From assembly GCA_937973965.1 (NCBI GenBank), contig CALJJQ010000014.1:1-64000 (forward strand): 64,000 bases of DNA. Reading direction: 5' to 3'. The notes under the pieces were generated by a model, which searched no databases, had not been told where the DNA came from, and worked only from the letters and a program-made list of their open reading frames with translations. The translations under genes and the position numbers were made by a program. Shown here piece after piece: positions 1 to 64,000 of the stretch. The stretch comes from an uncultured Calothrix sp. (GTDB lineage Bacteria; Cyanobacteriota; Cyanobacteriia; Cyanobacteriales; Nostocaceae). Position 1 is the first letter of the stretch; each line of letters opens with the position of its first letter.

Positions 1-480
1 CAGTAAATTTGTCAATAAAACAAAAACATGGATTCACAAATATGCACTACTGATACTCTCTTCTGGGAAGTTGGTGTAATTATAGACAATGGCAATAAAA
101 ATGTACCAGAGGTAGGTGATTAATTTTAACAGACTTGTTCATAAGTAAAGCCGAAACAGAACTGACAGCAGAATATAAAGAATACAGAATATGCTCGTAA
201 AAACAGTTTTGAGCTAGCCGGAAAACTTTAAACAACATACCTCCGAAAAACCAATAATCTGCTGCAAACCCTAACTTGATCTTTTGTTTTGTAACGTATA
301 AAAGTTTAAAAACATTGTCAGTATTGACTTTCAAATAGTTTAGGTTCTAGCTTATGGATAGGTCGAATGTAGAGCAAGTCAGATGGCAATAGTATTAGGT
401 GAATTATGATTTCCGGAATCTGCATATGTTGCCATTGGCCAACAGATATTAATATATGTGACAGTTTGAGGAGTGAACCC
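1..480. other. gene-free left edge
   Basis: No convincing gene. Short open frames on the minus strand here have no recognisable domains and lie in AT-rich DNA. The last bases carry the ribosome binding site (GAGGAG) of the next gene. Confidence 0.5.
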
Positions 481-681
481 ATGACTCGGATTCGTGATGT
501 GGTCAAAGTGGCTTTAGCAATAGGTTATCTAACCTTAGAAGCAGAGGAAAGCCTGAGAAAACTGCTCGCTAACCCCTATGACCAGGAGGATTTTCAGGCA
601 TTCATGATGCTACAGGAAGCTGCAATGATGGGACAAGTAAAGCAGCAATCACGGGAAATACTAGAAACTGCGCAAAAGTAG
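481..681 (+). CDS. small hypothetical cyanobacterial protein (66 aa)
   Basis: This is a short soluble protein with no recognised domain. It begins MTRIRDVVKVALAIGYLTLE and continues with an acidic, probably all-helical body rich in Glu, Gln and Met; no signal peptide or membrane segment is visible. I chose the ATG at 481 because GAGGAG lies seven bases upstream; the in-frame ATG at 406 has no such signal and would add a Cys-rich tail unlike the rest. It stands alone, with a gene-free stretch on its left and a converging gene on its right. Function unknown. Confidence 0.6.
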   Translation: MTRIRDVVKVALAIGYLTLEAEESLRKLLANPYDQEDFQAFMMLQEAAMMGQVKQQSREILETAQK

Positions 682-826
682 AGTCAAAGGAGTTATGGGG
701 AACTCGTAAAAAAAGCAAAGGGCAAAAGAAATTTAAAGTGTATATAAAGTGTATATGTAGTCAGCTTTTCAGTCATTTTGAATGGTAACTTTATTTTTCC
801 CTTTCTGCCTCCCTCCTCCCCTCTCC

Positions 827-1621
827 TCATTCATTCTTTGTATTTTTAGTATCTTCCCCATCTAACTCATCCAGAAAACCCCAATCATCATCTGGGTTAT
901 TTTGATTATTTTCCTGATAATTATCGGGTGGTGATTGTTGTTCAGATTTGGGATAAAAAGGTGGAACTAGAACTCGGTAGTCTGCATCGTAGACCGATTC
1001 AGTTTTTCCCACCCCAGTTTGTTTCGGTTCGCGATAGTTATAGGAATAGGTCGAGTCCGAACTGGGTTGTGCTGGTGATTTGCTTGTTTGTTGTTGATCC
1101 GGTGTAAACAAATCCTCGTCCAGATCATCATCGAAATCTCTTGTATTCCGATGTTTATCCCTGGGTACATCTGGATTATGATCTTTTTTAGGGGTTTGGT
1201 AAAGGCGATCGCGATTGATAGTTTCCTTGACCACATCATCCTCAAAATCCCAATCTTCGCTTGCAGTTTGTTCCCACTCGTCTAAATCCCGATTGACTCT
1301 ACGTTCAACATCTGGTTGGGGACTAGGATTTTTCGTAGCGACCCGTTCCCTCGGAGATTGGGGAGGACGGGGAGGACTCGGTGGGATCAAGGATTCTTGT
1401 TTTCCGCCAATTTTAAAGCTGCTAAGGCGTAATAAACTACTAATTATTAAAGAAGTGAGGGCACCAGCCACAATACTGATTAAAACCCATATCGAAAAAG
1501 GTAGAGCTTGGGATCGCATACCCAAAAACTTAATCGCAAGGGATGGTGAAAAATTTTGTATCACCAGCAGGGTGACACTACCAATGACAACAAAAATTAA
1601 AACTAAGCGAATCACGGTCAT
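827..1621 (-). CDS. LapA-like (DUF1049-type) two-helix membrane protein with long acidic tail
   Basis: Two membrane helices are visible near the N-terminus (about residues 4-22 and 40-63), separated by a short loop, which is the layout of LapA/DUF1049 proteins of the inner membrane. The remaining 190 or so residues are a low-complexity, cytoplasmic-looking tail rich in Asp, Glu, Pro, Ser and Gln, with segments such as DDDLDEDLF and DDDWGFLDELDGED. Such tailed versions are known in cyanobacteria, but their role is not established. The ATG at 1621 directly abuts a tandem heptamer repeat and has no clear ribosome binding site. ubiX follows upstream on the same strand, so the two may share a transcript. 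Confidence 0.6.
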   Translation of the reverse strand: MTVIRLVLIFVVIGSVTLLVIQNFSPSLAIKFLGMRSQALPFSIWVLISIVAGALTSLIISSLLRLSSFKIGGKQESLIPPSPPRPPQSPRERVATKNPSPQPDVERRVNRDLDEWEQTASEDWDFEDDVVKETINRDRLYQTPKKDHNPDVPRDKHRNTRDFDDDLDEDLFTPDQQQTSKSPAQPSSDSTYSYNYREPKQTGVGKTESVYDADYRVLVPPFYPKSEQQSPPDNYQENNQNNPDDDWGFLDELDGEDTKNTKNE

Positions 1622-1624
1622 TTT

Positions 1625-1660
1625 GGATTTTGGATTTTGGATTTTGGATTTTGGATTTTA
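1625..1660. repeat. tandem heptamer repeat (STRR), about 5 x GGATTTT
   Basis: About five uninterrupted copies of the heptamer GGATTTT lie immediately upstream of the LapA-like gene. Read in the direction of the gene the unit is AAAATCC, and the start codon follows within a few bases. The same heptamer abuts the start of many other genes in this window. Confidence 0.85.
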
Positions 1661-1688
1661 GGAGACAGGATGTGTAAGTAAAACGATA

Positions 1689-2348
1689 TTACTCCCGTTG
1701 CTCCCCATTACCCCCGCTTCCTCTCCCCTCTTCGTTTCCCTTCCAGCGTTCTATGGGGATGCAATCAATCTCAAACTGATCTAAAGCCCTCGCGACAACA
1801 AAATCGACTAAATCTTCAATGGATTGGGGATGATGATACCAAGCTGGAATCGCCGGAACAATGCGTACACCTGTTTCTGCGAGGGTGGTCAGGTTGCGTA
1901 GGTGAATCAAACTAAAAGGGGTTTCACGAGGTACAAGAACTAGTTTACGTCCCTCTTTTATTTGTACATCCGCCGCACGTTCTAGTAAATCAGAACTTAA
2001 TCCATTGGCAAGTTTCGCAACCGTACTCATACTACAGGGAATCACCATCATTCCTAAAGTCCGAAATGATCCACTAGCAATGTTTGCACCCACATTCCCC
2101 CAAGGATGACAGCGCAGTTTCCCGGCGATTGGTACATTTGCATGATGTCGCCAAAATTGTTCCTGTTGTTCTGGTTCTACAGGCATTCGGATCTTGTTTT
2201 CTGATTGCCAAACCATGTAGGTTGATTTTGATGCGACTAACTCAATTGTATAGTCAGCCGCGAGCAAATATTTTAAGGTGCGGACGGCATAAATTAATCC
2301 AGATGCACCGGTAACACCGATAATTAGGGGTAGATGGGAATTAGACAC
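1689..2348 (-). CDS. ubiX: flavin prenyltransferase UbiX
   Basis: UbiX prenylates FMN to make the prenyl-FMN cofactor of UbiD-type decarboxylases. The N-terminal flavoprotein motif (IIGVTGASGLIYAVR, residues 8-22), the SxxT segment near residues 40-43 (SKST), the conserved PCSMSTVAKLANGL block and the RETPFSLIHLRNL motif late in the protein are all typical, and 219 residues is slightly longer than the usual ~190-200 because of a charged, Gly-rich tail (GNEEGRGSGG) that looks like recent extension. No ubiD is nearby. The leader contains the palindrome-plus-heptamer element described separately. The rnr gene lies upstream on the same strand, 370 bases away. Confidence 0.9.
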   Translation of the reverse strand: MSNSHLPLIIGVTGASGLIYAVRTLKYLLAADYTIELVASKSTYMVWQSENKIRMPVEPEQQEQFWRHHANVPIAGKLRCHPWGNVGANIASGSFRTLGMMVIPCSMSTVAKLANGLSSDLLERAADVQIKEGRKLVLVPRETPFSLIHLRNLTTLAETGVRIVPAIPAWYHHPQSIEDLVDFVVARALDQFEIDCIPIERWKGNEEGRGSGGNGEQRE

Positions 2349-2485
2349 TTGCTTTTTGGGATTTTGGATTTGAGATTTTGCGGAAAGTTGAGATTTATTC
2401 TTCCACCAAACTTTCCAAGACGGATTTTGGATTTGAAATTACTCTCTGAGAAGCCGCACTAAGTGCGTCTATGGATTTTGGATTA
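2349..2485 (-). repeat. leader element (palindrome plus AATCCAAA heptamers) upstream of ubiX
   Basis: Read in the direction of ubiX, this holds heptamers AATCCAAA, the segment CATAGACGC, a small palindrome with GCGGCTTCTC, GAGAGTAAT, then more heptamers ending near the start codon. The same order of blocks occurs before hglB, hglD, the gene at 6501 and the ABC ATPase at 14375, always in the sense direction. Confidence 0.7.
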
Positions 2486-2666
2486 AGAATTAGGGTCTTG
2501 CTTGATGCAGGGGAGTGGTGAGTGGGTAGTGGGAAATAACTACTTTTATCGGTTGTGGTGTACGCAGTTCTCTACGACAACACTACACCTACATGTAAAC
2601 GCGCACAAACAGTTTCTTTTCGAGATGGCTACTCCCTAATCACTACTGACTCTATCTACAAGTAAT
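2486..2666. other. intergenic spacer between rnr and ubiX
   Basis: No gene seen. It contains heptamer-like runs of GTGGGTAGTGGG type and otherwise unremarkable AT-rich sequence. Confidence 0.4.
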
Positions 2667-2690
2667 GAAGGCGCATAAATTTGCGCCTTC
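2667..2690 (-). terminator. hairpin 3' of rnr, possible terminator
   Basis: A perfect 9-bp stem (GAAGGCGCA paired with TGCGCCTTC) with a 6-base AT loop lies about 30 bases past the rnr stop. The T-tract after it is weak, so factor-independent termination is only possible. Confidence 0.5.
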
Positions 2691-2717
2691 AGGGTTAATT
2701 AAGTCCTCGACAAAGGT

Positions 2718-5102
2718 TTATTCGTCCTCGTAGTCATCATCGAATCCTTCATCATCTAAATCATCATCATCGTACATATCAACTTCTTCGTGGAGATTAT
2801 AATCCTTGTCGATGATTGGTGTGCCATCACTGCTGACCGTTACCAAATCGATTTGCTGACGATAGTAATCAACACTTTTAACTTGGACTGCGACGCGATC
2901 GCCTAAGCGATAGGAAGCGCGATTTTTGCGACCAAACAAGGCTTGTTGACGCGCTCGATATTCGTACCAATCGTCTTTGAGGGAACTAACATGGACAAGT
3001 CCTTCTACCCGCAAAGGTTTGGTATTGCTTGGATCACCACCTTCTTTTCCAGAATTTGAGTTTTGTCCTTCCTCGGGAGTGACTTCAATTTCCACGAAGA
3101 AACCGTAGGACTGGACACCCGTAATCACTCCGTTAAACACTTCGCCAATGCGTTGTTTCATCAGTGCTGCTCGTTGCAAACCTGCTAAATCCGCTTCGGC
3201 TTCTTGAACTTCTTTTTCCCGGTCGTTGAGTTGGGTAATTACCCGTACCAGGTCACTTTGTAATTCCTGATGCAATTCCGGTGCAAGTACATTCCAGTTG
3301 ATTTCTTCTGTGTGACAACTAGAAGAACGCAAATTGATCCGTTCCTTCACACGGGTATTGCGGCGATCGCGTCCATGTTCTAGCAATGCATAGTACATAC
3401 GCTGCATCAGCAAATCGGGATAGCGACGCAAAGGGGAGGTAAAGTGTATGTACCCTTCACTCAAGGCTAACCCAAAATGGGGTCCTTTGTGGGTGCTATA
3501 GACGGCTGGTTTGAGGGTATCTTGCAGTAGATAGGTCAACACCTGCTCAGATGCAGACTCGGCAAATAGACGGGTCAGATGTTGATAATCAAGGGGTTGA
3601 ATATCGATGTCTTCAGGTAGCACCAACTCCACACCTAAATTCATCGCCAATTTCAACATTTCTTGGACATCTTCCCCATCAGGTGCGCCTTGTACGCGCC
3701 AAATCGTTGGCACATCCAAAATGCTCAAATGTTTTGCCATTAACTGATTTACCAGTAACACTGATTCCGTCATCATCATTTGCACTGGCGAATCAGTTTT
3801 GGGTACACAGCCCAAACTACCCTCATCATTGTAGGGATTTTTTGTTGGGGGTAAATTTAATTGTAAACTACCTCGCTGAAACCGTTTGGCTTGTAATACT
3901 CCACTAATCTGATGTAGGGTAGACAAAATTTCCAGGATTTCCCCTGTATCCTTAGTTTTGCGGGCTGTACCGTTAAAGATAGCATTTGCTTGGTCATGGG
4001 TCAGTTGTTTGTCTACTTTTACCACACTGGGTGTAGCTTCCCAACTCACAACTTCCCCCGTTTGCGGATCCATATCAATCAGGAAAGATAAAGCTAAACG
4101 GTCGTAACCTGCAAGCAAACCACATCTTTCCGTCACCGCTTCCGGAAACATCGGTAAAATTAAATCCCCCAAATAAACCGAACGTCCCCGTTTCAAAGCT
4201 TCCCGGTCTAACGCTTCCTCTGGAGGAACATAATGAGCTACATCGCTAATATGGAAACCAATCCGGACATTACCATCAGACAGGGTTTCCAAACTCAAAG
4301 CATTCTCCAGCACTCCATCATCCGCCATCGCAATACTAACCATAAATTGCGATCGCAGATCAATCCGGTTTTTTAAATCGGCTTTGAGGATTTTTTTCTG
4401 TAATTTACTAGCTGCATCCAACACATTTTCCGTAAAAGTACGTGAAAGGTCATGCTTGCAAGTCACTAAATCAATGTCCGCAGCCGCTTCCGCATCACTA
4501 CCTAAAATCTGCACCACCCGTCCCACCGGAGGATACTGGGCTAAAGGATAGCGCAATACCTCCACATGGGCTAAATGGTCAATAGCCTCCGACAAAACCT
4601 CAACATCCGGGTCCTGGATCTTTAATTCAAACAATAGGCGATCATCTAACGGAACCGCCCGAAAACCATTTTCTACTTGCTTGATCCGCGCCAATAAGGT
4701 GTGATTTGAACGTTCTAAAATTAACTTCACCTCACCCTCCGGAGAACGGCGACGGCTTCCTTCCTTGAGTACCTTGACCAACACGCGATCGCCATTCCAA
4801 GCATTACTTAAATGACTCTCGCGAATATATATATCCTCTGCGCCTTCTGTGTCTTGAATTGCAAAGCAAAACCCCTTACTCGAACACCGCAATTTGGCCT
4901 CAATTAGCTCCTCTTCCGGTACGCGGCGATATTTACCCCGCTCCTTGACTAAAAGCCCAATTTTTTCCAAGACCTCTAAGGCGATGTGGAGTTTTTGTAA
5001 ACTTTCCTCATCTTCGCAACCCAGTTTTTTTTCCAGCAGTTTACGCGCTACCAATTTATCATCGGTGAAATTGGCAAGGAGTGTAGCGATTGAAAATTCC
5101 AT
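2718..5102 (-). CDS. rnr: RNB-domain 3'-5' exoribonuclease (RNase R/II family)
   Basis: A processive 3'-to-5' exoribonuclease for mRNA and structured RNA decay. The order is an N-terminal winged-helix and cold-shock-type RNA-binding region (about 1-230), the RNB catalytic domain (about 240-560, with DLRSQFMVSIAMADDG and the Asp-rich IGFHISDVAHYVPPE motif carrying the metal-binding aspartates, and HFTSPLRRYPDL near its end), then a C-terminal S1 domain (about 650-750). The protein ends in an unusual run of acidic residues (MYDDDDLDDEGFDDDYEDE). Length (794 aa) fits RNase R better than RNase II. The start MEFSIATLLANF matches the form I expect from cyanobacterial homologues, with a weak AAAGGT upstream. 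Confidence 0.92.
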   Translation of the reverse strand: MEFSIATLLANFTDDKLVARKLLEKKLGCEDEESLQKLHIALEVLEKIGLLVKERGKYRRVPEEELIEAKLRCSSKGFCFAIQDTEGAEDIYIRESHLSNAWNGDRVLVKVLKEGSRRRSPEGEVKLILERSNHTLLARIKQVENGFRAVPLDDRLLFELKIQDPDVEVLSEAIDHLAHVEVLRYPLAQYPPVGRVVQILGSDAEAAADIDLVTCKHDLSRTFTENVLDAASKLQKKILKADLKNRIDLRSQFMVSIAMADDGVLENALSLETLSDGNVRIGFHISDVAHYVPPEEALDREALKRGRSVYLGDLILPMFPEAVTERCGLLAGYDRLALSFLIDMDPQTGEVVSWEATPSVVKVDKQLTHDQANAIFNGTARKTKDTGEILEILSTLHQISGVLQAKRFQRGSLQLNLPPTKNPYNDEGSLGCVPKTDSPVQMMMTESVLLVNQLMAKHLSILDVPTIWRVQGAPDGEDVQEMLKLAMNLGVELVLPEDIDIQPLDYQHLTRLFAESASEQVLTYLLQDTLKPAVYSTHKGPHFGLALSEGYIHFTSPLRRYPDLLMQRMYYALLEHGRDRRNTRVKERINLRSSSCHTEEINWNVLAPELHQELQSDLVRVITQLNDREKEVQEAEADLAGLQRAALMKQRIGEVFNGVITGVQSYGFFVEIEVTPEEGQNSNSGKEGGDPSNTKPLRVEGLVHVSSLKDDWYEYRARQQALFGRKNRASYRLGDRVAVQVKSVDYYRQQIDLVTVSSDGTPIIDKDYNLHEEVDMYDDDDLDDEGFDDDYEDE

Positions 5103-6418
5103 GCAGTGAACCGACCTTTGGTCAAAACATCATCTAATTTGGGATTGAAATTGGTTCTTTTGTATTTACCATCGGAACCGAATACACGCAGTACGTTCTA
5201 TGAAAACTCGGTCATTACAGTTTGGCAAAAGTTTTAAAGCAGTTAAACTGCACTCCTTCGGGCAGCCAACCCGAAATTGAGCAAACCTCTACCATCCCTA
5301 GCAATTTCCTTTCCCTGCGAGTTATCAAGTAACTTCGGACAACCTCAGTCGCAACAAGCACGCCTGATATTAAACGCCCCCAACCGGAAATCACTCAATG
5401 CGTAGCAAAAGCACAACAGGGATTTCTTGCGATTAGACAATCCCCACATAACCTTCTGTAGACGCGCTGCGCACGGCTTCTAGCAGAGAGAAATTTACAG
5501 GTGTTAAATTGTCTAGCCCGAAGGTACTTTTACGTCATCATACATACTCAGAATTTTCACTCCGAGATATTGCCTGTAAACTTGCTCGTCACACATGTAG
5601 AATCGGTAACAATCCGTTTATCAAGCTAACAAGCAGTGAGGTGGAACCATTACTTCACTATTGTAGATTTATAGCGTACTTCCAGAAAATATTTCTGGAT
5701 ATCAAATCTAGTAAATCGAGTAATTAGTATAGCATTAGTACGACAAATACGGAGATTTTTTGCATTGTAACTTAAAAACATTTGCCAATTGCATAGACTA
5801 CAATCAGTACGATTGCATTATCCTAGTACTAGAACACAATCAAGCCAATACATGAAACCACAGACACGCAAACACATTGCACGAAAATTCATCCCAAGTC
5901 CCAAATCCATCAGGGAAAGTTTACTGGAAGATTTATTCTTTCAGCCACATCAGTTCCGACCCATAGGGAAATCCCTTTTCTGGGGAATAACTCAACTGTA
6001 GCCAAAATTCAAAATATTCCCAAAACTCTCAGTGAGCAGCCTACATCTAATGTTGACACCAGAACCAATGAAAGTGGTTTTTCCCTATTCCCTACTTCCC
6101 ACACCCTTTCAAGTAAGTCAGTGACGGAAGTAGGGATTAGTACGAAAATCAACCCATTACAAAGAACTGATCACACCCTTCCCTGACCCCAAAAGCCGAA
6201 ATACTCCCTGCACCGTCCCGGAGAAGATGTTGGTCAAGTGTCAATAAATACCTTATTAATTACTGATTGAAGACAGGGAATAGCCTAAAACGAACGGTAT
6301 ATTTGTCATTATAAACAGACGCGATATGTCGCGTCTCTACCAATTCCCCTATCCCTGTACAAACGGGACATGTCGCGTCTCCCAAAAACCACAGACAGGA
6401 AAGCAGATTAGATTCCAC
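5103..6418. other. long gene-free region with repeat debris
   Basis: No confident gene in 1.3 kb. Visible items are a palindromic TAGACGCGCTGCGC...GGCTTCT unit near 5460-5495 that belongs to the leader-element family, heptamer runs, and near 6260-6345 a degenerate inverted piece of the MITE family best seen at 45940-46114. An ATG at 5851 opens a 49-codon frame (RKHIARKFIPSPKSI...) that might be a gene relic, but nothing confirms it. Confidence 0.45.
6317..6336. repeat. dispersed hairpin repeat, AGACGCGA/TCGCGTCT type
   Basis: A palindrome of arms AGACGCGA and TCGCGTCT around a short TATG centre. It belongs to the covarying hairpin family discussed in the findings. Confidence 0.7.
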
Positions 6419-6500
6419 CAAAATCCATAGACGCATGTAGTGGGGATCCAACCGAAGAGTAATCCAAAATCCAAAATCCACAATCCAAAATTGAGTCACT
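6419..6500 (+). repeat. leader element upstream of the gene at 6501
   Basis: Contains ATCCATAGACGC, a small imperfect palindrome, CCGAAGAGTAATCC and then four AATCCAAA-type heptamers ending 10 bases before the ATG. Same block order as at hglB and the ABC ATPase gene. Confidence 0.75.
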
Positions 6501-7517
6501 ATGTTGCAAGAATTTCAGCGTTTGTACCCTACAGCCTGCTTAACATCTGAGCTATTACATATCTATAACGGAAAATATATTATTCGTGCCAGCATTGAAA
6601 TTGAAGGTACAATTCGGGCAACGGGTATGGCTGCTGCGGAAACTATTGAGGTTGCCGAAGACCAAGCCAGACAAAGGGCGATTTCCGTATTACCAATAGA
6701 AATTTCCCCAAGGGAAAATAATTTAAATCTCTCATCAAATCAAGTAACTACCGTTGCTTCCCAGCCTACATCAGCACAACAAATTCAGCCAAAAAGTCAA
6801 ACTATCGAGTCCGAAACCGCAGCCAAACCCACTCCCACCCAACCTAATACCCACCAATTAGAACTGACACCTCAAGTCACAAAAAACAGCGATCAATCAC
6901 CTGAAAATCAATCCTTTGTAACTAACCAGGATCAACAACAGCAAATTTCTCCACCCGAACCTGTGCATCAACCCACACAAACCCTGACCCCAGAACCAAG
7001 TCAACCAGTAGGAACTAATAATTTCAACCTATCGCCAACCAATTTCCCTTCCGAAACAAGGCAATATCCCACCCCTCTAAATCCAGAATCTCACCTTCCC
7101 CCCCATCCTCCTCAAGGGGAAGCACCATCGAACCCAGAACAACCAATCCTGAATTTTGAGCATCCCAGTAATATTCCCAGCAGTAACGTCACTCCCTTTG
7201 CTCCCCGCAATCCCGTCACCGACACGGAAGCTATTAGCCAACCTAAATCGGAAAGCAAAACCCCAGCAGCAACGAGTAAACGTGGACGCAAGAAAAACGA
7301 ACCCGTTGATTTATCGGGAATTATTGCTCAAACCGATGTGGAAATGCAGCGTTTAGGTTGGACACCGGAACAGGGACGGGATTATTTAATTAAAACCTAC
7401 AAAAAACGGGGACGCACCCTGTTAGATGAAAATGAATTGATTGATTTTTTGAATTATCTCAAATCCCAACCCACCCCATCCGATTCCTACGCGATTGATC
7501 CTTTGGCTGGATTCTGA
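6501..7517 (+). CDS. hypothetical protein with small N-terminal domain, long Pro/Gln linker and C-terminal helical domain
   Basis: Not assigned to a family. Residues 1-65 form a compact domain (YNGKYIIRASIEIEGTIRATG followed by a helix rich in Ala and Glu) that by eye resembles an annealing- or dsRNA-binding-type alpha/beta fold. Residues 70-255 are low-complexity linker rich in Pro, Gln, Ser, Asn and Thr. A basic patch (KRGRKKNEP) precedes a conserved-looking helical C-terminus (VEMQRLGWTPEQGRDYL...YKKRGRTLLDENELIDFLNYL). The basic patch and fold suggest nucleic-acid binding, but this is inference. The ATG at 6501 follows a heptamer-rich leader without a ribosome binding site. Confidence 0.6.
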   Translation: MLQEFQRLYPTACLTSELLHIYNGKYIIRASIEIEGTIRATGMAAAETIEVAEDQARQRAISVLPIEISPRENNLNLSSNQVTTVASQPTSAQQIQPKSQTIESETAAKPTPTQPNTHQLELTPQVTKNSDQSPENQSFVTNQDQQQQISPPEPVHQPTQTLTPEPSQPVGTNNFNLSPTNFPSETRQYPTPLNPESHLPPHPPQGEAPSNPEQPILNFEHPSNIPSSNVTPFAPRNPVTDTEAISQPKSESKTPAATSKRGRKKNEPVDLSGIIAQTDVEMQRLGWTPEQGRDYLIKTYKKRGRTLLDENELIDFLNYLKSQPTPSDSYAIDPLAGF

Positions 7518-7790
7518 TGTTCAGAATTAAAACCGAATCATCTATTGGTAAAATTATTTTGGGATTAAAAGTCGATTTTAATCCCCAAAAAGCTCGTTTT
7601 TTGGAAGCAGGGAGTAGGGAATCGGGAGTAGTTGATAAAAACAAATATACCGTTGGTTTTCACGCTCCAAAAATGTGCCAGTTGAGTGGTTTTGGTGTTG
7701 CTTCAGGTCGGGTGAAATCCATCCGATTTCCAAGTTAGGTGGAACGTAGTGGTAGCTTATTGGCTGCGTTCCAACTCTATGGGGTAAAAA
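7518..7790. other. spacer with degenerate MITE fragment and hairpin
   Basis: Positions about 7567-7602 and 7643-7655 match the interior of the MITE copy at 40821 (AAAAGTCGATTTTAAT, AAGCTCGTTTTTTGG, AAATATACCGTT). A 73-codon open frame here is therefore probably repeat sequence. Near 7740-7773, GGAACG and CGTTCC arms could form a weak hairpin between the converging genes. Confidence 0.5.
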
Positions 7791-8270
7791 CTAAGACTTT
7801 TGACACTGGAATCCAAAAGGTATACCGTTCCAAGTTGTGTAACCACTAGCATATCTACGATTCCAGGTGTGCATCATCAGCATCCAGTTATCTTGATTGT
7901 TGTAGCGCAAAGGTAACATATGGTCACGGCGAGAGGAAGCCAAATCGGATGGTGTGAAGTTTCTTTGTTCCACGGGTACCCAAGCTCCCCCATTATCGCG
8001 AATACGACCGACAATTTTCACACCGTGTACTATTGATTGTGTACCGTCACCATTATCTCTAACTAAATCCCCCAAACGCAATTCTAAAACCGCATTACGT
8101 CCATCCAAATTACAATTCCAGCGACCTTGCCAATCTGGTAGAATGACATCGGTGGGATTACGGCGACCATAGGTCGTGGCTTGGGCGTTTTGAGTGGATA
8201 CTAAATTGCTTGTAGTCAGGATAAGTAGGCTAATTCCCAGCAAGGAAGTTGTGAGTATTCTATGCATCAT
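7791..8270 (-). CDS. secreted hypothetical protein (possibly DUF6006 family)
   Basis: From the ATG at 8270 the protein is 159 aa and begins with a clear signal peptide (hydrophobic TTSLLGISLLILTTSNLV, then an AQA cleavage-type site). The frame is open upstream to 8369, but that would bury the signal peptide behind 33 residues, so I reject the longer form. The mature part is a small globular domain with WQGRWNCNLDGR, a repeated RDNGDG/RDNGGAW motif and two cysteines, one in each half (NCNLDG and FGFQCQKS), that could form a disulfide. The pattern recalls the cyanobacterial DUF6006 family, but I cannot verify this. Likely periplasmic or extracellular; function unknown. Confidence 0.65.
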   Translation of the reverse strand: MMHRILTTSLLGISLLILTTSNLVSTQNAQATTYGRRNPTDVILPDWQGRWNCNLDGRNAVLELRLGDLVRDNGDGTQSIVHGVKIVGRIRDNGGAWVPVEQRNFTPSDLASSRRDHMLPLRYNNQDNWMLMMHTWNRRYASGYTTWNGIPFGFQCQKS

Positions 8271-8735
8271 AATATTGTTGATTAATCTTTGATTTATGGT
8301 TCTGAGTGCAAATAGGTTCGTTTTTGGTGTTTTATGCAGTTTAATTGTAGTTTTCGCAACAAAATCCAATTAATCCCCCATGTCGTTGAGACATAACTAA
8401 ACAAGAAAGTAGCTCTTCCTACTCCCATCACGGACTGCTTGCTCCCTACTCCCTATTTTTTAACCAGACATTGTTTCCTGAGTGTTCCAAGATGAATTCC
8501 CAACCAGGGGTGTTATCCTAATTCCGGAATTACTTTCTCGGCGAAAATGTATAATCGAGAGTAAATAGCAGGGAAAGATTCAGGTTAAAACTTGCTGGCT
8601 CCGATATAATTATTAGCAAATCACTAAAAGGGTGAGAAATTTTTGTCTGAGACCGACGTTTTTGCCAAAATTTTCTTAAACTCCGATTAATGATTGGAAT
8701 TATTATTAAAGCAGTCTGATTGCTATAGATATTGA
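8271..8735. other. spacer with dispersed repeat
   Basis: Positions about 8368-8443 (CCCCATGTCGTTGAGACA ... CCCATCACGGACT) are a diverged direct copy of 38297-38382. No gene seen. The helicase start lies at its right edge. Confidence 0.55.
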
Positions 8736-11426
8736 GTGAACAACCCTGCATTCTCGAACGATGTTGACCCGAATATTATATTTCCGTTTGCGCTCGACCA
8801 ATTTCAGCTAGATGCGATCGCTTCCCTGAATGCTGGACGGTCGGTAGTTGTCTGTGCGCCTACTGGGTCAGGTAAAACTTTAATCGGTGAATATGCCATC
8901 TACCGCGCCCTTGCACGGGGTAAGAGGGTTTTTTATACAACTCCTTTAAAGGCTCTGTCTAATCAAAAATTGCGCGATTTCCGTGAGAAATTCGGCTTTG
9001 ATAGCGTCGGATTGTTAACTGGTGATGTCTCAGTTAATCGGGATGCACCCATAGTGGTGATGACCACGGAAATATTTCGTAATATGCTGTACGGTACACC
9101 CATCGGTCAGGTGGGTATTTCCTTGGTGGATGTGGAAGCAGTGGTGTTGGATGAGTGCCACTACATGAATGATCGACAACGGGGAACGGTTTGGGAGGAA
9201 TCAATTATTTACTGTCCCCACTCGATTCAACTTGTGGCTTTATCCGCTACCGTTGCCAATAGCGACCAATTAACTGATTGGCTCAATTACGTTCATGGTC
9301 CAACTGACCTAATTTATTCCGATTTTCGCCCCGTTCCCCTAGAGTTTTACTTTGGCAATCCCAAAGGGTTGTTTCCTCTGTTAAACGAATCAAAAACCAA
9401 AATTAACCCCCGTCTGATTCAGAAACGCAACAAACGTCGCGGAGACAACAATAAGGGTCGTTCACCCCGTCCCGAAGCTCCTAGTATTGCCTTTACGGTT
9501 GACCAACTGTATCAACGGGACATGTTACCAGCGATTTTCTTTATTTTTAGTCGCAAGGGTTGCGATAAAGCCGTCGAAGAAATTGGTGATATTTGGTTGG
9601 TGAATAACGAGGAGTCACAAATTTTACGCCGACAAATCGATGAATTTCTCGCTCGGAATCCGGATGCAGGTAGGGCTGGGCAAATTGCGCCTTTGTATCG
9701 AGGGATAGCAGCTCACCATGCGGGAATTTTACCCGCTTGGAAAGTGTTGGTGGAGGAACTATTTCAACAGGGACTAATTAAAGTTGTTTTTGCCACCGAA
9801 ACCTTAGCTGCCGGGATTAATATGCCAGCCCGGACAACGGTTATATCCAGTTTATCGAAACGAACCGATACTGGACATCGCTTGTTGAATGCGTCTGAAT
9901 TTTTACAAATGGCCGGTAGAGCTGGACGCAGGGGTATGGATCAACAGGGCCATGTGGTGACATTACAAACACCCTTTGAGGGAGCCAAAGAAGCCGCCTA
10001 CCTAGCCACATCCAAAGCCGACCCCTTAGTTAGTCAGTTTACACCCAGCTATGGGATGGTGTTAAACTTGCTGCAAACCCATTCCCTAGATGAAGCCAAG
10101 GCATTAGTAGAACGTAGTTTTGGTCAGTACATTGCCAACCTCCACCTCCGTCCCCAACTGGAGTATATCCGTGAATTGGAACGGCAATTAGGGGAATTAG
10201 AAACCCAAATCGCCACCATCGAAGAAGCGGAAATAGCCAGCTACGAAAAATTGCGTCAACGGATGAAAGTAGAACGGCAGTTGTTGAAAACACTTCAAGA
10301 ACAAGCTGTTCAAGTCCGCCAAGCAGATATTAGTATGTTGCTGCAATTTGCGGTATCGGGAACGATTTTGAGTTTGAAGGGTAAAAATATTACCGTCACC
10401 AACCCAGTTACTGCCGTTTTGATTGGTAAAACCAAAGGTTCGGGAATATCACCCTATTTAATCTGTTTAGGGAATGATAACCGTTGGTACGTAGCCACTA
10501 CAGGTGATGTAGTTGACTTATACGCGGAAATACCCCGCTTAGATATACCCGAAAACCTCCTACCACCGGCTCAAATGCTGCTAAAACCGGGACAATCCAG
10601 ACGGGGAGACATCATTACCAAAGAAATCGCCGCCCAAATTCCCAACACAGACGCGATCGCAAACACACCACCGGAAGTTGTGGAACAATTACATCGAGTC
10701 GCCAAACTACAGGCAGAAATTGAAGCCCATCCTCTCCATCAAAGTGGAAATCCCAGTACCCTATTCAAGCGCAGAAATCGAGCCAACGAACTCATTGAAG
10801 AAATCACCGAATTGCGAGCCAATGTCGAGAAAGAGTCCCAAAGATATTGGGACGAGTTTATGAACTTAATTTCGATTTTACAGTGGTTTGAATGCTTGGA
10901 TGAAAATTTAGTCCCCACCGACCTCGGTCAGATTGCAGCCGCAATTCGCGGAGAAAACGAACTGTGGCTAGGCTTAGTTTTAGCAAGTGGACAACTGGAC
11001 TATCTAGACCCCCAACATCTAGCCGCAGTCGTTGCGGCAATGGTGACAGAAACACCCCGTCCCGACAGTGAGGTCAAATTTCAATTATCAGAAGCAGCTG
11101 ATGCAGCTTGGTCACAACTACGTAATATTCGCCGTTCCGTGTTAAAAGTTCAATATCGACATGGGGTTGCTTTACCCGTAGGCTTAGAAAATCGCTATAT
11201 TAACCTGATTTCCCTCGTAGAACAATGGGCTTTAGGGATGGAATGGACAGAATTATGCGATCGCACTACCCTCGATGAAGGTGATGTCGTCCGCATTCTC
11301 CGACGTACCCTTGATTTACTTTCCCAAATCCCCCATGTTCCCAATTTGAGTGACGCGCTCTACCGTAACGCCTATCGAGCAATGCAGTTAATCGACCGCT
11401 TCCCCATCAATGAAGTTGTTGAGTAA
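8736..11426 (+). CDS. Ski2/Mtr4-like superfamily II RNA helicase
   Basis: A DExH-box helicase of the Ski2-like group, probably acting in RNA processing or decay. Visible motifs: Walker A APTGSGKT (residues 41-48), motif Ia TTPLKALSNQK, motif II DECH (about 137-140), motif III SATVAN, and motif VI QMAGRAGRRG (about 394-403). The C-terminal half holds a helical scaffold and a DSHCT-like region (about 740-890), typical of plant and cyanobacterial homologues of about 890 aa. A GTG start at 8736 places about 20 residues before IFPFALDQFQLDAI; no good ribosome binding site is seen, so the exact start is uncertain. It stands alone on this strand. Confidence 0.88.
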   Translation: MNNPAFSNDVDPNIIFPFALDQFQLDAIASLNAGRSVVVCAPTGSGKTLIGEYAIYRALARGKRVFYTTPLKALSNQKLRDFREKFGFDSVGLLTGDVSVNRDAPIVVMTTEIFRNMLYGTPIGQVGISLVDVEAVVLDECHYMNDRQRGTVWEESIIYCPHSIQLVALSATVANSDQLTDWLNYVHGPTDLIYSDFRPVPLEFYFGNPKGLFPLLNESKTKINPRLIQKRNKRRGDNNKGRSPRPEAPSIAFTVDQLYQRDMLPAIFFIFSRKGCDKAVEEIGDIWLVNNEESQILRRQIDEFLARNPDAGRAGQIAPLYRGIAAHHAGILPAWKVLVEELFQQGLIKVVFATETLAAGINMPARTTVISSLSKRTDTGHRLLNASEFLQMAGRAGRRGMDQQGHVVTLQTPFEGAKEAAYLATSKADPLVSQFTPSYGMVLNLLQTHSLDEAKALVERSFGQYIANLHLRPQLEYIRELERQLGELETQIATIEEAEIASYEKLRQRMKVERQLLKTLQEQAVQVRQADISMLLQFAVSGTILSLKGKNITVTNPVTAVLIGKTKGSGISPYLICLGNDNRWYVATTGDVVDLYAEIPRLDIPENLLPPAQMLLKPGQSRRGDIITKEIAAQIPNTDAIANTPPEVVEQLHRVAKLQAEIEAHPLHQSGNPSTLFKRRNRANELIEEITELRANVEKESQRYWDEFMNLISILQWFECLDENLVPTDLGQIAAAIRGENELWLGLVLASGQLDYLDPQHLAAVVAAMVTETPRPDSEVKFQLSEAADAAWSQLRNIRRSVLKVQYRHGVALPVGLENRYINLISLVEQWALGMEWTELCDRTTLDEGDVVRILRRTLDLLSQIPHVPNLSDALYRNAYRAMQLIDRFPINEVVE

Positions 11427-11789
11427 TCAGATTTTGGATTACTCAGGACTTACGTAACAGGCATATTATTTGAAGTTTGTCGTGAGGAATTTAGTCCTCA
11501 AATTAAGCGGTATACGCGTTGACTACAAACAAAACATCAAGATTTTTGTGACACTTGCGTAATTCTATTCTATATTTGACAAATCATTAGTATCACATAC
11601 ACATTTGTCACAATTATTTTTCAAATTGGTATTAAGATGAGGAGAATAGCATATATGTACTGCCAACCCGAGAAAATATAAAAAACTATTAGTTTTTATT
11701 TTCCCTACACCCTATTCCTTGTTCCCTATTTACAAGCAAGCACGGACAGGGGCAAAGTCAAGAGAAAATTCTCAACTGGAGGTACTGTC
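11427..11789. other. spacer with MITE-like element
   Basis: Positions 11445-11563 form an element starting AGGACTTACGTAA and ending ACTTGCGTAATTC, with a diverged inverted piece at 23378-23461. The rest is AT-rich; GGAGG just before 11790 is the ribosome binding site of the Uma2 gene. Confidence 0.55.
11445..11563. mobile_element. MITE-like element with AGGACTTACG terminus
   Basis: About 119 bp with weak inverted ends (TTACGTAA against TTGCGTAA). The interior (TTTGAGGACTAAAT, GTTTTGTTTGTAGT, TTTTTGTGACA read on the other strand) recurs at 23378-23461 in inverted orientation. No coding capacity. Confidence 0.6.
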
Positions 11790-12551
11790 ATGGTACAGCA
11801 AATCACACCAGAAACCACCGATACAATCATATACCCAGAAAGCGACGGACAGCCAATGGCAGACAATACGGAACAGTTTACATGGATTGTCAAAATTAAA
11901 GAGAATCTAGAAATTCTGTTTGCCAACCAAGCTGATGTTTTTGTCGCTGGAGATTTGTTTTGGTATCCAGTTCAGGGAAATCCGAATATTAAACAAGCTC
12001 CTGACACCCTGGTAGTATTTGGTAGACCGAAAGGAAAACGGGGTTCCTATTTGCAGTGGGAAGAAGATAATATCCCCCCCCAGGTGGTATTTGAAATTTT
12101 ATCCCCTGGTAATACCCTAAAAGAAATGACCAAAAAATTGCAATTTTACGAACGCTATGGGGTGGAAGAATATTATATATATGACCCGGAAAAAAACGAT
12201 TTAAACGGTTTGTTACGCTCTGGAAACAGCTTTGAAGTCATCGAAGAAATCGATGGGTGGGTCAGTCCACGATTAAAAATCCGCTTTCAACTGACAGCCG
12301 ATACCCTAGAAATTTTTTCCGAATCTGGACAAAAGTTTTTAACACCCGTTGAATTAGACCAATTGCGGCAACAGGAGCGTCAACGAGCCGAACAGGAATA
12401 CCAACGAGCAGAACAGGAATACCAACGAGCAGAAACTGAACGACAAGCCAAAGAAGCCGCCTTACAAGAGTTAGCACAACAGCGCGATCGCTATCAAGAG
12501 TTATTAGCGAAGTTACAAGCACAAGATATTTCCACCGATAATCTCAGCTAA
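11790..12551 (+). CDS. Uma2 family (DUF820) putative endonuclease
   Basis: Residues 25-175 are a PD-(D/E)xK-like Uma2 domain, an abundant and poorly understood family in filamentous cyanobacteria. Seen directly: the PDTLVVFG block, PPQVVFEILSPGNT and VEEYYIYDP, carrying the acidic residues expected at the active site. The last 70 residues are a charged coiled coil with a small internal repeat (RAEQEYQ repeated, then RAETERQ). A good GGAGG sits seven bases before the ATG at 11790. The next gene begins two bases after its stop, suggesting translational coupling. Confidence 0.85.
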   Translation: MVQQITPETTDTIIYPESDGQPMADNTEQFTWIVKIKENLEILFANQADVFVAGDLFWYPVQGNPNIKQAPDTLVVFGRPKGKRGSYLQWEEDNIPPQVVFEILSPGNTLKEMTKKLQFYERYGVEEYYIYDPEKNDLNGLLRSGNSFEVIEEIDGWVSPRLKIRFQLTADTLEIFSESGQKFLTPVELDQLRQQERQRAEQEYQRAEQEYQRAETERQAKEAALQELAQQRDRYQELLAKLQAQDISTDNLS

Positions 12552-12553
12552 AA

Positions 12554-13525
12554 TTGTTACTTATCCAGCCCATCAACCATCCCAGTGCTACCCAGTATCA
12601 CGTTGAATTATTCGTGTTGCGACTCGATTTAATTCATCCCCTAGTCAGTGGCAACAAATGGTTCAAACTCAAATACAATTTACAAACAGCAATTAGCCAA
12701 AATTGTCCCCAGAATTCATCAATCAACCTAGATTTAAATCATCCCCAAACCTATCCCCACTTTCGCGGCAAAATCCTCACCTTTGGTGGAGCTTACTCAA
12801 ATCATATCTACGCCACCGCAGCCGCAGGAAAATTATTTCACCTCCCCACTATTGGTATTATTCGTGGGGAAGAACATTTACCCTTAAATCCCACCTTGGA
12901 TTTTGCCCAAAGTCAGGGAATGCAGCTAGTGTATGTCAGTAGGGAAATATACAAACAAAAACACACCCCAGCCTTTCACCAGGAATTAACAGCCAAATTT
13001 GGTGATATTTTTATCATTCCGGAAGGGGGTTGTAATATAGATGGAATACGAGGCTGTACAGAAATATTGGCAAAAATCAAGACAGAAACAGCAGAGCAAT
13101 TTGATATCATTTGTCTAGCCTGTGGCACAGCCACCACATTAGTCGGGATTACCCTGTCAACCGCCAAAAATCAACAAGTAATCGGATTTCCCGTTCTCAA
13201 AGGAGGGGAATATTTAAAATTCGCAATCAACGACTTACTTCATCAATACTTAGCCAGTAATTTACCCGTACCCGGCGATAAAAGTCTAAATTGGCAATTA
13301 GTTTGTGATTACCACTTTGGTGGCTATGGCAAAATCAATCAGGAATTATTACATTTTCAAAAAGAATTTGCCCAAACCCAGGGAATAACACTAGATTACA
13401 TTTACACAGCAAAAATGTTTTACGGTGTCATCGACTTAATTAAACAAGGCTATTTCCGCCATTGTCGCCTCCTTTTGATTCATACTGGAGGAATACAAGG
13501 AAATCAGGGAATAACCTACATGTAA
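12554..13525 (+). CDS. PLP-dependent enzyme, D-cysteine desulfhydrase / ACC deaminase family
   Basis: A fold-type II PLP enzyme of 323 aa. The PLP lysine lies in SGNKWFKLKYN (residues about 32-42), followed by the substrate-binding TFGGAYSNHI motif, the IPEGGCN loop and a Gly-rich phosphate-binding region (CGTATTLVGI); the HTGGIQGNQG end is characteristic. The usual reaction is beta- or ring-cleaving deamination giving a 2-oxo acid and ammonia; the substrate cannot be read from sequence. The proposed start is TTG at 12554, two bases after the Uma2 stop, without its own ribosome binding site, so it is probably read by coupling. No in-frame ATG lies nearby that preserves the N-terminal strand. 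Confidence 0.8.
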   Translation: MLLIQPINHPSATQYHVELFVLRLDLIHPLVSGNKWFKLKYNLQTAISQNCPQNSSINLDLNHPQTYPHFRGKILTFGGAYSNHIYATAAAGKLFHLPTIGIIRGEEHLPLNPTLDFAQSQGMQLVYVSREIYKQKHTPAFHQELTAKFGDIFIIPEGGCNIDGIRGCTEILAKIKTETAEQFDIICLACGTATTLVGITLSTAKNQQVIGFPVLKGGEYLKFAINDLLHQYLASNLPVPGDKSLNWQLVCDYHFGGYGKINQELLHFQKEFAQTQGITLDYIYTAKMFYGVIDLIKQGYFRHCRLLLIHTGGIQGNQGITYM

Positions 13526-13584
13526 TGTTTACACCATAACCCATGAAAGTGTTTTTTCTCTTACTACCGCACTCCCAACTCTCT

Positions 13585-13757
13585 AACGGGACTTAAACAT
13601 TTTTGAGGCAAAAATAAGTCTCAAACCCATATAGAGGAAGGAAAATATCCTACAGACTCAAAAATGCCAGATATAGGAATAAACTATCCAAAACAATCTC
13701 AAAGTCTTGCTGTATATACATTTGATTAGTTTTTCTAGCTACTTTTTGTCCAATACC
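13585..13757. mobile_element. MITE-like element, GGGACTTA family, copy 1
   Basis: Begins AACGGGACTTAAA and matches the reverse complement of 35550-35731 over about 170 bp, including CAAACCCATA, GGAAGGAAAATA, CTCAAAAATGC and AAAGTCTTGCTGT. No ORF. Confidence 0.7.
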
Positions 13758-13784
13758 ACGTGGCGTAAATACGCCTACCTTTTC

Positions 13785-13885
13785 CCTCACACCCATGCGG
13801 AGCGTGGGTTTTCCTCGCACCCATGCAGAGCATGGGTGCGGAACTTACGAGGTTCCGACCTCGTGAATGAAGGCAGTAAGTAGCC
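13785..13885. repeat. tandem hairpins, ACCCATGC family
   Basis: Two hairpins with arms ACCCATGC and GC(A/G)TGGGT, then a third (ACGAGGT/ACCTCGT), followed by GAATGAAGGCAG. The same arrangement with compensating base changes recurs at 41014-41070. Confidence 0.6.
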
Positions 13886-14248
13886 CTCGCTGACTGAGTG
13901 ACCACGCAGAGCGCAGAGCATAGTCACTAGATAAAAGTTATGACTAAATTAATACTCGGTTTATTTCCGCCAACCTGTACTAGTACCATTTCACTCAAAT
14001 GCTGATACATTTTCTTCCCCTGTTCCCCGTCAGGTCTCAACTCCCAAGTAAAACGCGATAAGTCCCACTAATCACTTTCAAATCACTCTCCTATGCGCTG
14101 GGACAAACTAGTAATTTTGAGGAGTTCCTAGTAGTGACTTGAGCCACAAAAAAGCTTTAAGATGAAGGCGCTATACCAGCAGGGTTGTCTTAAACTAGCG
14201 CAACTACGTGCCTTTTTTCATTCATCCAAATTCATGCAATGAACCACA

Positions 14249-14310
14249 ATCCATAGACGCACGTAGTGCGGATCGACCGAAGAATAATCCAAAATCTAAA
14301 ATCTAAAATT
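14249..14310 (+). repeat. leader element upstream of the Mla-type ATPase gene
   Basis: AATCCATAGACGCACGTAG, a short palindrome, CGACCGAAGAATAATCC and AAATCTA heptamers. It precedes the duplicated start region by about 25 bases. Confidence 0.75.
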
Positions 14311-14331
14311 AGATAATTTTCCCCACCAAAC

Positions 14332-14419
14332 TGATTATGAATGAAGCCAACAAAGTACCCATTATCGAACTTAAATGATTATGAATGAAACCAACAAAGT
14401 ACCCATTATCGAACTTAAA
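14332..14419 (+). repeat. 44-bp tandem duplication of the start of the ATPase gene
   Basis: Positions 14332-14375 and 14376-14419 are identical except for one base (GCC versus ACC). The unit carries TGATT, an ATG and twelve more codons. Since 44 is not a multiple of three, the first copy cannot be read in frame into the second. Confidence 0.95.
14337..14378 (+). CDS. duplicated 13-codon upstream ORF (MNEANKVPIIELK)
   Basis: The first duplication copy opens with ATG and encodes thirteen residues identical to the N-terminus of the ATPase except Ala for Thr, then stops at TGA. The TGA overlaps the ATG at 14375 (ATGA), a geometry that favours re-initiation. Whether the peptide is made is unknown. 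Confidence 0.4.
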   Translation: MNEANKVPIIELK

Positions 14420-15175
14420 GGAATTTCCAAATCATTTGGTCGGAATTTGGTGCTGGATAATATCGATTTGACCATCTATAAGGGTGATGCACTTTGCATT
14501 ATTGGTCCTAGTGGAACGGGAAAATCAACCATACTCAGGATTATTGCTGGATTAATTGCACCAGATGCAGGGGAAATTTATATTGCTGGGAAAAAACGTC
14601 AGGGATTAATTGAAGATGCTAACGACCCGATTGTGATTGGGATGGTGTTCCAACAAGCAGCTTTATTTGATTCCCTTACAGTCGATGAAAATGTGGGATT
14701 TTTGCTGTACCAGAAATCGAAGTTAACCCGTCAGCGAATTCGTGATTTAGTGAATCAACGCTTAGAAATGGTCGGTTTAGGGGGAACTGGTGATAGATAT
14801 CCCTCCGAACTCTCCGGGGGGATGCGTAAAAGGGTAAGTTTTGCCAGAGCAATTATGTACAACCCAGAAGATATCCAATCCCATCCCCAGGTTTTGCTCT
14901 ATGATGAACCTACGGCGGGACTAGACCCAATTGCATCAACCGTAATTGAAGATTTGATTCGCCAACTACATCGTTTAGAAGGAATTTGTAATACATATGC
15001 AATTGTGACACACCAAGACAGCACGATTCGCCGTACAGCTGATAGACTGGTGTTCTTGTATGAGGGTAAAGTGCAATGGCAAGGTTATATTGATGAAATC
15101 GATCAAACCGACAATCAAGTGATTCGTCAGTTTATGAGCGGTAGTACAGAAGGACCGATTCGTGTAGTTGGATAG
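14375..15175 (+). CDS. Mla/TGD-type lipid transporter ATPase (MlaF-like)
   Basis: ABC ATPase of the MlaF/Ttg2A/TGD3 group that powers MCE-type lipid transport between the membranes. Seen: Walker A GPSGTGKST (about 38-46), Q-loop VFQQAALFDSLTV, signature LSGGMRKRVSFARA (about 146-159), Walker B VLLYDEPTAGLDP, H-loop VTHQ. Length 266 fits. The start may be 14375 (MIMNETNK) or the ATG at 14381 that corresponds to the duplicated copy; neither has a ribosome binding site. The MCE protein follows 107 bases downstream; no MlaE-type permease is in the window, so it must be encoded elsewhere. Confidence 0.9.
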   Translation: MIMNETNKVPIIELKGISKSFGRNLVLDNIDLTIYKGDALCIIGPSGTGKSTILRIIAGLIAPDAGEIYIAGKKRQGLIEDANDPIVIGMVFQQAALFDSLTVDENVGFLLYQKSKLTRQRIRDLVNQRLEMVGLGGTGDRYPSELSGGMRKRVSFARAIMYNPEDIQSHPQVLLYDEPTAGLDPIASTVIEDLIRQLHRLEGICNTYAIVTHQDSTIRRTADRLVFLYEGKVQWQGYIDEIDQTDNQVIRQFMSGSTEGPIRVVG

Positions 15176-15282
15176 GAATTTGGCTTGGCTGATTGGGAAT
15201 TGGATTTTAGATGGAATCGCTTGACAACAAATCTAAAATCTCAAATCTAAAATCTCAAATCCGAATAAGAGGTTAGTTAACA

Positions 15283-16731
15283 ATGCGAGGAACTTCGCGG
15301 ACAATTCGAGAAGGTAGTGTGGGACTATTAGTGCTGGCTGGATTAGGTATAGCTGGTATGATTATGCTGTGGCTGAATCGTTTTACCGTTAATCGCCAAT
15401 CCTACAGAATTATTGCCGAATTTGATAACGTGGGTGGAATGCAAAAAGGCGCTCCCGTTCGTTACCGTGGTGTGAAGGTGGGTAATATTACCGCAATCCG
15501 GACTAATGCGAATGGGGTTGAGGTGGAATTGGAAATTGAGCAACCTGACTTGGTGATTCCCCGTGACGTGAAAATTGAAGCTAACCAATCGGGGTTAATT
15601 AGTGAGGGTGTGGTGGATATTTTACCTAGAAAACCAGACGTGAGAATTGCTATCCAGGAAGCAGGTAATCCCACTGATAGTACCTGTAACGAGAAAATTA
15701 TTTTGTGTACAAATGCACGTTTACGGGGACAAATTGGTGTCAGCATGGATGAGGTATTACGTACCACATCCGATTTTGCCGCAGCCTATAGTAATCAGCA
15801 ATTTTATGAGAATGTGAATAACCTAGTTAAACAAAGTGCGATCGCGGCTACGAATGTGGCAGAACTCAGTCGCAACCTCAGTTCCCTCAGCCGCAATGCC
15901 CAATCCCAACTTAACAGTTTTTCTGCTAATACCCAATCCCAACTCGATAGTTTTTCCCAAACTGCTAAAACTGTCGGACAAACAGCCGAAAAACTCGGTG
16001 ATTCCACAGTTAGATTAAGCACCACTGCCAATCAAACCCTCAACCAATTCGGTGCAACCGCTAACGAAATCCGTGCCACTTCTTCACAAGTAAGTAAACT
16101 TGTCAATAATTTGGATGGTTTGGTCGCAAGTAACCGCTCCACCCTCGTCTCCACATTAAATAATCTCGCAGCCAGCAGCAAACAGCTACAAGTAACTTTA
16201 ACATCCCTATCACCCTCTTTGAATCGGTTAACCCAGGGTGAACTGGTACAAAATTTAGAAACCCTGACCGCAAACGCAGCTGAAGCGTCAGCAAATTTAC
16301 GAAATGCCAGTCAATCCCTCACCGACCCGAAAAACACCCTACTTCTACAACAAACCCTGGATTCTGCCCGATTAACCTTTGAAAATACTCAAAAAATTAC
16401 TGCTGATTTAGATGAATTAACCGGAGACCCCAAATTCCGTCAGAACCTACGTCAATTAGTTAACGGTCTGAGTGGTTTGGTTTCCTCCACCCAACAAATT
16501 GAGCAGCAAGTGCAATTAGCCCAATCCCTGGAAACAATTAAATTGGGTAGTAAACCCCTCAGTTCCACAACTTTTCAACTGAGTACCAATCAAGCTCCCA
16601 CAACCCATCAAGTTGATTTACAACGCCAACAAACTATCAACCGTCTCACCCAAATCCTGAAGCAAAAGGATAAATCAGCCCAGTTGGTTTCCGAGGAAGA
16701 TGTTAAAGATGCAAAATATAAAGGGAAATAG
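15283..16731 (+). CDS. MCE-domain lipid-binding protein (MlaD/TGD2-like)
   Basis: One N-terminal membrane helix (about residues 13-31), then the MCE domain (about 40-120, with VGGMQKGAPVRYRGVKVGNI), followed by a long helical, Ser/Asn/Gln-rich region. In the middle this carries imperfect repeats (SLSRNAQSQLNSFSANTQSQ and relatives) typical of the pore-forming helical tail of periplasm-spanning MCE proteins. Length (482 aa) fits cyanobacterial MlaD-like proteins. It lies downstream of the ATPase gene on the same strand, so they probably form one operon and supply the substrate-binding and motor parts of one importer. The spacer contains AAATCT(C/A)A heptamers. Confidence 0.9.
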   Translation: MRGTSRTIREGSVGLLVLAGLGIAGMIMLWLNRFTVNRQSYRIIAEFDNVGGMQKGAPVRYRGVKVGNITAIRTNANGVEVELEIEQPDLVIPRDVKIEANQSGLISEGVVDILPRKPDVRIAIQEAGNPTDSTCNEKIILCTNARLRGQIGVSMDEVLRTTSDFAAAYSNQQFYENVNNLVKQSAIAATNVAELSRNLSSLSRNAQSQLNSFSANTQSQLDSFSQTAKTVGQTAEKLGDSTVRLSTTANQTLNQFGATANEIRATSSQVSKLVNNLDGLVASNRSTLVSTLNNLAASSKQLQVTLTSLSPSLNRLTQGELVQNLETLTANAAEASANLRNASQSLTDPKNTLLLQQTLDSARLTFENTQKITADLDELTGDPKFRQNLRQLVNGLSGLVSSTQQIEQQVQLAQSLETIKLGSKPLSSTTFQLSTNQAPTTHQVDLQRQQTINRLTQILKQKDKSAQLVSEEDVKDAKYKGK

Positions 16732-16796
16732 TAAATTTGTCAATATCCGTATCCTATCGTTATTGATGGTCTAATGAGAAAAATACTAAAGACTAA

Positions 16797-16820
16797 AGAC
16801 GCGATATATCCCGTCTCTAC
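16797..16820. repeat. dispersed hairpin repeat (AGACGCGATATATC type)
   Basis: An imperfect hairpin, AGACGCGATA followed by TATCCCGTCT and CTAC. Member of the covarying hairpin family. Confidence 0.6.
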
Positions 16821-16837
16821 GGAATTACGAAATTCAA

Positions 16838-17119
16838 TCAACTCCAATCTTGTTCTTCCTTTTTCCCGCGACTTTCGTAAATTCCCCCTGCTTCATGAAT
16901 CGCGCGGGTTTTGCTAAATAACTCTTCTTCGTTCAATTCCCACATTTCCATGATTTGATCCAACTTCGCTTGAATATCTCGCGCACCGGGAAAGCCTCGA
17001 TAACGGATACGCAAACGAGCTAATTCGGCTAAATTTAGGTCTGTTGGCCCTTCCTGGAATAAACTGGCCACAGTTATACTATCTTGGCTGTATTGGGGAT
17101 GTTGTTGTTCTTTGTTCAT
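16838..17119 (-). CDS. small conserved cyanobacterial protein (DUF3288-like)
   Basis: A soluble 93-residue protein with the block NLAELARLRIRYRGFPGARDIQAKLDQIM, which I recognise from the cyanobacteria-only DUF3288 family (assignment from memory). No signal peptide or membrane helix. I chose the ATG at 17119 because AGGAG lies five bases upstream; a TTG one codon earlier is also possible. It converges with the MCE gene. Function unknown. Confidence 0.7.
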   Translation of the reverse strand: MNKEQQHPQYSQDSITVASLFQEGPTDLNLAELARLRIRYRGFPGARDIQAKLDQIMEMWELNEEELFSKTRAIHEAGGIYESRGKKEEQDWS

Positions 17120-17709
17120 CAAAACTCCTGGGGTTTTGATTCTGGACGAAGTTTAGTATTACAATACAAAATTGATAGTCGTGGCGATGGCAATCTATTA
17201 ATTTTTTTTATTAAAATTAGGACATGTGAACCTTGAGCCTTATCTGAGGATACTTACTGATTCCATGCCACGGTGGTTATTTTGAGCCAATAGGTTAAAA
17301 TTTATCACAGGAAATCTTGGCTACAGAAACTCAACCAGTTTTATTGTAAGTTTAGTATTTAAGATCATTTAGAGTATAGTTCTAAAGTACTATCGTCAGG
17401 AATTGGAAATCGAACCAAGTAAAATCAGCCGATCTCAAGCCCTGAGTCATTTTGATTTTCGTTGGTAAACGAACAAGCAGGAGAAAAATTGAAACTAAAG
17501 CAGTATTTATACTTTAATCCTTGGCGACAAAACTACTCAGTAACCCAGGAGTCGGCAAACACAACTTAGCACATACGGCTCTCACGACTGTCACTAATTG
17601 CTAAATAAAGATACATTGTCATTGATTGTAAAGAAAGTACACAAAACTTTAGCTGAGGAGCGATTCATCTCAGCTAAGGTCAATGCAGCAAGGGAGGCAA
17701 AAGCCCGCT
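17120..17709. other. spacer between divergent genes, clpC leader
   Basis: About 590 bases separate two divergent genes and must hold both promoters; I see no distinctive operator. AGGGAGG at 17691-17697 is the probable ribosome binding site of clpC. Confidence 0.45.
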
Positions 17710-20166
17710 ATGTTTGAACACTTCACTTCCCAAGCCATTCGGGTAATCATGCTTGCTCAGGAGGAGGCACGCCGACTGGGCCATAACTTTGTCGGCACCG
17801 AACAAATTCTCCTGGGATTGATTGGAGAAGGTCAAGGGGTTGCAGCCAAAGTGCTGGGCGATTTAGGTATCACCCTCAAGGATGCACGTCGGGAAGTTGA
17901 AAAAATTATTGGTCGCGGTTCGGGTTTTGTGCCATCGGAAATTCCGTTTACCCCGAAGGTAAAAAGTCTATTTGAACAGGCATTTAAGGAAGCGAGAACG
18001 CTGGGTAATAATTATATTAGTACCGAGCATTTGCTGTTAGGTTTAACGGAATCGGGTGAAGGGGTTGCCGCAAAAGTCTTACAGAACTTGGGTATAGATA
18101 TGAAGGAAGTTCGTAAGATGGTGATTCGTCGTCTGGGAGAGGATTTGGCGACGGTTGCTCCGAAGTCAGGGGGTGGTTCAGCGCGTCGCAATCAGCAGAA
18201 TCCGACCTTGGAAGAGTTTGGTAAAAATTTAACCAAGTTAGCGGAACAGGGGCAACTCGATCCGGTTGTGGGTAGAGAAAAAGAGATTGAGCGGACAATA
18301 CAAATCCTGGGACGGCGGACAAAAAACAACCCCGTATTGATTGGGGAGCCAGGTGTGGGTAAAACTGCGATCGCCGAAGGTTTAGCTCAACGAATTGTGA
18401 ATCAGGATGTGCCGGAAATCCTCTTAGAAAAGCAAGTTATCAGCTTGGATATGGGGTTATTGGTAGCTGGAACTCGTTTTCGGGGAGATTTTGAGGAGCG
18501 GTTGAAAAAAATCCTGGAGGAAATTCGCAGTCATGGCAATATTATCCTGGTGATTGATGAAATCCACACCTTAGTGGGTGCGGGTGGAATCGAAGGTGGT
18601 ATGGATGCAGCGAATATTCTCAAACCAGCCCTAGCGCGGGGTGAGATTCAATGTTTAGGGGCGACGACCCTGGATGAGTATCGTCAACATATCGAGCGAG
18701 ACGCGGCTCTAGAGCGGCGTTTCCAGCCGATTATGGTGGGAGAACCATCGGTAGAGGAAACCATTGAGATTCTCTATGGATTGCGGGGAATTTATGAGCA
18801 GCATCACCGGGTGACAATTACGGACGAGGCTTTATTTGCGGCGGCGAAATTGTCCGATCGCTACATTAGCGATCGCTTCCTTCCGGATAAGGCAATTGAC
18901 TTAATTGATGAGGCTGGAAGTCGGGTGCGTTTGCGCAATTCCCAACATGCAGCCAGTCGGGAGATTAAGCGGGAGTTGCTCAAGGTGGCGAAGGAAAAAG
19001 AAAATGCTGTGCGGATACAGGATTTTGACAAAGCTGCAACCCTGCGCGATCGCGAATTGGATTTAGAAGCTCAACTGCAAGCGGAGTCAGAAAATTTTAC
19101 CAGTAATCCCTGTGTGGATGAGGAAGATATCGCCCAAATTGTTGCCGCTTGGACTGGTGTCCCCGTCAACAAGTTGACGGAGTCGGAATCGGAGATGTTA
19201 TTGCATCTGGAGGATACCCTACATCAGCGCTTGATTGGACAGGAATTGGCGGTGAATGCGGTTTCTAAGGCGATTCGTCGCGCTCGTGTCGGATTGAAAA
19301 ATCCCAATCGTCCAATTGCCAGTTTTATTTTCTCTGGACCGACTGGGGTAGGGAAAACCGAACTTGCCAAATCTCTCGCTGCCTACTTCTTTGGTAGCGA
19401 AGAAGCGATGATTCGTTTAGACATGTCTGAATATATGGAGCGTCACACCGTCAGTAAGTTGGTGGGTTCGCCTCCGGGATATGTGGGTTACGATGAAGGC
19501 GGACAATTAACGGAAGCTGTACGTCGTCGTCCCTATACGGTGATTTTGTTTGACGAAATCGAAAAAGCCCATCCCGATATTTTCAACATGTTATTGCAAA
19601 TGTTGGATGATGGACATTTGACGGATTCCAAGGGACGTAAGGTTGATTTCAAGAATACCTTGATTATCTTGACTTCCAACATTGGTTCTAAGGTGATTGA
19701 AAAAGGTGGTGGAGGAATTGGCTTCCAGTTTGAAGATGAAGCCGAAGCTAGCTACAACCGGATTCGCAACTTGGTAAATGAGGAGTTAAAGGCCTTTTTC
19801 CGTCCCGAATTTTTGAATCGTTTGGATGATGTCATCGTCTTTACCCAACTCAAAAAAGACGAAGTGAAACAAATCGCCGAAATTATGCTTAAGGAAATTG
19901 CTGGTCGCTTGACAGAAAAAGGCATCATCCTGGAAGTCACCGAGCGATTTAAGGAGCGAGTTGTGGAAGAGGGATACGACCCTAGCTATGGTGCAAGACC
20001 CCTACGTCGTGCATTAATGCGATTATTAGAAGACTCCCTCGCAGAAGCCATGTTAGCAGGTAAAATTGGCGACGGTGATCGGGCTGTGGTTGACATCGAT
20101 GAAAACGGTCAAGTTGTCGTCAATCAATCCAGTCACAAAGAGTTAGCGATCGCCCAAGCAGGTTAA
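17710..20166 (+). CDS. clpC: ClpC, Hsp100 AAA+ chaperone of the Clp protease
   Basis: ClpC unfolds substrates and feeds them to ClpP. Starting at [12 protein letters not shown] (ATG 17710), where cyanobacterial ClpC proteins usually begin, it is 818 aa; an in-frame ATG nine codons upstream (17683) is less likely. Domains: double Clp N repeat (1-150), first AAA with Walker A GEPGVGKT and Walker B VIDEIHTL, a UVR/middle domain (about 420-455, [16 protein letters not shown]), second AAA with GPTGVGKT and [12 protein letters not shown], and a C-terminal D2-small domain. It appears to be monocistronic, with a strong hairpin terminator 300 bases downstream. Confidence 0.95.
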
Positions 20167-20511
20167 GGAAAGTTAAGGAAAGAAGACGGGAGACAGGAGG
20201 TTTTAGCTGTTAGTAATTAGCTTTATTTCCCCTGTTCTCCTTTTTTCAAAGGTTCCAAATTCCAAAATAAGAACATCTCGGGTGCATCCCAGCTTTTATC
20301 GTTCGGTGACAGAATAATCTGAATCATTGCATTGGAAGTCTGAGCTTCAGCAATCGATGGACTGATTCTGAGTGATGGATTTTGCGAGAGTTAATCCAAA
20401 ATCGAAGGGCTTGCGGTAGGATGGGGTTATTAAATTGACTTGGAACAAACATTGGATGAATTGGTATATTTAATACCCCTAGCTAATGGTTAGGGGTTTT
20501 TATTTCCAGTT
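20167..20511. other. clpC 3' spacer
   Basis: No gene. Ends in a good bidirectional terminator (20474-20504) shared with the converging oxidoreductase gene. Confidence 0.6.
20474..20504 (+). terminator. intrinsic terminator
   Basis: Stem ACCCCTA / TAGGGGT around a short loop, followed by TTTTTATTT. It terminates clpC and, by its symmetry, perhaps the oxidoreductase gene coming from the other side. Confidence 0.8.
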
Positions 20512-21207
20512 TTAGATCCCAGCAAACCACTCATATCCCATGTCTTCCCAGTAACCTCGATATCTGGATAATTGACTGACGAGGGTAATCCGAGTCACCC
20601 ATTTACTTTGCTTATAACCTAATTTAATGGGTGCAGCTAGACGTAGGGGAGCGCCATTTTCTATCGGTAGGGGTTCACCGTTTTTTTGGTATGCCATGAG
20701 GGTTTGGGGGTGGACAGCCGAAGCAATATCCCAACTGGAATAATATCCATCAGCTGAGGTAAAATAGACATACTTCACACCAGGTTTTGGTTGGGCGATC
20801 GCAATTAGTTCCCGTAAACGGACTCCCCCCCATTGAACAATGGCAGCCCACCCTTCAACACACACATGACGGATAATCATGGATGTGGAGGGTAAAGCTT
20901 GAATTTCTGTTAATTTCAGAGAAAGGGGTTGGTTGACTTCTCCATCGATAATGAGGCGATATTCATCGGGTGGTATGATGGGGGTATTGCGAAATGTATT
21001 GACAATTAGGGCTTTTGCTTCAATTTGGGAAGGGGAAAACTCGGGAACGAGTTTTTGAGGACGAAAAATCCAACTTTCCAATTTTTCATTGAGAGGCATT
21101 GTCAGGGTTCCGATGATATCTTCACCAATGGGAGTTCCACAACCCCCCAATACCATACCGAGACTGGAAATTCCTGTAAGTTGCAAAAATTGACGACGAG
21201 TGACCAT
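20512..21207 (-). CDS. sulfite-oxidase-type molybdopterin oxidoreductase with Tat/lipobox signal
   Basis: A 231-residue protein of the oxidoreductase molybdopterin-binding family (YedY/MsrP-like fold). The N-terminus carries a twin-arginine motif (TRRQFLQL) followed by a lipobox-like LGGC at residues 20-23, so it is probably exported folded and may be lipid-anchored. The molybdenum-ligating cysteine is in the RHVCVEGWAAIVQWGG block (about residue 115). The domain is catalytic only; there is no heme or dimerisation domain, and no membrane partner (MsrQ) is nearby. The substrate cannot be predicted. Confidence 0.85.
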   Translation of the reverse strand: MVTRRQFLQLTGISSLGMVLGGCGTPIGEDIIGTLTMPLNEKLESWIFRPQKLVPEFSPSQIEAKALIVNTFRNTPIIPPDEYRLIIDGEVNQPLSLKLTEIQALPSTSMIIRHVCVEGWAAIVQWGGVRLRELIAIAQPKPGVKYVYFTSADGYYSSWDIASAVHPQTLMAYQKNGEPLPIENGAPLRLAAPIKLGYKQSKWVTRITLVSQLSRYRGYWEDMGYEWFAGI

Positions 21208-21664
21208 GATATGGTTAGTACGGGGAAGGATGTTTGGATGGGGAAGTGTTTGTTGTACAAATATCCGATGGTGATTGCATGTTAACCGTTAATTGTCAAC
21301 AAAGCTGAAATCGGACAATTGGTGTGTTAGTGTTCCCATTCAAACATTTTATAGTGGTAGTGGTCTGTCCCATAAGTTTTGTAGACCTGTTCTACAACAA
21401 CGCCTAGGGATTTTAAACTGAGCAGCTATCTTGCGACTAAGAGATATATCACCACATATTAACAATATTATTAACATATTAACGAGAAATCAGGTGTTTG
21501 GGATTGCTTCCTTAGACCGCAATGACGGTGTTTACGTTGTCCTTACGTAAGTCCTGAATATATTAAATTATTAAAAATCTTGAGGATTTGCGACAAAAGT
21601 CCAGGATGTGCAGTAAGCTCAGTTTGAGTTGTGTTGTCGATTTTAATAGGAAGGAATATTTATT
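21208..21664. other. spacer upstream of psaI
   Basis: Contains at about 21351-21380 a left-end fragment (TAGTGGTCTGTCCCATAAGTT) of the small MITE seen whole at 41071-41193, and AGGAAGGA at about 21649 serving psaI. Otherwise nothing seen. Confidence 0.5.
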
Positions 21665-21772
21665 ATGGCAGCGTCATTTTTACCTTCGATTTTGGTTCCT
21701 CTAACTGGTCTGGTTTTCCCCGCAGTCACAATGGCTTTCATGCTGTTGTACATGGAAAGCGATAGTATCTAA
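21665..21772 (+). CDS. psaI: photosystem I subunit VIII (PsaI)
   Basis: A 35-residue single-span membrane protein. [20 protein letters not shown] followed by FMLLYM is the PsaI signature (compare the plastid form with LPSIFVPLVGLVFPAIAMAS). PsaI sits at the edge of the photosystem I monomer next to PsaL and PsaM and helps organise the trimer or tetramer interface. AGGAAGGA lies about nine bases before the ATG. It is alone here; psaL is not adjacent. Confidence 0.88.
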
Positions 21773-22034
21773 TCAATCAGGCTTTTTCCTACCTATCTGG
21801 GAAGATATGGTGGGTGGTTTTGGTGTTGATCTGCTGGGGTGCATTTAATTAAGTTGACTGTTGACTGTTGACTGCAAAATTACATGTGCTTTTCCCGCAT
21901 TTCTCATAGGTGAGCGGTAAGTGTCGAGTAACGGGTTGATCTTCCCACTACTCCATAATCCCCACTCCCTAATGGCTGTAAATTTTAGGGTTTGTGAGAA
22001 ATCCGGGTTTTGCAGATTTCGCACCAAAACCTAA

Positions 22035-23354
22035 TCACAGTAACTTGAGTTGTAGGTCTATTGCTGCAACTGGATTTTCCCTATCCTCTGGGGAGGTTTT
22101 GTTGTCGTTATTTGCAGGTTCGTCCCAATTATCATCTGCCGTAGACATTAAATTTTGAGCCGCTTCTAGCATCAATTGGGAAATATCCTTCAAATCTTCA
22201 CGATTATTTAAATATTTTTGTAGTGCTTCCATAGGGTCAATACTATTGTAGGCACTTAACTCTGGGACACGGGGACGAGCTAATTGACTGATTAATTCTG
22301 GTTGAACTGTGTAGGTGTGGGCAGATTTGAGAGCTTGGTGGAGAGCGGGGGTATCAATTAAATCCAACTGTTCCGAGCGGAGTTTATAGATTAGCCGTAC
22401 CACCGCATCGGTGATATCGTGTTTTGCGATCGCTTTTAAAATGGCCGTTTGGGGGTCTTCCTGTTTCGATACATCCACTTCAATAGTCCGAAACACCCGT
22501 ACGGGTAAAGGGTGAAATTCCCAATTTACCTGACCATTATCAATTTCAACTAGCACATAACCCTTATCTTCCTTCTCCTCACTAAAATCAACCCGTTCAA
22601 TACTACCGGGGTAAATTACAGGTGGATTATTGTGCTTATTTAAATTTTGGTGACGATGGACATGACCTAAAGCCACATAATCAAAACAGTCGCGGGTCAA
22701 TAAGGATAAGGGTAAAGTAAACCCTTTCCCCACAGCTAAATACCTTTCTGCTCCCAGGGTGGCATTATCTGCCATTAAGTGGGCTAATAGAATAGTGGGA
22801 ATCTGGGGATCGAGACGACGAATTTCCCCCTCTAAAACCACCTGTAACCGTTCCGTTAACAGATGATTTACCTCCGACAATGACATCCCCTCGCTTTCCT
22901 GTCGTGTCATCAAAGTCGAACGGGTTAACCAGGGTAAGGTAATCACATTCACCGGACCATTGCGAGTTTGAATCACATGGGTGGTCAGGGTATCTCCAAC
23001 AATAAAACCAGGTACACCCAAAGTCCGATAAATACATAAACTTGCACCCCCCTGTCCTTGGGAATGTTGGTCATGATTACCCACTAATAGTACAGTAGGG
23101 ATTTGTGCATCCACAAGCCGACGAAACTGACTTGCAAAAGCTTCTTGAATGTAGGGGGGAGGGGTTGCATCCGGGAACGCATCCCCTCCAAATAGCACCA
23201 AATCAACGGGTTCACTCAAAGCACGGTCGATACAACGGGATAAGGTTTGGACAAAATCTTCTAAACGGGTATTTAAACCGGTTTCTGGGTTAATGCGTCC
23301 GTGGGAAAACCCACTACCCATATGAATGTCAGAAAGATGAAGGATTTTGAGCAT
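22035..23354 (-). CDS. SbcD/Mre11-like DNA repair exonuclease
   Basis: A calcineurin-like metallophosphoesterase of the SbcD/Mre11 group. Metal-binding motifs are DIHMG (LHLSDIHMGSGF, residues 5-16), GGD (LVLFGGDAFPD), GNHDQHSQ, and GHVH near residue 230. The C-terminal 150 residues include a capping domain and an acidic, unstructured tail. I chose MLKILHLSD at 23354 because the fold starts right there; an upstream in-frame start (23390) would add twelve residues not expected in the family. No sbcC is adjacent. Confidence 0.85.
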   Translation of the reverse strand: MLKILHLSDIHMGSGFSHGRINPETGLNTRLEDFVQTLSRCIDRALSEPVDLVLFGGDAFPDATPPPYIQEAFASQFRRLVDAQIPTVLLVGNHDQHSQGQGGASLCIYRTLGVPGFIVGDTLTTHVIQTRNGPVNVITLPWLTRSTLMTRQESEGMSLSEVNHLLTERLQVVLEGEIRRLDPQIPTILLAHLMADNATLGAERYLAVGKGFTLPLSLLTRDCFDYVALGHVHRHQNLNKHNNPPVIYPGSIERVDFSEEKEDKGYVLVEIDNGQVNWEFHPLPVRVFRTIEVDVSKQEDPQTAILKAIAKHDITDAVVRLIYKLRSEQLDLIDTPALHQALKSAHTYTVQPELISQLARPRVPELSAYNSIDPMEALQKYLNNREDLKDISQLMLEAAQNLMSTADDNWDEPANNDNKTSPEDRENPVAAIDLQLKLL

Positions 23355-23377
23355 AGGGGACAGGAGATAGTGTAGAT

Positions 23378-23461
23378 AGGACTTATGCAAATGTCACAAA
23401 AATTCTGATTTTTTGTTTGTAGTTAGCACTGTCTGCGCTGACTTTGAGGACTAAATCCCCA
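23378..23461. mobile_element. truncated inverted copy of the AGGACTTACG element
   Basis: Starts AGGACTTATGCAAATGTCAC and matches the reverse complement of 11480-11563, ending at TTTGAGGACTAAAT. The far terminus is missing. Confidence 0.55.
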
Positions 23462-23789
23462 TTTCTCACAAAACCCTAAAACTCATAGGAAATAGGGAGT
23501 AGGGAGTCGTGAGTGGAAGGAAAATCAATCCGTTACTCAAGGCTTACAACTTACTCGTGAGAAATCCAGGTAAAGTCTTCACTACGAACTTAAAATAACT
23601 GGTTAGGTAAATCCTAAAATAGATTACGCGATCGCTGAAATATTTTACTAGCAAATTCGGCGAAATCATGGTGGTATTGTTGAGTGTCTCTCCTGAGATA
23701 ATCTCGATTTTGACAGTATTTGCAGACAATGGGTACTGAGTAGGATCTGCAGAAAAAGTCTTCTCGCGAGGATAGAGAATAGGGAGTGG

Positions 23790-23818
23790 GTAGAGACGAC
23801 CCGTCGGGTCGTCTCTAC
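23790..23818. repeat. dispersed hairpin repeat, GTAGAGACGACCC type
   Basis: Perfect 13-bp arms GTAGAGACGACCC and GGGTCGTCTCTAC with loop GTC. The outer arm GTAGAGACG/CGTCTCTAC is shared by the whole family, while the inner arm differs between copies. Confidence 0.9.
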
Positions 23819-24018
23819 AGGGAGTAGTTTTAAGCTAATAATTCCACTGTTCACAAAACCCAAAAAACTACAGATGTCCGGTTTTTGAACTTCCACACAC
23901 CTATTTGGAAAGCAGTTTTTGCAACTAAAATATCTTCAATACCTGACAAGATATAGAGAGACAATTTATTGCATCTGGACGATTTTTCAAAAAGTCCTAA
24001 TTAAAATATATTCATCAT

Positions 24019-26388
24019 TCAAGAATTACGAATTATGGTATTTCCGCCTAAATTTGCCGCGATTCTCATGGCACTACTGGCGGTTTGATATAGTACTTCT
24101 AGTGTTTGTGCATCATCAGGAAATTCGGCAATTCCACCGCTAAAGGTAATTCCTAATTCCTCTAAACCTGCTAAGGCTTTCATAATACATGCATAACCTT
24201 CATCCCGACCTGCACCATATAAACCAATGACAAATTCATCGCCTCCCCATCGACTGACAACATCTTCTAAACGAAATTCTGCTAATAAATGGGAAGCAAT
24301 CTCCCGCAATATCCTATCTCCACTTTCTTTTCCTTGCTGCAAATTAATTTTCTGAAAGTTATCGATATCCAACACAACTAAACATAAACTATGACCATAA
24401 CGACGGCTTAAACTAATTAATTTTGCTAATTCTTGTTGGGCTTTATGACGATTTGCGAGTTTTGTTAAGGGGTCAGTTTCTGTTAAATTCTTCCAAATTT
24501 TAACCCTTTCTAAACGGTTAATGATTCTTGTCACTAATTCTGGACCAATAATTGGTTTACAAACAAAATCATCTGCTCCTGCACTAAATACCTGATTGAC
24601 AGTTGCCGCATCATTATGTACTGTCAAAAAAACAATGGGTAATTCGCTCCAATAGGGGTGATTGCGGACTTCTTGACAAATTTCTATACCATTTTTTTCC
24701 GGCATTTCCACATCTAAAATTAACAAATCGGGAGCAACGGTTTCCAATGTTTCCCAGAATTGTTGAACTTGGGTGAGAACTGTGACGTTTAAACCCCAAG
24801 GTTGCAATAAAATTTGGACTGCTGCACCCAAACTTTTATCATCATCAACGATTAAAACCTTGGCTTCTGCGCTCAGGGTCAGCTGAAGCATCTCTTGAAC
24901 CGCAGTATTTAAGCTTTCAGGAGTAACAGGTGTTTCAATGAAGCGATGACGATTGTTGCGGACTGAATGGAGTAAAATTTCTGTTTCTGATTGATTACCA
25001 ATGATTACAACTGGAACTGAGGGTTTACGTGCATCACATTCGCTGATAAAATTGGATAATTCAGTTCGATTATGGGAAATCTTGCTATCTACAACTACTA
25101 AATTGGGATGCTTTTGATATAGTCCTCTGCGTGCTGTTTCCAGGTCACTGACTACCATTGTGGCAATTTCTTTCTCTAATTTTGTTTGTAAATCAGTGGT
25201 GTTGATGGTTGTTGCTAGGGATTTTTGCTGTCGATGATGATTTTCGATCACCATGACAATCAACTGCGGAGCGATGTTGGAGGTAGGGGAGTCCGTCGAG
25301 GTGATGTGTTGGTTAATTTCTTGGTGTAGCTGGTCAACTAAGTCAGTTAAATACGCTACTTCTTGAGTGCTAAAATCTTGGTGGGATTGGAGGATTGTTT
25401 CAATTTGTCGAGCGATCGCAGAACCATTTCCGATGTCAAATGTTCCCAAAGAACCCGCTAAGGAATGAGCTTCTTGACGAGCTGTATTTTGCAGTTGGGG
25501 TGAAAGTTGCTGATTTTGAGCAGCAGTGACAGTTTGTGTCAGAATAGCTAACTGCTCTTGTACCCGTGGTTGATGACGTTGCCAAATTTGGGCGATCGCG
25601 GAGCGACTTTCTTGGTGTATGGCATTTTCAACTTCTTCTTGACCAACTTTACCATTTTTCTGGTTGAGATTGGTATTTTGGGCTTTTTCGGTATTTTGTT
25701 GGTGATGTTCGTTTTCTACTGGTTTTAGGCGATAACCGATTCCGTAAACAGTTTCAATCAAATTTGCTGGAGCGCCAACGGCTTTGAGTTTTTGTCTTAA
25801 ACCTTTAATATGGGTACGCACAGCTTCTTCCCCTGGTGTATCATCGTAGGACCAGAGATGCTCTAATATCATCCCACAACTAAACACCCGTCGGGTATTG
25901 CGTAAAAATAATTCTAATAAAGCATATTCCTTCGGGGTTAGGGATAAAACCTGTTTTGCATAGGTGACTTCACAGCTAGTCGGATCTAAATGCAATTCTC
26001 CCCATGTTAATATTGGTTGAGCTAAACTGGTACTGCGTCGCAACAAAGCCCGAATTCTGGCAACTAATTCCTCTTGCTCAAAAGGTTTGACAATATAATC
26101 ATCCGCACCTGCATCTAAACCAATTGCTTTTTCGTGACTGCTTGCACATCCCGTCAGTAGCAAAATCGGCATTTGCTTACCAGATTGTCGCACTTGACGA
26201 CAGACACTCAACCCGTCAAGCTCTGGCAAGTTGACATCCAAAATAATTAAATCATAATCATAGGCTTGAATTAACTCTAACGCGGATTTTCCGTCAGCAA
26301 CAATTTCCACGGCATAAATTTGGTTGATCAAAATTTCTGCCAAAAGTTCTGCAATCGAGTTATCGTCTTCAACAACGAGAATTTTCAT
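24019..26388 (-). CDS. hybrid response regulator: REC-wHTH-HPt-REC-REC-GGDEF
   Basis: A 789-residue multidomain signalling protein. In order: receiver with phospho-acceptor Asp51 (LIILDVNLPELDG); OmpR-type winged helix (about 125-222, LTPKEYALLELF and VRTHIKGLRQKL); an HPt domain with His308 (EAHSLAGSLGTF); a degenerate receiver-like segment (about 375-495); a canonical receiver (about 512-625, LLILDVEMPEKNG); and a GGDEF domain with an intact RWGGDEF motif (about 640-789). It should make cyclic di-GMP and bind DNA, though which phosphorelay feeds it is unknown. It has no cognate kinase adjacent and is probably monocistronic. Confidence 0.9.
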   Translation of the reverse strand: MKILVVEDDNSIAELLAEILINQIYAVEIVADGKSALELIQAYDYDLIILDVNLPELDGLSVCRQVRQSGKQMPILLLTGCASSHEKAIGLDAGADDYIVKPFEQEELVARIRALLRRSTSLAQPILTWGELHLDPTSCEVTYAKQVLSLTPKEYALLELFLRNTRRVFSCGMILEHLWSYDDTPGEEAVRTHIKGLRQKLKAVGAPANLIETVYGIGYRLKPVENEHHQQNTEKAQNTNLNQKNGKVGQEEVENAIHQESRSAIAQIWQRHQPRVQEQLAILTQTVTAAQNQQLSPQLQNTARQEAHSLAGSLGTFDIGNGSAIARQIETILQSHQDFSTQEVAYLTDLVDQLHQEINQHITSTDSPTSNIAPQLIVMVIENHHRQQKSLATTINTTDLQTKLEKEIATMVVSDLETARRGLYQKHPNLVVVDSKISHNRTELSNFISECDARKPSVPVVIIGNQSETEILLHSVRNNRHRFIETPVTPESLNTAVQEMLQLTLSAEAKVLIVDDDKSLGAAVQILLQPWGLNVTVLTQVQQFWETLETVAPDLLILDVEMPEKNGIEICQEVRNHPYWSELPIVFLTVHNDAATVNQVFSAGADDFVCKPIIGPELVTRIINRLERVKIWKNLTETDPLTKLANRHKAQQELAKLISLSRRYGHSLCLVVLDIDNFQKINLQQGKESGDRILREIASHLLAEFRLEDVVSRWGGDEFVIGLYGAGRDEGYACIMKALAGLEELGITFSGGIAEFPDDAQTLEVLYQTASSAMRIAANLGGNTIIRNS

Positions 26389-26862
26389 AAAATCATCTTT
26401 GGCTGAAAATAATTCCGCATCGCCACCATAGCTGTCTGTATTAGTTTATCAATTTGAGGAAGGGAATAGGGAGTTGGGATTGAGGATGGGAAAAGAGAAT
26501 ACAGCTGAGAGGATGTTTGTCAAGTATTAATTATCACTATTTTGACTATTGTCCTGACTCTGGACATGGGGTTATAAAGCTGATTTTTCCTTCGAGAGTA
26601 TAGATGCGACATGTCGCGTCTCTTCCCATTCCCAAAAACGATAGTTCAAGTATGAAAAATAACTTTTTCAACAGCCTTTTAGAGAATACAGGCAAACGAA
26701 GGATAAAAGAAGTATTCGGAAAGAGATGAATGTATGATTTCTACTATTTTTTCAGCGTTTAGACAACTATACTTTCTATTGCTCAGAGGATATATAACTA
26801 CTTTCCGAGTCTAAAGGATGAATTTTTTAGCTGTACAAATATAAGTATTTTCAGGAATAATC
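26389..26862. other. spacer with an inverted MITE copy
   Basis: No gene. Most of 26506-26684 is a MITE; the remainder is the leader of the secreted protein gene, with AGGAA before its ATG. Confidence 0.6.
26506..26684. mobile_element. MITE family 1 (GAGGATGTTTG ends), inverted copy
   Basis: Starts TGAGAGGATGTTTGTCAAG and ends near CAACAGCCTTTTAGA. It is the inverse of the copy at 45940-46114 and contains the same internal palindrome (ATGCGACATGTCGCGTCT). Confidence 0.8.
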
Positions 26863-27462
26863 ATGGCAAAGCGTTGGCTGAGGAAGGGGGTAATTTCGAC
26901 TATTTCCGCGATCGCTCTCTTGGCGATTGAGGTGGTTAGTGTATCTGCGACAACAACGGTAATTAAAGGACAAACCTTACACGAGTTATGTACCACATTT
27001 CCTTTAAACTCCCAATGTCAAGATTTTGAGGCGATACCCTTATCTAAGCGTGGGGGAACAACTGCAAACTGTAGTTTCAATAGTAACAACGTAGAAATTC
27101 AGGGGGAGTGTAAAATCCAAGTTGACCAGGAAGGAATACTAATTCATCAAGAAGCAGGAGAAAGTTCTAGTCGCCGTGTTCGGATTACTCCCCAGAAGTT
27201 CAATAGCTTTGTATACGAGGATATAGAAATTGATAACGTTGAGAAAACACTGATTAACTATTTTCTTTTGGGTATCGCCGGAGCAGCTAGTACTCCCAAG
27301 ATAAAGCTAGCAAAAATCGAAATCAATTACAATTCCCAACAGCGAAATACAAGTACTTTGGTTGTAATTATTGGTCGAGACAAGGGTAACGAATTGCGAT
27401 CGCAGTTAGAAAAATTAACCACACCCCAAGCCAACACACCTGTCATTCCCCCTCAACCATAA
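26863..27462 (+). CDS. secreted hypothetical protein (199 aa)
   Basis: A signal peptide is visible (basic KRWLRKG, then a hydrophobic run to VSVSATT). The mature part has several Cys residues (ELCTTFPLNSQCQDF, ANCSF, GECKI), predicted beta strands and a Pro-rich end. I do not recognise a family. AGGAA lies six bases before the ATG. The neighbouring small gene converges on it. Probably periplasmic; function unknown. Confidence 0.6.
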   Translation: MAKRWLRKGVISTISAIALLAIEVVSVSATTTVIKGQTLHELCTTFPLNSQCQDFEAIPLSKRGGTTANCSFNSNNVEIQGECKIQVDQEGILIHQEAGESSSRRVRITPQKFNSFVYEDIEIDNVEKTLINYFLLGIAGAASTPKIKLAKIEINYNSQQRNTSTLVVIIGRDKGNELRSQLEKLTTPQANTPVIPPQP

Positions 27463-27541
27463 AATATCTCTGTATCTATCCTCCTATTTCCTCTGATATT
27501 TTCCGTAAGTTGGTTTTATTCCTCAATCATGGGGAATCCTA

Positions 27542-27895
27542 TTAGCTATTTTGTTCTAAATACTGGTTAACATCTTCAACCACACGGGTAAGTTCGGCTT
27601 CTGTTGTCAGTTTAATTTGCTGATCACGAATCGTTAATAATACCTTAGCAGCAAAGGGTGTGGGCCAAATATTAGGGTTGCAAAATAGTTCTAAAAAGAC
27701 TCCGGAAACATGGCGATATTCCATAACTGGTTGGGGTGAGGGTTTTTTGCTTGTACCTGTATTGGTTGCGGAAATTATCTTTAAGCTGCTGATTAAGCTA
27801 TCGAGAGCAGTTTTGATTTCTTTGACAGCATCACTGGGAATCGCAACGCTGACCGAACCATTTTCGAGGTTGAGTGTTAATCGGGGTGAGTCCAT
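27542..27895 (-). CDS. small hypothetical protein (117 aa)
   Basis: A compact soluble protein with an N-terminal beta strand region (RLTLNLENGSVSVAIPSDAV), a helix, a Ser/Thr/Pro-rich bridge, and a C-terminal alpha/beta part (WPTPFAAKVLLTIRDQQIKL...). No known motif, signal peptide or membrane segment. It converges with the secreted gene on its left. Confidence 0.55.
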   Translation of the reverse strand: MDSPRLTLNLENGSVSVAIPSDAVKEIKTALDSLISSLKIISATNTGTSKKPSPQPVMEYRHVSGVFLELFCNPNIWPTPFAAKVLLTIRDQQIKLTTEAELTRVVEDVNQYLEQNS

Positions 27896-28268
27896 AAAGT
27901 AGTGAGTAGGGAGTGGGTAGTAATTTTAATCCTATCGGGATTTTAGATTCAATTGTGCCGATTTTGCATTTTTTATAGGTATCACCATCAGCGTTGAGTA
28001 ATGGTTAACTTTCCCACTACTTCCTATTCCCGACTCCCCACTCCCTTTCATCGTACTATTTACTGATAATTTGTTGCTAAATAACTTGAAAAGGAAGTAT
28101 TTTTATTTGGTTTTTTTGGCGGATTTTTCATCAGAATATTTGGCAATAAGCTCTCTAAATAACCTTGTTTATTAAAACTTGAAAGCCTTATCCCGTAAGG
28201 AATTGCAATATTAAATGCGGATATAAACAGCTACAGTATAAACAGGGGAATTTGGATGTGATCAAAAT
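27896..28268. other. spacer with heptamer runs
   Basis: About 370 bases between divergent genes; it holds GGGAGTAGGGAGTGGG-type heptamers and a diverged repeat near 27970-28040, and must contain both promoters. Nothing else seen. Confidence 0.4.
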
Positions 28269-29156
28269 ATGCTTCAAGATAATCGGTCAGTTGTACGGAG
28301 AGTTTTAGTTATTACTTTATTGCTGAATATTTTTGTCCTGGGATTAAAGTTATTCGTGGGGATGCTGACGGGTTCCCTGTCATTGATTGCCGATGCATTA
28401 CATAGTGTTACCGATAGTGCGAATAATGTATTAGGTTTAATTACGAACCAATTTGCATCTCCGTTTCCAGACCGAGAACATCCCTACGGACACAGAAAAT
28501 TTGAAGCTGTGGGTGCATTAGGTATTGCAGCTTTTCTGGGGGTAGCTTGTTTTGAAATTTTGCAAGGTGCTGTAGAAAGAATTATTTCTGGGGAAAATCA
28601 GGTCAAGGTATCTCCATCCGAATTATGGATTTTACTGATTGTGCTGGGTGTGAATATTTTTGTGGCTGTGTATGAGCGGTGGGTGGGAAAACGGATTGGT
28701 AGTCCAATTTTGGTTGCTGATGCAATCCATACCATGAGTGATGTCTGGGTGACAATTGGGGTGATTGGTGGGTTGATTGGGGTGTGGTTGGGGTATCGCT
28801 GGTTAGATATTGCGATCGCATTTCCGGTGGCTTTGATGGTATTTTGGAGTGGATGGCATGTAATCAGGCAAAATTTACCTTGGTTGGTTGACCAAATGGC
28901 CGTTCCCCCAGAGGAAATTTATGAAATTGTGATCGCGGTTCCTGGTGTGGTGAATGTCCATGATATTGCTTCCCGAGGTCTGAGGGGAAGACAGGTATTT
29001 ATGGAAATGCATTTAATTGTTGATACCGATGATGTCAATACCGCTCATCAAATCACCGAGTTGGTGGAACAAAAATTGGCAGAAAAATACAGTCCCGTGC
29101 GGATTTTAATTCATGTGGAACCACCAACCTATCGCTCTGACCAAATTAGTTTTTGA
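28269..29156 (+). CDS. cation diffusion facilitator (CzcD/FieF family) metal exporter
   Basis: A six-helix inner-membrane metal:proton antiporter of 295 aa. Metal-site motifs are HSVTDSANN in helix II (about residues 43-51) and HTMSDVWV in helix V (about 153-160); HPYGHRKFE between helices II and III is the family signature. A cytoplasmic C-terminal ferredoxin-like domain (about 205-290) ends with a His/Glu-containing strand. The D..D and H..D pairs fit Zn, Fe or Mn, but not the choice among them. Monocistronic by position. Confidence 0.9.
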   Translation: MLQDNRSVVRRVLVITLLLNIFVLGLKLFVGMLTGSLSLIADALHSVTDSANNVLGLITNQFASPFPDREHPYGHRKFEAVGALGIAAFLGVACFEILQGAVERIISGENQVKVSPSELWILLIVLGVNIFVAVYERWVGKRIGSPILVADAIHTMSDVWVTIGVIGGLIGVWLGYRWLDIAIAFPVALMVFWSGWHVIRQNLPWLVDQMAVPPEEIYEIVIAVPGVVNVHDIASRGLRGRQVFMEMHLIVDTDDVNTAHQITELVEQKLAEKYSPVRILIHVEPPTYRSDQISF

Positions 29157-29540
29157 AAGGGAGTGGGGAGTGGGGAATAGGGATTGGGAGAGTAATTTTT
29201 TGGCGTTGCATAATCAAGGGATGATTTTAATCTATGGGCAGAAGTTTTTCTTGATGTAACAAAACGTAAGTTCGACAGATTCAAATAACCCCTCTCCAAA
29301 CCTTTCCCCCTCTTGGAGAGAGGCTTTGAAAACATAGATTTTTGGTTAAAACTACAGATTTTTCTGCCCCTTTCCATCCTGGAGAGGGGTTGGGGTGAAG
29401 TTCATCGAACTCAGGTTAACATAAACCGAACGATTACAAATTACAAAGAGCGATCGCTCCTTGGGGGAAATGCGATCGCTGGGTTGGGATTTTAGATGTT
29501 TGCTGGGTAAAAACCTAAAATCCGGGTTGAACATTCCAGT
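29157..29540. other. spacer with CCCCTCTCC inverted repeat
   Basis: Between the 3' ends of converging genes. AACCCCTCTCC (29287-29297) and GGAGAGGGGTT (29381-29391) form perfect 11-bp arms about 80 bases apart; a nearer imperfect match (TTGGAGAGAGG) lies at about 29313. The paired arms could act as a bidirectional terminator. Two GCGATCGC octamers follow. Confidence 0.6.
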
Positions 29541-31697
29541 TTATCGATTCACCTCTGCTGCTTCCCGAGCTGCTGCTGCTTGGTCAGGATGAATACCTAA
29601 GCGGGTCAAATTAATACGACCCTTGCTGTCAATTTCCCGTACTTTGATAATTACCTCATCGCCTACGGAAACCTCATCCTCTACCTTACCCACTCGGTAA
29701 TCAGCTAATTGGGAAATGTGAATCATCCCCTCTTTACCGGGTAAAAATTCCACAAATGCACCAATGGGGATAATGCGCGTCACCCGACCGACGTAGACAT
29801 CCCCTTCATTCAACTTGCGGGTCATGCCTTGAATGATATTACGTGCGCGACGGGCTTTACTCTCATCGACTGCGGAGATGGTGACGGTTCCATCATCGTC
29901 GATGTCGATCCGCGAACCTGTCTCTTCCGTAATCCCTTTAATGGTTTTACCTCCAGGTCCAATCACCAAACCGATCATATCTGGATCGATCTTCAAAGTC
30001 AGTAGACGTGGTGCATAGGGTGACATTTCCGTGCGGGGTTTATCAATACATGCCAGCATTTTCTCCAGGATATGTAACCTCGCATCCTTAGCTTGGTGAA
30101 TTGCCTTGGCAATCACATCCATCGATAAACCGGAGATTTTCATGTCCATCTGTAAGGCTGTGATCCCCGAATCAGTTCCTGCAACCTTAAAGTCCATATC
30201 ACCCAGGAAATCCTCAATCCCCTGAATATCGGTGAGAACACGCACCTCATCTCCTTCCTTAATCAAACCCATCGCTGCACCACTAACGGGTTTAATAATG
30301 GGTACACCCGCATCCATGAGCGCTAGGGTCGAACCGCAGACAGAACCCATTGAAGTTGAACCATTAGAGGACAGAACCTCCGAGACAACCCGCAGGGAAT
30401 AGGGGAAGGCTGATTTTGGCGGTAATACGGGTAACAAAGCCCTTTCCGCTAACGCACCGTGACCGATTTCCCGTCTACCGGGAGCTCGCAAAGGACGGGT
30501 TTCTCCCACGGAGAAGGGGGGGAAATTGTAGTGGTGCATGTAGCGTTTTTCCTGATCTGGTTGCAAATCATCGGTTAAGTTCTGCGCATCGCCGGGAGTC
30601 CCCAGGGTACACACCGATAAAACCTGGGTTAAACCGCGATTAAATAACCCGCTACCGTGGACGCGACGGGGGATGATTCCCACTTGACAGGAAACGGGAC
30701 GTACTTCATCCAGTTTCCGACCATCCACACGCACATTATCTTCAATGATTTGCTTGCGCATCAGATTTTTGGTAATACTTTTGAAGGTATTACCTACAGC
30801 TTTACTATCGGCGCTCGCAGCCACACGAACTGGGTCATCTTCAGCCAGTTGCTCAATTTCTGCTTCTACCGCAGCTTTGACCTCATCCAAAGCCGCGTCA
30901 CGCTCGCTCTTTGTCAAATCGAACTGGGACAGGATTTTCTTAATTGCCTCAGTTGTGCGATCGCTAATAAAGTTGTCGAGGGTCGCATCCTCTTCCGGTG
31001 GTTCCAGTGGAGGTATCTCTATACCCAATTCCGCGATTAAGTCGTTTTGAGCGCTAATCAAGTCTTGAACCGCTTCGTAGCCAAACTCAATCGCTTCGAT
31101 AATATCAAGTTCCGGTAACTGGTTTGCACCAGCTTCCACCATGATCACCCCATCGGGGGAACCTGCAACCACCAAGTCTAAATCACCAGATTCAATTTCG
31201 GCATAGGTGGGATTAATGATAAAATCATCCCCAACCAAACCCACACGCACGGCAGCCATTGGCCCATTAAAGGGTATTTTTGCCAATAATGTGGCGATTG
31301 ATGCACCCGTTACAGCCAAAACATCTGGTGGAACCAGCTCATCCATCGAAAGGGTGAGCGCCACAATTTGCAAATCATCCCGTAACCATGACGGGAACAA
31401 TGGACGTAGCGGACGGTCTATCAAACGACTGGTTAAAATCGCCTTTTCCGGTGGACGACCTTCACGACGCAGTATCCCTCCTGGGATGCGACCAGCTGCG
31501 TACAATCTCTCTTCATAATCTACAGTCAAGGGCAAAAAATCTACCCCTTCTCTTGCCGTCGAACGCGTCGCGGTTACTAATACTGCCGTATCCCCAGATT
31601 GTATCAAAACAGACCCACCAGCCTGGGGAGCTAGTAGACCAATCTTCAGTCGAATATCCCGTCCGTCAAAGGATATTGACTTCTCAAATTCTCCCAT
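29541..31697 (-). CDS. pnp: polynucleotide phosphorylase
   Basis: PNPase degrades RNA 3'-to-5' by phosphorolysis and can also add tails. Two RNase PH-like domains (about 10-215 and 320-540, the second with [11 protein letters not shown] and the catalytic [18 protein letters not shown] block), a KH domain (about 555-620, [15 protein letters not shown]) and an S1 domain (about 625-695) are all intact. Length 718 is normal. The start is supported by AAGGA about 11 bases before ATG at 31697. RNase R and PNPase, both 3'-exonucleases, are 24 kb apart here. Confidence 0.96.
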
Positions 31698-31813
31698 TCA
31701 GTTCTTTTTCCTTCTATATTCGCTTTTCTCGCTCTGTGGCAATACTAACATTTATGTACAATTGCTGGCTGCGGTTACACAAAAAATGATATCTAATCAT
31801 ATCTCAAATTAGA

Positions 31814-32386
31814 TTAAGATAAGTTGCTTTCATCCTGGCTAACTACCCTATTGTCTAGTTTACGGTACATCATTACCGCATCAACCATCTTGCCATCTTC
31901 AAAACGCACGGCTTGGGGAATTTTGCCTAAAACCATGAAACCCAGGGACTCCCACAAACGTAATGAGGGAATATTCGTGGCAAAAACCAAATTAAACATC
32001 ACCGCTTCATACCCCAAATCCCCCGCTAGTTTCAACATCGATTCCCCCATCCACCGACCCAGACCCAATCCGCGCCAATTTTCTGCCACGATAAACCCGG
32101 CGTTACATATGTGGCTACACCTTCCGGGAAAGTTGGGTTTGATAAAAAAAGCACCAATAATGCGGGGGATAACACTAGTATCTGTTGTTCGCACCACAAA
32201 TCCATCATGATTTGACCAGTATGTGGCAAATTCAGAGGGGGAAAGGGGTTGATTTTGGGGATAGGTTGTTCCTTCGAGGACAATCGTGTTGAAAAGTTGA
32301 CGCACTGCTTCAATTTCCTCAGTGTGCATCCGGTCTAGTTCAATGGTAGTGTTGTTTTTGAGGGTGTGATAAATCGGCAGTTGCAT
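31814..32386 (-). CDS. GNAT family N-acetyltransferase
   Basis: A 190-aa acetyltransferase. The acetyl-CoA-binding motif is GLGLGRWMGESMLKLAGDLG (about residues 108-127) preceded by FIVAENWR, and the following strand-helix FNLVFATNIPSLRLWESLGF completes the fold. The substrate is unknown. It follows pnp on the same strand, starting upstream of it, so transcription may run through both. Confidence 0.85.
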   Translation of the reverse strand: MQLPIYHTLKNNTTIELDRMHTEEIEAVRQLFNTIVLEGTTYPQNQPLSPSEFATYWSNHDGFVVRTTDTSVIPRIIGAFFIKPNFPGRCSHICNAGFIVAENWRGLGLGRWMGESMLKLAGDLGYEAVMFNLVFATNIPSLRLWESLGFMVLGKIPQAVRFEDGKMVDAVMMYRKLDNRVVSQDESNLS

Positions 32387-32467
32387 TGGGTTATGAAAAC
32401 GGTCTAAGTCCTTTAGGATTCTTTCATAAATTCCTTGGTCTCCATACTATGATAAGGAGGGATTTCA

Positions 32468-32842
32468 ATGAACACACTGTATGAGAAACTTGGTGGTGCA
32501 GAGGCTGTTGATCTAGCTGTAGAAAAGTTTTATGAAAAAGTTTTAGCTGATGAGCGAGTTCAGAGGTTCTTTGCTCATACGGATATGCAGCAACAAAAAC
32601 GGCATCAAAAAGCTTTTATGGCCTACGCATTTGGTGGTGCTGAACACTGGAACGGTCGTCCGATGAGGGATGCACATAGGCAATTAGTAACTGAGATGGG
32701 CTTAACCGATAGTCACTTCGATGCGATCGCGGAGAATTTAGTTGCCACCTTGGTTGAGTTGAAAGTTCCCCAAGCTTTAATTGACGAGGTGGTGCAGATT
32801 GTGGGTTCTGTTGCTCATCGAAATGATGTCTTGAATCGCTAA
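32468..32842 (+). CDS. glbN: truncated hemoglobin, group I (GlbN)
   Basis: A 124-residue 2-on-2 hemoglobin. FFAHTDMQQQKRHQKAFM and the proximal histidine in MRDAHRQL are clear. The AAGGAGG box at 32454-32460, seven bases before ATG, is the strongest in the window. Cyanobacterial GlbN is associated with protection against reactive nitrogen species and with oxygen handling; in some Nostoc strains glbN sits among nif genes, but no nif gene is here. Confidence 0.93.
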   Translation: MNTLYEKLGGAEAVDLAVEKFYEKVLADERVQRFFAHTDMQQQKRHQKAFMAYAFGGAEHWNGRPMRDAHRQLVTEMGLTDSHFDAIAENLVATLVELKVPQALIDEVVQIVGSVAHRNDVLNR

Positions 32843-33330
32843 TCTATCACCGCAAATCGGATTTTTCAGATATTTTTCTCTCAAACTACTAGTCTGTCAA
32901 AAAATAAATCTGTTGTAACGTGAATTCGACGGATTGTAAACGCTATAATCTCTGTGAATCAATGATTTTGAAAGTTAAGGTTTAAAGTAACCTCATCCAT
33001 TAGTTGAGAACAAACTCAATAACTGACTGATTCCAGGTTTAATGATTTTATTCTCAACATCCTAGGAGGTTTTTAAAAACTTCTATTTCCTACGAATATT
33101 ACTGGACAAGAGTTTCAGGCTTTATAACTTATCGAACTCACGTTGTTTCAAGTTGAATCCGTGCATCTATACTGTGGTGGTAAACTGCCAATCAACAGTG
33201 CGATCGCGTTGATTTCTTCGTATTTCCCAAGCAGTAAGTTGAGACCAGGGAGTAGAGACGACCTGTCGGGTCGTCTCTACGCCGAATGATTGCTTCCGTT
33301 ACGGTTTTATGTTTAATTGCACCTACCTAC
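32843..33330. other. spacer downstream of glbN
   Basis: About 490 bases with no gene. It holds the hairpin at 33252-33280 and a TTGAGAACAAACTCAA inverted repeat near 33005. Confidence 0.5.
33252..33280. repeat. dispersed hairpin repeat, GTAGAGACGACCT type
   Basis: As at 23790 except one inner base: the left arm ends ACCT against GGGT, leaving a G-T wobble. Confidence 0.85.
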
Positions 33331-34188
33331 TTATGACTGCGATCGCCCATGACGATATTTCCACATCCCATTCACCGTCCCCAAAAACCAACCTAAATCC
33401 ATCATCCATCTAGCAAAGGTAGCACGGGAACGAATTTTGATGGGAAATCTCACTCCCAACATTATCAAATCCCGGCAAAGATTGCCCCAACCATAGCTTA
33501 AACCGTGACGACCCAACAGCAAAATATTACTTTCAGCAATTCCATACCAACGCTGATACATTCTGTCAATAGTTTCACGGAAACGAAAGTAAATCTTCGC
33601 CTCTGGTACTTCGGTTAATTTGACACCACACAGTGCTTGCACACGCCAACAAAAATCCACATCATCCAGTATGGGAATCTCCTCGTCAAATCCACCCACT
33701 GCTTGGTAAATCTCCCGTTTAACACCAATATTATTCCCCGCAGCATAGGGATAATAGGGATTATCGTTAACCCCATTGGCTTCTCGGTAAGCACAGGCTT
33801 TCACCACCCAAGGTAAATTCAATTTTGTGTAATCACTATTACCAACAACAAAATCATATTTCGACAAAGCTTCCCCCATTGCAGCAACCCAACCCGGAGT
33901 CACCTGGTCATCCGCATCACAAAAAGCTAATAACTCCCCCTTTGCGACCTCAGCACCACGATTCCGGGGATATGCCGCACATTTTTTCCCACTGGATGCA
34001 TCAACAACCCGTAAATTCGGTAATTTCTCTTGATATTGTTTCACAACCTCTAGGGTTCCATCCGTCGAACCATTATCAGCCACAATTATTTCCCAAGGTT
34101 GGGAATACTCCTGCTGGGTAAATGCTTCTAATTGGGTCGTAATGTAGGCAACGCAATTATAGCAAGGGATAATGACACTTAATTTCAT
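33331..34188 (-). CDS. family 2 glycosyltransferase (paralogue 1)
   Basis: GT-A fold glycosyltransferase, 285 aa. The nucleotide-binding start (LSVIIPCYNCVAYI), ADNGSTDGTLEV, the DxD-like AFCDADDQ at about residues 90-97, and the C-terminal DDVDFCWR motif (about 175-182) are intact. No membrane helix is evident. Sugar and acceptor are unknown. It shares most of its sequence with the gene at 34288-35199, about 100 bases away on the same strand, so a tandem duplication followed by divergence is the simplest explanation. A role in surface polysaccharide is inference from family and pairing. Confidence 0.88.
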   Translation of the reverse strand: MKLSVIIPCYNCVAYITTQLEAFTQQEYSQPWEIIVADNGSTDGTLEVVKQYQEKLPNLRVVDASSGKKCAAYPRNRGAEVAKGELLAFCDADDQVTPGWVAAMGEALSKYDFVVGNSDYTKLNLPWVVKACAYREANGVNDNPYYPYAAGNNIGVKREIYQAVGGFDEEIPILDDVDFCWRVQALCGVKLTEVPEAKIYFRFRETIDRMYQRWYGIAESNILLLGRHGLSYGWGNLCRDLIMLGVRFPIKIRSRATFARWMMDLGWFLGTVNGMWKYRHGRSQS

Positions 34189-34287
34189 AGGGGGATGCTA
34201 CACTGAGGTCGGCAAACAGTCAAGTATGTCACCCAACATTACAATTCCTAGAGTAGAAAGCCCATCGCCTTTAGGCATGGTCAACTA

Positions 34288-35199
34288 TCAGTCATCATGT
34301 GAGAAGCAACAAGCTGATGGGGTACTTTTTTTTCTTGCCATCACCTGCGATCGCACATGACGATATTTCCACCAACCGCTTATTTTGCCAAGAAACCAAC
34401 CTAAGTCCATCATCCATCTGGCAAAACTCACACGGGAGCGAACTTTAATTAGCAACCTTGCTACTAACATCACAAAATTATTCAACCAATCTTGCCAACT
34501 AAAACTAAAACCATGTATGTACGCGACTAAAACGTCATTTTCCGCGAAACCATACCAGCGCTTATACATACCCTTAATAGTGTCACGGAAGCGAAAATGG
34601 ATCATTGCTTCTGGCACCTCCACAAGCTTAACATTTTGTTCCGCTTGCACACGCCAGCAAAAGTCCAAATCATCTGCAACGGGTATGTTTTCATCAAAAC
34701 CACCTGCTGCTAGCCATATACTGCGTTTCACTCCAAGATTATTACCCCCCGCAAAAGGAAGGTAATGGCCAAACTGGACACCATTCCCTTCTCGATAGGC
34801 ACAAGCTTCAGTTATCCAAGGAGCATTAAGTTTCTGAAAATCTCTTTTGCCAGCAACAAAATCATATTTTGACAAAGCTTCACCCATTGCCGCAACCCAA
34901 CCTGGGAACACCTCGTCATCGGCATCACAAAAGGCTAAAGCTTCTCCCTTTGCCACCTGCGCTCCAACATTGCGGGGATAGGCAGCACATTTTTTCCCAC
35001 CTGATGCATCAACAATACGTAGGTGAGGCATTTTCTGCTGGTATTGTCGAACAATTTCCAGGGTGTTATCAGTAGAACCATTATCGGCAATAATGATTTC
35101 CCAAGGCTGGGAATACTCTTGATGGGCAAATGCTTCTAACTGTGTACCAATATACTCAGCACAGTTGTAGCAAGGAATAATTACACTTAACTGAATCAC
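34288..35199 (-). CDS. family 2 glycosyltransferase (paralogue 2)
   Basis: Paralogue of the previous gene, 303 aa. Same blocks: LSVIIPCYNCAEYI, ADNGSTDNTLEI, AFCDADDEVFPGW and DDLDFCWRVQ. It carries a longer, basic C-terminal end that contains Cys and His residues (SACCFSHDD) absent in the other copy. The two enzymes may act on the same pathway with different acceptors; not testable from sequence alone. Confidence 0.88.
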   Translation of the reverse strand: MIQLSVIIPCYNCAEYIGTQLEAFAHQEYSQPWEIIIADNGSTDNTLEIVRQYQQKMPHLRIVDASGGKKCAAYPRNVGAQVAKGEALAFCDADDEVFPGWVAAMGEALSKYDFVAGKRDFQKLNAPWITEACAYREGNGVQFGHYLPFAGGNNLGVKRSIWLAAGGFDENIPVADDLDFCWRVQAEQNVKLVEVPEAMIHFRFRDTIKGMYKRWYGFAENDVLVAYIHGFSFSWQDWLNNFVMLVARLLIKVRSRVSFARWMMDLGWFLGKISGWWKYRHVRSQVMARKKSTPSACCFSHDD

Positions 35200-35945
35200 T
35201 AAGTACTTTCCTTATATTTACTGATAATTCACGATTTAGTTGTTCACACTGATAATCATCATTCAGGGTTTTTGTAGATATCTTTACATTTAGGATGATA
35301 AAATTTAACATATGCCACGAATTGTTGTCAGCAAAGTCCCTGACTTAAATTGGCGATTAACCAGCAAGCTCTACATCATACCCTAATCATTTTCAGTATA
35401 TACTGTTATAAATATAACTCTATGTTGCGTATGTGACACCTGTGGGATTCATGCTTAGATTTCTGAAAAAACTAAAAAGTCAAGGTCTGGAGTTTTATGA
35501 ATCGTTGACACTCTAGTTTTAAGATGGGTAATTTTTATGTTGTGTTATTGGGACTTAGACAAAAAATAACCGGAAAAACCGTTCAAATGTATACACAGCA
35601 AGACTTTAACATCATTTTGAGTAGTTTCTTGCTATATCTAGATTTCAAGCATTTTTGAGCATGTAGTGTATTTTCCTTCCCCTGTATGGGTTTGAAGCTG
35701 ATTTCTGCCTCAAAAATATTTAAGTCCCGTTATTTATATTTACCCGATTCATCTCCTCGCAATTCCCTTCGCCTTAAAAGCTTCAAAAAAATCCCCTTTC
35801 AAGTGTTATTGCACTAATTGCAAATAATAAGAAAGAGGAATAGTAAAATAAATAAAATATATCATTTCAATACGTAGAATTTTATGAGAAATAAAGGTAT
35901 TTATTCCCCTTCATTATCCACATCATCATCTTCATCTTGATAACG
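35200..35945. other. spacer with MITE-like element
   Basis: Contains the GGGACTTA-type element at 35550-35731, and after position 35900 the coding remains of the KGK protein's truncated tail. Otherwise AT-rich with no gene. Confidence 0.6.
35550..35731. mobile_element. MITE-like element, GGGACTTA family, copy 2
   Basis: Perfect 8-bp terminal arms GGGACTTA and TAAGTCCC about 182 bp apart, internal AT-rich sequence, no ORF. An inverted copy sits at 13585-13757. Confidence 0.75.
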
Positions 35946-36179
35946 TTAAAATTCAAAAACTATCCGTGCTTTAATAGTTCCCTCCTGCCAATCAAATCCA
36001 GGTTTGAGAATTTCGCATGGATAGCCATCCCTAAATAGCTTGTTTACAGGTTCTTGTATATCAGAAAGTACAGCATCTTTAAAGTCCTTGACTTTTCCTG
36101 CATTACCAACCTTCAGATAGTTATTGTTGTTCCTTGTGTCCGCACACAAAACATCTAAATCATCCAAATCGAGCGCCAT
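35946..36179 (-). CDS. KGK-domain protein, probably truncated by a nonsense codon
   Basis: A 77-residue protein resembling KGK-domain proteins of cyanobacteria: LDVLCADTRNNNNYLKVGNAG at the start and the WQEGTIKARIVFEF end (family pattern W.KGK.R...EF). Here the KGK triplet reads EGT. After VFEF comes a TAA, but the same frame continues for sixteen codons (RYQDEDDDVDNEGE-like acidic tail) to another TAA at 35901, so the stop at 35946 looks like a point mutation that removed an acidic end. GGAG lies nine bases before ATG. The role of this family is unknown. Confidence 0.7.
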   Translation of the reverse strand: MALDLDDLDVLCADTRNNNNYLKVGNAGKVKDFKDAVLSDIQEPVNKLFRDGYPCEILKPGFDWQEGTIKARIVFEF

Positions 36180-36378
36180 CTAGATACTCCAAAATTTGTT
36201 ACCCCTATTTTTCCCAGAATTTCTGAAAAACTACCATACCTGGATTTCTCATCAGTAAGTTGTAAGCCTTGAGTAACGGATTGATTTTCTTTCTACTCAC
36301 TATTCCCCTACAGACGACCCGACGTGTCCTCTTTATTGCCGACTCCCTACCCTCACGAAAATACTTTGACAGCAAACC

Positions 36379-37773
36379 CTACTTACCAATACAAAAACGA
36401 CTAAAAATCCGGTCTAAAACAGATTCGGTGACTTCTTCTCCAGTAATTTCGCCGAGTGCATAAATGGCATCACGTAGATCAATTGTCCAAAAGTCTAGGG
36501 GTAAATTTTGTTTAATAGTATTTTGCAGTTGTTCCAAGGATTTTTGGATTTTAATTAAGGCTGCTGCTTGTCTTTGATTAATGGCTACATCCATATTCGC
36601 AGCTTGGATTTTTTCTGATTTTACCGTGGCTAAAATGGCTTGTTCAAGTTCGTCAATACCTTGATTTTTCGCCGCAACAGTGTAAATTTTTTGCCTAAAT
36701 TTGGGAAGATTGGCGAATATTAGTTCTTTTTTTTCTTGGTCAATTAAATCAACTTTGTTAATCACTAAAATTAACGGTCTGTGTTGAACTTGTTGGTAAA
36801 TTTCCCCATCAGCAGCTTGCCAACCTTGACTGGCATCGATGGTAAATAAAATTAAATCGGCCGATTCTGCTGCTTGACGTGATCGCTCGACTCCGATTTT
36901 TTCCACGGTATCCTCTGTTTCCCGAATCCCTGCCGTATCCAGGACTTGAATCGGTATCCCCCCCACCACCAATTGGGATTCCACCACATCGCGGGTCGTA
37001 CCTGGTAAGTCTGTGACAATGGCGCGATCGCTACGACTCCAGGCATTGAGTAAACTCGATTTCCCCACGTTCGGACGACCCACGATAGCCACCTTTAAAC
37101 CTGTGCGTAATAACTCCCCCCGGTCGGCAGTTGTTAAGATATATTTCACCTGATTGGCAATTTTGGTGATATCGGCAAAAATATTGTCAAGGTTTATTGG
37201 TGGTAAGTCGTCCTCAAAATCGATTCTCGCTTCAATTTCCGCTAAAATATCCAAACATTGTTGGCGCAATTCCCGAATCGGTTGGGCGAGTTTTCCTTGT
37301 ATCCCAGCTAGGGCAGTTTGGGCAGCCTGGGGTGATTTTGCCCCTACCAGGTCAGCAATACTTTCTGCTTGAGTTAAATCAATTCTGCCGTTGAGGAAGG
37401 CACGCAGAGTAAATTCTCCCGGCTGGGCTAACCGAGCGCCCTCGGCAATACATAATTGTAAAACCCGTTGAACAGCAATAATTCCCCCGTGACAGTGGAA
37501 CTCCACCACATCTTCCCGTGTGTAGGAACGGGGAGCTAACATGATCAACAGTAAAACTTCATCAATCACCTCCTGGGTTTGGGGATGACGCACATAACCG
37601 TAGAGGATACGATGACTTCCCCAAACCTGCTTTCCAGGGGCAGTAAATAGCCGTTTCGCAATACTTAAAGCCTCCGTCCCCGACATCCTGACAATTCCCA
37701 CACTACCCTGTTGGGGAACAATTGCAGTTGCGATCGCGGCGATGGTTCCAGTTGTCACAAAATTCTGAGACAT
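36379..37773 (-). CDS. mnmE: tRNA modification GTPase MnmE (TrmE)
   Basis: MnmE, with MnmG, modifies U34 of certain tRNAs. N-terminal folate-binding domain (1-120), helical domain, G domain with [12 protein letters not shown] (about 229-240), DLPGTT and NKVD, and the C-terminal Cys motif FCIGK that ends the protein exactly as in family members. 464 aa is standard. Monocistronic by position. Confidence 0.95.
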
Positions 37774-37804
37774 GGTTTTGCAAATGGGAAAATAATCATA
37801 TATA

Positions 37805-37925
37805 GCAATCCGATTTAAGTGGTGAAAAATAACGTGCCATTGACTGATGACTGTTAACCGTCAACTGTCAACCGTTGACAACCCTACATGTAAGATTTCA
37901 CAAATCCCGCTCGGACTGCGGTAGT
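37805..37925. repeat. interspersed repeat, GCAATCCGATTT family, copy 1
   Basis: Matches 42904-43012 in direct orientation and, more weakly, 60329-60478 in inverted orientation; shared blocks are GCAATCCGATTT, GTGAAAAATA, a TTAAC(C/T)GT-rich centre, and CACAAATCCCGCTCGGA in the first two. Confidence 0.65.
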
Positions 37926-37993
37926 TCGGGATGGGATTGGATAGACGTAGTGTATCGATTGTCCCAGAAAACTGCAATATTCATCAAAGCCTT

Positions 37994-38085
37994 ATATCGT
38001 TTACGCTAATGCTTGCTACACATCAGGGGCTGTAACCGTTGATTATTCTAGTTTCATTTATTGCAAAGTACAAGATAATCGATAT
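37994..38085. repeat. 92-bp repeat, copy 1
   Basis: Inverted copy of 60933-61024, differing at only two positions. It directly abuts the start of MITE copy 38085-38275. Confidence 0.9.
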
Positions 38086-38275
38086 TAGAGGATGTTTGAA
38101 AAGTCGATTTTAATACTTCACAAGCTTGTTTTTTAGAAGTAGAGACGTGACATGTTGCGTCTGTACAGATTTATAACGACTTTATAATGATAAATATATG
38201 GTTTGAGCCTATTTCCTACCTTCAATAAATGGTTGATAAAGAATTTATTAATACTTGACAAACATCCCCTTAGAC
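38085..38275. mobile_element. MITE family 1, copy with TTAGAGGATGTTTG end
   Basis: Left end TTAGAGGATGTTTG, right end CAAACATCCCCTTAGA; the ends are inverted repeats with one mismatch and one extra base. Interior has AAAGTCGATTTTAATACTT and the degenerate palindrome AGACGTGACATGTTGCGTCT. No ORF. Confidence 0.85.
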
Positions 38276-38707
38276 ATCCGGTTGATTGCTCATTTAATTA
38301 ATCAGTCCCCATGTCGTTTAGACACACACAACTAACCAGGAAAATAGTTCATTATTACTCCCTAATCCCATCACGGACTAATCATTGAAAGTTTGAGAAG
38401 TTTGTGAAAAATTCGGGGTAAATGTAGTTCCCCAGAGAAAGTGATTATTGCAGGAATGAAACTGTTGGGGGTAAAAGAAAATCTGTCCTATTTTGGTGGA
38501 TAATTCCATGTTTATTTATCGCTCACCAAGTATGACGAATTGTCATACTTTTCTGGGATAAAAAGACTGAAATAAGACAATTTGTCAAAGTTAATAATAT
38601 TATCACAAAATTTGTGGTAAAAGTAGTTGACAACAGATTTTGAATATCGATAATCTTCTGTATATTCGGCGAGATAAAAATTACCAGTACAAATATAACT
38701 TTTGCAA

Positions 38708-40822
38708 ATGAAAAAAAGTATTCCTCTGTTTTTCCTTAGTTTATTAGGTTCATTATTCACATCACCATCAGTTGCATCCCATCCAGAGGTCAATTTACCA
38801 AAGTCAGAGCAAGGGAGAGTCAATCAATTGCAGATTCCCCATTTGAGCGAAGTGGAATTACCAGTCACTCAAGCTAGTTTACTAACCCAATCTTCAAATG
38901 AACTAGCAGAGGGAAAAGTAAGGGAAATAATTAGTAGCGAAAAAATCTCTGATAATAATTCTGAGCAGGATTCTGAAATTCAATTAGAAGTGATAGGTGA
39001 AAAGGACGCACTACCAGAATCCACACCCATTCATGTGGTTGACCAAGAAGAAATTAGAAAACAAGGTGCATCGAGTGTAGCGGATGTCCTCAAAAGAATG
39101 CCTGGATTTGCCATTAATGATGTTGGTCATGGTGCAGATATTCATACTGGAACCTACTATCGAGGTGCATCAATTAATCAGTCGGTGATTCTGATTAATG
39201 GTAGACAGGTGAACGTTAATGTGAATACCTATCATGGTGCGACAGATTTAAATAGTATTTCCGTAGAAGCCATTGACCGGGTAGAATTATATAGCGGTGC
39301 TGCGAGTAGTTTATATGGTTCTTCTGCGGTGGGTGGGGTTATAAATATTATTACCAAACAAGGTAGTGGTAGACCGAGGTTAAATACAGCAGTTGAATTT
39401 GGTTCATTAAATTTAAATAATCAACAAGCGAGTTTTAGTGGTGGGACAGAAAATGTCCGATATAACTTTAGTTTTGAACGCTTTTTTATCGACAACAAAT
39501 ATCTCGTTCCCGTCGGTGCTGCAAACCGGGATGCTAATGGAAATTTATTCAATGCAGATACAGCTACTAGCACATACTTTGGCAACATAGCAGTAGATTT
39601 AAACCCGAAGAATACTCTCAGTTTCGACGTGAAAAAACTCAGTAGTCGTCGTGGATTGGTTTATTTTGGTTTTCCCCTCCAAAAAGACCGACTAGACCAT
39701 GATGGATTAAATATGGGTTTAAGTTGGAGGTCTCAACTTGCGGAAAATTCCCGATTGACAACGACATTTGGTTTTAATCAGGATTTCTTTAATACCTATG
39801 GTCCAACTGTATTTGGTGGTGTGGAATATTATCGGACGGGTACTTTAGATACGAAACAATATACTGCGAGATTAGACCATGAGTGGAAAATCACTCCTAA
39901 TTATCAATTACGTTGGGGTGCGGATGTAAATAATCTCAACTTGGATGGAACTACAGATAGTACTCGTCCAGACAGAATTATTTTTAATGAAACAGAAAAT
40001 CGCAGTTTATTGAATACAGCTTTGTTTGCTGTAAATACTGTCAGAATTGGTGATGCATTTCAAGTTGATTTGGGACTCAGACAAAACTTTGATTCCGAAT
40101 ATGGTAATTACTTGAATCCAAGTGTTGGGTTTCGCTACGGAGTATCACCAAATATTGCTGTCCGTGGAAGTTGGTCTTCTGTACAGCGTAATCCTGGTTT
40201 AGACCAGAAGTATCTTTATGACACTGTACATGGATGGTTGCCAAATAGTGATTTAAAACCGGAAACAGGTTCTAATTGGACTGCGGGTATTGATATTGGT
40301 TTATCTCAAAACTTAACTGGTCAATTTACCTATTTTGGTAGTAGTTTGAACAATCGTTTGGGAATTATTCGTGGAAAATGGGAGAACGTAGGACTGGTAG
40401 ACACAAACGGTTTTGAAGCTGCTTTCAGATGGAATGTGACACGCAACTGGTCAACATTTTTGAACTACACCTATACTGATGCCAAAATCAAAACTGGGTC
40501 TGAAGCAGGGTTACAATTAGGTTTGATTCCCTACTCGAATTTACAAGCGGGAATTGGCTACGGAAAAGATGGGTGGGAGGCAAATTTATATGCTAGCTAT
40601 TATAGTGGTGCTCGTAGGGCTTTATTTACCCCTCCGGGTAGCAGAAATACAGATTTTTCACCCTCCTATTTCAATTTAGATTTGAGTGCTCGTGTACCTC
40701 TTGCTAGAAATTTGGGATTAACTTTTTATCTAGAAAACCTGTTGGGTGAACAGTATGAAAAGGTGAATAGAATTTATAGTCCTGGTTTTACATTTAGAGT
40801 CGGTTTAAGTTCCAGTATTTAG
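38708..40822 (+). CDS. TonB-dependent outer membrane receptor
   Basis: An outer-membrane gated importer, 704 aa. Signal peptide (KKSIPLFFLSLLGSLFTSPSVAS), a short acidic spacer, the plug domain (about 90-225, with IHVVDQEEIRKQGASSVADVL and GVINIITKQG), then a beta-barrel ending in FTFRVGLSSSI with an aromatic-free final residue (usually Phe). The start is ATG 38708; a TTG two codons earlier is unlikely. The substrate (siderophore, vitamin B12 or sugar) is not readable. No TonB, ExbBD or ABC partner is adjacent, and the only neighbour is the convergent hgl cluster. Confidence 0.88.
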   Translation: MKKSIPLFFLSLLGSLFTSPSVASHPEVNLPKSEQGRVNQLQIPHLSEVELPVTQASLLTQSSNELAEGKVREIISSEKISDNNSEQDSEIQLEVIGEKDALPESTPIHVVDQEEIRKQGASSVADVLKRMPGFAINDVGHGADIHTGTYYRGASINQSVILINGRQVNVNVNTYHGATDLNSISVEAIDRVELYSGAASSLYGSSAVGGVINIITKQGSGRPRLNTAVEFGSLNLNNQQASFSGGTENVRYNFSFERFFIDNKYLVPVGAANRDANGNLFNADTATSTYFGNIAVDLNPKNTLSFDVKKLSSRRGLVYFGFPLQKDRLDHDGLNMGLSWRSQLAENSRLTTTFGFNQDFFNTYGPTVFGGVEYYRTGTLDTKQYTARLDHEWKITPNYQLRWGADVNNLNLDGTTDSTRPDRIIFNETENRSLLNTALFAVNTVRIGDAFQVDLGLRQNFDSEYGNYLNPSVGFRYGVSPNIAVRGSWSSVQRNPGLDQKYLYDTVHGWLPNSDLKPETGSNWTAGIDIGLSQNLTGQFTYFGSSLNNRLGIIRGKWENVGLVDTNGFEAAFRWNVTRNWSTFLNYTYTDAKIKTGSEAGLQLGLIPYSNLQAGIGYGKDGWEANLYASYYSGARRALFTPPGSRNTDFSPSYFNLDLSARVPLARNLGLTFYLENLLGEQYEKVNRIYSPGFTFRVGLSSSI

Positions 40823-40883
40823 AGGGTGTTTAGAGGGTATTTGAAAAGTCGATTTTAATACTAAATAAGCTCGTTTTTTGGGA

Positions 40884-40912
40884 GTAGAGATGAACCGATG
40901 GGTCATCTCTCC
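40884..40912. repeat. dispersed hairpin repeat, GTAGAGATGA type
   Basis: Arms GTAGAGATGA.CC and GG.TCATCTCTCC. Compared with the copy at 23790, the inner G-C pair is replaced by a T-A pair on both sides. Confidence 0.8.
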
Positions 40913-41013
40913 AGGAAGCAGGGAATCAGTAGCGACATGTCGCGTCTGTTTATAACGACAAATATACCGTTTGAGCCGATTTACTCTCTTCCAGAAGTGC
41001 TTGATTCCCTTGT

Positions 41014-41070
41014 ACCCATGCTCCGCGTGGGTACAGATCCACGAGACTCCTGTCTCGTGAATGAAGGCAG
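41014..41070. repeat. tandem hairpins, ACCCATGC family
   Basis: ACCCATGC...GCGTGGGT and CACGAGAC...GTCTCGTG hairpins followed by AATGAAGGCAG; same layout as 13785-13885. Confidence 0.65.
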
Positions 41071-41193
41071 TAGTGGTCTGTTCCATAAGTTCTGAGGGGT
41101 TTGTAGTTGTGGCTTTAGTATAGAAAAAGCTTGAAAATAAAGCGCTACTACGTGCCTTTATTGACTCATCAAATTTAATGGGACAAAGCACTA
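41071..41193. mobile_element. small MITE nested in MITE family 1
   Basis: 123 bp with inverted ends TAGTGGTCTGTTCCATAAGT and ATTTAATGGGACAAAGCACTA (about 15 of 21 matching). Interior AGAAAAAGCTTGAAAATAAAG and CTACTACGTGCCTTTATT. A diverged relative lies near 14129-14246. Confidence 0.75.
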
Positions 41194-41301
41194 CCCCCCA
41201 TTTCCAAAAACGATAATTCAAGTATTAAAAATGACTTTTTGAACAACCTCTTAGAAACGTAAACTCAATTGTCAAGCGAGAAAGTACATTGAACTTATTT
41301 C

Positions 41302-42813
41302 CTAGACTTCCAAAAATCCATTCTGAATCAGATAACTGGAATAGGTAATAAATAATTTTGAGTCTAGGGGTGCACAACGAATCGAACTTTCAGCAAGTGC
41401 TTGTTGGGTTGCTGCACAACTAATTTGGGGACGGTGTGCATTTAAATATAAATCGGGAACTGTCAGTTTATCCTTTGACCAACGTTCTAACAGAAAAGGT
41501 CGGAGAGTATATAGGGGATTTTCAGGTGTTACTAAGTCTGTGGTCAGACGATTTTGCCACTCTTCGTAGGGTATAATTTCAATGGGAAATCCAAAGCTTT
41601 GTAGCCATTTAACCATATCCATGAAGGGAACTGGTTCAGGATGTTGAAGATGGAACGCGTGTCCGAGGGATTTTTGTTGTAGGGATAAATAAACAATTGA
41701 TTTACTAACGTAATCTACTGGGGAAATATCCAGCATATAATTCACATCAGGGAAGCAACCCATTTGTAAACAACCTTTAATGGCTAAATTAATAAAATCA
41801 TCCGTATTGCAAACCCCGGTCTTACTATCACCAGCAATCAAAGGAGGACGATGGATAGTGATGGGAATACCGCGACTATATCCCAATTTCACTAATTTTT
41901 CGGCGACCCATTTAGTTTGTGAGTAACCTAAGAAAATACCCTCCCAATGGTCGAATTCATCGTCTTCTTTCACGACTTTACCAGCATAGTAATCGGATTC
42001 AAAAACAGCGACGCTAGAAACTAAATGGACAGGTTTAAGTTTTCCAGTGCAAGCTAATCGTAATATTTCCTGTGTACCCATTACATTGGTTGGCTTCATT
42101 GCTGCGTAGGGAAATACATAATTGAGCATTGCTCCACTGTGGTAAATGCCATCAATAGTATTACCTAGTTTGGTAAATTCTGCCTCATTCATTCCTAATA
42201 ATGGTTGGGATAAATCGCCTAATACGGGAATAATGCGGTGGGATAAATTATCATTCCAGATGTAATATTGAGTGAGATTATTTTGGAGTTTATTTCTACC
42301 TTCTTCTATCGTTTTTCCACGGGTTAGACAATAAATATCAGCTTGGGTTTCGGTCAGTAATTCGCGAATAATAAATGCACCTAAAAATCCTGTTCCACCA
42401 GTTAAAAATACGGCTATTGGATTAGGGTTAAATACAAAAGAGGTGGAGGGGGGATAAATACGTGGATCTAAGACAACTTCGGCTTGTAAATCAAGGCTAG
42501 TATCAGCTATTTTTGCTAAGTTCGGATTAATTACATTCCCAACTAAATTTGTTTCCTCCACATCTTCAGCAAGTCGTTGAGAAAGTGCTGCAATGGTGGG
42601 ATAATGCCACAAAATTGTGGGAGAGATTTCCACTCCAAAGATTTTTTCGGCTTGGGTGACAATTAACATTGCTCTGGATGAATCTAAGCCGTAATCTTCT
42701 AGGGGTTGATGGATATCAATTTCACTCGTGTCAACATTGAGGAGTTCTGCTAGTTTTGATACCATCCAAGTTTGGATTTCATGAGCATTGAGGGATTGTT
42801 TGGGACTAATCAT
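41302..42813 (-). CDS. hglB: ACP-thioester reductase HglB/HetM
   Basis: An acyl carrier protein domain (about 10-85, phosphopantetheine Ser in YGLDSSRAM) fused to an NAD(P)H thioester reductase of the extended SDR type (about 130-500; Rossmann motif [12 protein letters not shown], catalytic YSQTKW). It releases a carrier-bound acyl chain as aldehyde or alcohol. This is the architecture and length (503 aa) of HetM/HglB from Anabaena, required for heterocyst glycolipid synthesis. Last gene of the cluster, separated from the free ACP gene by 660 bases that contain a leader element. hetN and hetI do not follow. Confidence 0.92.
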
Positions 42814-42879
42814 GGGATTTTGGATTTTAGATTACTCTTCGGTCGATCCGCGCTACGCGCGTCTATGGATTTTGGATTT
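42814..42879 (-). repeat. leader element upstream of hglB
   Basis: Read toward hglB: AATCCATAGACGCGCGTAG, palindrome, CGACCGAAGAGTAATCTAAAATCC, AAAATCCC and then ATG. It ends directly at the start codon. Confidence 0.85.
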
Positions 42880-43476
42880 GAATGTCAATAATTTATGACT
42901 ACAGCAATCCGATTTTAGTCGTGAAAAATAGTGTGTCTTTGGCTGATGACTGGTGACTGTTAACTGTTAATAACCCTACATATAATATTTCACAAATCCC
43001 GCTCGGAATGCTGTATTTACAAGTTTGTATCAGGACTTTACCCGGATTTGGAAACCTCTAAAATAAAATTTTCCGGGAGTAGGGAATAAGGAATAGGGAG
43101 TAGTAGAAAAATCAACCCGTTCATCAAAACTTATGGATTGCTTGCTCTAATATACAGGTTTAGTCCTGATTGATGAAAAGTTATAAGCATTGCATAAAAC
43201 TCTTTAGTTTTAATACTTATTAACTGGTAGGAACGTGAATAATTCATAGAAATGTTGAGAGAAACCCGACTTCTGAGAGAAAAATTTTGAGGTTTTTAAT
43301 TTACTCACGTCCTTGTTCCCATATGCTGTAGTAGACATTACTCGTGAGATAAGAATTGGGTTGTTACAAAAAATATCTGAAATTCCAGAAAATCATTATC
43401 AAAACCTGACTGCTGAGAAATATCAGATTTTTTATTTACTCACCTCCTGTATGCCATATCCTATATTCTGTATTCT
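42880..43476. other. spacer between the ACP gene and hglB
   Basis: No gene. Carries GCAATCCGATTT-family repeat copy 2 (42904-43012), a GTAGTAGAAAAATCAACCC repeat (about 43075-43140) and two weakly similar CTGAGAAA...TTTACTCAC blocks (43265-43310, 43405-43445). Confidence 0.6.
42904..43012. repeat. interspersed repeat, GCAATCCGATTT family, copy 2
   Basis: Direct match to 37805-37925 over most of its length. Confidence 0.7.
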
Positions 43477-43761
43477 TTAAATCAAATATTTCTCAGATTT
43501 TTCGTGAGTAAACTCATCTGCTAATCGCTGTGATAATAAATTAATACTGGGGTAATACCAGAGAATGGTTGGTGATAGTTTTAATCCTAAATATTCACCC
43601 ACTTGTAAAGCTATTTTCATTCCCTGTTGAGAATTGATTTCGTAATTATCCCAGGATTGATTAACATCGATGGTTTGTGGATTGACTCCTAATGCTTCAG
43701 CAACTACAGAAGTGAGATATTTTTCAATTTCTGCTGCTGTTCGGGGTGGGTCTGATTGCAT
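43477..43761 (-). CDS. free-standing acyl carrier protein in the hgl cluster
   Basis: A 94-residue ACP; EINSQQGMKIALQVGEYLGLKLSPT contains the phosphopantetheine Ser, and the SPTILWYYPSINLLSQRLADEF part closely resembles the ACP in HglB. The start is set by the DNA: GGAGG at about 43775 is eight bases from the ATG at 43761, and that ATG overlaps the hglA stop (TAATG); an ATG three codons earlier would leave no spacing. Translation is therefore coupled to hglA. It probably passes chains between the synthase and the reductase. Confidence 0.85.
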   Translation of the reverse strand: MQSDPPRTAAEIEKYLTSVVAEALGVNPQTIDVNQSWDNYEINSQQGMKIALQVGEYLGLKLSPTILWYYPSINLLSQRLADEFTHEKSEKYLI

Positions 43762-45440
43762 TATCCACATACCTCCAATGTTGATGTCGTTGGATAATAC
43801 TGGGTGTAAAAATCATGTAATTGTAAGCCTTGCATTTTCAGATTTTGAATGCGATATAAATAGGCAGTTCCTAACATGATGTGATTTGCAATATCAACAA
43901 CATGACGGTTTTGTGGTTCTGCAAGATAGGTATGACGTACCCAGTCGTTAAAACTACCCATTGCTGGTCCACACCAAATTTGATAGTCTGTTTCCCGACC
44001 GACTTCACCGGAGTTTGACCAACGGGAGGATAATCCTAGATACCACCGGAAAATAAGAGCCATTTTTAATTTCGGATTGTTGACCGCTTTAGCAAGTTTT
44101 TCGGGATTACGTTGGGATAAATAGGATACGGTTAATTCCCAAATTTCACTTAGGGGTTTACGGAAAATTTGTTTTTCTAGCTTTTCTCTTTCCGAGAGGG
44201 GGATTTCTTCAATCGAATTATAGGTACGGTAGAGTTCATATAATTTTTGCGATCGCATGGGGAATAATGTTCCCCGTTTGAGGACTTGGAGTTTTACCCC
44301 CATTTCAAACATATCTGCTGCGGGAGCCATCATCACATCAGCCATTTCCGCTTGCGCAAGCAATTTTTTGGTGTGTTGACAACTTCCCGATTCTAGACAA
44401 GCTTGATTGATAGAACCGGTAACGACATAGGCTGCACCCATCATCAAACCAGCTAAACTGGCTTGGGGTGTGCCAATACCTCCTGCTACACCAATTCTGA
44501 CTCGGTTTACGTAATTATACTGGGCTTGAATTTCGTCCCGTAAAGCCACCATCGAAGGTAATAAACAAACTAGAGGACGATTGTCGGTGTGTCCACCAGA
44601 GTCAGCTTCAACAGTGATATCATCAGCCATTGGTACGTAGGCTGCGAGTTGAGCTTGTTGTTCACTAATAAATCCCTGTTGCACGAGTTCTTTCAGTATC
44701 CTGGGAGGTGCGGGTTGCAGAAATTTAGTCGCAACCTCCCGTCGGGAAACTTTAGCGATAACTTTGTTGTGAATTTCGATTTGGTTGGCGGAATTCAGGG
44801 TTAATCCGGCTACTCGGTAGCGCACAATATTGGCAGTTAAATCGAGAAATGCGGAGGCTTCAACCGTGGGAACACCGTATTGCAGATACAATTCTACTGC
44901 CCGTTGTTCAATACTGGGTTCATTGGGGCTATGTATTAAATTGAATGCGTAGGGTCCCTGGGGTAACTCCCCTTGAATACGTTTGATGGCCGTTTCCAGA
45001 CGGTCTGGACTTAAACCACCAGCACCAAAGGAGCCGAGAATTTTCGCTTTACCCAGGGTAATAATCATTTCCTCCGAAGCAATACCACCAGCCATTGCTC
45101 CAGTCATGTAGGCATAATTAACACCGTGGTGATGGCAAAAATTGCGATCGCCGAGGTTTTCTAATCCTACGGGGTTACTGATGGCAATCAGCTTGATGTT
45201 ATCACTATTACTATCAGTTGCGGTAACTACATAGCCTTCCTGGGTGACACCAACTTGACCGTTAACACTGACAATGTAGCAGGGTTGATTTAGGTTTAAT
45301 AATTTAGCTTTGATGGTGTTTTGATCAAATGTGAGGGAGTCTAAATCACCTTTCCACATGAGTGTTTGATTAATGGTGAATGGGTTCAATGAGTTATAGG
45401 TAATACCGTTATAATTTTGATTCAAGAGGGAGACAGACAT
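43761..45440 (-). CDS. hglA: PfaD-like enoyl reductase HglA
   Basis: A 559-aa flavin-dependent enoyl reductase of the 2-nitropropane dioxygenase/FabK/PfaD type. Residues 80-450 form the TIM barrel; EADSGGHTDNRPL holds the active-site His284, and RIGVAGGIGTPQA the phosphate-binding Gly-rich loop. PfaD proteins act in trans with PUFA and hgl-type synthases to saturate double bonds. Gene order supports hglA of the hgl cluster; the letter is from synteny, not from sequence alone. AATCCAAAATCCC abuts the ATG at 45440. Confidence 0.85.
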   Translation of the reverse strand: MSVSLLNQNYNGITYNSLNPFTINQTLMWKGDLDSLTFDQNTIKAKLLNLNQPCYIVSVNGQVGVTQEGYVVTATDSNSDNIKLIAISNPVGLENLGDRNFCHHHGVNYAYMTGAMAGGIASEEMIITLGKAKILGSFGAGGLSPDRLETAIKRIQGELPQGPYAFNLIHSPNEPSIEQRAVELYLQYGVPTVEASAFLDLTANIVRYRVAGLTLNSANQIEIHNKVIAKVSRREVATKFLQPAPPRILKELVQQGFISEQQAQLAAYVPMADDITVEADSGGHTDNRPLVCLLPSMVALRDEIQAQYNYVNRVRIGVAGGIGTPQASLAGLMMGAAYVVTGSINQACLESGSCQHTKKLLAQAEMADVMMAPAADMFEMGVKLQVLKRGTLFPMRSQKLYELYRTYNSIEEIPLSEREKLEKQIFRKPLSEIWELTVSYLSQRNPEKLAKAVNNPKLKMALIFRWYLGLSSRWSNSGEVGRETDYQIWCGPAMGSFNDWVRHTYLAEPQNRHVVDIANHIMLGTAYLYRIQNLKMQGLQLHDFYTQYYPTTSTLEVCG

Positions 45441-45558
45441 GGGATTTTGGATTGAGGAGACAGGAAATATAATTCGTAATTAGTAATAGCCTACGGCAAG
45501 GCTACGCCTACGTAATTTGGAATTCGTAATTTGGAATTTGGAATTTGGAATAGTCTAT

Positions 45559-45626
45559 GATCAGGTTATGTTTACTGAATTCATGTGTCATTGATCAGGT
45601 TATGTTTACTTAATTCATGTGTCATT
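45559..45626. repeat. 34-bp tandem direct repeat (two units)
   Basis: GATCAGGTTATGTTTACT(G/T)AA and TTCATGTGTCATT form a unit repeated twice with one difference. Confidence 0.85.
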
Positions 45627-45939
45627 AACAAATTTGACAGAGAAACTGAATTTTAACCATGTCCCTGAATTGAGAATCGTAGTTTTCATTCCCGATTGTT
45701 GAGATTGCTACTTTGCAAGAAGTTGCTGCGTGTCTACTTTATGACCCTACGGTCGATTTGCTACGGGAAGAAGTGCAATGAGGAAAACTCCTGTTTTGAT
45801 TATGGATGAGGTTTATTTATGAAGAACTTAAAAAGCATAGATGGGTAGCATCTTCTCAAAGAGTATTATGTAAACAAAAGTAGAGCCTCTGTTTTTGACT
45901 TGTAGTTGCGCTTCATAGGACTATAGCAAGGGTGTTTTC

Positions 45940-46114
45940 TTAGAGGATGTTTAAAAAGTCATTTTTAATACTTGAATTATCGTTTTGGGAGCAGGAAGAG
46001 ACGCGACATGTCGCGTCTGTACTCTCGAAGGAAAAATCAGCTTTATCACCCCATGTCCAGAGTCCGAACGATAGTCAAAATATTGATAATTAATAATTGA
46101 CAAACATCCTCTAA
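45940..46114. mobile_element. MITE family 1, best copy
   Basis: 175 bp with perfect 13-bp inverted ends TTAGAGGATGTTT and AAACATCCTCTAA. Holds the palindrome AGACGCGACATGTCGCGTCT at 45999-46018. No ORF. Reference copy for the family. Confidence 0.92.
45999..46018. repeat. perfect 20-bp palindrome inside the MITE
   Basis: AGACGCGACA paired with TGTCGCGTCT, no loop; same family as the free-standing hairpins. Confidence 0.85.
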
Positions 46115-46128
46115 GTATTATTTGTATG

Positions 46129-49100
46129 CTACTCCCTAGTTTCCTTCAATAAATTTTCTGCACAGGCTAGTTGTAGTTGAATGATTTCACTGATTTGGGT
46201 GCTAAATTCGTGTCGTGATTTGAGGAATGTAGCGTGGGTCTGGTGGATGCGGGAATTGTTCTGGGTGAGGGATTGGAGATGGGTAGGAATGGTAAGGTTT
46301 TTGTTGGGGGGTGCGGAATTAGTAAGCGGGGTTGGTTTTGATGAATCTGCACCACATTCTAACGATTCATTGGGGTTAAAACTGTTATTCATGACCTTTT
46401 CTTGGGGGGATTCAGGTAATGGGGAAACTGGTGTGGGAATTTGGGGGGTGATGATTTTGCGGAAGTGGGTGCGGTTATTGTCTTTGCAGATTTGGTCGAT
46501 GATGCGGTGTCCACCGATGGTGACGGGTTTGGTGCTGGGGGTTTTGCTGTGGGTGGTCGTTAAAGCATACAGGGACGAAAGGTCGAGTTGAACACGGTGA
46601 CTAACGAGTTTGGCTAACGCTCGTAACAGGGAACTGTGGTCATCCGCTCCTCGACGATTGAGAGCGATCGCAATATGGGGTTTGTTTTCTAAGTTTTTGT
46701 CAATCCAACGGGAGCAAATGTTACCAGAACCGGTTTCAATGAATATGCGCGCTCCGTCTGCGTAAACTTGGTTGACTAAGCGGGGAAAGTCTAGGGTACT
46801 GGTTAAACCTTTACCGATACTGTCACCAATTAGTTGGGGGTCGATGACTTCACCGGGTTGGTTAAGATTTGTGTAGGTGGCGGATAAATAGAATTTGATC
46901 GATGGTACTGCTTGGGTTGGTAAACTATTTAAGCGGGCAATTTCCCCGTACTCGGAACCCATGGGTGGACAATGGATGGCATGATTAAAGGGAGCGCGAA
47001 AGGCGTTACATCCTAGAGCTTTAATTACCCGTTCACAAGCTGGGGATGCTCCAGCAATGACAACTTCTTCCGGGGTGTTAATTTGGGTGAGGTATACCTG
47101 GGATTCCCCTTGGAGACAAGCTTCCACTTCACTCTTGGGAGCCATTAATAGATATGTACTCCATAAATTATCCTCAGTTCCAGATTTAGCACGGGGTAAT
47201 CCCCAGAAATCCCGCACCGCATTTTTCGCACCCGATAGGCGATCGCCGAAGAGGGGGGAGGTATGGAACGCGTTGATTCCTTGGCTAAAGTCGCTCCACA
47301 CACCCGTTGCAGCCATCATACTTGTTTCCCCCAGGCTATAACCAAAGGCGAATTGGGGTTGAACTTGAAAGCGATCGCGGATAATTAGGGTGATGAGTTT
47401 GGCGAAGGTCATATCGGTTTCAAATATGGCCCGGGAGTCGTCGAGGAGTTGTTTTTCTAGGGTTTCTAGTTGTCGCAGTGTTAATTTATTTAAACTGCGG
47501 GGAAAGACTAGTTGGGATACGTCGGCAACTAGACTATACAAGCTTTTTAAGGCTGGGTCGTCGTGGACTTGGGGAAATAGGCGAAATAGGTCGCGACCGA
47601 TACCAATATAGGAACTGAGGGCCGGGGGATATACGTAGGCGACTCCTCCTCTAGAACCGAGGGGATTAGGGGTAAAGTAGCTTCCCTGGGGTGTGAGCCA
47701 ATCTTCCCCGGTGTTAAAGGCTTTGGTGACACCCGTGAAGGCGGCGGTAATTTCCCTGGTGAGTTCGGGGAGGGTGCGACCGAGGATGGTGAGGGTGTAC
47801 TGGGCTTGGGGTTGGTTTTGGTAATTAATGAAACAGTTACGGGCTACCTGGGGGAGAGAATCGCTGTTTTCCAGTTGGGTTTGCAAGGTTTGTAAACCAG
47901 CGATTAAATCGGCTTGGCTATTACCGGGGATGGGGAATAGCTGGAATGGCATTTGGGTTAGGTAGGTGTGGGGACGGGGTGCGGTTTGCTCTACCTCCGC
48001 CAGAATGACATGGGCATAACTACCATCAATCCCCATACTGTTAACGGCGGCGACACGGGTACGCAGGTCTTTACCGAGGAACCACGGACGGGATTCGGGA
48101 TTTACATAAAAATTACTACCTAGTAAGGGGTTGGTGTCATCCACACCTGACCATTGGGGTGTACCTGGTAAATAGCGATAATACAAACATAAAGCTGTTT
48201 TGATTAAACTAGCCATACCCCCAGCCCCATAGGCATGACCTATGTTAGCTTTAATACTACCAATAGCACAGGTTAATTTTTCCCCTGTTCCTGGGTAAGC
48301 AGCGAGTAAACCTGTGATTTCAGCTTGATTTTCCGTCGCGTCACCGCTAGCATAGACCTCCAGATATTCGACATCACGAGGTTGCACACCAGCAGTTTGT
48401 AGCGCTTGTTGACATACCTGGGTGACATATTTGGCATCGGGTCGAGTTAAACGGGTTTTCAGAGGATGGGATGGTGCGGGTTGTTGGACTAGAGCGATCG
48501 CGTCGATGGTGGCATAAATTCGGTGGTGGGTTTGGGTGTGTGAATTTTGGCGTTTGAGTACAATTGCACCCGCACCTTCTCCGACTAACCAACCATTACT
48601 TTTACCATCGAAACTGAGGGTATGTACTCCCCCATTCACCTGTGCAGCTTGGCTACGCAGCAACACATTTTCCAAACTTCCGGCTAAGTCCACCGCACCC
48701 ACTAACACCGCTTCCACTTCCCCGGTGGATAGTAAATGTTGAGCTACTTCCAATGCTTTGAAAACGCCATTTTCCCCAGCCGAAATTGCCAAAGACGGAC
48801 CAGAAAAATTCCACAAAGCAGAAATCCGACTGGCCATCACATTCGAGATGTAACTGATAAATTCCCCCGTTTCCACCGGTGGATGAATACCATCTTGGAC
48901 AACGGTTGTCAATTCCTCCACACCCTGACCATGACTCACCAAACCGGATTTTTCCAAACCCTCCGGTAATTGCCAAGTCAAATTCCAACGCTGCTGTAAA
49001 TGGTGGACAGAGAATTCAGATTCGGTAGCAATTAACACCGCCACATTTCCACCTTCTGTGAGGTTAGCATTCTTGAGGGCATTATCAGCCACCTTCAACA

Positions 49101-50772
49101 TTAACAATTGCTGGGAATTGAGTTTTCCTAGTTCATTGGGAGGAATTTTGTAGGCGAGGGTATCAATTTCAAAGGTATCGATGTACGCACCTAGGGGAGG
49201 TTTACCATCCGTAAACCCATAGCGTTTAAGTATTTCCGGCTGAGTTTCTAACCCATACCAACGGGACTCTGGTAAGGATTTAAACCCTTGACGACACTCA
49301 TAAATACATCGCTCTAGAGCATCCAAACCATCATAACAGCCAAAAAATCCGTCCATCCCCACAATCGCCATTGCTACAGGGGAAATTGGTTCTGGACTTT
49401 GACTGACATGGGAAGTCATTCCCTGTTCCAAAATCATATGGGCATTTGTACCACCAAAACCGAAAGCACTGACAGCAGCTCGTTTGACCGTATCCTGACC
49501 AGACCAATTTTTAGCACTACGAACAATCTGATTACGCGAAATTGCTGAACCCTCTACCCCCATCCCATCCTTGACATGAATTGTTGCGGGGATGACTCCT
49601 TTAGACATACTCAAAAGAACCTTAATTAAACCAACCGCACCCGCTGCTGTTAATAAGTGTCCCACATTACTTTTAACGGAACCGATGAGGGGAGTTGCTT
49701 TGTGTTTGCCAAAAAACTCCTGCATCGATTGAAATTCCGTTGTATCACCCAACAACGTCCCCGTTGCGTGACACTCTACATAATCAATTTGCTGCGGTGC
49801 AATTTTAGCCTCAGCATAAGCACGTTCAAAGGCTAATATCTGACCCTTGGAATTCGGACTGAGTATATGCTTACCCCGTCCATCATTCGATAAACCATTA
49901 CCAGCAATGATGGCATAAATGCGATCGCCATCTTGGACTGCATCACTATAACGTTTGAGTACTACCATTCCCGACCCTTCTGCGGTCATCAATCCCCGTG
50001 ACGATTTATCTAAAGGACGACTAATATCATTATTTTCGGGATAACCTTGAATACTGGAAAATAACATCCGCAAAAATAATGGATCGGACGCACTGACACC
50101 ACCTGCTAACATCAAATCGGTTTTATGGGTCCATAGGTAATGGGAAGCTAACCGAATCGCATATTGGGGGGAAGAACAAGCTGCATCAATACAAAAATGG
50201 TGGTGGGAAAGTCCTAACGCTTGGGAAATTACCGCCGTTGGTAATCCTGATATCATTGCATTATGGGCAGATACACGATTGCTTCCAGCTAAACTAGTTA
50301 ACTCAAATTCTGGTACACCTAACACCTCCCGAATCGCTGCATTTAAAGCTTCCTGATAGATGGGTGAAAACAAGCGATTTGAGTATTTAGTTGGTAAGGA
50401 TAATGTACCCAGAATTACGCCACACTTTGCTAGTATTTCGGGACTGTTGAGATAACCACTATGAGCTAAAGCCTGTTGAGCAGTATATAAAGACCACTTG
50501 AAAGTATTATCCAAACTTTCGAGAAAATCCGCAGATAATTTATATCCTTTGCCATCAAATTTGAAATTACGAATAAATGCACCTTTGAGGGAATAAAATT
50601 TATCTGGTTTACCCTTTTGCGGGTCAAAAAATATTCTGGGGTCTACACCTAATTCTGCAATACTAATCGATGTCGTTGAATCCTTCTGCGCAATGAGATT
50701 TTGCCAAAATTCATCGGGATTTTTCGCATCGGGAAATAAACAAGAAAATCCAATAATTGCTATTTTTTCCAC
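46129..50772 (-). CDS. hglC: polyketide synthase HglC (KS-CLF-AT)
   Basis: A 1,547-aa PfaC-like protein. The first ketosynthase has an intact triad (Cys199 in DAACSS; His in ECHATGT; His in SNVGHLL). The second KS domain has lost its Cys: PSLAISAGENGVFKAL aligns a Glu with the active-site Cys, the CLF signature. An acyltransferase-like domain follows with GYSLGE (usual GHSxG) and HCPPM. Positions are counted from the GTG at 50772; the ATG at 50817 would add fifteen residues before the expected VEKIAIIGFSCLFPD. A ~100-residue low-complexity, Pro/Asn/Ser tail ends it. Stops 690 bases before hglA. Confidence 0.88.
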   Translation of the reverse strand: MEKIAIIGFSCLFPDAKNPDEFWQNLIAQKDSTTSISIAELGVDPRIFFDPQKGKPDKFYSLKGAFIRNFKFDGKGYKLSADFLESLDNTFKWSLYTAQQALAHSGYLNSPEILAKCGVILGTLSLPTKYSNRLFSPIYQEALNAAIREVLGVPEFELTSLAGSNRVSAHNAMISGLPTAVISQALGLSHHHFCIDAACSSPQYAIRLASHYLWTHKTDLMLAGGVSASDPLFLRMLFSSIQGYPENNDISRPLDKSSRGLMTAEGSGMVVLKRYSDAVQDGDRIYAIIAGNGLSNDGRGKHILSPNSKGQILAFERAYAEAKIAPQQIDYVECHATGTLLGDTTEFQSMQEFFGKHKATPLIGSVKSNVGHLLTAAGAVGLIKVLLSMSKGVIPATIHVKDGMGVEGSAISRNQIVRSAKNWSGQDTVKRAAVSAFGFGGTNAHMILEQGMTSHVSQSPEPISPVAMAIVGMDGFFGCYDGLDALERCIYECRQGFKSLPESRWYGLETQPEILKRYGFTDGKPPLGAYIDTFEIDTLAYKIPPNELGKLNSQQLLMLKVADNALKNANLTEGGNVAVLIATESEFSVHHLQQRWNLTWQLPEGLEKSGLVSHGQGVEELTTVVQDGIHPPVETGEFISYISNVMASRISALWNFSGPSLAISAGENGVFKALEVAQHLLSTGEVEAVLVGAVDLAGSLENVLLRSQAAQVNGGVHTLSFDGKSNGWLVGEGAGAIVLKRQNSHTQTHHRIYATIDAIALVQQPAPSHPLKTRLTRPDAKYVTQVCQQALQTAGVQPRDVEYLEVYASGDATENQAEITGLLAAYPGTGEKLTCAIGSIKANIGHAYGAGGMASLIKTALCLYYRYLPGTPQWSGVDDTNPLLGSNFYVNPESRPWFLGKDLRTRVAAVNSMGIDGSYAHVILAEVEQTAPRPHTYLTQMPFQLFPIPGNSQADLIAGLQTLQTQLENSDSLPQVARNCFINYQNQPQAQYTLTILGRTLPELTREITAAFTGVTKAFNTGEDWLTPQGSYFTPNPLGSRGGVAYVYPPALSSYIGIGRDLFRLFPQVHDDPALKSLYSLVADVSQLVFPRSLNKLTLRQLETLEKQLLDDSRAIFETDMTFAKLITLIIRDRFQVQPQFAFGYSLGETSMMAATGVWSDFSQGINAFHTSPLFGDRLSGAKNAVRDFWGLPRAKSGTEDNLWSTYLLMAPKSEVEACLQGESQVYLTQINTPEEVVIAGASPACERVIKALGCNAFRAPFNHAIHCPPMGSEYGEIARLNSLPTQAVPSIKFYLSATYTNLNQPGEVIDPQLIGDSIGKGLTSTLDFPRLVNQVYADGARIFIETGSGNICSRWIDKNLENKPHIAIALNRRGADDHSSLLRALAKLVSHRVQLDLSSLYALTTTHSKTPSTKPVTIGGHRIIDQICKDNNRTHFRKIITPQIPTPVSPLPESPQEKVMNNSFNPNESLECGADSSKPTPLTNSAPPNKNLTIPTHLQSLTQNNSRIHQTHATFLKSRHEFSTQISEIIQLQLACAENLLKETRE

Positions 50773-50823
50773 GGTTAATAATCTCGATAATTGATGAATG
50801 TATAATGCCAGGAACATTCCCCC

Positions 50824-50851
50824 GTAGAGACGCGATATATCGCGTCTCTAC
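50824..50851. repeat. dispersed hairpin repeat between hglD and hglC (GTAGAGACGCGATA)
   Basis: Perfect 14-bp arms GTAGAGACGCGATA and TATCGCGTCTCTAC, no loop. It sits in the narrow gap between hglD and hglC, where a hairpin could influence transcript processing. Confidence 0.92.
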
Positions 50852-50871
50852 CAATATCGCGTCTCCACCGC

Positions 50872-52596
50872 CTAATCTAATAATTTGGGTAAAATAATTC
50901 CCCTGGTTCCTAATAATCTGTAGAAGACTTTGCCGTCTTGGTCGTGAATAATGAAATCCGCGATGATAGATGCTGCCGTCTTTTGTTTAATTTCGCAGGA
51001 AACATAATACAATTCATCACAGGGTGTGCGTGCAAATTGTTCGTAAATATTGGTTTGCCCTGGTAAACAAATTTGTTGATGATAGTGGTATAACCAAATC
51101 CATAGAGGATGGGTGCTTAAATCTGCGGCGTAGGGATTGACCCAATCATAGGGAAATTGCCCCTGTTGGGTTGAATTAATTGATTTCCAATAACATGCGG
51201 TGGTAATTTTTTCCGGACTGATATTAATTACCCGTTGTATTGATTGAAAAGTTGGCCCATGAAAAAGAGCTGATGGACTAGTGCGATAAAAATCACTTCC
51301 CTGGGTGGTAATAATATTATCCGCCACTAAATTAATGTTTTCATAGACAGGTGCTGGTGGTATTTCCCGGACTAAAAGGGTTTTGGTGCTAAAATGATAG
51401 GTGACTCGACCGACATCGGTGTAACTCAAAATTTTGACTTGAGCTTCCACTTTTTCACCATTGATTTTTTCTAATTCTTGAACTTCGACAATATATTCAG
51501 AACTAATATTTTCCTTGAGGATAATTCCCTTCAAAACTTTAAATTCGCTCGCACGAAATAATTGATAACCTGGATAAAGATACTCACACACATTTATCAT
51601 CCAGGACATGGCACAGGTAGCTGGTAAAACCAGATTACCAGAAATTACATGGTCAACTAAAAAAGGATTGGCTGCTGCTGTTAATTGACGACGAATACGA
51701 TAGGTTTTTAATTCCGTATCTAAAGGAACCGGAGGGGGAAACATGGGAGTTCCAATCACCACTTGTGTAGTTTCATGGTTCGCGCTATGCAATTCATTCA
51801 CAAACATTTTCGTTCCCACTTCCACCGGGAGAATTTCAATTCCCCGTTTTGCAAATTCCTTCTTCAATTGGGGTGTCACCATCCCGCTATCCCAACCACC
51901 CCAATTAATCGCCACAACGTGACATTGGGGATGACGCTGTTTGATGAGGTGAGCTGATTTATTTAAAATTTCATTGGCGATCGCATAATCACTTTGACCA
52001 ATATTGCCGTAAAATCCCGTCACTGAGGAAAATAGCACTACATACTCTAATTGTTGATGATTGATCGCTGTCAGTAAATTCTCCAATCCCTGAACTTTCG
52101 CTGTATAAACCTTTTCAAAGTCTTCTCCGGTTTTCTTTTCAATCAGTTTATCCGCGAGATTCCCCGCACCGTGGATGATTCCGGTAATTTTACCCACGCG
52201 ATCGCTGACTGTTTGTATTGCTTGTTGTAAAGCTTCTGCATCAGTGACATCCACACTCAGGTATTCCACGTAACTACCCGTCTGCTGAATCGTGGTTAAT
52301 GTCTGTTTGATTTCCCGATTTGCAGCAATTTGTTGATAAATTTTTTGCACACCCAAAGGTGTCGGTTTCTCTCCCTGTTCCAGGAGATGTTGCATAATTT
52401 GTTTTTTTAAACTCGCTTCATCCTGACAGTTTTGTGCCCAAATCGGCTCTGTTTCTAATAAGGAAGAACGTCCCAACAAAATAAATTTACAAGGATAGTT
52501 TTGAGCCAGTTCAATTACACATTTAGATGTAATTCCCCTCGCACCACCACTAACAATAAATACCGATTCGGGATGGATAGCTGTAAGCATAGTCAT
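50872..52596 (-). CDS. hglD: HglD: ketoreductase fused to dehydratase
   Basis: 574 aa. Residues 1-270 are the catalytic half of a ketoreductase (Rossmann VSGGARGITSKC; Ser and Tyr in FSSVTGFYGNIGQSDYAIANE). Residues 300-560 are a double-hotdog dehydratase (catalytic His in FLVDHVISGNLVLP, second half around SPSALFHGPTFQ). The ketoreductase lacks the structural N-terminal half that other PKS carry, and that half is found at the end of HglE. Upstream is a small membrane protein gene, then hglE. The leader carries AATCCAAAATCT heptamers ending at ATG. Confidence 0.88.
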   Translation of the reverse strand: MTMLTAIHPESVFIVSGGARGITSKCVIELAQNYPCKFILLGRSSLLETEPIWAQNCQDEASLKKQIMQHLLEQGEKPTPLGVQKIYQQIAANREIKQTLTTIQQTGSYVEYLSVDVTDAEALQQAIQTVSDRVGKITGIIHGAGNLADKLIEKKTGEDFEKVYTAKVQGLENLLTAINHQQLEYVVLFSSVTGFYGNIGQSDYAIANEILNKSAHLIKQRHPQCHVVAINWGGWDSGMVTPQLKKEFAKRGIEILPVEVGTKMFVNELHSANHETTQVVIGTPMFPPPVPLDTELKTYRIRRQLTAAANPFLVDHVISGNLVLPATCAMSWMINVCEYLYPGYQLFRASEFKVLKGIILKENISSEYIVEVQELEKINGEKVEAQVKILSYTDVGRVTYHFSTKTLLVREIPPAPVYENINLVADNIITTQGSDFYRTSPSALFHGPTFQSIQRVINISPEKITTACYWKSINSTQQGQFPYDWVNPYAADLSTHPLWIWLYHYHQQICLPGQTNIYEQFARTPCDELYYVSCEIKQKTAASIIADFIIHDQDGKVFYRLLGTRGIILPKLLD

Positions 52597-52662
52597 GGGA
52601 TTTTAGATTTTGGATTACTCTACGAGTACGAGAAGCCGCTTCGCGTCTATGGATTTTGGATT
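52597..52662 (-). repeat. leader element upstream of hglD
   Basis: Read toward hglD: AATCCATAGACGCGAAGCGG, CTTCTCGTACTCGTAGAG, TAATCCAAAATCTAAAATCC and ATG. Confidence 0.8.
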
Positions 52663-52691
52663 AGTAGAGACCACTCATCGGGTGGTCTTTA
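52663..52691. repeat. dispersed hairpin repeat (GTAGAGACCACTC)
   Basis: Arms GTAGAGACCACTC and GGGTGGTCTTTAC, pairing with two wobble-type mismatches. Compared with 23790, the inner C-G and G-C pairs are swapped in step. Confidence 0.8.
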
Positions 52692-53004
52692 CCCATCAAT
52701 TGCAATGGGTCATGGGATTTTGGATTTGGTTTTGTCGTCTTCTAGCTTGAATAATTAATACTCAACATATTTCACTCGATAAATTTAACAATAAAAATAA
52801 ATTAGTTCTTGCTGTAACTGTGAGTACATTTTGTGATATAAATTTGATGAAATTTCCCACATATCCTTCATCAAATCTTGTTAGCTACAGCAATCGATGA
52901 AAGCTATACTATAAACATCAAGTTAAATAATTCGTAATTTGTAATTCGTAATTACGAATTAGTTTGAAGATGTTGAAAAGTTTTGTCTTCTGTCTCCTAA
53001 TTTT

Positions 53005-53454
53005 CTAACGAACTAAATTTCCACTGGGATTATTCTGATTGCGAGGAGATTGATTGATTTGAGTACGGTTAGAAAAAGCCACGAAAACCATAACCGTGAT
53101 CGCAATCAAAATCACTAGCGGGAAAAACCCTGAACTACGGTTATTTCGTTCCGACCGACTACTAGGTCGATCGGAGGAGGTGGAAGATGAACCACCGATT
53201 TTTATATCACCCAGGTCTTGATCCTGACTGGATAAGTAAACCGAACGGCTATAGGGACTATATCCTTTGGTTTCTACGGTGATTGTTGCATCCATTCCCC
53301 GACTACCAGGAATAATGCGGAATCGATAAATACCTTCAATATCTGTGTAGGTGTAGATAGAAATTCCATCACCTTTAAGTAATACTTTTGCACCACTAAT
53401 CGGTGCTTGTTTTTTGTTGTCGATAATCCGACCAATATAGGTGATTTCCTGCAT
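53005..53454 (-). CDS. small membrane protein with carboxypeptidase-regulatory-like domain
   Basis: 149 aa. A beta-sandwich of the CarboxypepD_reg type (about 1-90, with SGAKVLLKGDG, DIEGIYRFRIIPG and a VETKGYSPY turn) followed by a Ser/Arg-rich stretch and one membrane helix (about 108-125, FFPLVILIAITVMVFVAF). It lies between hglE and hglD on the same strand, interrupting the two genes that together make one ketoreductase; the reason is unknown. Not a PKS domain. ATG 53454 follows a heptamer leader. Confidence 0.75.
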   Translation of the reverse strand: MQEITYIGRIIDNKKQAPISGAKVLLKGDGISIYTYTDIEGIYRFRIIPGSRGMDATITVETKGYSPYSRSVYLSSQDQDLGDIKIGGSSSTSSDRPSSRSERNNRSSGFFPLVILIAITVMVFVAFSNRTQINQSPRNQNNPSGNLVR

Positions 53455-53499
53455 GGTAGACCCGATTTAATTTTGGATTTTGGGATACATCGACCCTCC

Positions 53500-53527
53500 G
53501 TAGAGACGTAACATGTTACGTCTCTAC
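53500..53527. repeat. dispersed hairpin repeat between hglE and the small membrane gene (GTAGAGACGTAACA)
   Basis: Perfect 14-bp arms GTAGAGACGTAACA and TGTTACGTCTCTAC. The inner part is completely different from the copies at 23790 and 50824, yet still fully paired. Confidence 0.93.
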
Positions 53528-53542
53528 ATACGTCTGTAAACC

Positions 53543-56500
53543 CTACTGACTAACCAATGTTGTACGTCCATTCAATCCGTAACCAACTTCGGTGATATAG
53601 CGGTTAGGGTCGTGGAGTTCAGCAATGATGTTTTTGCTGGATTGGTCAGCGTTGATGGTGGGGTTGAGATCAATTGCTCGACAGAAGACCTTTTCCCATT
53701 CCCAATTCAGAGTTTTGGTGAGTCCAAATAGTCCAGCGCTGATGGGACTGTAGTTGAGGTTGTGGTCGAGTCCAAAAGCACCATCTAAACGAGCAACTGT
53801 GCAAAAACATGCTCTACCGAGTTTTGCTGCTTGGTTAAGGGAGGTTTTCAGGTGTTTAGCGATGAAAAATACGTGTTTCACAACGGCTTTTTCGGTGGGG
53901 ATGTAAGGAATACGTCCATTTTGGTTGAGTTCAAAGCGGGGATTGACATGGATAAATGCAGCAATATTCCCAAAATGTTGGCAGATTGCATTCAGTTTTT
54001 CCTGGAGGTGGGTTTCATCCATGTTGTCAAGTTCGACCCGTTCAATCCCGGAGGGTAGGGGTGAGCGTTGGGACACGATGGTTTCGGGGAAACTCAAAAC
54101 GACGATTTTCCAACCTAGGTGAGTTAGTTCGCTTGCAAGTTTGGTGGTGGTGAGGGTTCCATCATCGGTAATTAAACCGATGTGTCCCTCTGGTAAACTA
54201 AACTCTAAATAATCGGGTTGGGGAAGGGTTTTGAGAAACACCTGACGACGTAGGGGACTTTTGTTGAGACTTGCTGTTAATGGTTCGCTGGGGGTAGTTG
54301 GTTGGGTTGCTTTTTGTTCCTCTGGTTGATTGACTTCAGGTTGACTTAATTGAGTTAATTCAGACTGGGAGTGGTGATTTTTTTTTTCTCCACCTGTCAG
54401 GGTTTGCAGGTAGTTAACAATTTGACCGATGGTGCGTAAATCCCCCAGGTCTTCCACGTTGGGTTGGGGAAGGTCGGGATAGATTTCCTGCATTGCACCG
54501 AGGATTTCCACCCGTTTGATGGAGTCAATCCCCAGGTCTGCTTCCATATCCATGTCTAGTTCCAACATCTCCACCGGATAACCGGTTTTTTCACTGGTTA
54601 TATTTAGTAGAGTTTGGGCCATTTCCTCTGCATTCACACTGGAACTGACTGGAACTTCCGGTTCAATGGGTGTAGTGGCTATTGCGATCGCCGGAGTTGG
54701 TGTTTCTGGGATTACCGATGTAGTTGCGTTGGCGAAGTTCACCGAAGGTATGGCATTTACGGTAATTGGTTCTCTGGCGGAGACTAGATTGTCGATATTT
54801 GTAGTTACGGATGTGACGATTGGCTCCGTATTTACACTCTGGGTTGCAATTGGTGCAACTGCTTGAATTGAGACAGTTTCCCCTCCTTGACCCATCAAGG
54901 ATTGGATATAATTGACAACTTGACCAATTGTCCGTAGTTCGCCTAAATCTTCAACGTTAGGTTGGGGTAAATTTGGATAGGCTTCCTGCATTGCACCGAG
55001 GATTTCTACCCGCTTGATGGAGTCAATCCCCAGGTCTGCTTCCATATCCATATCTAGTTCCAGCATTTCCACTGGATAACCGGTTTTTTCGCTAGTGATT
55101 GCGAGTAAAGTTTCTGCGACATCACCTGCTGCAACGCTGGGAGTAGGTATACTTGCAGTTGGTGTTGGTTGGGGAACGGGGTTCGCAGGTGTTTCCTGTA
55201 CTGGTTTTTGAACTACTGGATTGACTGGTGTTTCCTGTACTGGTTTTTGAACTACTGGATTAACAGGTGCTTCCTGTACTGGTTGTTGAGTGATAGGTGC
55301 AACTACTGGATTGACTGGTGCTTCCTGTACTGGTTTTTGAACTACTGGATTAACAGGTGTTTCCGCGACCCGAACCTGACCAGAAAGCAAACCTTGATAT
55401 TCCTGTTGGAGGAATTGGAAAAAGTTTTGAGTATAGGCTAATTGGTTTTGGAGATACTGTTCATGTACCCGGAGGGTTTCAGCTTGCTGAGAGCTAAATT
55501 GGGTCATGCTACGTTCCAAACTTTCCGTCACCATTGATTTAATATTTTTGGTAGCGGAGGTTTGGTCAATTAGCAGCTTGTGCTGTTGCTGTAGGAGTTG
55601 GAAAAATGTCTCAACGTATTTTTGCTGATGGTTGAGATAGAGTCCGTGAACCTGCAAATTCTCGCTATTATTTTGCTGAAACTGACTGAGAACGAATTCC
55701 AAGCTTTCGAGAACTTGTTGGTAATTAATTCGCTGATTTGGTACTTGTTCCATCGTTGATTTGACAACAGGTGATGTGGGGTTTGGTTTCGATGGTTGGG
55801 TGGGGGAGTTAGTTGCACTAGTTTCGACACCAGTGGTGATATCTGGTGGAGTTTTTTGGCTATGACCACTAGGTAATTGGAAAGAAGTAGCACTAGAACT
55901 ACTGGTAGGTGGAATCCCTGGGACTATTTCCGATTTGATATCAACGATTTTGGTTTTACCGTTAGTGGAAGCTTTATTCACCGTTGATTGGGGAATGACC
56001 ACTTTCAGGTTCGGGTCTGGTTGCAGTGCTTCTGCGATGGTTTTCGCTGTTTTGGGGGAAACGTAGTTAACACCATTGAGACGCACATTCAACGCTTTGG
56101 GATTTTCCGGTACAGGAGGTGTGGGAGGTTTTTGCAGAGGGTCAATATCCCGTAACTGAACCCCATGTACCCGTAACTGTACAACCGCTTCCCGTAAACT
56201 GCGATCGCTATTTTTTCTGTCACTGGGATTTAGGGCGATCGCGATGTGGGGTCTTTCACCTAAAATATCCTGAACCAGGTTGGTTAATATCCTGCGTGGA
56301 CCAAATTCAACGAAGCAATATCCCCCCGCATTGTAAATATTCTCAATTTGCTGTTTAAACAGTACTGGATTCGCTAAATGGGTTTCCAGAATTTGTTTAA
56401 TTTTCTGCGGTTCCTGGGGATAGGGATGGGCTGTAACATTACTATAGGTAGTAATCTGTTGAGGTTTAAACTCTGTCGATTTGAGGGCGATCGCAAAGGA

Positions 56501-59020
56501 TTTCTGTGCAAAGGCAATTAAGGAAGTATGGAAAGCAGCTGAAACTGGTAACAACATGGCTGCAAATCCCTGCTCTACCAACACCTGACGCACTTTGGTA
56601 ATTTCCTCCGTCGGTCCTGCTAACACCACCTGACGGGGTGAATTCAGATTCGCCACACTTACCTGGGAAAAGGGTTTTAAATAGGCTTCAATCGTACTTA
56701 AATTCTCCCTCACCGCCAACATCGCTCCCGCATCATAATCCGGGTCTTGGGGAGGAGCCATCGCTTGTCCCCGCGCTTTCACTAACCCACAGTAGTCGGC
56801 ATCACTAAATACACCAGCCGCCCACAGTGCCGTAATTTCACCGAAACTATGACCAGCCACAAAATCCGGTTTCAATCCGGCTTGATGCAAAATTTTATAC
56901 AATCCTGCACTCATCATTCCAATGGCTGGTTGGGCATACTCAGTCCGTTGTAGGGCACTTACCTGGATAGCCCGGTCATTCTCATTAAACACGGGTGGTG
57001 GAAAAACCACATCCGACAAAGGTCGCATATTATCCTTAAGCAGCAAACTATCCATGTAACCATAGAATTCCTGCATCACCGGGAAATTCATCACCACTTC
57101 CCGACCCATTTCCAAATATTGGGAACCCTGTCCAGAGAACAAAGCCACCACCTTACCCTTTAATTCCATCCCCTGTTGACGGTAATATACTCCTTGGGGA
57201 TGTTCCCAAACTACCGCATCTGGCTGTTTTTTCAGTTGAGCGATCGCGATTTCCAGATATTTAACCGCTTCTTCCCGCGACTGAGCCACAAATCCCACCC
57301 GAGCATGGTGGACAGGGATTTCTTTCCCTTTACTCAACTTAACCAACTCAATAAATTTAAGCTGACCTGTGGATGCACCTAAATCCACCAACAGATTTTC
57401 TAACTGCGATCGCAATTCTTCTGGATTTACCCCATCAATCAATATTTGATAGGGTGTGTGGTGAACCCGCAGTTCCGGACTCGGTTTACCAGTATATTCT
57501 TCTAGCACCACGTGATAATTAGTACCACCAAATCCGAAAGCACTCACACCAGCTCTTCTGGGAACTTCACCCTGGGGACGAATCCACGGACGTGTTTGGG
57601 TATTAATATAAAAAGGCGTATTTTCAATATTAAATTTGGGATTAGGTTCAGTAACGTTAATAGTTGGCGGTAAAACCTTGTGATACAGTGCCAAAGATGT
57701 TTTAATTAGACTTGCTGCTCCCGCCGCCGCTTTTGTATGACCAATCTGCGATTTCACACTCCCCAGGGCAATATACTGACGACGGGGATTTTCCTCGCCA
57801 AAATATTCACGCAAGGATGCAAATTCCGTCGGGTCTCCAGCCATTGTTCCAGTTCCGTGAGCTTCAATTAAACCAACTGTAGCTGGTGCAAAACCCGCAT
57901 CTTCGTAAGCACGTCGCAAAGCTGTCATTTGTCCTTCCGGACGAGGTGCGTAAATACTCTTGTACCGTCCATCACTGGATGTACCAATCCCCTTAATTAC
58001 CGCATAGATTTTATCCCCATCCCGTTCCGCATCCTCCAAGCGTTTGAGAACCAAAATACCAATCCCTTCACCCAACATCATCCCATCGGATTTCGCATCA
58101 AAGGGACGCACTTTGTCACTGGGTGTCAGAGCGGGGGTTTTACTAAAGGAAATATATGCAGTAATCGAATTATCCGTATCTACCCCACCAGTTAGCATCA
58201 TATCGCAACGGTGTTCCACTAGTTCACTAATCGCCATTTTTAAAGCTGCAAAGGAACTCGCACAAGCTGCATCAACAACGCAATTAATTCCACCCAAATT
58301 TAAACGATTGGCAATCCGTCCAGCAACGATATTTGCAAGCATTCCGGGGAAAGCATTTTCATCCCACTTAATATAAGCAGCTTGCATTTTTTCAATAATT
58401 TTCTGCGTATCCTGGTCACTAATTCCGCTACTTTTGAGTACCTTTTCCCAAATCGGATATTGTAACCTCGCAGACAGAGGAATTCCCAAATTTCTGGCCA
58501 TAGCCACACCCAGAATTACCCCCACCTTATCCCGATTAAATTCCCGAGATAGACCATATCCCGCATCTTCCATTGCTTCTTTGGCTATTACCAAACTCAA
58601 CAACTGGGAAACATCAGTCACCTCTAAAATATTCGGTGGTAAACCAAATTCCATCGGATTAAAATCAACATGGGGAATAAATCCACCCCTTTTAGAATAG
58701 GTTTTATCTTTAGTTGTGCGGGGATTGGGGTCAAAATAGTCATCCACATTCCAATGACTTTCAGGTACATCAGTAATACAATCTACCTGATTAATAATAT
58801 TTTCCCAATAATCCTCTAATGTCCGTGATTGGGGAAACAATGAAGCCATTCCCACAATCGCAATCGGACTATACTGTAATTTATGATTTAAGCTATCATT
58901 TGCCATAGATTTACTCTCTATCCTTTTTTTGTCTTCGATAACGCGAATTACTGCTTGTTCGCAATTATTTATTTGTGCTTCTAACTGCGCTAAAGCATTT
59001 TCTATCCAGGAAGCAGACAT
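53543..59020 (-). CDS. hglE: polyketide synthase HglE (KS-AT-ACP-ACP-pseudoKR)
   Basis: A 1,825-aa initiator of the cluster. KS triad: Cys253 (DAACAS), His388 (EAHGTG), His428 (SQIGH). AT: Ser725 in GHSFGE and His831. A linker (about 1100-1212) holds two similar ~50-residue helical segments. A Pro/Val/Gln repeat (VNPVVQKPVQE) precedes two nearly identical ACPs with Ser1334 and Ser1500 in GIDSIKRVEILGAMQ. The end (about 1590-1825) is the structural, catalytically silent half of a ketoreductase, as in PfaA; the catalytic half is HglD. ATG 59020 starts the cluster. Confidence 0.9.
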   Translation of the reverse strand: MSASWIENALAQLEAQINNCEQAVIRVIEDKKRIESKSMANDSLNHKLQYSPIAIVGMASLFPQSRTLEDYWENIINQVDCITDVPESHWNVDDYFDPNPRTTKDKTYSKRGGFIPHVDFNPMEFGLPPNILEVTDVSQLLSLVIAKEAMEDAGYGLSREFNRDKVGVILGVAMARNLGIPLSARLQYPIWEKVLKSSGISDQDTQKIIEKMQAAYIKWDENAFPGMLANIVAGRIANRLNLGGINCVVDAACASSFAALKMAISELVEHRCDMMLTGGVDTDNSITAYISFSKTPALTPSDKVRPFDAKSDGMMLGEGIGILVLKRLEDAERDGDKIYAVIKGIGTSSDGRYKSIYAPRPEGQMTALRRAYEDAGFAPATVGLIEAHGTGTMAGDPTEFASLREYFGEENPRRQYIALGSVKSQIGHTKAAAGAASLIKTSLALYHKVLPPTINVTEPNPKFNIENTPFYINTQTRPWIRPQGEVPRRAGVSAFGFGGTNYHVVLEEYTGKPSPELRVHHTPYQILIDGVNPEELRSQLENLLVDLGASTGQLKFIELVKLSKGKEIPVHHARVGFVAQSREEAVKYLEIAIAQLKKQPDAVVWEHPQGVYYRQQGMELKGKVVALFSGQGSQYLEMGREVVMNFPVMQEFYGYMDSLLLKDNMRPLSDVVFPPPVFNENDRAIQVSALQRTEYAQPAIGMMSAGLYKILHQAGLKPDFVAGHSFGEITALWAAGVFSDADYCGLVKARGQAMAPPQDPDYDAGAMLAVRENLSTIEAYLKPFSQVSVANLNSPRQVVLAGPTEEITKVRQVLVEQGFAAMLLPVSAAFHTSLIAFAQKSFAIALKSTEFKPQQITTYSNVTAHPYPQEPQKIKQILETHLANPVLFKQQIENIYNAGGYCFVEFGPRRILTNLVQDILGERPHIAIALNPSDRKNSDRSLREAVVQLRVHGVQLRDIDPLQKPPTPPVPENPKALNVRLNGVNYVSPKTAKTIAEALQPDPNLKVVIPQSTVNKASTNGKTKIVDIKSEIVPGIPPTSSSSATSFQLPSGHSQKTPPDITTGVETSATNSPTQPSKPNPTSPVVKSTMEQVPNQRINYQQVLESLEFVLSQFQQNNSENLQVHGLYLNHQQKYVETFFQLLQQQHKLLIDQTSATKNIKSMVTESLERSMTQFSSQQAETLRVHEQYLQNQLAYTQNFFQFLQQEYQGLLSGQVRVAETPVNPVVQKPVQEAPVNPVVAPITQQPVQEAPVNPVVQKPVQETPVNPVVQKPVQETPANPVPQPTPTASIPTPSVAAGDVAETLLAITSEKTGYPVEMLELDMDMEADLGIDSIKRVEILGAMQEAYPNLPQPNVEDLGELRTIGQVVNYIQSLMGQGGETVSIQAVAPIATQSVNTEPIVTSVTTNIDNLVSAREPITVNAIPSVNFANATTSVIPETPTPAIAIATTPIEPEVPVSSSVNAEEMAQTLLNITSEKTGYPVEMLELDMDMEADLGIDSIKRVEILGAMQEIYPDLPQPNVEDLGDLRTIGQIVNYLQTLTGGEKKNHHSQSELTQLSQPEVNQPEEQKATQPTTPSEPLTASLNKSPLRRQVFLKTLPQPDYLEFSLPEGHIGLITDDGTLTTTKLASELTHLGWKIVVLSFPETIVSQRSPLPSGIERVELDNMDETHLQEKLNAICQHFGNIAAFIHVNPRFELNQNGRIPYIPTEKAVVKHVFFIAKHLKTSLNQAAKLGRACFCTVARLDGAFGLDHNLNYSPISAGLFGLTKTLNWEWEKVFCRAIDLNPTINADQSSKNIIAELHDPNRYITEVGYGLNGRTTLVSQ

Positions 59021-60328
59021 AGATAATTTAAAAAACTAAGGTCAAGAAAATGGAGCGGCATAAAAATAACAAACTCAATCAAACAGCTACAAAAAACTGT
59101 AATTTAGCTACCCAAAATATTGAATAGGTCTGTTAATTATCCAGATTGTTCAAGTACATAATCGGAAGCATAAAATGAGTTAGTGCAGCTAGAAAATCAG
59201 CTTTGCATCTTGAACCAGCTAATTTTCAACTGTTTTTTTGTAAACTGCCCTCATAACTCTGCGATTCCAGGAATCTCGAATACATTAGACATCACACATG
59301 CGATGAATTATTCCGACTTCATAACCCTTGAAAATATTATCTTCCAAGATATGGATTTACACTACAGTTTAGTGTGATGAAATTTCGGATTAATTCTCTA
59401 TACAAATTCTGCATGCTCATCTCGAAATAATTCATCTAATAAACCATTTTTTTCAATGATATATGTGGATAAATATCTCATTGATTCTATCCAGATATAC
59501 AGAATTTCAGCATGAGATGTCCTGAACAAACCAAGCCGACTAGTATAATTCGTCAAAATAATAACTATGTATCTGCAATTATTCCCGAATAAAATCTAGA
59601 CTACGCTTGATTCCCAAAAATTGAGAAGTAAACCAATTAAATTATGAGGACTAGTGAAATAACCATAGGATAAATTTGTAACCAGGTAAATTCAATCAAT
59701 TGATGATGGTACAAACTAGGAGAAACTGATTCTAGTTTAAATTCAGGGAATTTAGAAGTAGCGATGGGAACAGAAAGACTTTTGTCTTGGGCTTACCCAT
59801 GAATTTAATAATATCAATTAGTTGGGATAAATAACATCACTTATTGATATTGCTGCATCCAGAGTAACGCCAACAATAGGGACTAAGATTATATAGTTTA
59901 GAGATTTTCTGTTTTGTTAGTCTGACATCTCCGTTACCGAAAGTTACTTGATTTTTCTGGAAGTGAATAGATGTAGAGATGATTTACATCCTTTGTCTTC
60001 AGTTTAAATCATAAATTGCAAAATGTTGAACAATTTGTACATAATTAATTGTTAATCGCTAACATTTGTTGTGACAAGTCTATCTCCTAGTGATAAATTA
60101 TCGTAATTTGATGATAGCGAAATTCATCCCAGATATCAGTCAAAATTTACAAATATGTAAAATATTCGTGCAAAATAGCTTGACTACTGGGAATTAAATT
60201 ATTTAGCTCTTTTTAGGATAATGTTAGATGCTTGGGTAATGTCATCTGAGCAAAGATAGATTTACCAATTTACTTTTTGATTGTTAGGGATTAACAGTTA
60301 AAGGGAGTATAGCAGTCCTAAATGATTT

Positions 60329-60478
60329 GTAAAATCTTATATTTAGGGTTATTGATTGTTAACGGTTGACAGTAAATAGCCATAGACGTAGGCACCTGTA
60401 GTGCGACTTCTTAACAAGAATACTTCCGGTTACAGCCAAAACCAATATTTTTCACGAATTAAATTGTGTTGCTATAGA
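60329..60478. repeat. GCAATCCGATTT-family repeat, inverted relic
   Basis: Ends TTTTTCACGAATTAAATTGTG, the inverse of the copies at 37805 and 42904, with a TGTTAACGGTTGACAG centre. Confidence 0.5.
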
Positions 60479-60932
60479 TAACAGGTAATTAGGAAATGAT
60501 TAAAGACTATTAGCATAGTTTTTGTTAATCAATAACTATAATTAAATAGTGGAAATTAAGAAACCAAAGAAAAATATTTTCGTCTTCCATAGTGGAGTAG
60601 CATAAATATCTATTCAGATAGATAATCTATGGGAATATGAAATAGAGAGGGATTGTACTGCGTAAATCCAAATTTATAGATAAACCAAGCCAATTATTCT
60701 CTAACTATCTCAATCACTTTCTATCTCCTGGAGGTAAGCATCAATCAACAGGTCATTTCTCGGATTTCTGACAAACCCCAAAAGCTTGCAGAGAGTAGTA
60801 GGAAAATCAACCCGCTACTCAACACCTTTTGCAGAAAGGGGAATGATTAGGTTTGTAGTCAGGGATTTATCCCCGACTACAAACTGAAAATTAGTTTTCT
60901 CGCAGATTGTGCTGCTGAAATTGCCATGAGTG

Positions 60933-61024
60933 ATATCGATTATCTTGTACTTTGCAATAAATGAAACTAGAATAATTAACGGTTACAGCCCCTGATATGT
61001 AGCAAGCATTAGCGTAAACGATAT
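60933..61024. repeat. 92-bp repeat, copy 2 (inverted)
   Basis: Reverse complement of 37994-38085 with two differences. Ends read ATATCGATT and AAACGATAT, weakly inverted. Not associated with a MITE here. Confidence 0.9.
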
Positions 61025-62227
61025 GAGGATATCCGTGACAAAGCGATCGCTCTCTCCAGTCTGAAAGCAAATTTGCGATCACATTATATACAATACAGGG
61101 TTTACGCAACGTCTTCTCGTGAGAGAAGATTTATCCGCAGCGATCGCAACGCTGTGTCGGGAAGCGATCGCAAGATTTTTGTGACCACTTTCTTTCCCCT
61201 CTGACGGGGAGCAAGCTAGGTAATGATGTAGTGACAGCTTTCTCCTCTGATGGAGGTATGGGTGGATTAGCAATATTGTTGACTGTTAACTACTAACAAA
61301 AAGTAGCAACATCAGTGGTAAAAATCTGTCATTAAATCCATCAAAATAAAGTAGTTACTCCCTAACAAAAGCCCAAAATTTGATAGTGCAATCAATTGCT
61401 TTTGTGTTATCCTAAAAATCAAGGATTAAACCCAGATTTCTCACGAACTCCTCAAACTTTCAGTGAGTAATGAACAGGTATTAGGAAGTAGTAGGAAAAT
61501 CAATCCATTAATCAATCGGTTATGAATTTCCCGTGAGAAATACAGTTAAATCAATCTTTTATGCAATTTGAATACTCTGATTTTTGTCATTAATTTTACA
61601 CTTCATTTAAGCAATTTATTCAACAATAAAATTGAAGATGTAATGGTAGTAACATGGAATTTTTCAGGTGCATAAAAATTTGATTTTACCTACGACTACT
61701 AATTGGAAAAAACTTGCATAATTTTTGCTATTAAGGTTACAAATATCCCAACTTTACCAGGAAAAAGATGAATTTTCAGCATTATCTCTACACCCGAAAT
61801 AACTCTCATAGTAACGGTCGGTGTAAATAAAGCAACCATTAACTAGAGGAGAAAAGCCTATATATTAATATTTTGAGCTTCCTGCCATTTAGTACTAGCC
61901 TGTGTTTCAAAGAGAGAATCAAGCTGATGACTGAAATCTGCAATCATCAAACAATCTATTTAGAGTGAAACTAAGCTAACTTACGATAGGGAAAATAGCA
62001 CAGGAAATCAAAACAAAAACAGTGAAATCCCTTATTTTTATACTCCATGAAATCAGCTAGCAGCAAATATAATCCAAAATCGACAGATGAATACCCCTAA
62101 AAATTACAGGAATTAGGGAATGGAGAATAGTGAGTAGTAGGAAAATCAACCCTTATCACTTAGTGAAAAATGCAGAAATAACGGATCAACTCAGGAATAA
62201 TCCAAAAACCAAAAAGGAATAACAACA

Positions 62228-63424
62228 ATGTCAATTGAAAACGAGAAACGGATATTAGCCAACTCAACTTTTCGCTGGAGAATGCTACTCACACTTGCAG
62301 TAGGTATCGCTGGTTTAGCATTTGTAATTTATAATGCATCCAGATTTTTAACCCTAGTACCAGGGACATCCAATCAAACACCCCAAGTTACCCCCACTCG
62401 AATTGCAGTCACAGCGCTAGGAAGAATTGAACCAGAAGGTGAAGTCACCCAGTTATCTGCACCAAGTTCCCTCAGTGGTGTCCGGATTGAACAGATGTTA
62501 GTTACCGAGGGGGAAGAAGTTAAACAAGGACAGGTAATTGCTCGATTAGAAGGTTATGCAAGGACAAGAGCTGCACTACAACAAGCAAGAGACCAGGTAG
62601 AAGTTAGTCAAGCACGGTTAGCACAGGTGAAAGCAGGAGCAAAAAATGCTGATGTTGAAGCACAAGCTGCGATGATTGCTCAATTAAATGCTCAACTCCG
62701 AGGTGAAGTAGCAGCACAGCAAGCGATAATTGCGAGACTTCAGACCCAGTTAAATAATGCCAAAACTGAAAATAACCGCTATCAACAATTACTACGGGAC
62801 GGAGCAGTATCCGTATCTTTAGCAGAATCAAAACGTTTAGAAGTTGATACCCTGCGACAACAAATCCGTGAATCGAAAGCAACCTTGAGTCGTAGTATTA
62901 ATACAATTACCAATCAAGTTCGGGAAGGACAAGCGAGATTAGCGAGTTTAAATGAAGTGCGTCCGGTTGATGTGGAATTAGCGGAAGCAGAATTAAGAAG
63001 TACCCGTAGTGCATTAACAAAAGCGAAAGCAGAACACGAATTAACGATGGTGAAATCACCTGTTAACGGTCAGATTTTAAAAATTCATACCAAAACCGGT
63101 GAAGTAATTGGTAGTGAGGGTATTGTGGATATTGGCAAAACCTCACAAATGTATGTGGTCGCGGAAGTTTATCAAACCGATATTGCGAAAGTCAAACCCG
63201 GACAAAGAGCAATTATTACTAGCACTGCATTCAACCGTCAAATTGAAGGAGTTGTCACCGATATTGGTTTACAGGTTGAACGTCAAAGAATTTTGAGTGT
63301 TAATCCCGCAGCAGATACAGACCGTCGTGTAATTCAAGTCAAAATTCGTATTGATGACCCAGAGGACAGTCAATTAGTTGCGCGATTAACGAATTTACAG
63401 GTTGATGTATCTATCCAAATCTAA
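62228..63424 (+). CDS. devB: DevB-family membrane fusion protein of an ABC exporter
   Basis: A periplasmic adaptor of 398 aa. One N-terminal membrane anchor (about 18-36), a lipoyl/biotinyl-like half (GRIEPEGEVTQLSAPSSLSGVRIEQMLVTEGEEVKQGQVIARLE), a long coiled coil (about 115-270), then second lipoyl half (MVKSPVNGQILKIHTKTGEVI) and beta-barrel. This is the DevB layout; DevBCA exports heterocyst glycolipids. Next to hglE in Anabaena PCC 7120 the equivalent pair is called hgdB/hgdC, so it may be that orthologue rather than devB itself. AAGGA lies nine bases before ATG. Confidence 0.85.
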   Translation: MSIENEKRILANSTFRWRMLLTLAVGIAGLAFVIYNASRFLTLVPGTSNQTPQVTPTRIAVTALGRIEPEGEVTQLSAPSSLSGVRIEQMLVTEGEEVKQGQVIARLEGYARTRAALQQARDQVEVSQARLAQVKAGAKNADVEAQAAMIAQLNAQLRGEVAAQQAIIARLQTQLNNAKTENNRYQQLLRDGAVSVSLAESKRLEVDTLRQQIRESKATLSRSINTITNQVREGQARLASLNEVRPVDVELAEAELRSTRSALTKAKAEHELTMVKSPVNGQILKIHTKTGEVIGSEGIVDIGKTSQMYVVAEVYQTDIAKVKPGQRAIITSTAFNRQIEGVVTDIGLQVERQRILSVNPAADTDRRVIQVKIRIDDPEDSQLVARLTNLQVDVSIQI

Positions 63425-63469
63425 TCCCTTGGGGAAGACAAAAATTATTCTCGAGAAATTTTGTTGTTT

Positions 63470-63496
63470 GTTGACAGTTAACAGTTAACTGTCAAC
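63470..63496. repeat. 27-nt hairpin between devB and devC
   Basis: Arms GTTGACAGTTAAC and GTTAACTGTCAAC around a single A. No T-tract follows, so simple termination is unlikely. Confidence 0.8.
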
Positions 63497-63552
63497 CCTT
63501 AACAATAAAAATGGGATATGTAAACAATCCAAAGTAAAGCAGTATCAATTAC

Positions 63553-64000
63553 ATGAGTTTTAAAATACCCTTAGCATGGCTACAGCTAGTTCGGAATAAA
63601 GTTCGTTCATTAGTAGCTGTAGCAGGGATTTCCTTTCTGGTAATTTTAATGTTTATGCAACTGGGTTTTCAGGATGCATTATATGCAAGTGCAACTCAGG
63701 TGCATAAAAATCTCAAAGGAGATTTATTTCTAGTTAGTTCACAATATAAATCCTTGACCGCAAATCAAAGTTTTTTCCGCTCGCGATTATATCAAGCGTT
63801 AGGGTTTGAAGGGGTTGCGGCGGTGAGTCCGATTTCAATGGGATTTGCTAAATTTAGAAATCCGACTACGGGACAAAAATATTCAATTTATGTGATTGGA
63901 TTTGAACCAAGTAGATCACCGATTGATATTCCCGAAGTCAAGGAAAATATTGATAAAATCAAAACACCGGATGTGGTTTTATTTGACCGTAATTCCCGTC
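63553..64000 (+). CDS. devC: DevC-family ABC exporter permease (N-terminal part)
   Basis: Cut by the window end after 149 codons. It starts MSFKIPLAWLQLVRNKVRSL with a first membrane helix (about 21-40, VAVAGISFLVILMFMQLGF), as in DevC. The large periplasmic loop that follows is visible in part. It starts 128 bases after devB, with a hairpin between. The ATPase gene (devA) would be expected beyond the window. Confidence 0.85.
   Translation, partial: MSFKIPLAWLQLVRNKVRSLVAVAGISFLVILMFMQLGFQDALYASATQVHKNLKGDLFLVSSQYKSLTANQSFFRSRLYQALGFEGVAAVSPISMGFAKFRNPTTGQKYSIYVIGFEPSRSPIDIPEVKENIDKIKTPDVVLFDRNSR

Follow-up and report, generated by a model that had tools for sequence, protein, structure and literature searches.

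The window, a 64,000-nt stretch of contig C14 of genome G000 (a 5.4 Mb draft), holds eleven hairpins of the form GTAGAGACG...CGTCTCTAC, each 28 or 29 nt long (Table 1), where the original prediction had announced at least ten palindromes with common outer arms. Ten of them were found by searching for the GTAGAGACG/CGTCTCTAC arms with up to two mismatches per arm and the weaker copy at 6313-6340 was added separately, and the count excludes an overlapping match and a loose one at 54801, whose gap spans 17 bases. The sequences listed in that prediction are present at all nine places it named, one of which, 52663, was set one base early, and some copies do lie, as it held, inside the longer repeat that it called MITE family 1, which is common to the copies at 26598 and 45995. 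Ten of the eleven copies are located between ORFs (list of ORFs of at least 120 codons), and the 138-codon ORF overlapping the copy at 40884 was judged to be spurious. A comparison of the window with Rfam at the gathering score gave no match.

Pairing is perfect in three of the eleven copies (23790, 50824 and 53500), and the remaining eight are imperfect, with one to four G-T or unpaired positions each. One to three positions are unpaired at 6313, 16793, 26598, 38139, 40884, 45995 and 52664. The idea that both arms change together is borne out only in part: it applies between the ACCC, CGATA/CGACA and TAACA types, but not to ACCC and ACCT, which represent a one-sided change because only one base separates the copy at 33252 from that at 23790, and several copies carry changes that are not compensated.

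Table 1. REP palindromes and an adjoining half-arm in the window (coordinates of the 64,000-nt stretch).
Position	Strand	Feature	Remark
6313..6340	.	decayed 28-nt REP palindrome, CGATA/TGTCG	three unpaired positions and one G-T
16793..16820	.	decayed 28-nt REP palindrome, family CGATA	three unpaired positions
23790..23818	.	perfect 29-nt REP palindrome, family ACCC/GGGT (GTAGAGACG ACCC GTC GGGT CGTCTCTAC)	G001 ortholog with two one-sided changes
26598..26625	.	28-nt REP palindrome, family CGACA	middle of a longer dispersed MITE-like repeat (MITE family 1)
33252..33280	.	29-nt REP palindrome, ACCT/GGGT	one G-T pair as sole defect; right part alone left in G001
38139..38166	.	28-nt REP palindrome, TGACA/TGTTG type	inside a ~2.6 kb stretch absent from G001
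40884..40912	.	decayed 29-nt REP palindrome, ACCC family	two unpaired positions and one G-T
45995..46022	.	28-nt REP palindrome, family CGACA	same MITE-like repeat as 26598
50824..50851	.	perfect 28-nt REP palindrome, family CGATA/TATCG	same sequence as the hairpin with the RAYT stop codon (contig C52, G000)
50854..50868	.	extra right half-arm ATATCGCGTCTCCAC adjoining the 50824 palindrome	half-palindrome iteration
52664..52692	.	decayed 29-nt REP palindrome, ACCC family	missing with flanking bases (~70 bp in total) at the orthologous site of G001
53500..53527	.	perfect 28-nt REP palindrome, family TAACA/TGTTA	

The hairpins are highly repeated in this genome and in a sister species of the same genus, G001, whose single contig of 5,985,875 bases runs colinear with the window apart from gaps, each long block being 91-97% identical. 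Strict matches to AGAGACG N9-12 CGTCTCT number 158 in G000 and 269 in G001, with none in either control, and for the 13-mer of the first copy G000 has 132 occurrences on the two strands together (control 0). We found 72 hairpins in 412,681 sampled bp of G000 and 118 in 679,875 bp of G001, compared to 3 and 6 in the reversed sequences (0-4 per region against 2-55 found, 9 against 190 in total). In both sampled genomes they are mostly intergenic. The 29-mers are mostly ACCC/GGGT or TAGC/GCTA, with intermediates almost absent, and the 28-mers are mostly CGATA or CGACA, with few TAACA or TAATA. The feet of the 29-mers are largely paired, pairs 1-4 being Watson-Crick in 63, 66, 69 and 54 of 76 distinct sequences, and in the 28-mers pairs 2 and 4 are Watson-Crick in just 33 and 21 of 73 distinct sequences, because many of these copies end in GTAC, GAAG or GGAG, not in GTAG. 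If the transposase reads GTAG, the 28-mers with such feet would be passengers.

Alignment of orthologous sites allows us to examine what happens to single copies after they have landed. G000 and G001 share 349,064 aligned positions at 95.8% identity. The 72 hairpins of G000 comprise 34 aligned, 11 with small gaps, 10 partial, 9 absent, 7 without synteny and 1 too large, and the 118 of G001 comprise 35, 9, 16, 7, 49 and 2 in the same order. With seven rows dropped and gapped, partial and absent pairs excluded, the ortholog count is 35 unique gap-free pairs. Among the 490 base pairs of these hairpins, 429 are the same in both species, 58 have changed on one side and 3 on both sides, and 2.1 two-sided changes are expected by chance from the observed per-site rate. 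The 61 changed pairs consist of 36 one-sided changes between Watson-Crick and mismatch, 16 between Watson-Crick and G-T, 2 two-sided changes from paired to paired, and 7 others. Since two-sided changes are near their chance expectation, landed copies show no sign of pairing upkeep, with the limit that a weak effect could be missed at 35 loci. At this divergence the data do not support the part of the original prediction in which single copies were held paired by selection or by a copying process that corrects them: unpaired changes at these 35 hairpins are as frequent as expected, the kind of outcome that the prediction itself had set against it.

Selection that keeps each hairpin paired after insertion, for instance as an RNA structure at the 3' ends of mRNAs, with compensation in place, is consistent with two other features of the data. 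First, copies favour convergent and avoid divergent intergenic regions: 33 are codirectional, 18 convergent and 9 divergent in G000 (background 0.55/0.16/0.29), and 54, 37 and 18 in G001 (background 0.52/0.17/0.31), with 5 further copies per genome lying within called ORFs. Second, orthologous hairpins diverge by 6.6% and their flanks by 10.3%, although the detection of hairpins itself needs conserved arms. Against it stand the one-sided changes counted above, and the likely sense strand as well, where G-T is barely commoner than A-C (77 against 64 in the two cyanobacteria, 16 against 9 at the named loci); this lack of a clear asymmetry speaks against selection at the RNA level acting through G-U as opposed to A-C. 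Furthermore, a T-rich stretch (at least 5 T in the next 8 bases) follows only 8 of 117 cyanobacterial copies and 10 of 54 other copies, so the hairpins are not typical intrinsic terminators, and that candidate was rejected. We regard selection on each landed copy as quite unlikely.

A further observation concerns half palindromes which, together with about 2 to 20 flanking bases, are iterated in tandem. We obtained 23 such matches, of which 21 lie in G001 and a few are two whole hairpins, and the draft of G000 may collapse iterations. Sixteen of the 23 begin within 3 nt of the palindrome centre, a count taken without a null model. Examples are found at 50824-50868 in the window and at L232 1392-1480, and the pattern occurs beside the RAYT gene of a Rhodothermales bacterium. 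Such iterations suggest replication or repair jumps at the hairpin centre, and together with the 2 of 61 changed ortholog pairs that went from paired to paired on both sides they are what could be expected if template switching copied one arm onto the other and so perfected imperfect palindromes in one step. We consider this very unlikely as the source of the paired arms: orthologs show no excess of two-sided changes, and as many as eight of the eleven window copies are imperfect.

The sites themselves are polymorphic between the two species. The differences between G000 and G001 are mostly deletions, some of them between neighbouring hairpins, tandem or half-arm changes, or MITE insertions. 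Candidate empty sites are few, an example being G001:C1:1468590, where G000 carries seven-base repeats, and among the alignments of the two genomes that we examined there was no clean empty site of a bare hairpin with a clear duplicated target. Next to a half hairpin of the TAGC family, G001 has a MITE-like element (about 175 bp, C1:3790059-3790233) with a CGACG hairpin, which G000 lacks at about 67477 of contig C14. Neighbouring hairpins with common outer arms also seem to recombine, exchanging inner arms at one site.

The same outer arms are found far outside the genus. A scan of named genomes with the outer arms alone returned at least 115 stretches from about ten phyla, as named in the records; among the matches listed are Bacteroidetes, Spirochaetales, Chloroflexi, Geobacter, Desulfuromonas, Planctomycetaceae, Patescibacteria, Zixibacteria, Cloacimonadota, Acidobacteria, Methylococcales and many cyanobacteria. 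At least 124 hairpins with exact outer arms lie in these stretches. Of 86 hairpins in the first 80 loci, 19 fall within called ORFs of at least 80 codons, some of which are RAYT genes. The hairpin is multi-copy in 25 of 25 genomes examined, with 2 to 283 copies and a control of 0 in all; these genomes were all picked for having a match, 21 of them are not cyanobacteria and many are metagenome bins. Isolates among the genomes with hairpins include Hymenobacter perfusus and Parabacteroides distasonis.

Between families, the pairing of the inner arms is kept. Among the matches listed there are at least 55 distinct 10-nt inner arms, and of the 220 cells of their first four inner pairs 190 are Watson-Crick, compared to a shuffled maximum of 100. 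Every pair type is seen at each of these four positions, and all four positions are paired in 32 of the 55. The 44 non-cyanobacterial inner arms alone give 150 of 176 cells (shuffled maximum 83), while the 9 cyanobacterial inner arms of 11 nt give 32 of 36, which is not above their shuffled maximum of 32 (again among the matches listed). In this respect the original prediction holds good: the hairpin is important, and families differ from one another by paired changes of their inner arms. In some families the first inner pair is repeatedly a T-G wobble (TGCC..GGCG and TGGTG..CACCG; genomes G293, G332 and G342), which makes the palindrome strand-specific.

A candidate for the copying agent is present in the genome of the window. 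Contig C52 of G000 carries the gene of a REP-associated tyrosine transposase (RAYT), an open frame of 199 aa (L282:1934-2533), whose stop codon TAG lies within GTAGAGACGCGATATATCGCGTCTCTAC, a 28-base sequence identical to that of the copy at 50824 in the window, and this CGATA hairpin bears both GT[AG]G feet. A CGAAA-type hairpin is located in frame inside the gene, and a second CGATA hairpin, with one arm mismatch, 106 bp downstream of it. The protein has the motifs MPNHIHG, AWQPRF and YIINNP. The RAYT gene of G001 is interrupted by stop codons and has ACCC-family hairpins before, inside and after it, with a hairpin at the end of its first open piece. At the site of this hairpin-RAYT-hairpin arrangement of G001 (C1:2766773-2767502), G000 has a lone hairpin (C23:103343) and no RAYT match, indicating that the unit was either gained in one species or lost by recombination in the other.

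The NCBIfam family REP-associated tyrosine transposase is the best match for all eight proteins scanned, the C52 protein among them, with E values of 3e-15 to 1e-18 that are all below the curated cut-off. We aligned five proteins from hairpin-bearing loci, picked because hairpins are near, into a profile, A1, in which both His of the HuH motif, W151, Q152, R161 and the Y-I..N-P motif are invariant (5 of 5), NH[IFV]H is present in four and the full YIxNNP in three. W151, Q152 and R161 are spaced like W94, Q95 and R104 in the account of Quentin et al. (PMC6006769), according to which these residues contact GTAG in E. coli. The sole solved relative of A1 is 4er8, TnpArep (E 1.3e-7; 0.013 for the C52 protein alone).

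At least nine of the at least 115 loci, which had been chosen by their hairpins with no RAYT search involved, have a match to the RAYT clade with a hairpin inside or no more than 400 bp away, one of the nine matches being a 52-residue piece only. A search with A1 returned 30 loci, one per genome, of which 16 have hairpins and 14 none, and a search of 39 genomes with the NCBIfam family returned 30 loci, 6 with nearby hairpins and 24 without (reversed control 1); the loci without hairpins in both searches imply that other RAYT subgroups exist. With the Y1_Tnp family, 14 genomes of other phyla gave 30 loci, 4 of them with hairpins, and at two of these four (L224 and L235) the gene lies outside the RAYT clade. 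A RAYT gene detected in this way in the Rhodothermales bacterium is flanked on both sides by identical hairpins, and hairpins are also present at both gene ends in Dysgonamonadaceae and Hymenobacter, where the 5' hairpins lie within the longest reading of the frame. IS200-type Y1 transposases were rejected as the agent, none of the 12 Y1_Tnp loci of the order holding a hairpin. In a planctomycete, two non-RAYT Y1 loci have a hairpin some way off, and on contig C91 of G000 we read a Y1 gene followed by a 422-aa TnpB-like ORF.

Across 292 genomes of the phylum, RAYT genes (A1, E 1e-12) occur in 60 and hairpins in 77, with both in 41, RAYT only in 19, hairpins only in 36 and neither in 196 (Fisher p 6e-15, relatedness ignored). 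Where the RAYT match reaches E 1e-55 or better, 17 of 18 genomes have hairpins. The family of the window is represented by 32 genomes, of which 30 contain hairpins and 16 a RAYT gene. That family accounts for 14 of the 36 genomes with hairpins and no detected RAYT, detection being based on the best ten candidates scored per genome.

Furthermore, the hairpins of a given RAYT locus resemble each other. The first four bases of the inner arms are identical in 33 of 42 comparisons within a locus and in 52 of 948 between loci (17 loci, L192 left out and one L306 hairpin counted twice). The distance between RAYT proteins is weakly correlated with that between inner arms (Mantel r 0.17, p 0.015, n 24; L192, a near copy of L291, L299 and L302 left out). 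Among 29 open frames of loci L285-L314, 12, that of the window's own genome among them, have a hairpin between the HuH and Y motifs and 17 have none there. As a separate observation, a hairpin lies within the RAYT frame after the HuH motif in 19 loci (L286, L287, L290-L297, L300, L306, L119, L148, L166, L175, L192, L198 and L283), and before the Y motif in the 17 of them where this motif was found.

The hairpins could instead be the cores of MITEs that spread solely with these elements, their common outer arms being coincidental to MITE structure. Many copies do lie in repeats: among 187 copies in the sampled 1.09 Mb, 64 have repeated sequence on both flanks and 59 on one, many CGACA copies sharing one MITE-like repeat, many ACCC and CGATA copies a second and many TAGC copies a third. 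In the region of the 40884 copy and in the sampled flanks, hairpins are often embedded in repeats resembling GGGAGTA, as well as in long dispersed repeats of two or three kinds. Yet the other 64 of the 187 copies have no repeated flank in that sample, RAYT genes of several phyla are accompanied by these outer arms, and the hairpin that is alone in G000 is accompanied by a RAYT gene in G001. Spread as MITE cores alone is quite unlikely.

Taken together, we consider it highly likely that the hairpins are double-foot REP elements of RAYT (TnpA_REP), of which paired versions would be mobilised and copied while landed copies decay, and RAYT is very probably the copying agent. Under this hypothesis RAYT would bind the single-stranded hairpin through the GTAG foot and the next bases, which form the constant outer arm, and the inner stem would need only to pair, whatever its sequence. 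Only paired versions would be copied, and each RAYT lineage would give rise to a family distinguished by its inner arms, some of these families later riding as passengers in MITE-like repeats. Selection would likely act when RAYT mobilises a copy and not after landing. If only paired hairpins are copied and families are founded anew, arms appear to change together between families even though the pairing of landed copies is not maintained.

The small dispersed repeats that Elhai and co-workers reportedly described in Nostoc in 2008 are very small mobile repeats of filamentous cyanobacteria and probably an overlapping set. The closest description that we found is that of TnpA_REP (RAYT) subclass 2.4, with its double-foot REPs, by Quentin et al. 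(2018, PMC6006769), which by the table of that paper equals group 4 of Bertels. The two agree in their distribution (Cyanobacteria, Bacteroidetes and scattered phyla), in GT[AG]G at one REP end with its reverse complement at the other, in REPs that flank the gene and are also inserted in frame between HuH and Y, and in the motifs NH[IFV]H, WQ and YIxNNP. As this description matches, the system fits subclass 2.4 with in-gene double-foot REPs and its kind is already known. The passages on the subclass mention neither an outer arm GTAGAGACG that stays constant while the inner arms vary freely nor inner arms that are concerted within a locus, and they are likewise without half-arm iterations, passage in MITEs or a compensation test at orthologs.

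Other REP systems share part of these features, as far as the portions of the papers cited here describe them. The GTAG-tagged REP families of Di Nocera et al. (2013, PMC3733652) are likewise mostly intergenic, RAYT-associated palindromes of 20-40 bp, with RAYT genes flanked by the repeat as observed here, and they include sub-families with complementary stem changes and the cyanobacterial GTAG-12, -15 and -16, a likeness by description and not by comparison of consensus sequences. Their GTAG is an unpaired tag at one end, whereas GTAG and CTAC are paired here in perfect copies, in most 29-mers and in copies beside RAYT genes. In Stenotrophomonas (Nunvar et al. 2010, PMC2817692) RAYT genes are also flanked by inverted REPs, and altered REPs keep the palindrome, which those authors read as selection for complementary mutations; unlike that reading, our orthologous copies give no sign of selection in place, and it is from family to family that pairing is preserved. 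REPINs (Bertels and Rainey 2011, PMC3116915) are likewise REP-based mobile units tied to RAYTs, Nostoc punctiforme included, and compensatory changes are described as common in them, but they are REP doublets with a spacer, while here we have single symmetric palindromes. A literature search with six literal palindromes retrieved no paper, and GTAGAGACG alone gave, among the matches listed, only papers unrelated by title. In the passages covered by the literature search, we found neither an outer arm of nine constant bases combined with inner arms that are free yet concerted locally, nor half-arm iterations or a compensation test at orthologous sites.

We tentatively suggest, as a possibility that we consider doubtful, that one RAYT clade has kept the nine-base foot GTAGAGACG through about ten phyla, that the freely drifting, locus-concerted inner stem may serve as an address tying REPs to their own RAYT, and that the recurrent half-palindrome iterations beside copies may be footprints of nicking at the hairpin by this RAYT.

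Collectively, these results separate two things that are often confused for REPs, namely pairing that is kept between families, where only hairpins would be copied, and pairing that is kept in each copy by selection. The orthologous sites of two species that are 96% alike display the former but not the latter. A common dispersed palindrome of cyanobacteria and Bacteroidetes is hereby tied to a probable transposase, and since an open RAYT gene resides in the same genome, the copying step is directly testable.
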